A stretch of DNA of 36,247 nt from Candidatus Nanopelagicales bacterium (lineage in GTDB: Bacteria; Actinomycetota; Actinomycetes; S36-B12), in NCBI GenBank assembly GCA_023263845.1, contig JALQUH010000133.1, forward strand, positions 1 through 36,247. The letters run 5' to 3'. This document shows, one piece after another, positions 1-36,247 of this stretch (position 1 is the stretch's first letter; each line of letters opens with the position of its first letter). The notes under the pieces are model-generated. The model had not been told where the DNA came from. It ran no database searches and worked only from the letters and a program-made list of their open reading frames with translations. A program made the position numbers and the translations under genes.

Positions 1-1
1 C

Positions 2-370
2 GTCGCGCCGATCATCGTCGGAGGCAACACGGTCATCGTTGTGGCCTCGCAGAATCGACCGCTGCCTGCCGTCACTCTCGCTGAGGTCCTCGCCACCTCA
101 GATGTTCCCGGGGGCGTGGTGAACATCCTCACGGGTGCCTATGCCGAGATCAGCCCGTGGCTCGCCTCGCACGCGGACGTCAACGCGCTTGACCTCACCG
201 GTGTGGACGACGCTGAACTGGCGAAGCAACTTGCGGTCGACGCCGCGGTCAACGTCAAACGAGTGCTGCCACCCCCGCGTAAGGCACCAGATTGGTTCGA
301 CGATCCCGGCCTCGATCGAATTCGTGCCTTCGTCGAGACGACGACCGTGTGGCATCCCATCGGGGTGTAG
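2..370 (+). CDS. Aldehyde dehydrogenase family protein, C-terminal fragment (5' end outside window)
   Basis: Open frame from nt 2 reads VAPIIVGGNTVIVVASQ...DVPGGVVNILTG...ALDLTGVD..., typical ALDH APxxxGNxVV / DVPGGVVNILTG motifs; ends ...TTVWHPIGV*. Confidence 0.85.
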   Translation, partial: VAPIIVGGNTVIVVASQNRPLPAVTLAEVLATSDVPGGVVNILTGAYAEISPWLASHADVNALDLTGVDDAELAKQLAVDAAVNVKRVLPPPRKAPDWFDDPGLDRIRAFVETTTVWHPIGV

Positions 371-421
371 CTTTCGCGTCGCCTCGCCCAGACTCCTGGG
401 GACTGAGGCCGAACCCTCCCG

Positions 422-436
422 TAGCCTGGGTCGGTG
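422..436 (+). promoter_or_regulatory. Predicted -10 element TAGCCT (422-427), 6 nt before the lspA GTG; leaderless start
   Basis: TAGCCT-gggtcg-GTG; no Shine-Dalgarno. Confidence 0.55.
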
Positions 437-1009
437 ACCGCAGAGGAACAGGACGTCGCCGCAGAGCCCATCAGTGTGGCGCGGCCGCGCCTGCTGTGGG
501 TCACCCTCGGTGTCGCCCTGGGCGTCATTGTCATCGACCAGATCACCAAGTCCATCGCGTTGGCCACCCTGCAGCCGCGTATCGCCTCGGGGGAGGGCCC
601 GGTTGAGGTGATCGGATCGGTCCTTCGCTTGACGTTCGTGGAGAACACCGGTGCTGGCTTCGGCATTGGCTCCAACTTCACGTGGGTCTTCGCGCTGATC
701 GCCGTCATCGTCGCCGTCGTCATCATCCGTACGGCGCGCAAGCTCGGCAGCGTCGCCTGGGCCGTTGCCCTCGGTGGCCTCCTCGGCGGCGCGCTGGGCA
801 ACCTCGTCGACCGCATCATTCGCGCGCCAGGATTTGGCGAGGCCTACGCCGGCCCCGGCCAGGGCTATGTCGTGGACTTCATCCAGTTGCCGTATTGGCC
901 CGTCTTCAACGTCGCCGACATGAGCATCGTCGGTTCGGCGATCTTGATGGTGATCCTCACGATCCGCGGCATCCCGCTGACCGGACGCCGACCCGCAGCC
1001 GATGCCTGA
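434..1009 (+). CDS. lspA: Lipoprotein signal peptidase (signal peptidase II)
   Basis: [44 protein letters not shown] motifs; hydrophobic segments. Confidence 0.95.
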
Positions 1010-1922
1010 GATCCGTCGCCTCCCGGTCCCGGAGGGGGTCGCGGGGGAGCGCGTGGATGTGGCGCTCGCCCGCATGCTGGGGCTGTCGCGGTCGGCCGCG
1101 GCCGACCTCGCCGCCAACGGTGCCGTGGAATGCGAGGGCAGGTCGCTGGGCAAGTCCGACCGGCTGGTGGCTGATACCTGGATCGACGTGACGTTCCCCG
1201 ACGCGCCGGTCGAGCGCGAGCCGGAGCCGGTGGAGGGCATGGTGATTCGGTACGACGACGATGACCTCGTCGTCGTCGACAAGCCGGTCGGCGTCGCGGC
1301 GCATCCGAGTCCCGGCTGGGAGGGTCCCACGGTCGTGAGCGGTCTGGCGGCCGCGGGTTACCGCATCTCTACGTCCGGGGCCGCCGAACGTCAGGGCATC
1401 GTGCACCGCCTGGATGTGGGAACCACGGGTCTGATGGTGGTCGCCAAGAGCGAATCGGCGTACACGCACCTGAAGGCGCAGTTCAAGGATCGCGCCCCGA
1501 CGAAGATCTACCGAGCGATAGCGCAGGGCTTGCTCGATCCGCTGCAGGGCACGATCGATGCGCCGATCGGGCGCCATCCCGGGGCCGACTACAAGATGGC
1601 GGTTGTGACCGGCGGCAAGCCGAGCGTCACCCACTACGAGACGCTCGAGGCCTTTCCCTACGCAAGCCTGCTCGAGGTCGACCTGGAGACCGGGCGCACT
1701 CATCAGATTCGGGTGCACATGGCAGCGATGCGGCATCCGCTCGTCGGTGACCTGACGTATGGCGCCGACCCCACCCTTGCCGAGCGACTCGGTCTGACCC
1801 GGCCAGCCCTGCACGCGGCCCGGCTGGAGATCGAGCATCCATCGACCGGCGAGTGGCTCGCCTTTGAGTCGCCAGACCCGCCGGACTTTGCGCAGGCCCT
1901 GCACCGCCTGCGAGACCTGTAG
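1002..1922 (+). CDS. rluD: RluA/RluD family 23S rRNA pseudouridine synthase with S4 domain
   Basis: [19 protein letters not shown] catalytic motif, [14 protein letters not shown]4-like N-terminus; overlaps lspA stop. Confidence 0.93.
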
Positions 1923-2041
1923 GTCTCCCCGACCTTCTCCGCCTCTTGCCGTAGCGGTGGACTCGGCGGGTTCGTGGGGCGGTTGGGACGGATGAGGCAG
2001 GTAGGCCGGGCGCTACTCGGACGGTCCACCGACTGCCGCGG

Positions 2042-2057
2042 CGTGTCGTGCGACACG
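2042..2057. repeat. Inverted repeat CGTGTCG-tg-CGACACG upstream of dnaE
   Basis: 7-bp perfect arms, 2-nt centre, about 56 bp upstream of the predicted dnaE TSS. Confidence 0.5.
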
Positions 2058-2093
2058 GCTGGTCGCGAGGTCGGCGTCGTCGGTCCGGAGCCA

Positions 2094-2108
2094 TAGGGTG
2101 TCTAGGTG
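2094..2108 (+). promoter_or_regulatory. Predicted -10 TAGGGT (2094-2099), 6 nt before the dnaE GTG; leaderless start
   Basis: TAGGGT-gtctag-GTG; no Shine-Dalgarno. Confidence 0.6.
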
Positions 2109-5100
2109 ACGTCGGAGGGCTCGAGCAGCGATTTCGTGCACCTCCACGTCCACACCGAGTTCTCCATGCTCGACGGTGCCAGTCGCGTGCCCGATCTTGT
2201 TGGTGAGGCAGCCCGTCTCGGCATGCCCGCCCTCGCGATGACCGACCACGGCACGCTCTACGGTGCCTACGACTTCTACAAGGCGGCCACCGCCGCGGGC
2301 ATCAAGCCGATCATTGGCCTCGAGGGTTACTACGCCCCGCAGGGTCGCTTCGAACGTCGGCCGTTCGACTTCGGTGGCGGATTCGACGAGAAGGCGAGCG
2401 AGGACGGCAGCGGCGGTCGCGGCAAGCAGAGCTACACCCACATGACCCTGTGGGCGGAAAACACCCCGGGCATGCACAACCTCTTCCGGTTGGCCTCGCT
2501 GGCCAGCCTCGAGGGCTACTACTTCAAGCCACGGTTCGACCGTGAACTCATGCAGACGTACAGCAAGGGGCTCATCGGCACCACCGGCTGCCCCTCCGGT
2601 GAGGTCAATCGGTGGTTGCAGGCCGGCAACTACGACAAGGCCCTCGCCGCCGCAGCGGACATGCGCGACATTCTCGGCGCGGACAACTATTTCGTCGAGG
2701 TGATGGATCACGGGCTCGCGATTGAGCGACGGTTCCGCGAGGACCTGCTCAAGATCGCCCGATCGCTAGACCTGCCGCTCATCGCCACCAACGACCTGCA
2801 CTACGTCCATGCCGCCGACGCCGACACCCACGACGTGCTGCTCTGCATCGGCACGCGCACCACCATGGACGACCCGAAGCGTTTCCGCTTCGACGCGCGC
2901 GACTTCTACCTGAAGACATCCGCGGAGATGCGCTCGGTGTGGAACGAGTTGCCCGAGGCGTGCAACAACACCCTGCTCATCGCCGAGCGCTGCGAGGTCC
3001 GCTTCAACGAAGGCGCCAACCTCATGCCGCAGTTTCCGGTGCCGGAAGGCGAGTCCGAAGAGTCGTGGCTGGTCAAGGAGGTCGAGCGCGGGCTGACACG
3101 TCGATACCCGAACGGCGTACCCGACGATGTGCGCCGTCAGGCCAGCTATGAGCTCGACGTCATCGCGCAGATGGGCTTCCCCGGTTACTTCCTCGTGGTC
3201 GCCGACCTGGTTCGCCACGCCAAGGAGAGCGGCATTCGCGTCGGTCCGGGTCGTGGTTCAGCAGCCGGCGCGATGATCGCCTACGCGCTCGGCATTACTG
3301 ACCTTGACCCCATCGCACACGGCCTGCTCTTCGAGCGGTTCCTCAATCCCGAACGCATCTCGATGCCCGACATCGATATCGACTTCGACGAACGTCGACG
3401 CGGCGACATGATCCGCTACGCGACCGAGACGTACGGCGAGGAGCGTGTCGCGCAGATCGTCACCTTCGGGTCCATCAAAGCCAAGGCGGCCATCAAGGAC
3501 GCCGCCCGCGTCCTCGGCTACCCCTATGCCCTCGGTGACCGCATATCCAAGGCGATGCCGCCCTCGGTCATGGGCAAGGACATCCCGCTGTCAGGTGTCT
3601 TCGACTCCTCACATTCGCGGTACGGGGAGGCGGCGGAGTTCCGCACGCTCTACGAGACCGAACCCGACGTTCGAACGGTTGTCGATACCGCGGTCGGCCT
3701 GGAGGGTCTGAAGCGGCAGCCGGGTGTGCACGCGGCCGGTGTCATCCTGTGCCGCGAACCGTTGATCGACGTCATCCCGGTGTGGCGGCGCGAGCAGGAT
3801 GGAGCCGTCATCACCCAGTTCGACATGGGTGCCTGCGAAAGCCTCGGCCTGCTCAAGATGGACTTCCTCGGGCTGCGGAATCTCACCGTTCTCGATGACT
3901 GCCTACTCAATATTCAGACGAATCGCGATCAGACGGTCGTCCTCGAAGACCTCACCCTTGACGATCCCGCGGCGTACGAACTGCTCTCGCGCGGCGACAC
4001 GCTCGGGGTCTTCCAGCTTGATGGCGGACCGATGCGCGCCCTGCTGCGATCGATGCAGCCGGACAACTTCGAGGACATCTCGGCGGTGCTCGCGCTCTAC
4101 CGTCCAGGCCCGATGGGCGCCAACGCCCATAACGACTACGCCGATCGCAAGAATGGCCGCAAGCCCGTGGTGCCGATCCATCCGGAGTTGGCCGAGCCGC
4201 TCGCGGAGATCCTCGGTGACACCTACGGCCTGATCGTGTATCAGGAGCAGGTCATGGCGATCGCGCAGCAGTTGGCGGGCTACTCGCTCGGCAAGGCCGA
4301 TCTGCTGCGCCGCGCGATGGGCAAGAAGAAGAAGGAGATCCTCGACAAGGAGTACATCCCCTTCCGCGACGGCATGCAGGCCAACGGCTACTCCGAGGAT
4401 GCCATCGCCACCCTGTGGGAGATCCTCGTCCCCTTCTCGGACTACGCCTTCAACAAGGCGCACACGGCCGGCTACGGCCTCGTGTCGTACTGGACGGCGT
4501 ATCTCAAAGCCAACTATCCGCAGGAGTACATGGCCGCGCTGCTCACCAGCGTCAAGGACGACAAGGACAAGAGCGCGGTCTACCTCAACGAGTGTCGGCG
4601 CATGGGGATCAAGGTGCTGCCGCCGGATGTCAACGACTCGGACTTCGACTTCACGCCGCGCGGAAGCGACATTCGCTTTGGCCTTTCGGCGGTGCGCAAC
4701 GTGGGCGCGAACGTCGTCGACTCGATCATCGCCACCCGCACGTCGCACGGCCGATACGCGAGCTTCATGGACTTCATTGACTCCGTGGATGTATCCGTCT
4801 GCAACAAGCGCGTGGTCGACAGTCTTATCAAGGCCGGTGCCTTTGACTCCCTCGGTGATTCGCGCCGAGGCCTGGTCTCGATCCACGAGCAGGTCATCGA
4901 TGCCGCCGTTGAACTCAAGCGGGCCGAAGCCATCGGCCAGTTCGATCTCTTCGGCGGCATGGGTGAGGATTCCGACGACGCGGGCCTGCGCGTCATTCCG
5001 GAGATTCCGCTGGGGGAGTGGGAGAAGTCGATCGTCCTCGCCAACGAGCGCGAGATGCTGGGCCTTTATGTCTCGGACCATCCACTCCACGGCTTGGAAC

Positions 5101-5654
5101 AGGTCCTCGCCACTGCAAGCGACTGCTCGATCGCTCAACTGCACCAGGGCGAGCGGTCCGAGGGCTCGACGGTGACGATCGGCGGCCTGGTGACCGGCGT
5201 GCAACGCAAGACAACCAAGCAAGGTTCGGTGTGGGCCATCGTCACACTCGAGGACCTTGATGGCGCGATCGACGTCATGGTCTTCCCGCAGACCTACGTT
5301 GGGTTCGGCACATTGCTTGCCGAGGACGCCGTCGTGCTCATCAAGGGCCGCATCGATCGGCCGGATGAGGACGCTCCGCGCATCGTGGCGATGGAAGTGA
5401 GTCAGCCCGACGTGAGCGAGGTCGAGTCCGGCCCGGTGCGCCTCACCGTGGCAGCGGCTCGGTGCATTCCGCCGGTGGTGGAGCGCTTGAAGGAAATCCT
5501 TGCAGTCCATCCGGGCACCGTCGAAGTGCACCTGCACCTCATGGCCGCCGGACGTACGACGGTGCTACGCATCGACGACCGCCTCCGTGTCACCCCCGCA
5601 CCCGCCCTTTTCGCCGATCTCAAGGCGCTTCTCGGGCCGGGATGCCTGGGTTGA
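2106..5654 (+). CDS. dnaE: DNA polymerase III subunit alpha
   Basis: FVHLHVHTEFSMLDGAS PHP domain, VGPGRGSAAGAMIAYALGITDLDP, MPDIDIDFDERRRGDMI, KAHTAGYGLVSYWTAYLKANYP, C-terminal OB fold. Confidence 0.97.
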   Translation: MTSEGSSSDFVHLHVHTEFSMLDGASRVPDLVGEAARLGMPALAMTDHGTLYGAYDFYKAATAAGIKPIIGLEGYYAPQGRFERRPFDFGGGFDEKASEDGSGGRGKQSYTHMTLWAENTPGMHNLFRLASLASLEGYYFKPRFDRELMQTYSKGLIGTTGCPSGEVNRWLQAGNYDKALAAAADMRDILGADNYFVEVMDHGLAIERRFREDLLKIARSLDLPLIATNDLHYVHAADADTHDVLLCIGTRTTMDDPKRFRFDARDFYLKTSAEMRSVWNELPEACNNTLLIAERCEVRFNEGANLMPQFPVPEGESEESWLVKEVERGLTRRYPNGVPDDVRRQASYELDVIAQMGFPGYFLVVADLVRHAKESGIRVGPGRGSAAGAMIAYALGITDLDPIAHGLLFERFLNPERISMPDIDIDFDERRRGDMIRYATETYGEERVAQIVTFGSIKAKAAIKDAARVLGYPYALGDRISKAMPPSVMGKDIPLSGVFDSSHSRYGEAAEFRTLYETEPDVRTVVDTAVGLEGLKRQPGVHAAGVILCREPLIDVIPVWRREQDGAVITQFDMGACESLGLLKMDFLGLRNLTVLDDCLLNIQTNRDQTVVLEDLTLDDPAAYELLSRGDTLGVFQLDGGPMRALLRSMQPDNFEDISAVLALYRPGPMGANAHNDYADRKNGRKPVVPIHPELAEPLAEILGDTYGLIVYQEQVMAIAQQLAGYSLGKADLLRRAMGKKKKEILDKEYIPFRDGMQANGYSEDAIATLWEILVPFSDYAFNKAHTAGYGLVSYWTAYLKANYPQEYMAALLTSVKDDKDKSAVYLNECRRMGIKVLPPDVNDSDFDFTPRGSDIRFGLSAVRNVGANVVDSIIATRTSHGRYASFMDFIDSVDVSVCNKRVVDSLIKAGAFDSLGDSRRGLVSIHEQVIDAAVELKRAEAIGQFDLFGGMGEDSDDAGLRVIPEIPLGEWEKSIVLANEREMLGLYVSDHPLHGLEQVLATASDCSIAQLHQGERSEGSTVTIGGLVTGVQRKTTKQGSVWAIVTLEDLDGAIDVMVFPQTYVGFGTLLAEDAVVLIKGRIDRPDEDAPRIVAMEVSQPDVSEVESGPVRLTVAAARCIPPVVERLKEILAVHPGTVEVHLHLMAAGRTTVLRIDDRLRVTPAPALFADLKALLGPGCLG

Positions 5655-6172
5655 TGCGACGGGTCGGTGTCGGCGTCATCGCCGTACTCAGCACCATCGC
5701 GTTCGGTGCACTTCTCGGTTGGCTGTGGGAGGCCTGGGCGCCGCGGGTGGTGCTGGAAGTGGCCGGTGACGGCAAGGCCTACCCGGAGGGATTCCAACCC
5801 GAGGGCTACATGGGCGATGACGGAGTCGCCGCCATCTTGTGCGCGGTGGCTGGGCTCATCGTCGGGCTGGTGGTGGTGCTCCTAGCACGGCGCGTCGGTC
5901 ACACCCCCAAGATCACCATGTGGACTCTCGGCATCGTCATCGGTCTCGGCATCATCGGTGCCGTCGTAATGCGCCAGGTGGGCCTCGCCCTGGACGACGT
6001 CGATCTGCCCGCGGAGTTGGCCGCGGCCCAGCCGGGCGATCTGCTGACCTCGCCGTTGAAGTTGCGGATGCCGGGGGTGCTCGTGCTGTGGCCCGCGATG
6101 AGTGCCCTGGTGGTCTTCATCGTCGCGCTCAATGATTGGTGGCAGGCGCGTCGCGTCACTGCTCAGGTGTGA
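5654..6172 (+). CDS. Membrane protein, possibly DUF2567-like (family call by position and topology only)
   Basis: ATG overlaps dnaE TGA (TGATG); several hydrophobic segments. Confidence 0.7.
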   Translation: MRRVGVGVIAVLSTIAFGALLGWLWEAWAPRVVLEVAGDGKAYPEGFQPEGYMGDDGVAAILCAVAGLIVGLVVVLLARRVGHTPKITMWTLGIVIGLGIIGAVVMRQVGLALDDVDLPAELAAAQPGDLLTSPLKLRMPGVLVLWPAMSALVVFIVALNDWWQARRVTAQV

Positions 6173-6654
6173 ACCACGATCTTGGCCACGTCGGCCGAGA
6201 TCAACGCCACGAGGTCGGCAGGGGCGAGACCTATGTCCAGGCCACGGCGACCGCCCGACACGTAGATCGTCGGATGCTCCATCGCTGAGGCGTCCAGCAC
6301 CGTTGGCGACACGATCCGCTGCCCCAGGGGCGAAATGCCGCCCACGACGTAGCCGGTCAGACGTTCCGCGACCGGTACCTCCATCATGCGTGCCTTCTTG
6401 CCGCCCCGAGCCGCCGCCAATGCCTTCAGATCGAGCATCCCGCTCACCGGCACGATGGCGACGACCGGCCTGTCATCCACGAGGGCCAGCAGGGTCTTAA
6501 ACACCGTCGCCGGATCGAGGCCGAGTGCCTGTGCCGCTTCCATGCCGAAGTTTGTTGCCGCGGGATCATGCTCGTACGTCGAGACCGTGTGTTCAACGCC
6601 AACGCGGTTCAGCAACGACAATGCCGGGGTCCCGCCGCCAGACTTCTTGGCCAC
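6163..6654 (-). CDS. YbaK/EbsC-type aminoacyl-tRNA deacylase (Cys-tRNA(Pro) deacylase-like)
   Basis: TPALSLLNRVGVEH...VFKTLLALVDDRPVVAIVPVSGMLDLKALA..., YVVGGISPLGQ typical of the family; overlaps 3' end of the + strand gene by ~10 nt. Confidence 0.9.
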   Translation of the reverse strand: MAKKSGGGTPALSLLNRVGVEHTVSTYEHDPAATNFGMEAAQALGLDPATVFKTLLALVDDRPVVAIVPVSGMLDLKALAAARGGKKARMMEVPVAERLTGYVVGGISPLGQRIVSPTVLDASAMEHPTIYVSGGRRGLDIGLAPADLVALISADVAKIVVHT

Positions 6655-6660
6655 GATCGC

Positions 6661-7317
6661 CTAGTTGGGACTGACCTGCTCGCGCGTCAGGTCGACGGCG
6701 GGCAAGGACGGGATCGCTTCGATGAGTGCGACTTCGCGCCGCAGGAAGGCGAGTTCATCGCGCAGGCGGCGGGTGTCGTCGCTTGCCGACAGGAACTCCT
6801 GGCGCATCGGGAGGTCGGCGACGACGGCCGCCGCAACAAGGTAGGACAGCACGCGCGGATCGTCGGGCAGGTCCTCGTCGTCAGTCTCGGTGAAGATCGA
6901 TCGGTACGCCGTAAAAGCTTCGATCACCGCCTCGCCCAAGGCATCGGCCGCCTCACCGGGGAATTCGTCGAGCAGCTGGACCTCGGCGCGCAGGTAGGGG
7001 AGTTCGTCGTTCAGCGACACGATCCGGAAACGTTCGGTGCCGACGGTGACGATGTCGGACCTGCCGTCCTCCAGGGTGTCAACCTCCCGCAGCGAGGCGA
7101 AGGTACCGACCTCGAACAGGGCGTTCACGCCATCGGCGCCCACCTCGCGGCCGTCGCGGATCGCGACAACGCCGAAGCCACGATCATCCTCGGGGAGGGC
7201 GGAGACGTCGTCGAGCAGCCGGCGGTAACGGGGTTCGAAGATGTGCAGGGGCAGGACCAGGCCGGGGACCAGCACGCTCCCGAGGGGGAACAGTGGGATC
7301 AGGCGGGTCTCGCTCAT
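6661..7317 (-). CDS. LON substrate-binding (peptidase S16 N-terminal) domain protein
   Basis: LIPLFPLGSVLVPGLVLPLHIFEPRYRRLLDD motif. Confidence 0.9.
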   Translation of the reverse strand: MSETRLIPLFPLGSVLVPGLVLPLHIFEPRYRRLLDDVSALPEDDRGFGVVAIRDGREVGADGVNALFEVGTFASLREVDTLEDGRSDIVTVGTERFRIVSLNDELPYLRAEVQLLDEFPGEAADALGEAVIEAFTAYRSIFTETDDEDLPDDPRVLSYLVAAAVVADLPMRQEFLSASDDTRRLRDELAFLRREVALIEAIPSLPAVDLTREQVSPN

Positions 7318-7329
7318 GACGCCAGGCTA
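7315..7329 (-). promoter_or_regulatory. Predicted -10 TAGCCT (complement of 7324-7329), 6 nt before the LON-domain gene ATG; leaderless start
   Basis: On - strand: TAGCCT-ggcgtc-ATG. Confidence 0.55.
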
Positions 7330-7348
7330 GACCGCCACGACCTCCACC

Positions 7349-7363
7349 TACACTTGACGGGTG
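7349..7363 (+). promoter_or_regulatory. Predicted -10 TACACT (7349-7354), 6 nt before the hisD GTG; leaderless start
   Basis: TACACT-tgacgg-GTG. Confidence 0.55.
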
Positions 7364-8668
7364 ATCCAGCGCATCGACCTTCGTGGCAGCACCGTCGACC
7401 CGCGCGCGGTTCTCCCGCGCGCCGATGTCGATGTCGAGCACGCGACCCAAACGGTGTTGCCGATCATCGACGATGTTCGGACCCGGGGTGCAGAGGCTGT
7501 CCTGGAGTGGACCGAGAAGCTCGACCGAATTCGCCCGCCCCACCTGCGCGTCCCCCAATCGGTCATTGACGAGGCCGTCGCGACTCTGGACCCCGCCGTC
7601 CGCGCAGCCCTGGAGGAAGCCATCCGTCGTGCCCGCCTGGTCCATACCGACCAGGTTCGCCATGACGTCACAACCCAGGTCGTTGACGGCGGCACCGTCA
7701 CCGAGCGGTGGGTGCCGGTCTCTCGCGTCGGGCTCTATGTGCCCGGTGGCCGAGCCGTCTACCCCAGCAGCGTGGTCATGAACGTTGTTCCCGCGCAGAT
7801 TGCCGGGGTGGGGTCCTTGTGCGTGGTCTCGCCCGCACAGCAGGACTTCGGTGGACTCCCGCACCCGACCATCCTGGCCGCGTGTGGCCTGCTCGGCGTC
7901 GACGAGGTGTACGCGGTGGGCGGCGCCCAAGCGATTGCGATGCTGGCCTACGGCATGGACCTGCCGGACGGTGGTCGCTGCGAGCGCGTCGACATGGTGA
8001 CCGGGCCCGGCAATATCTGGGTGACCGCTGCCAAGCGGGCTCTCAAGGGAGAGATCGGCATTGACTCCGAGGCGGGGCCGACCGAGGTGGCGATCCTGGC
8101 CGACGACACGGCAGACGCTGCGTGCGTGGCCGCGGACCTCATCAGCCAGGCCGAACACGACACGATCGCCGCCGCGGTCCTGGTGACGACATCACCCGAG
8201 CTAGCCGATGCCGTCCAGGCCGAGGTCGACACGCAACTGGCCCAGACCAAGCACATCGAGCGCATCAGCGAAGCCCTCGCCGGTCCGCAGAGCGGCATCG
8301 TGCTCGTCGATGATCTCGCGCAGGGCTTGCGCGTGATTGATGCCTACGCTGCCGAGCACCTGGAGATCCATACCCGTGACGCGCGCGACGTCGCCCTTCG
8401 CGTGACCAATGCGGGGGCGATTTTCGTGGGGGCCAACGCACCGGTGTCCCTCGGTGACTACTGCGCCGGCTCCAACCACGTCCTTCCGACTGGTGGCTCT
8501 GCAGCGCACTCGTCAGGCCTGTCAGTGCAGACCTTCCTGCGCGGCATCCACATCATCGACTACGACGCCGCAGCTCTCGCCGACGTCGCCGATCACGTCG
8601 TCGCCCTCGCCCTGGCCGAGGACCTGCCCGGTCACGCTGCGGCGATCACGATTCGACGACGGGACTAG
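7361..8668 (+). CDS. hisD: Histidinol dehydrogenase
   Basis: [82 protein letters not shown]. Confidence 0.97.
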
Positions 8669-8671
8669 CCG

Positions 8672-9793
8672 GTGGACTCCCTCCCACAGCCGCGGGATGA
8701 CCTGCGCGGTCTCAAACCGTACGGCGCGCCCCAGATCGACGTGCCCGTTCGTCTCAACACCAACGAGAACCCCTTCGCCCCGTCGGAGGCAATGGCCGAG
8801 GCCGTCGGTCGCGCTGTAGCCGACGCGGCCCGCGACCTCAATCGCTATCCCGATCGGGAGGCCGAGGCCCTGCGGGTGGACCTGGCCGACTATCTCGCCG
8901 AGGAGTCCGGCGTGCGCCTGCCGTCGGACTGGATCTGGCCGGCCAACGGTTCCAACGAAGTCATGATGCATATCTTCGGGGCGTTCGGTGGCCCCGGACG
9001 ACTCGCGATGGGCTTTGCCCCGACGTACTCGATGTACGAGCAGTACGCGCGGGAGACCTTTACGACCTATCGCACCGTGAGTCGCGGACCGAATTTCGAA
9101 CTCGACGCGGCCATGGTGATGGCGGCCATGATCGGAGGCAGCCCGGACATCGTCATCCTCACCTCGCCCAACAATCCAACCGGCACGGCGATGCCACTCG
9201 ACGTCATCACGGCCACCTGTGCCATGGCGACCGGGGTCGTGGTGGTCGACGAGGCATACGCCGAGTTCCGCCGGCCGGGCACAACCAGCGCGCTCGCACT
9301 TGTCGAGGCCAATCCCAACCTCATCGTTACCCGCACGATGAGCAAGGCGTTTGCCCTTGCGGGAGCACGGATCGGCTATGCCATCGCCCGCCCCGAGGTC
9401 ATCGACGCCCTGCGTATCGTTCGCCTGCCCTACCACCTGTCAACGGTGAGTCAGGCGGTGGCGCGCGTCGCACTGGCCCATCGTGGCGAGTTGCAGGCGC
9501 AGGTGGAACTCCTGCGCTCCGAGCGCGACGAGCTGGTCCGCTGGCTGCGTGCCGCGGGCCTCTCGGCGGTCGACTCCGACGCCAACTTCGTGCTCTGCGG
9601 GCGCTTCGTCGACCGTCACCGCGCCTGGCAGGCTCTCCTCGATCGCGGGGTCCTTGTCCGGGAAGTCGGCCCCGAGGGGTGGCTGCGTGTCACGGTCGGC
9701 ACTCCGGAGGAGAACGCGGCCTTCCGCGCGGCCCTCGCCGAGGTCTTCGCGCTGGACGGCATGATGGAGCCCGTCGAAGGGAGTGCGGGATGA
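8672..9793 (+). CDS. hisC: Histidinol-phosphate aminotransferase
   Basis: NTNENPFAPS, SPNNPTGT, VVVDEAYAEF, TRTMSKAFALAGARIGY PLP aminotransferase motifs. Confidence 0.95.
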   Translation: MDSLPQPRDDLRGLKPYGAPQIDVPVRLNTNENPFAPSEAMAEAVGRAVADAARDLNRYPDREAEALRVDLADYLAEESGVRLPSDWIWPANGSNEVMMHIFGAFGGPGRLAMGFAPTYSMYEQYARETFTTYRTVSRGPNFELDAAMVMAAMIGGSPDIVILTSPNNPTGTAMPLDVITATCAMATGVVVVDEAYAEFRRPGTTSALALVEANPNLIVTRTMSKAFALAGARIGYAIARPEVIDALRIVRLPYHLSTVSQAVARVALAHRGELQAQVELLRSERDELVRWLRAAGLSAVDSDANFVLCGRFVDRHRAWQALLDRGVLVREVGPEGWLRVTVGTPEENAAFRAALAEVFALDGMMEPVEGSAG

Positions 9794-10401
9794 GTCGCAC
9801 GGGGCGCGTGGAGCGCACCACCAAGGAGAGCAGCGTGCTCGTCGAGATCGATCTCGACGGCAACGGCACCACCGATGTCTCGACCGGTGTGCCCTTCTAC
9901 GACCACATGCTCTCCCAGCTCGGCAAGCACGGCGGCTTCGACCTGACGGTCCGCACGGTCGGGGATCTCGAGGTCGACGCCCACCACACGGTCGAGGACA
10001 CCGCGCTTGCCGTCGGTACGGCGTTCCGTGAGGCTTTGGGCGACGCGGCAGGCACTCGCCGCTTCGGCGACTCACTCGTGCCGCTCGATGAGTCCCTGTG
10101 CCAGTGCGCCGTCGATCTGTCCGGTCGGCCCTACCTCGTGCACGTCGAGCCCGAGATCGTCGAACTCATCGGCAGCTATGACACCACCCTGACGCGGCAC
10201 ATCTTCGAGTCCTTCGTCGCCACCGCACAGATCACCCTGCACGTGCGCGTGCTTGAGGGCCGCAACGCGCACCACGTCGTCGAGGCGCAATTCAAGTCCT
10301 TTGCCCGTGCCCTGCGTGATGCCGTTGCACTCGATGCGCGCGTCGTCGGCGTACCGTCAACCAAGGGCACGCTGTCGTCGAAGGAATCGGTGGAGTCCTG
10401 A
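9790..10401 (+). CDS. hisB: Imidazoleglycerol-phosphate dehydratase
   Basis: [14 protein letters not shown]..., [56 protein letters not shown]. Confidence 0.96.
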
Positions 10402-10562
10402 TGGGCTGGTATGCCGTCATGCTGCTCGGCCTCGGCGGGTTCCTCGCTGGTGGCTCCTATGCCTTCGCCAAGCAGGGCAAACGCAACGCGGCCGTCATTC
10501 TCGGCCTCCTCGCGGCGATGGCCATCATCGGTGGCGCGCTCTATGCGTGGGGAGCCGAGTGA
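10401..10562 (+). CDS. 53-aa small membrane protein between hisB and hisH
   Basis: ATG overlaps hisB TGA (TGATG); [53 protein letters not shown], two hydrophobic segments; next gene GTG overlaps its TGA. Absent from the supplied ORF track (below 60 aa). Confidence 0.75.
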
Positions 10563-11188
10563 GCCGAGTCGTCATCCTCGACTACGGCTCGGGCAATCTT
10601 CGATCGGCCCAACGCGCCCTTGAGCATGTCGGTGCACAGGTTGAGGTCACCGCGGACCCGGACGCCGTCACCAATGCTGACGGACTCGTCGTGCCCGGCG
10701 TGGGGGCCTTCGCGGCCTGCATGGCGGGTCTACTGGCGGTAGACGGTCCACGAATGATCGGACAGCGCTTGGCCGGCAGTCGACCGGTCCTCGGGATCTG
10801 CGTGGGGATGCAGGTGCTCTTCGATCGTGGCGTCGAGCACGGGGTGATCACAACGGGCATGAGTGAGTGGCCCGGAACCGTGGAGCGCCTGCAGGCTGAC
10901 GTGCTACCTCACATGGGGTGGAACACCGTTACCCCCGCCGGCGGCTCGTCAATGTTCGCCGATGTGGAGGACGCCTACTTCTATTTCGTCCACTCCTACG
11001 GCGTACTCAACTGGACGCTGACACCCAATGAATACATGGCCGCCCCGCTCGTGACGTGGACCGAATATGAAACGCCGTTCGTGTCCGCGGTGGAGAACGG
11101 TCCACTGTGGGCTACCCAGTTCCACCCGGAGAAGTCTGGCGATGCAGGCGCGCAACTCCTGCGCAACTGGATCGGGAGCCTGGCGTAG
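10559..11188 (+). CDS. hisH: Imidazole glycerol phosphate synthase glutaminase subunit
   Basis: [42 protein letters not shown] start overlaps preceding stop. Confidence 0.95.
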
Positions 11189-11518
11189 ATGGCCAAGGAA
11201 CGAGCGCGCAAGCGCGCCGAGCGCGAGGCGGCCGCGGCAAAGGAGCGCGAGCAGCGAGCCAAGAAGCGGGCCCGCAAAGAGCGTGTCGATCGGGCCAAGG
11301 CCAAGGTCTCCTCGGCCATCCCCGATCGGCCCAAGGCCACGCCCGGACTCCTCGCCCGTCGCCGTCGGCGCCGTCTACTGGCCTTTGCCCTCGCGATCGT
11401 GGCCATCCAGCTCGTCGTCTGGCCGTTCCTGCCGAGTTGGGGGGCCCGCCTGCTGCTGCTCGCCTTGACCGTGATCGCGGCTCCGGTGGTGTGGGTGCTC
11501 TCCTTCGGCCGCGTCTGA
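11189..11518 (+). CDS. Small conserved-type protein: highly charged coiled-coil-like N-terminus and C-terminal hydrophobic segments
   Basis: MAKERARKRAEREAAAAKEREQRAKKRARKE... then LLAFALAIVAIQLVVWPFLP; abuts hisH. Confidence 0.75.
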   Translation: MAKERARKRAEREAAAAKEREQRAKKRARKERVDRAKAKVSSAIPDRPKATPGLLARRRRRRLLAFALAIVAIQLVVWPFLPSWGARLLLLALTVIAAPVVWVLSFGRV

Positions 11519-11650
11519 ATCTCATCGCCGCCATCTGTCGCGAGAGAGCACGCGCGGGAGCACAATGTGCCCCGTACATTTCCTCCACTGGGCATTCGCG
11601 GATGCAGCGGTGACGGGTGGCTCACCTGCAGCGCTCGGGCGCTCACCCCG

Positions 11651-11665
11651 TAGGGTGCTCACATG
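11651..11665 (+). promoter_or_regulatory. Predicted internal promoter: -10 TAGGGT (11651-11656), 6 nt before the hisA ATG; leaderless start
   Basis: TAGGGT-gctcac-ATG; preceded by a 144-nt noncoding gap in an otherwise gapless cluster. Confidence 0.6.
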
Positions 11666-12439
11666 TCCCAGGGCACTCGATTCGAACTCATCCCCGCCGT
11701 TGATATTGCCGATGGCACGGCCGTGCGCCTCGTCCAGGGCGAGGCCGGAACCGAGACCGCGTACGGCGACCCGGTCGCCGCGGCCCGGCAATGGGTGGAT
11801 GACGGCGCGTACTGGCTCCACGTCGTGGACCTGGACCGAGCCTTCGGCAGAGGGACCAACGCCGAGCAGGTGGCCGCCATCGTGGCCGCCGTGAAGGATC
11901 GCTGCCACGTCGAGATCGCCGGTGGTATTCGCGACGACGAGTCACTGGATGCCGCCCTCGCCACGGGGGCCCACCGTGTCGTCATCGGCACCGCAGCGCT
12001 TGAGCAGCCGGAGTGGGTCGCCAAGGTGATCGGCGAGCACGGCGACCGCATCGCGGTCTCCCTCGACGTTCGGGGCACCACGCTCGCCGCCCGGGGTTGG
12101 ACCGAGGAAGGCGGTGACGTCTTCGCCGCGATCGATCGCCTCGATGCGGCCGGCTGTGCCCTCTACGTCGTTACCGACGTGGAACGCGACGGCACGATGC
12201 ATGGTCCGCACTTCCACCTGTTGCATCGCATCTGCAAGCACACCATGACCCCGGTCATCGCCTCGGGCGGCATCGCCAAACTCGAAGACCTGCACAAGCT
12301 CACCGAGATGGTGCCGGACGGCATCGCCGGTGCGGTCGTCGGTCGCGCGCTCTACGACGGCGCATTCACGCTGGCCGAGGCGGTTGCCACCATCGAGCCG
12401 CGCTTCGACTTCTGGATGTGGGGGCCTCCGCAACCGTGA
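11663..12439 (+). CDS. hisA/priA: Phosphoribosyl isomerase A (HisA; probably bifunctional PriA, HisA/TrpF)
   Basis: [77 protein letters not shown]; resembles actinobacterial PriA; no trpF seen in window. Confidence 0.93.
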
Positions 12440-13221
12440 GCCTCGCCGTCCGGGTGATCCCCTGCCTCGACGTTGATGCGGGCCGGGTAGTCAAGGGAGT
12501 CAACTTCACCGGGTTACGCGATGCCGGAGACCCGGTCGAACTCGCACGCCGCTACGACCTCGCCGGTGCCGACGAGCTTGTTTTCCTCGACATCACCGCA
12601 TCCTCGGGTGATCGCGAGACGACCTACGACGTGGTCCGTCGTACGGCCGATGAGGTATTCATTCCGCTGACCGTCGGCGGGGGAGTACGCAGCGTGGAGG
12701 ATTTTGACCGACTGCTGCGCGCCGGCGCCGACAAGGTGAGCCTCAGCACGGCCTCGGTGCAGCGACCCGACCTCGTCAGCGAGGCATCACGCGTGTTCGG
12801 TTCGCAGTGTGTGGTGCTCTCGGTCGACACGCGTCGCTGCGCAGAGGCGACCGACTCGGGTTTTGAGGTGACGACGCACGGCGGACGCCAGGGCACCGGC
12901 ATCGACACCGTCGCCTGGGTGCGGCAGTGCGTCGACCGCGGAGCGGGGGAGATCCTGCTCAATTCCATGGACGCTGATGGCACCCGCGAAGGATTCGATC
13001 TTGACCTCATCGCGCTTGTCCGCAACGCGGTCGATGTCCCGGTCATCGCCAGCGGTGGCGCCGGCTCGGTCGATCATTTCGTCCCGGCCGTCGCCGCGGG
13101 CGCCGATGCCGTGCTCGCCGCGAGTGTCTTCCACTTCGGCACCGTCACCATCGCCGAGGTGAAGGACGCCTTGTCGCTCGCGGGCTACCCGGTGCGACCT
13201 GCCGATGCGGAGGTGGCGTGA
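12436..13221 (+). CDS. hisF: Imidazole glycerol phosphate synthase cyclase subunit
   Basis: [75 protein letters not shown] overlaps hisA TGA. Confidence 0.97.
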
Positions 13222-13553
13222 TGTCCGACGGCGACCGCGTCGACGCGCCGGTTTTCGATGAGCGCGGCCTCATCCCCGTCGTCGTTCAGCAGCACGGCAC
13301 CGGCGAGGTGCTCATGCTCGCCTGGATGAATGCAGAGGCCCTGCGCCGCACCCGCGAGACCGGCCGAGCGACCTACTGGTCACGCAGCCGCGGGGTCTTG
13401 TGGGTCAAGGGGGAAACGTCCGGCCACACGCAGCAGGTGCGGGATATTCAACTCGATTGCGACGGCGACGCGATCCTGCTCGTCGTCGATCAGGTGGGTG
13501 CGGCCTGCCACACCGGCTCGCACACCTGCTTCGAGCCGCTGGGGGATTCGTGA
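13221..13553 (+). CDS. hisI: Phosphoribosyl-AMP cyclohydrolase
   Basis: [77 protein letters not shown] overlaps hisF stop (alternative GTG at 13218). Confidence 0.96.
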
Positions 13554-15118
13554 GCGAGCGCCGCGCCTGGGGGTTTTCGCTACCCGCGCCCGGTGGATCG
13601 GCTCCTGACCTGGATCGCTTCCGCGAGTTGGCTCCGGGGCGCCGGGTGATCCCTGTCGTGCGACGTTTGCTCGCTGACGGTGAGACCCCCGTGGGCCTGT
13701 ATCGCAAGCTCGCAGGGGAGCGCCCCGGCACCTTCCTGCTTGAGTCGGCCGAACACGGCCGCGCGTACTCCCGCTACTCCTTCGTCGGTGCCCATTGCAG
13801 CGCCATGCTGACCGAGGTCGACGGTGCAGCCGCCTGGTGGGGTGACCCGCCGTACGACGTCCCGAGGGGCGGCGACCCCCTTGAGGCGCTGCGAAAGACG
13901 ATCGAGGTCCTCCACACCGATCGCCCCGAGGGCCTACCACCGCTGACCGGAGGCATGGTCGGATACCTGTCCTACGACGGCGTGCGCCGGTGGGAGCGGG
14001 TCCCCGATGGCAACCCCGATGAACTGCGAATTCCTGAGCTGGGCTTCCTTCTCGCGACCGACCTGGCGGTCCTCGACCATGCCGACGGCACGGTGCTCCT
14101 CATCGCCAACGCCATTAACGTCGATAACAGCGACGAGCGGATCGACGAGGCCTGGCACGACGCGATGGCACGACTGGACCGCATGACCGATCAACTGGCC
14201 CACAGCGCCCCATCCACCGTGTCGATCTATCGGCCGGATGCGATTGCCGACTTCACGCGTCGCACAAACGCCGCTGAATTCCAGTCCGCCGTCGACACCG
14301 TGAAGGAGTACATCCGTGCCGGCGACGCCTTCCAGGTCGTGGTTTCCCAGCGCTTCGATGTGACCTGCCCCGCGTCATCGCTCGATGTCTATCGCGTCCT
14401 GCGGGTGACAAACCCGAGCCCGTACATGTACCTCATCCGCCTGCCCGATGCGGACGGAGACACCGTTGCCTTCGACATCGTGGGGTCCTCCCCGGAGGCC
14501 CTTGTGACGGTCAACGAGGGGCGGTGTCGATTGCACCCCATCGCCGGAACCCGTCGCCGCGGGCACACTCCCGAAGAAGACGCGGCTCTCATGGACGACC
14601 TGCTCGCCGATGAGAAGGAGCGGGCCGAGCACCTCATGCTCGTGGACCTCGGTCGCAATGACCTCGGCCGGGTATGTGCTCCGAGCTCTGTGGATGTCGT
14701 CGAATTCATGCAGGTTGAGCGCTATTCGCACGTCATGCATCTCGTCTCGACGGTGGTGGGTCAACTCGCGGACGGACGCACGGCCTACGACGCTCTGGCG
14801 GCGACCTTCCCCGCCGGCACGCTTTCGGGTGCACCGAAGCCGCGTGCGATGGAGATCATCGACGAACTCGAGCCCTCGCGCCGTGGCGTCTACGGCGGCG
14901 TCGTCGGCTACGTCGACTTTGCCGGTGACCTCGACACCGCGATCGCTATTCGCACCGCGGTCATTCGTGACCACGTTGCGTACGTTCAGGCCGGCGCCGG
15001 CGTGGTCGCAGACTCCGATCCGGTCGCCGAGGATGCCGAGTGTCAGGCGAAGGCGGCCGCGATCATCAACGCGATAGCCACTGCGAGCACGCTGCGCGCC
15101 GCCGGGGACCACGTCTAA
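13550..15118 (+). CDS. trpE: Anthranilate synthase component I
   Basis: [84 protein letters not shown] overlaps hisI stop. Confidence 0.97.
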
Positions 15119-15756
15119 TGCGCGTGTACCTCGGCGCCCTCCTCGCGCTGGCCCTAGGAGCTCTCGCGATCCTCATCGGCTACGGAGCGACGTGGGCGGT
15201 CGTCACGGCACCTCTTATGACCGGTGATGGCGCCCCGACGTCCGTTGTGGAATTGACCGGTCGGGAATTGGCTCCCCTGGGAGCTGCGATGGGCTGGGTT
15301 GCGATCGCCGGAATCGCCGGACTGCTGGCCACGTCGCGCTGGGGTCGCCGAGTCGTCGGGGCACTTCTTGTCATCGCAGGGGGCATTGCGGGGGTCACCG
15401 CGCTCGCCTTTGCCCTCACCGATGTGGCTGCCGGCGGCGGCGCCTTCGTCGAAGCGGCCTTGGGCTCACGCGGCCTGGGGGCCGCAACGCAAGTCTCGAT
15501 CACGGCCTGGTGGCTCCTCGGCCTCCTCGGCGGTCTCGCGGTCCTCACGACCGGCATGATCGCGCTTCTCCTGGGAGGGAGTCTGCCGACACTGTCGCGT
15601 CGTTACGACCGGGGAGCGTCGACGGATCAGGCGACCGGGCACGTCGCCATGTGGGACGCGCTGGACAGGGGTGAGGACCCCACCGTCGGTCCGGCTGGTT
15701 CAATGGATGGTGGCAGCACCGAGGCAGAGCTCGGCAGCACCAAGGAGGATGAATGA
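15118..15756 (+). CDS. Trp biosynthesis-associated membrane protein (Trp_oprn_chp-like)
   Basis: ATG overlaps trpE TAA; four hydrophobic segments; position immediately after trpE as in other actinobacteria. Confidence 0.8.
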   Translation: MRVYLGALLALALGALAILIGYGATWAVVTAPLMTGDGAPTSVVELTGRELAPLGAAMGWVAIAGIAGLLATSRWGRRVVGALLVIAGGIAGVTALAFALTDVAAGGGAFVEAALGSRGLGAATQVSITAWWLLGLLGGLAVLTTGMIALLLGGSLPTLSRRYDRGASTDQATGHVAMWDALDRGEDPTVGPAGSMDGGSTEAELGSTKEDE

Positions 15757-15971
15757 GCGGCGAGCACAGCAACCACGGCAATACCCCGGCGGCGTGGACC
15801 CTCATGGTCCTCATCTCCATCGGTTTCGTCGTCTCGACGACGGCCCTGGTCCTGGGTTCGTGGATGGGCTTTTGGATCGGTGTCGCGATCGTCGCACTCG
15901 GTGGCGTCGTCGGCGGTGTGATGAAGGCCGCCGGCATGGGACAGCCGCGCGACACGGCTTCATCGCACTGA
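15753..15971 (+). CDS. HGxxPAAW family membrane protein
   Basis: MSGEHSNHGNTPAAWTLMVLISIGF: HGNTPAAW signature. Confidence 0.9.
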   Translation: MSGEHSNHGNTPAAWTLMVLISIGFVVSTTALVLGSWMGFWIGVAIVALGGVVGGVMKAAGMGQPRDTASSH

Positions 15972-15972
15972 C

Positions 15973-16689
15973 GTGACCGCGGTCCCGCCGGCCCGGAGTT
16001 CATCCGGTGCGGGCAACACGCGTGGTCTGATCCTCATCGTCGAGGACGAGGCGCCTATCGCTGAGGTCCTGCGCCTCTACCTGAACCGCGAGGGCTTCGA
16101 CGTGGCGGTGGCCACCGATGGCCCCGGGGGCCTCACCGCGATTGCCCAACGCCGCCCCGCGGCCGTCATCTTGGACGTAGGTCTTCCCGGCATGGACGGC
16201 ACAGAGGTCTGTCGCCGCATGCGGGCGGCCGGCGACTGGACGCCCGTGCTGTTCTGCACCGCCCGTGACGACGAGGTCGACCGCGTCCTTGGCCTGGAGA
16301 TGGGTGGCGACGACTACATCACCAAACCGTTCAGTCCGCGCGAGGTGGTCGCCCGGGTCAAGGTCGCCCTTCGTCATGCGCGCGGCCCGATTCACGATGA
16401 CGTCGTCACCGTCGGGCGCGTGTCCCTCGATCGTGCTTCGCGCAGGGTCACGGTCGACGGGGCGGAGATCGTGCTGACGGCGACCGAGTTCGACCTCCTG
16501 GAGTACCTCATGGACCAGCCGGGTCGCGTGGTCTCCCGCGATCAACTTCTCGCTGAGGTGTGGGGTTACGCGGCGGTGGTCGGCACCCGCACCGTCGATG
16601 TGCACGTTGCCCAGGTTCGCGCCAAGCTCGGAGAGGCCAGCCCGATCCGCACGGTGCGCGGGGTGGGATACGCGGCGGAGGCTTCGTGA
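15973..16689 (+). CDS. OmpR/PhoB-family two-component response regulator
   Basis: Receiver: LIVEDE, ILDVGLPGMDG, CTARDD, DDYITKPFSPREVVARVK; winged-helix: LTATEFDLLEYLMDQPGRVVSRDQLLAEVWGY...RTVDVHVAQVRAKLG. Confidence 0.95.
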   Translation: MTAVPPARSSSGAGNTRGLILIVEDEAPIAEVLRLYLNREGFDVAVATDGPGGLTAIAQRRPAAVILDVGLPGMDGTEVCRRMRAAGDWTPVLFCTARDDEVDRVLGLEMGGDDYITKPFSPREVVARVKVALRHARGPIHDDVVTVGRVSLDRASRRVTVDGAEIVLTATEFDLLEYLMDQPGRVVSRDQLLAEVWGYAAVVGTRTVDVHVAQVRAKLGEASPIRTVRGVGYAAEAS

Positions 16690-18056
16690 GCCGACCGGGC
16701 ATCCTTTCCCGGATCCTGCTGCTGGCCACCGCGGTCGCCAGCATCGCTGTCGTCGTCGCGGGCCTGGTCTCCCTTCCCCTCATCCGGAGCAATGCCCAGG
16801 CCATCGCCGCCGATGATCTGTCTCGACTCGCGGATCTGACCGCGTCGTCCTTGCGGGTCGATCGCGAAGGCCGATATGTCGTGCCTCAGCGGGTGGGAAG
16901 TGTCCTGCTGGCCGAGGGAGTAACCGCGTACGTGGTTTCGACGGGCGCCACCGATCTACCCGCCGGGGTCGACGACGCGGATGTTGCTGCGGTGACCGCC
17001 GGCGAGTCGGTGCAGCGCACGGCCGACACCGTCGACGGCACAGTTCTCATTGCGGGCCGGGCATACGAGCCGGGGACAGGCGTGATCCTCGTCCAGTCGG
17101 CCTCGGTGGCGGGCAGTTCAGCCGGCGACATCCTTGTGCGTCTCGTGATCGCCCTCTTCATCGGACTGGCGATCGCCGTCATCATCGCGGTCGTGGCATC
17201 CGTGCGCATCATCACGCCGCTGCGCCGCGCGGCCGATGCCGCACACCGACTCGGCAGCGGCGATCGGAACGTGCACGTCAATCCAGAGGGTCCTGCCGAG
17301 ATCGCCGACATCGCGGAGGCGCTCAACCAGTTGAGTGCGGCGCTCGCGGTCTCCGAGGGCCGACAACGCGAGTTCCTGCTCTCGGTCTCGCATGAGTTGC
17401 GTACGCCGATCACGTCGGTGCGCGGGTACGCCGAGGCCCTCGCCGATGGGCTGGTCGCGCCCGAAGATGTACCTCGGACAGGGGCGGTGGTCGCGGCCGA
17501 AACGCAACGCCTTGATCGACTCGTGAGCGATCTGCTGGACCTGGCCCGCCTGAGAGCCGACAACTTCACGGTCTCGCCCGTCGAGGTCGATGCGCGCAGC
17601 CTGCTCACGGAAGCAGCAGGGGTGTGGGCCGATCGGTGTGAGCGCGTCGACGTACGACTCGTGACGGAAATGAGTGCACAGACTGTGCCCGTCCTCGCCG
17701 ACCCTCTACGGCTGCGGCAGATCATCGACAACCTCGCGGAGAATGCCCTTCGGCTGGTCCCTACCGGTGGAGTCATCGTCTTCGCGGTGCGCGCTGAGGA
17801 CCGGTGGGGTGTCATCGAGGTGCGCGACTCTGGACCGGGGCTTTCCGCGGCAGACCTCGACGTGGCGTTCGAGCCGGGCATTCTGCACGAGCGCTACCGA
17901 GGCATCCGCCAGGTCGGTACCGGACTTGGCCTCGCGCTCGTGGGCCGCCTCTCCCAGGAGATGGCCGGCTTCGCTCAGGCGGGCGTGGCGCCCGAAGGCG
18001 GCGCCGCCTTTACCGTGCGCGTCCCACGCTCTGGAGCGAACCCTACGAATGGCTGA
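16686..18056 (+). CDS. Membrane sensor histidine kinase (HAMP-HisKA-HATPase)
   Basis: Two TM segments flanking an extracytoplasmic domain, H-box LLSVSHELRTPITSVRGYAEAL, N-box IDNLAENALR, G-boxes VRDSGPGLS, GTGLGLALV; GTG overlaps regulator stop. Confidence 0.94.
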   Translation: MSRPGILSRILLLATAVASIAVVVAGLVSLPLIRSNAQAIAADDLSRLADLTASSLRVDREGRYVVPQRVGSVLLAEGVTAYVVSTGATDLPAGVDDADVAAVTAGESVQRTADTVDGTVLIAGRAYEPGTGVILVQSASVAGSSAGDILVRLVIALFIGLAIAVIIAVVASVRIITPLRRAADAAHRLGSGDRNVHVNPEGPAEIADIAEALNQLSAALAVSEGRQREFLLSVSHELRTPITSVRGYAEALADGLVAPEDVPRTGAVVAAETQRLDRLVSDLLDLARLRADNFTVSPVEVDARSLLTEAAGVWADRCERVDVRLVTEMSAQTVPVLADPLRLRQIIDNLAENALRLVPTGGVIVFAVRAEDRWGVIEVRDSGPGLSAADLDVAFEPGILHERYRGIRQVGTGLGLALVGRLSQEMAGFAQAGVAPEGGAAFTVRVPRSGANPTNG

Positions 18057-18088
18057 CACCCGCCAGAACTAGCGATAAGAAGGACTCC

Positions 18089-19765
18089 ATGTCCTGCAAA
18101 ATGCTCGTGCTCGCCGCCTGTGGCGCCCTCGCTGTGGGCATCGCCGGACCTGCTCTCGCGGCAGGCCCCGTCATGCCACCGTCGATTCCCGACACCCCGG
18201 AGAACCGGGAATATTACGAGTTCATCTTCAGCGAGACGGATCCGAACTGGGCTCCGCAGGGCACGATCGTGGCTGACTCCGGCTTCCGCGCCGAGCCCAA
18301 CGGCCTGCCCTATCCGAACTACGGCCCCAATCTCGATCGGGCCTCGCTCTTCTTCGGCACACCGGACGACAGCGTCGTACCCATGGACAGCGCCTCGATG
18401 ATTGATCTCTATGGGGACGGAGTGTGCGCCGGACCCGTTGACTCCTCAGGTCAGTGTGAATTGACCCCGGCCGCTGAATACTTCGCGATGGTGATCTTCT
18501 TTGAGAGCTCTGGTGGACATTGTGAGGGCTTCGCGGTGACCACAGCCGGGCTGTTCAACGGAGAAATTGATCCGGCTGCCGTGCAGTCGCCGAATCTTGG
18601 GCTTAACAGCTACCTGGGCATCACCACACAGAACACGATCGCACGCAACTGGGCCACCCAGTTGACCACTCCGAGGACCAGGCTCACTCCCGCCCAGGTC
18701 GTGTCTGAACTGATTGAGCAGTTGCAGGATGGGCAGGTGCCCTCGATCATCACCATCTACTGGGTCAGCCCACAGGGTGATCCCGAGGGCCATGCGATCA
18801 CACCTTTCGCGGTCTACGACCGCGGCAATGGCGTGTACGACATTGGCATTTACGACAACAACTACCCGTTCAAGGAGCGGGCCATTCACGTCGACACGGT
18901 GGCGAATAGCTGGGAGTACCTCGTCTTCGCCACTCCGGGACAGGCCCCCAACATGGCGAGCGGTGATGCCTCCACCATGTCGCTTCAACTGCAGTCGGTA
19001 GCCGATTCACTCGCCGTGAATCCGTGTCCGGTGTGCGCTGGTGGCCGCGACACGAACCTCATCATTACCGCCCCGGTCCCCGTGGCCGCGGGTGGCGCCA
19101 CGATCGAGCAGCTTCTGCTGGATCTCAATGACGAAGCCCTGCCGCAGGATCGCTACTCGACCGTGGCGCCACTGGATCCGAACACCCCGGATACGGCCGA
19201 CTTCGTCACCCTCGACGTCGATCCCGGTGGCGGCTACAAGTACGTAATCGGGGCTCAGGACACTACGGCGGCATTCCCCTTGTCCGTAAGTGAGCTCTCC
19301 GCAGAGGGGCACAAGGAGGTACGCGTCGCATCGTTCCCCGCTGGCGGCACTGGGGTGACGGTGTACGACGACGACGGAGTCTTCGGGTTCGCGGCCGATG
19401 TGCCGACAACCCCACGTCTGGAGCGCTCCTTCACGGTCGGCGGCCGCACCTACATCGTGGTGACCTCGGCAGGCTCAACGGTGGCCGCGGGCAACGGCCG
19501 TGGAACCCAACTCGTACGTGCGCAGGGCCGAGTGCTCTTCGGCGACGACAACAGTGTCGGCGGCAAGATCACGGTCAAGGCGACGCTCGACCTCGGCTCG
19601 AAGGAGCGCACTTACCGCGCGAGCGGGGCAGCGTACCCGGCTGGTGGCAACCTGGTGCTGGTCTACAAGGACTGGAAGAAGTCCAGTCAGGAGCCGACGC
19701 TGTGGGTCGACAAGAACGGCGATGGAACCCTCGACAAGCAGTTGACGATGAATAAGGTTCGCTAG
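18089..19765 (+). CDS. Secreted protein of unknown function (558 aa), candidate papain-like Cys/His/Asp-Asn fold with C-terminal Ca-loop-like motif
   Basis: SD aagaagga before ATG 18089; Sec-type signal MSCKMLVLAACGALAVGIAGPALA-AG; motifs GGHCEGFAV, GHAITPFAVYD, YDIGIYDNNYPF; CPVC; DKNGDGTLD near C-terminus. Track ORF start 17804 is inside the kinase gene and not preferred. Confidence 0.8.
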   Translation: MSCKMLVLAACGALAVGIAGPALAAGPVMPPSIPDTPENREYYEFIFSETDPNWAPQGTIVADSGFRAEPNGLPYPNYGPNLDRASLFFGTPDDSVVPMDSASMIDLYGDGVCAGPVDSSGQCELTPAAEYFAMVIFFESSGGHCEGFAVTTAGLFNGEIDPAAVQSPNLGLNSYLGITTQNTIARNWATQLTTPRTRLTPAQVVSELIEQLQDGQVPSIITIYWVSPQGDPEGHAITPFAVYDRGNGVYDIGIYDNNYPFKERAIHVDTVANSWEYLVFATPGQAPNMASGDASTMSLQLQSVADSLAVNPCPVCAGGRDTNLIITAPVPVAAGGATIEQLLLDLNDEALPQDRYSTVAPLDPNTPDTADFVTLDVDPGGGYKYVIGAQDTTAAFPLSVSELSAEGHKEVRVASFPAGGTGVTVYDDDGVFGFAADVPTTPRLERSFTVGGRTYIVVTSAGSTVAAGNGRGTQLVRAQGRVLFGDDNSVGGKITVKATLDLGSKERTYRASGAAYPAGGNLVLVYKDWKKSSQEPTLWVDKNGDGTLDKQLTMNKVR

Positions 19766-19769
19766 CGAA
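19758..19769. repeat. 12-bp perfect palindrome TTCGCTAGCGAA spanning the stop codon of the secreted protein
   Basis: Direct reading. Confidence 0.6.
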
Positions 19770-19825
19770 GGGCAAACTTCCATGGCGGCCCACAATCAAT
19801 GCCTGCAGCAGGCGCACAGAAGGCG

Positions 19826-19840
19826 TAGGGTCAAGCCATG
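19826..19840 (+). promoter_or_regulatory. Predicted -10 TAGGGT (19826-19831), 6 nt before the DUF2752 gene ATG; leaderless start
   Basis: TAGGGT-caagcc-ATG; 5-bp hairpin GCCTG-cag-CAGGC at 19801-19813 falls near the -35 region. Confidence 0.6.
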
Positions 19841-20338
19841 ACTGCGGTGCATGAGCAGCCGACCCCGCCGGCCGCCGACGAGGTCGGCGCGGCGGCGCCC
19901 CCGCGTCGTGCGACGCAGGATCGCTCCCGTGCTCGCCGCATCCTGGCGCCGACCGCAACGGCCCTCGGTGTGGTGATTGCCACCGGCATCGTGGCCCGGG
20001 TCGATCCCAATGAGCCAGGGCACTATCCACTCTGCCCGACACTGGCGATCCTCGGTATTGACTGCCCGGCCTGCGGTGGATTGCGCGCAACGCATGCGCT
20101 CGCCAACGGAGACATCGTTCGCGCCATGGACCACAACCTCCTCTTCGTTCTCCTCGTGCCGGCGATCATCGTCGGCTGGGCGGTGTGGTTCTGGCGATCG
20201 TGGACCGGCAAACGCGGGGAGGACTCGCCTCGCAAGCGCGCCCTCGCGAAGTACGGGCCGCTGGTACTGCTCCTGGTTCTCGTCGCCTTCGGGATCGTGC
20301 GCAACTTCGTGCCCTATCTCGGCTCGGGGGTCGGCTAG
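19838..20338 (+). CDS. DUF2752 membrane protein
   Basis: YPLCPTLAILGIDCPACGGLRATHALANGDIVRAMDHNLLFVLLVPA signature. Confidence 0.88.
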   Translation: MTAVHEQPTPPAADEVGAAAPPRRATQDRSRARRILAPTATALGVVIATGIVARVDPNEPGHYPLCPTLAILGIDCPACGGLRATHALANGDIVRAMDHNLLFVLLVPAIIVGWAVWFWRSWTGKRGEDSPRKRALAKYGPLVLLLVLVAFGIVRNFVPYLGSGVG

Positions 20339-20391
20339 GGCAGGCGTCGAGCCCTATGGCACGCTGACGACGTGTCCGACAGGAGTGGGCG

Positions 20392-21204
20392 ATGAGCGTT
20401 CTCGACGACATCATCGCCGGTGTTCGAATCGATCTCGATGCGCGTATGGCGGTAATGCCCCTTGACCAGCTCAAGGAATGTGCGGCACGCAAGCCCGATC
20501 CGCAAGACGCTGAGGCGATCCTTCGCGAGCCGGGTGTTGGCGTCATCGCCGAAGTGAAGCGGGCCAGCCCGAGTCGAGGTCGCATGGCCGCCATTGAGGA
20601 CCCGGCCGCTTTGGCGCGTGACTATGAGGCAGGTGGCGCACGCGTCATTTCTGTCCTCACCGAGGAGCGCCGATTCGGTGGATCGCTCGAGGATCTGCGC
20701 GGCGTGCGGTGCGCGGTCGACACTCCAGTGCTGCGCAAGGATTTCATCGTCTCGAGCTACCAACTGTGGGAGGCGCGGGCATTCGGCGCTGACCTCATCC
20801 TGCTCATCGTTGCCGCACTCGAACAGAACGCACTGGTGAGCCTGATCGAGCGCACGAGATCGCTCGGCATGACGCCACTCGTCGAGGTTCACGATGCCGA
20901 CGAGGTAGGTCGCGCGGTGGATGCCGGCGCCACCATCATCGGCGTCAATGCCCGCGATCTGCGGAGCCTTGAAGTCGACCGTGACACGTTCGCCCGTGTG
21001 GCGCCGCTCATTCCCGACACCTGTGTGCGCATCGCCGAGTCCGGGGTTCGTGGTCCCCGTGACCTCATCGCCTACGCCGAGGTCGGAGCGGACGCCGTAC
21101 TCGTGGGCGAGAGCCTGGCCACCTCGGCTGATCCGCGCGCTGCTGTCCACGATCTGGTGACCGCCGGCTCGCATCCGGCACTGCGAGGCATGCGTGAAGA
21201 GTGA
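20392..21204 (+). CDS. trpC: Indole-3-glycerol phosphate synthase
   Basis: [73 protein letters not shown] aggag upstream. Confidence 0.96.
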
Positions 21205-22411
21205 CCAGCTGGTCGGCCACTACGGCCCCTACGGCGGTCGCTTCGTTCCCGAGGCCCTCACTGCTGCACTCGACGAACTTGACGCGGCCTATCGCACGGC
21301 AATCGTCGACCCCTCCTTCACCACTGAACTCGAGCGACTCCAGCACACCTACACCGGCCGGCCTTCCCCGATCACGCAGGCCACGCGATTCGGTCAGGAG
21401 TTCTGCGGTGGTGCGCGAATCCTGCTCAAACGGGAGGATCTCAACCACACCGGTTCGCACAAGATCAACAATGTCCTCGGTCAAGCTCTCCTCACGGTCC
21501 GTATGGGCAAGAAGCGGGTCATTGCCGAGACGGGTGCGGGCCAGCATGGTGTCGCCACGGCCACGGCCGCGGCGCTCATGGGACTGGACTGCACGGTCTA
21601 CATGGGCGAGGAGGACACCCAGCGCCAGGCGCTCAATGTCGTTCGAATGCGGCTGCTCGGCGCGAAGGTCATCCCCGTGACCGCGGGTGCGCGCACCCTG
21701 AAGGACGCGATCAACGAGGCCATGCGCGATTGGGTCACCACCGTCGACGAGACGCACTACATCCTCGGCACCGTGACCGGTCCGAGTCCCTTCCCGGAGA
21801 TGGTGCGGCACTTCCAGTCGGTGATCGGCCAGGAGACCCGCGAACAGGTGCTCGAACTCAGCGGCCGTCTACCGGATGCTGTCGCTGCCTGCGTCGGCGG
21901 TGGATCTAACGCCATGGGCATCTTCAGCGGATTCATCGACGATGCCGACGTGGCCCTATGGGGCTTCGAGGCCGGGGGAGACGGCGTCGAGACCGGCCGT
22001 CACGCGGCCCGCTTCGCGGGAGGATCGCCGGGAGTCCTGCACGGCGCCCGCACCTACGTCATGCAGGACGAGTGGGGGCAGACGGTGCCGTCCCACTCGA
22101 TCAGCGCGGGCCTGGACTACCCGGGTGTCGGACCCGAACATGCGTGGCTGCACGACACCGGCCGTGCTCACTACGCCCCCGTCGATGACGCGGAGGCGAT
22201 GTCGGCATTTGAGGCGCTGTGTCGGACCGAGGGCATCATCCCGGCGATTGAGAGCGCGCACGCACTTGCCGGTGCCATGCGCCTGGGCCATGAGCTCGGC
22301 CCGGAGGCCGTCGTCGTCGTCAACCTGTCCGGCCGTGGCGACAAGGACGTGGCGACCGCGGCTCGGTGGTTCGGCCTCGACGACGTCGACGAGAGTGCGG
22401 AGGGTCGATGA
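21194..22411 (+). CDS. trpB: Tryptophan synthase beta subunit
   Basis: [86 protein letters not shown]. Confidence 0.98.
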
Positions 22412-23211
22412 CGACCCTCGCGGAGGCATTCGCGCGAGCCAAGGCCGACGATCGGGCCGCCCTGATCGGCTACCTACCCGCAGGGTTCCCGACCATCCCC
22501 GACAGTGTCCGTCTCATGCGAGCGATGGTCGAGGAAGGGGTCGACATCGTCGAGGTGGGTCTGCCCTACTCGGACCCGCTCATGGATGGCCCGGTGATCC
22601 AGGCCGCGGCCGACCAGGCTCTGCGGGCGGGCACGACGCCGCGCGATGTCATCGGGGCGGCGGGCGAAGTGGCGCAGAGCGGGGCCGCGGCCGTCGTCAT
22701 GTCCTACTGGAACCCGATCGAGCGGTACGGCGTTGTGGCGTTCGCCAGCGAACTCGCCGCCGCCGGAGGGTCGGGCGTCATCACGCCGGACCTCACGCCG
22801 GAAGAGTCACGTGCTTGGAGCGAGGCCACCACCGAGCACCACATCGATCGCATCTTCCTCGTTGCCCCGTCGAGCACCGATGAACGCATCGCGCGGGTCG
22901 CCGCTGAATGCAGTGGCTTCGTGTACGCGGCATCGACGATGGGGGTCACCGGAGCTCGTACCTCAGTGTCCGGGGCGGCGTCCACCCTGGTGTCACGTGT
23001 GCGGGCAGCGACCGACCTGCCCGTGGCGGTCGGTCTCGGAGTGTCGACCGGCGACCAGGCAGCGCAGATCGCGGAGTACGCCGACGGCGTCATCGTGGGG
23101 TCGGCGTTCATTCGCCTCATCCTCGAGGCGGGTTCGGTCGATGAGGCCGAAGGCCAGGTCCGTTCTCTCGCCCGGGAACTCTCCGAGGGCGTCCGACGTC
23201 GCAGTCGGTAG
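22408..23211 (+). CDS. trpA: Tryptophan synthase alpha subunit
   Basis: [73 protein letters not shown]. Confidence 0.97.
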
Positions 23212-23232
23212 GTCGGGCGGCCCCTCTCAGGT

Positions 23233-23249
23233 CACCCCAACCCGGGGTG
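23233..23249 (+). terminator. Candidate terminator hairpin after trpA: CACCCC-aaccc-GGGGTG
   Basis: 6-bp perfect GC-rich stem, 5-nt loop, 22 nt after trpA stop; no U-tract. Confidence 0.45.
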
Positions 23250-23275
23250 GCGCTGCGTTCGGACGCCGGGCCCCG

Positions 23276-23281
23276 TAGCGT
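23276..23281 (+). promoter_or_regulatory. Candidate -10 element TAGCGT for the DsbA-like gene (about 30-nt leader with SD gaagggga)
   Basis: TAGCGT followed by leader and RBS before ATG 23318. Confidence 0.4.
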
Positions 23282-23317
23282 AGGACGACGAACTTCAATT
23301 CGAAGGGGACAACGCAC

Positions 23318-24127
23318 ATGGCCAAGGATCGACCGTCCAAGAGCACCCGGGACAAGGCCGCGGCAGCCCGCGCCGAGCAGATGGCGGCCGAGCAACGACG
23401 CGAGCGCACCGTGCGCATCGTGGGGGCCATCGCCGTGGTGGCCGTCGTCGCGATCATAATTGGCCTAGCGGTCGTCGTCCCCAGACTGTCCGGCGATGAC
23501 AGTAGCGGTGGCGACCTGCCCGGTCCGGACCCTGCGGCCCCCGTGCCCACCGGCGTCTACGGCACCGACTCGGAGTACCCCTACGGAGTTCCCTACGGGA
23601 CTGCACCGGAGACCGCGCCGATATTGCAACTGTGGGAGGACTTCCAGTGCCCGGCCTGTGGGGCCTTGGAGGCGGCCAACGGGTCCGGCATCGAAAGCCT
23701 CGCCGAAGCCGGCGACATGCAACTCATTTGGCGCCCGACGGCGTTCTTGGACAACAACCTTGGCAACACATCCTCGGCTCAGGCGATCAACGCGTGGGGT
23801 TGTGCGATCGATGCCGGGAAGACGGTCGAGTACCACAACGAGGTCTTCGCCAACCAGCCCGAGACCGAGGGTGACGGTTGGACAACCGAGCAGTTCGTCG
23901 CGATGGCCGAGACGGTGGGGATCACCGGCGTGCCGCTGGAGCAGTTCAACGACTGCCTGACCTCGGGCCGCTACCTGCCTTGGGCGGCGAACAGCACGCA
24001 GATCTTCTACGACTCCAACATCCAGGGCACGCCGTCCGGCATCCTCAATGGGACCCCCGTTGAAAGCGCCACGCTGGCCGTCCAGACCGAGCTCGAGCAG
24101 CTGCTGAAGGACGCAGCCGCGCAGTAA
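23318..24127 (+). CDS. Membrane-anchored DsbA-like thioredoxin-fold protein
   Basis: N-terminal charged tail and TM segment, LQLWEDFQCPACGALE (CPAC), QIFYDSNIQGTPSGILNG cis-Pro region. Confidence 0.9.
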   Translation: MAKDRPSKSTRDKAAAARAEQMAAEQRRERTVRIVGAIAVVAVVAIIIGLAVVVPRLSGDDSSGGDLPGPDPAAPVPTGVYGTDSEYPYGVPYGTAPETAPILQLWEDFQCPACGALEAANGSGIESLAEAGDMQLIWRPTAFLDNNLGNTSSAQAINAWGCAIDAGKTVEYHNEVFANQPETEGDGWTTEQFVAMAETVGITGVPLEQFNDCLTSGRYLPWAANSTQIFYDSNIQGTPSGILNGTPVESATLAVQTELEQLLKDAAAQ

Positions 24128-25143
24128 TGGACGTCCTCGCCTACATCCCGAGCCCCAGCCAGGGGGTCTGGAACCTCGGACCTATCCCGCTGCGTGCCTA
24201 CGCGCTGCTCATCATCCTGGGCATCGTCGTTGCGGTATGGGTCGGCAGCCGGCGCTACGTTGACCGGGGTGGACGCGCGGGTGTGATCGGTGACATCGCG
24301 ATTTGGGCCGTACCGTTCGGCATCATCGGCGGTCGGCTGTATCACGTCATCACCGACTGGCAGTTGTACTTCGCCCCCGGAGGTTCGGGTTTCGTTGGCG
24401 CCCTGCGCATCTGGGATGGCGGGCTCGGAATCTGGGGCGCGGTAGCCCTCGGCGCCCTGGGCGCGTGGATTGGTGCACGCCGGCTCGGCGTCGCGCTTCC
24501 ACCCATCGCTGATGCGATCGCGCCGGGGATCGCCCTCGCCCAGGCAATCGGCCGCTGGGGCAACTACTTCAATCAGGAGCTCTTCGGCGCACCGACGACA
24601 TTGCCATGGGGCCTGGAGATCGACCCGCAGTTCCGACCCGACGGCTACGCCGAGTACGCGACGTTCCATCCCACGTTCCTGTACGAATCACTGTGGCTCG
24701 TCGGCGTGGCGCTCGTCGTCATCTGGGCCGATCGCCGGTTCCGGATGGGACACGGTCGCGCCTTCGCCCTGTACGTCCTGCTCTACACGATGGGACGCGT
24801 GTGGATCGAGTATCTGCGCATCGATACGGCCAACCAGGTCCTCGGACTTCGTCTGAACGTGTGGACCTCCATCGTGGTGGGACTCGGGGCGCTGATCTAC
24901 CTGATCGTGTCGGCTCGCCTGCGCCCGGGTCGCGAGGAGGTCCTGCCCCCGCGCAAGTACCTTGACCGCGAGGAGGCCGAGGCAGTGGCCGAGGCCGTGA
25001 AGGCCCCTAAGCCGGCAGCCAAGGTCACCGAGGTGGGGGTCACGTCTGACACCGCTCTCGACGTCGCCGATGCGCAGGCGGAACAGGGTGAGCCCATGTC
25101 GGGGGATCCAGCGCAGCCCAAGCCCGAGGACCCCAAGCCCTAG
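24127..25143 (+). CDS. lgt: Prolipoprotein diacylglyceryl transferase
   Basis: [63 protein letters not shown] overlaps preceding TAA. Confidence 0.96.
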
Positions 25144-25156
25144 CCACGCCGGGTGG

Positions 25157-25214
25157 GCACTCGCGACCACGACATCGGCCCAGATCGTGCACGGGAGCGC
25201 GCACTCGCGGCCAC
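25157..25214. repeat. Direct repeat GCACTCGCGACCAC (25157-25170) / GCACTCGCGGCCAC (25201-25214), 44-bp period, upstream of gltB
   Basis: 13/14 identity; second copy lies just before TATCTT (25219-25224), a candidate -10. Confidence 0.5.
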
Positions 25215-25295
25215 CTGATATCTTTCCGGCACGGGCCAACGGCGTCCCGTCCCTTCCGCTGGCAGGTCAGCGGATCCGACGTGGAGGTGTGCCCG

Positions 25296-29817
<4,522 letters not shown>

Positions 29818-29825
<8 letters not shown>

Positions 29826-31269
29826 TCCGCGTGGATTTTTGAAGGCCGGACGCGAACTACCGGAGCGTCGGCCCGTCGACGTACGCATCTCGGACTGGAA
29901 GGAGGTCTATCAGGAGTTCGCCAACGAGCGACTGCAGACGCAGGCCGGTCGATGCATGGACTGTGGCATCCCCTTCTGCCACAACGGCTGCCCACTCGGC
30001 AACCTCATTCCGGAGTGGAACGACCTGGTGTGGCGTGATGATTGGCGCCTTGCCTCGGAGCGACTGCACGCGACCAACAATTTCCCGGAGTTCACCGGGC
30101 GCCTGTGCCCTGCCCCGTGTGAGACCTCCTGCGTGCTCGGTATCAATTCGGATCCGGTGACGATCAAGCAGGTGGAGGTGTCCATCATTGATCGCGCATG
30201 GGAGTCCGGTTGGGTCACCCCTGCGCCGCCTGAGCGCTCTACGGGCAAGGCCATTGCCGTGGTGGGCTCCGGTCCGGCCGGCCTCGCTGCCGCGCAACAG
30301 TTGGCGCGAGCCGGTCACACCGTCGCGGTCTTCGAGCGTGCGGATCGCATCGGTGGCCTGCTCCGCTACGGCATCCCCGAGTTCAAGATGGAGAAGGCGC
30401 ACTTGGATCGGCGACTGCGTCAGATGTCCCAGGAGGGTGTGAAGTTCCGCCCAGGCGTCGAGGTAGGCGTTGACATCACCGTGTCCGACCTGCGCAAGCG
30501 CTACGACGCGGTCGTGCTCGCCATCGGTGCCACGCGATGGCGTGAGCTGCCGGTACCCGGACGTGAGTTGAGCGGAGTGCATCAGGCGATGGAGTACCTG
30601 CCTGGCGCTAACCGCGTCCAGGAGGGCGACCTTGAGGAGGCGCCGATCGACGCGGCGGGCAAGCACGTCGTCATCATCGGCGGCGGCGATACCGGCGCCG
30701 ACTGCCTGGGCACGGCCCTGCGTCAGGGTGCAGCATCGGTGACGCAACTCGAGATCATGCCGACGCCTCCCGAGGCGCGACCGACCGGTCAACCGTGGCC
30801 GACCTATCCGATGATCTTCCGTGTCTCCAGCGCGCACGAGGAGGGCGGTGATCGCGTCTTCGCGGTGTCGACCGAGCGCTTCGTGGGGGAGGGCGGCAAG
30901 GTCACTGCACTGCGCCTTTCGGACGTCGAAATGGTCGACGGGCGGTTCGTGCCGGTGGAGGGAACGACGCGGGAGATCCCAGCGGACCTGGTATTCCTCG
31001 CCATGGGGTTCACCGGCCCGGAGCCCGAAGGCCTCGTGGCGGACCTGGGCCTGACCATCACCGAGCGGGGCTCCCTGGCCCGCGATGATGACTACGCCAC
31101 CGCCCTGGACGGAGTCTTCGTGGCCGGAGATGCCGGCCGCGGTCAGTCGCTCATCGTGTGGGCGATCGCCGAGGGGCGGGCGGCCGCGGCCTCGGTCGAT
31201 CGGTACCTCACCGGGGACACGAATCTGCCCTCGCCTATACGCGCCTCGGCTCGACCCCTTACCGTGTAA
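29818..31269 (+). CDS. gltD: Glutamate synthase small subunit
   Basis: [78 protein letters not shown]. Confidence 0.96.
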
Positions 31270-31303
31270 CCGGTTTCGTAACTCTCCCGGACGGAAGGCG
31301 AGC

Positions 31304-32737
31304 ATGCGTCGCGCGAAGATCGTGGCCACCCTGGGGCCGGCAACGTCCTCCTACGAAGCCATCTTGGAGTTGGTCAAGTCGGGCATGGACGTTGCCCGAT
31401 TGAACCTGAGTCACGGTAACTACGAGGACCACACCCGGTCCTATGAGTACATCCGCCGGGCCAGCGACGAGACGGGCCGGGGGGTCGGCATCCTCGTCGA
31501 TCTCCAGGGACCCAAGATCAGGCTCGGCACCTTCGATAGTGGGCCGGTCCTCCTCGAGGCGGGGGCCGAGTTCACCATCACGACCGACGATGTCCCCGGT
31601 GATGCACAGATCGCCTCGACGACGTACTCCGGCCTGCCCGGCGATGTGCGACCCGGCGACATGATCTTGATCGACGATGGCCGCGTGGCGCTCGAGGCCA
31701 TCTCGGTCGAGGGTCCACGTGTGCTGACCCGGGTTGTCGAGGGTGGTCGCATCTCGGACAACAAGGGCATCAACCTGCCCGGTGTGGCCGTGAGTGTCCC
31801 GGCGCTGTCCGAGAAGGACATCGATGACCTCCGCTGGGCCCTACGCACCGGTGCCGACCTTATTGCGCTGTCCTTCGTCCGCTCAGCCGATGACATCCTC
31901 GACGTGCACCGCATCATGGACGAGGAGGGTGTGCGCCTGCCGGTCCTGGCGAAAGTGGAGAAGCCACAGGCGATCGACAATCTCGACGGCATTGTTGCTG
32001 CGTTCGACGGGATCATGGTGGCCCGCGGCGACCTCGGCGTCGAACTCCCCCTTGAAATGGTGCCGCTTACGCAGAAGCGTGCCATCGAGAAGTGCCGCGC
32101 CGCCGCCAAGCCGGTGATCGTGGCTACCCAGATGCTGGATTCGATGATCACCGCGACACGACCGACACGTGCCGAGGCGAGTGACGTCGCGAACGCAGTA
32201 CTCGATGGCGCTGACGCGGTCATGCTGTCGGGGGAGACCAGCGTGGGCAAGCATCCCTCCCTCGTCGTCGAGACGATGAGCCGCATCATCGTGCACATCG
32301 AAGACCACGCCCTTGATCGTTTACCGGCTCCACAGAACGACAAGCCGGGCTCGACGGCCCGGGCACTGACCGAGGCGGCGGTCAATGTCGCGCGCGCGGT
32401 GGGCGCGGCGAGCCTGATCCCCTTCACGGAGACCGGCTCGAGCGCACGCATGATCTCGCGGTGGCGCTGCGAGACTCCGATCTTGGCGTTCACCCCAAAC
32501 CCCCGCACGCGCAGTCAACTGGCGCTGGTCTGGGGTGTCGAGACGTTCCTGGTGTCCTCGGTCATGCATACCGACGACATGGTGGTGCAGGTGGACAAGG
32601 CGCTTCTGGACATCGGGCGGGTGACGTACGGCGAGCGCGTGGTCATCGTTGCCGGGGTGCCGCCGGGTATCCCCGGGACAACCAACGGCATGCGCGTCCA
32701 TCTCATCGGCAGTGGCGGCCGCGGCGGCGGCGTCTAG
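31304..32737 (+). CDS. pyk: Pyruvate kinase
   Basis: RRAKIVATLGPA, MDVARLNLSHGNYEDH, VDLQGPKIRLG, MVARGDLGVELPLEMVPLTQKRAIEKC, PVIVATQMLDSMI, PTRAEASDVANAVLDGADAVMLSGETSVG. Confidence 0.97.
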   Translation: MRRAKIVATLGPATSSYEAILELVKSGMDVARLNLSHGNYEDHTRSYEYIRRASDETGRGVGILVDLQGPKIRLGTFDSGPVLLEAGAEFTITTDDVPGDAQIASTTYSGLPGDVRPGDMILIDDGRVALEAISVEGPRVLTRVVEGGRISDNKGINLPGVAVSVPALSEKDIDDLRWALRTGADLIALSFVRSADDILDVHRIMDEEGVRLPVLAKVEKPQAIDNLDGIVAAFDGIMVARGDLGVELPLEMVPLTQKRAIEKCRAAAKPVIVATQMLDSMITATRPTRAEASDVANAVLDGADAVMLSGETSVGKHPSLVVETMSRIIVHIEDHALDRLPAPQNDKPGSTARALTEAAVNVARAVGAASLIPFTETGSSARMISRWRCETPILAFTPNPRTRSQLALVWGVETFLVSSVMHTDDMVVQVDKALLDIGRVTYGERVVIVAGVPPGIPGTTNGMRVHLIGSGGRGGGV

Positions 32738-32806
32738 TTCCGGAGACCTCCTGCAACCGAGACGCGCCGGCCAGCCGTCCATTCCACCGCGGTGCCCCAC
32801 ATCGGG

Positions 32807-32812
32807 TAGGGT
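32807..32812 (+). promoter_or_regulatory. Candidate -10 element TAGGGT for the pyr operon
   Basis: TAGGGT about 14 nt before the start of the PyrR leader structure. Confidence 0.5.
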
Positions 32813-32832
32813 CGGCCCCGGCATCCTTTAAC

Positions 32833-32862
32833 GACCCGTCCAGTGAGGCGGGGAAGGGGGTC
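32833..32862 (+). promoter_or_regulatory. PyrR-binding RNA hairpin in the pyrR leader
   Basis: GACCCGTCCAGTGAGGCGGGGAAGGGGGTC: outer stem GACCC/GGGTC, UCCAGUGAGGC matches the PyrR RNA consensus ARUCCNGNGAGGYU core; AAGGGGG SD lies in the 3' arm, ATG at 32868. Confidence 0.8.
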
Positions 32863-32867
32863 GGACC

Positions 32868-33404
32868 ATGGCGCCTGCCAGCGCACGTGTGCTCGACGCG
32901 GCGGATATCGCGCGCAGTGTGAGCCGCATTTCCCACGAGATTCTCGAACGATCCCACGGCTCTGCCGATCTGGTTCTCCTCGGTATCCAAACCCGCGGCG
33001 TGCCCCTCGCCCGTCGTATCGCCCACAGCATGTCGGGGATCGAGGGCGCCACGATTCCCTGCGGCGCACTTGACATCACGATGTACCGCGACGACCTCCG
33101 ACTGCGGGGCGCCCGCTCTCTGGAGATCACCGAGTTGCCGGCCGGCGGGGTGGACGATCGCGTGGTCGTCCTCGTCGACGACGTGCTCTTTTCCGGGCGC
33201 ACGATCCGTGCGGCGCTCGACGCGATCAGCGACCTTGGCCGACCTCGTGCGGTTCAACTAGCGGTCCTGGTAGACCGCGGCCACCGCGAGTTGCCCATCC
33301 GAGCGGATTACGTTGGCAAGAACATCCCCACGTCCAGTGACCAGGCCGTTCGTGTTCGTCTCGATGAAGTCGATGGTGTCGACGAAGTGGTGGTGGAGGG
33401 GTGA
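32868..33404 (+). CDS. pyrR: Bifunctional pyr operon regulator / uracil phosphoribosyltransferase
   Basis: [38 protein letters not shown] (PRPP loop), [24 protein letters not shown]. Confidence 0.96.
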
Positions 33405-34354
33405 TCCACCACCTGCTGAGCGCCGCCGACCTCGACGCAGATGAAGCGGTGGCGATTCTCGACACAGCGGGTGAACTTGCCCGCGCTACGGGACGCTCGG
33501 TCAAGAAATTGCCGACCCTGCGCGGTCGCACCGTGGTCAACCTCTTCTATGAGGACTCCACCCGGACCCGCATTTCCTTCGAGGCTGCGGCCAAGCGACT
33601 TTCGGCCGACGTCATCACCTTCAGCGCTAAGGGTTCGAGCGTGTCCAAAGGGGAGAGCCTCAAGGACACCGCGCTCACCCTTGAGGCTATGGGGGCAGAC
33701 GCCGTCATCGTCCGCCATCCGGCGTCCGGAGCCGCTCACCGGCTCGCGATGTCCGACTGGACCAAGTGTGTCGTCGTCAACGCTGGCGATGGCACGCACG
33801 AGCACCCCACCCAGGCCCTTCTCGATGCCTACACGCTGCGTCATCATCTGAACGACGGCTCCGGTGACCTTGACGGTCGCCGTGTCGTGATCGTCGGCGA
33901 CGTCCTGCACAGTCGTGTTGCACGTTCGAACGTACTGCTGCTGAAGACCCTCGGTGCCGACGTGACCGTCGTCGGCCCACCCACCCTCTTGCCGGTGGGG
34001 GTCGAGCACTGGCCGTGCGCGGTGTCCTACGACCTCGATGATGTCCTCGTCGGCGCCGATGCCGTGATGATGCTGCGTGTCCAAAACGAGCGCATGAACG
34101 CCGCATACTTCCCGAATGCACGTGAGTATTCACGCCGCTATGGACTCGACCGCCGTCGCGCCGACCTGCTCGCCGCCGACGGCATCGTCTTGCACCCAGG
34201 GCCGATGAACCGCGGCATGGAGATCACTGCCGAGGTGGCTGACGGTCCCCGTTCGGTGGTCATTGAGCAGGTGACGAACGGGGTTCACGTCCGCATGGCC
34301 GTGCTGTACCGCCTGCTCGGAGCATTACCCGAACTCGAGACGGAGGCCGGCTGA
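33401..34354 (+). CDS. pyrB: Aspartate carbamoyltransferase catalytic subunit
   Basis: [78 protein letters not shown]. Confidence 0.97.
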
Positions 34355-35640
34355 TGACGGTGGTGGTTCGCAACGTGGCACCGTACGGCGAGGGGTCTGT
34401 AGACCTCACCTTCGCCGATGGCCGCGTCGCCGGCGTTCATGCGCCCGGAACGGCACCGGCGGGAGACCAGGAGGTTGACGCGAGTGGTCTCATCGCACTA
34501 CCGGGTCTGGTGGACCTGCATACGCATCTGCGCGAGCCCGGCCGCGAGGACGCCGAGACGATCGAGTCCGGTACCGCAGCGGCGGCCCTCGGGGGATTCA
34601 CCGCCGTTCACGCCATGGCCAATACCCAGCCGGTGGCTGACACCGCCGGCGTCGTGGAACAGGTTTGGCGTCGCGGTCAGGAGGCAGGCTACTGCGACGT
34701 CCACCCGGTCGGCGCGGTGACGGTGGGGCTGGCCGGTGAGCGACTTGCCGAACTCGGGGCGATGGCCGATTCCGCCGCGCGCGTGCGTGTTTTCAGTGAC
34801 GACGGCATCTGTGTGAGCGACGCGGTCCTTATGCGCCGAGCACTCGAGTACGTCAAGGCCTTCGACGGTGTCATCGCCCAACACGCCCAGGAGCCGCGCC
34901 TGACGGAGGGTGCGCAGATGAACGAGGGTGAGCTTTCCGGGGTCCTCGGCTTGCACGGCTGGCCGCCCGTGGCGGAGGAGGCGATCATTGCCCGCGACGT
35001 CCTACTTGCTGAGCATGTCGGCTCGCGCGTGCATATCTGCCATCTGAGTACCCGGGGCTCGGTCGACATCATCCGCTGGGCGAAGGGGCGAGGTATCGAT
35101 GTCACGGCGGAGGTGACCCCCCACCACCTGATTCTCACCGAGCAACTCGCGACGACCTATGACCCCAGGTACAAGGTCAATCCGCCGCTGCGCACCGCCG
35201 ATGATGTGGAAGCGGTCCGGGAGGGGCTGGCCGATGGCACGATCGACATCGTGGCAACCGACCACGCCCCGCACGCGCGCGAGGACAAGGATTGCGAATG
35301 GGCCGCCGGTGCATTCGGCATGCTCGGCTTGCAGACCGCGCTGAGTGTGGTGGTCGAGACGATGGTCGACACCGGACGGCTGACGTGGCGCGACGTGGCC
35401 GATCGCATGTCGATCGCGCCTGCGCGTATCGGCCGAGTACACGATCAGGGGCGTCCGCTTGAGGCGGGGGAGCCAGCCAACGTCGTCCTCATCGATCCGT
35501 CTGCGCGCTGGCACGTCGATCCCGCCGCCTTGGCCTCGCGCAGCCGCAACACGCCCTTCGAGGGGCGCGAAATGTCCGGCCGAGTTGTCGCCACGTTCCT
35601 TCACGGGCGCCCAACGGTCCTCAACGGGGCGCTCGCATGA
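34354..35640 (+). CDS. pyrC: Dihydroorotase
   Basis: PGLVDLHTHLREPGREDAETIESGTAAAALGGFTAVHAMANT, HICHLSTRGSVDII, TAEVTPHHLILTE, ATDHAPHAREDK. Confidence 0.97.
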   Translation: MTVVVRNVAPYGEGSVDLTFADGRVAGVHAPGTAPAGDQEVDASGLIALPGLVDLHTHLREPGREDAETIESGTAAAALGGFTAVHAMANTQPVADTAGVVEQVWRRGQEAGYCDVHPVGAVTVGLAGERLAELGAMADSAARVRVFSDDGICVSDAVLMRRALEYVKAFDGVIAQHAQEPRLTEGAQMNEGELSGVLGLHGWPPVAEEAIIARDVLLAEHVGSRVHICHLSTRGSVDIIRWAKGRGIDVTAEVTPHHLILTEQLATTYDPRYKVNPPLRTADDVEAVREGLADGTIDIVATDHAPHAREDKDCEWAAGAFGMLGLQTALSVVVETMVDTGRLTWRDVADRMSIAPARIGRVHDQGRPLEAGEPANVVLIDPSARWHVDPAALASRSRNTPFEGREMSGRVVATFLHGRPTVLNGALA

Positions 35641-35754
35641 GCGACGCCATAGTCCGCACGGTCTGGCCGGGCGCTTCACCGACCGAGGTGGGGTGCTGGT
35701 GGTCACGTGGAACTTAGGTGGCAGGGTGGATCACAGCGGTTTTTCGGGCTGACG

Positions 35755-35775
35755 TGGGCAATGCACAGGTGCCCA
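35755..35775 (+). other. Inverted repeat TGGGCA-n9-TGCCCA in the pyrC-carA gap
   Basis: 6-bp perfect arms about 45 nt before the carA ATG. Confidence 0.35.
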
Positions 35776-35818
35776 TGATCAGCGCCATCGAGTCAGTCCC
35801 AGCCGAGGAGAGGGCAGC

Positions 35819-36184
35819 ATGAGCGGGCGAGCAGCGACCGAACCCGCGGTCCTCATACTTGAGGATGGTCGCACCTTCCGCGGACGCTCGTTTGGTGCTC
35901 TGGGCAGCACCGTGGGCGAGGCGGTTTTCAACACGGGGATGACCGGCTATCAGGAGACCCTGACCGATCCGTCCTACCAAGGGCAGGTCGTCGTCATGAC
36001 CGCTCCGCACGTGGGCAATACCGGAATGAACGACGAGGACCCCGAGTCACGACAGATCTGGGTAGCGGGTTACGTCGTCCGCGACCCCTCACCGATCCCC
36101 TCCCGTCGGCGGTCCGGTCGCGGTCAAGGAGGCTGTGCTCCCCTTCGGCCGCTTCCATGGCGTCGACACGGTCCTGGGACCTGA
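35819..36184 (+). pseudogene. carA: Carbamoyl phosphate synthase small subunit, N-terminal ~95 aa only; homology breaks at ~36104
   Basis: [86 protein letters not shown], then unrelated [19 protein letters not shown]... to a stop at 36184. Confidence 0.85.
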
Positions 36185-36247
36185 GATGCGGTCCACCGGT
36201 GAGGTGATGGGCATCGACCCCCACTTCGGCACTGCGTTCGCCAAGTC
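36114..36247 (+). pseudogene. carB: Internal/late fragment of carbamoyl phosphate synthase large subunit, in a different frame from carA, running off the window
   Basis: Frame at 36123 reads [42 protein letters not shown], matching the CarB [30 protein letters not shown] block. Confidence 0.88.

What the first reader, a model, noticed from the sequence alone, without database searches (positions are those of the whole stretch)
18089..19765. Secreted protein with candidate papain-like catalytic residues and an EF-hand/dockerin-like loop
The mature protein has GGHCEGFAV (Cys codon 18521-18523), then GHAITPFAVYD (His codon 18791-18793), then YDIGIYDNNYPFKERAIHVDTVANSWEY (Asp codon 18854-18856). 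The order Cys...His...Asp/Asn with a small-Gly context around Cys and an aromatic/beta-strand context around His and Asp/Asn is what a papain-like cysteine peptidase or transglutaminase-like fold would show. The C-terminal half looks beta-rich and ends with DKNGDGTLD, matching the DxNxDGxxD calcium loop. I do not recognise a named family with this architecture.
Basis: inference. Interest (0 to 1): 0.6.

Follow-up and report, generated by a model that had tools for sequence, protein, structure and literature searches.

The report
Uncharacterised family of exported papain-like enzymes
The gene encodes an exported protein whose Cys, His, Asp and Asn active-site residues are conserved in nearly all its relatives and whose predicted fold is closest to papain-type cysteine proteases, yet none of the protein-family libraries searched describes it; its relatives occur in several bacterial phyla and in a group of marine phages.

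Summary
The enzyme hypothesis survives its tests. In relatives found without using the motif, Cys145 and His235 are kept in 47/49, Asp256 in 48/49, Asn258 in 49/49. The only proteins lacking Cys145 and His235 are tandem paralogues that lost both together (Ser/Leu). AlphaFold models are confident (pLDDT 91.4, 90.5): Cys145 opens a helix, His235 lies on a strand, Asp256/Asn258 end the paired strand. The best solved-structure matches are clan-CA papain-like enzymes (T-Mac, phytochelatin synthase, staphopain), not transglutaminases. No Pfam, NCBIfam or PHROG model describes the family. Relatives occur in Actinomycetota, Chloroflexota, Myxococcota and marine siphophage contigs. "Dockerin/EF-hand" is wrong: it is one calcium-type loop between C-terminal strands, present in part of the family. 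The gene is accessory: eight of eight congeners lack it at this trp-operon site.

The parts
18077..18084 (+). AAGAAGGA, ribosome-binding-site-like stretch
   Evidence: sequence
18089..19765 (+). whole gene, 558 aa exported papain-like protein
18089..18163 (+). Sec signal peptide, residues 1-25 (hydrophobic stretch, ALA|A cleavage-like site)
   Evidence: sequence; relatives have the same type or a lipobox; inference, no signal predictor was run
18251..19063 (+). papain-like domain, residues 55-325
18425..18457 (+). Cys113 (18425-18427) and Cys123 (18455-18457), conserved pair, probable disulfide
   Evidence: 81/82 each in the wide set
18521..18523 (+). Cys145, predicted nucleophile at the N-terminus of helix 145-156
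18659..18661 (+). Gln191, almost invariant, role unknown
18791..18793 (+). His235, predicted general base on strand 232-246
18854..18862 (+). Asp256 (18854-18856) and Asn258 (18860-18862) of YDNN: predicted His-orienting residue and its neighbour
   Evidence: analogy with IdeC Asp284/Asp286 (PMC12418751)
19025..19036 (+). Cys313-Pro-Val-Cys316, second conserved Cys pair (80/82 in the wide set)
19064..19762 (+). C-terminal beta-rich region, residues 326-558
19709..19735 (+). DKNGDGTLD calcium-type loop between strands 537-541 and 550-552
16560..18056 (+). upstream histidine kinase gene (left flank of the insertion site)
19838..20338 (+). downstream DUF2752 gene (right flank of the insertion site)

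Best explanation
The gene encodes a self-contained exported cysteine hydrolase of the papain-like fold, most likely a peptidase. A Sec signal peptide takes it out of the cell; many relatives are instead lipid-anchored. Two disulfides (113-123 and 313-316) would stabilise it and leave Cys145 as the only free thiol of the mature protein. Cys145, activated by His235 and oriented by Asp256 (with Asn258 securing the site), would attack a peptide or isopeptide bond. The C-terminal beta region, stabilised in some members by a calcium loop, would hold or position the substrate. Shown by computation: sequence conservation, joint loss of Cys and His, predicted fold class, export-type N-termini, accessory status. 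Inferred: activity, disulfides, calcium binding, substrate.
For: Conservation of C145, H235, D256 and N258 in a set not chosen by motif, in distant Actinomycetota and in phage proteins that differ elsewhere in the motifs (GGLCEGFA, YDSNWP). Joint C145S/H235L change in the tandem paralogues of two genomes. Cys-His spacing 86-101 and His-Asp spacing 20-21 in all. Confident models with papain-like topology. Foldseek of the domain: T-Mac first (E 1.0e-3, probability 0.97), then phytochelatin synthase and staphopains; all of the top 15 are clan-CA enzymes. Mature protein has exactly five Cys: two conserved pairs and C145. T-Mac is a proven cysteine protease (PMC11833123).
Against: Foldseek TM-scores are low (0.2-0.3 of the query) and only one match reaches E 0.001. 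Profile-profile comparison with papain C1 is not significant (2.7%, E 0.017), although it aligns His235 with the papain His. No residue equivalent to the oxyanion Gln/Lys before the Cys was identified. No biochemical data exist for any member found. Papain-like folds also include transferases and amidases.
Confidence: 0.72

Rival explanations
1. It has the papain-like fold and the thiol chemistry, but it transfers acyl groups (as phytochelatin synthase or cross-linking enzymes do) or cleaves peptidoglycan amides, rather than proteolysing proteins.
For: Phytochelatin synthase from Nostoc gives several of the top PDB matches. That family uses a Cys-His-Asp triad (PMC3101182). Asp rather than Asn as third residue.
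Against: The top single match is a proven protease. No cell-wall-binding domain was found. No neighbouring gene suggests a substrate.
Confidence: 0.18
2. It is a non-catalytic surface or adhesion protein that has kept a papain-like scaffold.
For: Two paralogues lacking both Cys and His persist in tandem with intact copies, so the scaffold alone can be retained.
Against: Nearly all other members, across phyla and in phages, keep Cys, His, Asp and Asn.
Confidence: 0.06
3. The conserved residues belong to another fold (for example transglutaminase core), and the match to papain-like proteases is incidental.
For: Low TM-scores; transglutaminase core also has a Cys...His...Asp order; hhalign sets GHCEGFA on the transglutaminase Cys motif.
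Against: That alignment has 0.6% probability; no transglutaminase is in the PDB top 50, whereas the top 15 matches are all clan-CA papain-like enzymes.
Confidence: 0.04

Closest known systems
T-Mac / C0362 of Treponema denticola (PDB 9mdk, 9mdm), IdeS/Mac-type (MEROPS C66)
   Same: best Foldseek match (probability 0.97); exported, lipidated precursor; Cys...His...acidic/Asn residues with H+22 and H+24 spacing (here Asp at H+21 and Asn at H+23); helical part then antiparallel sheet
   Different: 15% identity over about 129 columns; no sequence-profile match; different accessory domains (Ig-like before the enzyme, not a beta region after it); this family has disulfide-type Cys pairs; no equivalent of the Lys oxyanion residue identified
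Phytochelatin synthase, PF05023 / C83 (PDB 2bu3, 6th5)
   Same: papain-like fold, Cys-His-Asp triad
   Different: no sequence match; a transpeptidase acting on glutathione; no C-terminal beta region of this type
Staphopains, C47 (PDB 1cv8, 8oig)
   Same: secreted bacterial papain-like proteases; Foldseek probability 0.80-0.84
   Different: 14% identity, no profile match, smaller (about 173 aa mature)
Papain family C1, PF00112
   Same: hhalign places GGHAITP on the GGHAV motif of the catalytic His
   Different: not significant (2.7%); Asp instead of Asn; no CGSCWAF motif

Membership tests
papain-like cysteine proteinase superfamily (clan CA) | Cys-His dyad in that order, Cys at the start of a helix, His on a strand | tested here: met
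   C145 opens helix 145-156; H235 in strand 232-246; both nearly invariant
papain-like cysteine proteinase superfamily (clan CA) | third residue (Asn/Gln/Asp/Glu) at the end of the next strand | tested here: met
   D256 and N258 follow strand 249-255; nearly invariant
papain-like cysteine proteinase superfamily (clan CA) | structural similarity of the core to solved members | tested here: inconclusive
papain-like cysteine proteinase superfamily (clan CA) | oxyanion-hole residue | not testable with these tools
   needs the coordinates; no family-wide conserved Gln or Lys was seen 6-10 residues before C145
papain-like cysteine proteinase superfamily (clan CA) | hydrolysis through the Cys | not testable with these tools
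   bench test
IdeS/Mac peptidases (C66) | detectable sequence relationship | tested here: not met
   no PDB sequence match for P0001, A1 or A3
Peptidase_C1 (PF00112) | significant profile match | tested here: not met
   no Pfam match; hhalign 2.7%
Peptidase_C39_2 (PF13529) | significant profile match | tested here: not met
   own genome has no PF13529 match at all; hhalign 0.1%
Transglut_core (PF01841) | significant profile match | tested here: not met
   hhalign 0.6%
dockerin / EF-hand | paired loops with flanking helices (dockerin), or helix-loop-helix (EF-hand) | tested here: not met
   one loop, between strands 537-541 and 550-552; no Pfam match in the query

The most novel reading that the evidence does not exclude
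A separate lineage of exported papain-like enzymes, moved about as single-gene cargo and also carried by marine siphophages as a lipoprotein, modifies proteins on the outer face of cells, the phage branch acting on the surface of the infected host (for example to block superinfection).
Probability: 0.12. Interest if true: 0.7.

Novelty: new variant of a known kind. Interest (0 to 1): 0.45.

Why it matters
If true, a protein family found in 35% of the genomes of one actinobacterial order (58 of 166), and in Chloroflexota and phages, changes from 'hypothetical' to a testable exported cysteine hydrolase with named catalytic residues, a natural inactive paralogue as control, and a signature (GGHCxGxA...GHxxTPxA...YDNNxP) by which databases could gather it. 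It would add a family to the papain-like superfamily, and it gives marine phages a predicted surface-acting enzyme.

Tried and rejected
The first motif scan of GTDB genomes with the single protein found nothing; the alignment worked. PDB sequence searches with the protein and with two profiles gave only chance matches. Foldseek of the full-length model was swamped by beta-rich proteins, so the domain was folded alone. The viral fold library gave nothing significant. Weak Pfam matches (CBM_6 in 9 members, DUF4969, DUF7151) are not significant family labels; those examined further lie below cut-off and at protein ends. Gene neighbourhood: no recurrent partner across lineages; the adjacent histidine kinase and DUF2752 belong to the trp-operon block, not to this gene. 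Dockerin/EF-hand and transglutaminase readings were rejected as above. Loci from the genome search were not handed to the structure predictor, because its stated rule does not list them; loci from the search for related loci were used instead. Paper searches for the motif string found nothing.

Full report
Observation. The open reading frame at 18089-19765 (+) is uninterrupted and encodes 558 aa. The N-terminus is a signal-peptide-like hydrophobic stretch ending ALAAGP, with a ribosome-binding-site-like AAGAAGGA four bases before the ATG. No Pfam, NCBIfam or PHROG model and no PDB sequence matches the protein beyond chance.

Relatives. A whole-protein search of 99 related genomes found matches in 37. 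The window's genome (G000, 2.5 Mb in 295 contigs) has a second, lipoprotein-type copy on another contig. In the alignment of 49 of these proteins, which were not selected by motif, C145 is kept in 47, H235 in 47, D256 in 48, N258 in 49, Q191 in 48, C113 in 49 and C123 in 48. The two proteins without C145 and H235 are tandem neighbours of intact copies in two genomes of one genus (G016, G027), and both changed Cys to Ser and His to Leu; this is probably one ancestral event. A motif scan of GTDB genomes with the alignment gave 223 loci, the best 80 of which were fetched: Actinomycetota (including Nanopelagicales, Solirubrobacterales, Nocardia), Chloroflexota (Anaerolineae, Oscillochloris, Herpetosiphon), Myxococcota, and single Spirochaetales and Methanothrix MAG records that could be mis-binned. 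That scan used the YDNN motif itself, so conservation of D256 to P260 in that set is partly by construction; C145 and H235 were not part of the pattern, and are kept in 80/82 each. None of the 79 members of alignment A2 has a Pfam or NCBIfam match that names the domain. By sampling with profile A3, the domain is in 58 of 166 genomes of the order (27 of 80 of good quality), 5 of 297 across the phylum sample including G000, and 11 of 201 in the phylum of an Anaerolineae MAG.

Fold. AlphaFold2 on A2 gave a full-length model with mean pLDDT 91.4 and pTM 0.87, and the domain alone (residues 50-325, alignment A3) gave 90.5 and 0.89. In both, C145 is the first residue of a helix (145-156), H235 lies in a long strand (232-246), and D256 and N258 directly follow the partner strand (249-255) of the same hairpin. 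That is the arrangement of papain-like enzymes (core described in PMC10318531). Foldseek of the domain against the PDB gave T-Mac of Treponema denticola first (E 1.0e-3, probability 0.97), then Nostoc phytochelatin synthase and staphopains (probability up to 0.84), with AvrPphB and ZUFSP lower; no transglutaminase was in the top 50. TM-scores are low (0.2-0.3 of the query), so the fold assignment is supported but not proven.

Active site. In IdeC, an IdeS-type enzyme, Asp284 (His+22) completes the triad and Asp286 (His+24) secures the oxyanion Lys84 (PMC12418751); in T-Mac the corresponding residues are Glu583 and Asn585 (PMC11833123). Here Asp256 is His+21 and Asn258 is His+23 and both are nearly invariant, also in phage proteins where residue 257 changes (YDSNWP). 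The simplest reading (inference) is that Asp256 orients His235 and Asn258 supports the site; the roles could be exchanged. No oxyanion residue could be named. The mature protein has five Cys: 113/123, 313/316 and C145. Two conserved pairs and one lone Cys fit an exported thiol enzyme.

C-terminal part. Residues 326-558 are predicted as beta strands and are shared by most members. The DxNGDGxxD loop lies between two strands at the end; a strict pattern finds it in 28 of 82 members of the wide set, many of them Chloroflexota lipoproteins ending in sequences such as GVDLDGDGEIDDEYVVDDSQ. It is a plausible calcium site, but not an EF-hand or dockerin.

Relation to named families. Profile-profile comparison with local members of Peptidase_C1, Peptidase_C39_2 and Transglut_core gave 2.7, 0.1 and 0.6% probability. 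The C1 comparison, though not significant, aligned GGHAITP with the papain GGHAV motif. So it works like a papain-type enzyme as far as the evidence goes, but it is not a member of those three families by the test used.

Genome context. The gene sits between a histidine kinase and a DUF2752 gene inside a block trpE - trp-associated membrane protein - response regulator - histidine kinase - [gene] - DUF2752 - trpC - trpB - trpA. In all eight congeners examined the kinase and DUF2752 genes are neighbours and the gene is absent there, for example in G006, where about 25 bases separate the two matches. Its closest relatives lie elsewhere: as a tandem pair next to a photolyase gene and an aldo/keto reductase gene (G038), or between ilvD and a thiamine-pyrophosphate enzyme gene of the acetolactate synthase type (G016). 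No partner gene recurs across lineages. It behaves as a single-gene accessory cargo (inference).

Phages. Twelve IMG/VR contigs encode a relative (27-30% identity) as the N-terminal part of a long acidic protein; in the two read in full it is 1144-1173 aa with a lipobox-like N-terminus. In L228 it lies between a terminase large subunit gene and an endonuclease gene, on a contig with portal, head, major tail and tape-measure genes. C, H, D and N are kept in all twelve.

Conclusion. Ordinary in kind (papain-like), new as a family in every library that could be searched. MEROPS itself was not available, and an entry there cannot be excluded.

Noticed in passing
L226-L237; L228:2716-6237; L226:2701-6135: Marine siphophage contigs carry the domain at the N-terminus of a long acidic putative lipoprotein beside the terminase gene, with the catalytic residues intact.
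   Followed up: partly
window 18056-19838 against G001-G008: Empty site: in eight congeners the histidine kinase and DUF2752 genes of the trp-operon block are adjacent, without the gene.
   Followed up: yes
L033:4564-7968: Tandem pair, one copy with Ser/Leu in place of the catalytic Cys/His, placed between ilvD and an acetolactate-synthase-type gene: a second placement inside an amino-acid biosynthesis block.
   Followed up: partly
L035:2397-6609 (G000 contig C73): The second copy in the same genome is a lipoprotein-type form whose start codon overlaps the end of a sensor-kinase-like gene; the window copy also follows a kinase gene. No general association was found.
   Followed up: partly
L102 (Nocardia altamirensis), about 5076: Reading frame of the homologue is broken by a stop codon near the start of the domain; possible pseudogene.
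   Followed up: no
L225:4974-6479 (Rhodococcus qingshengii plasmid pLP337): Plasmid-borne homologue annotated 'hypothetical protein', with all catalytic residues.
   Followed up: partly
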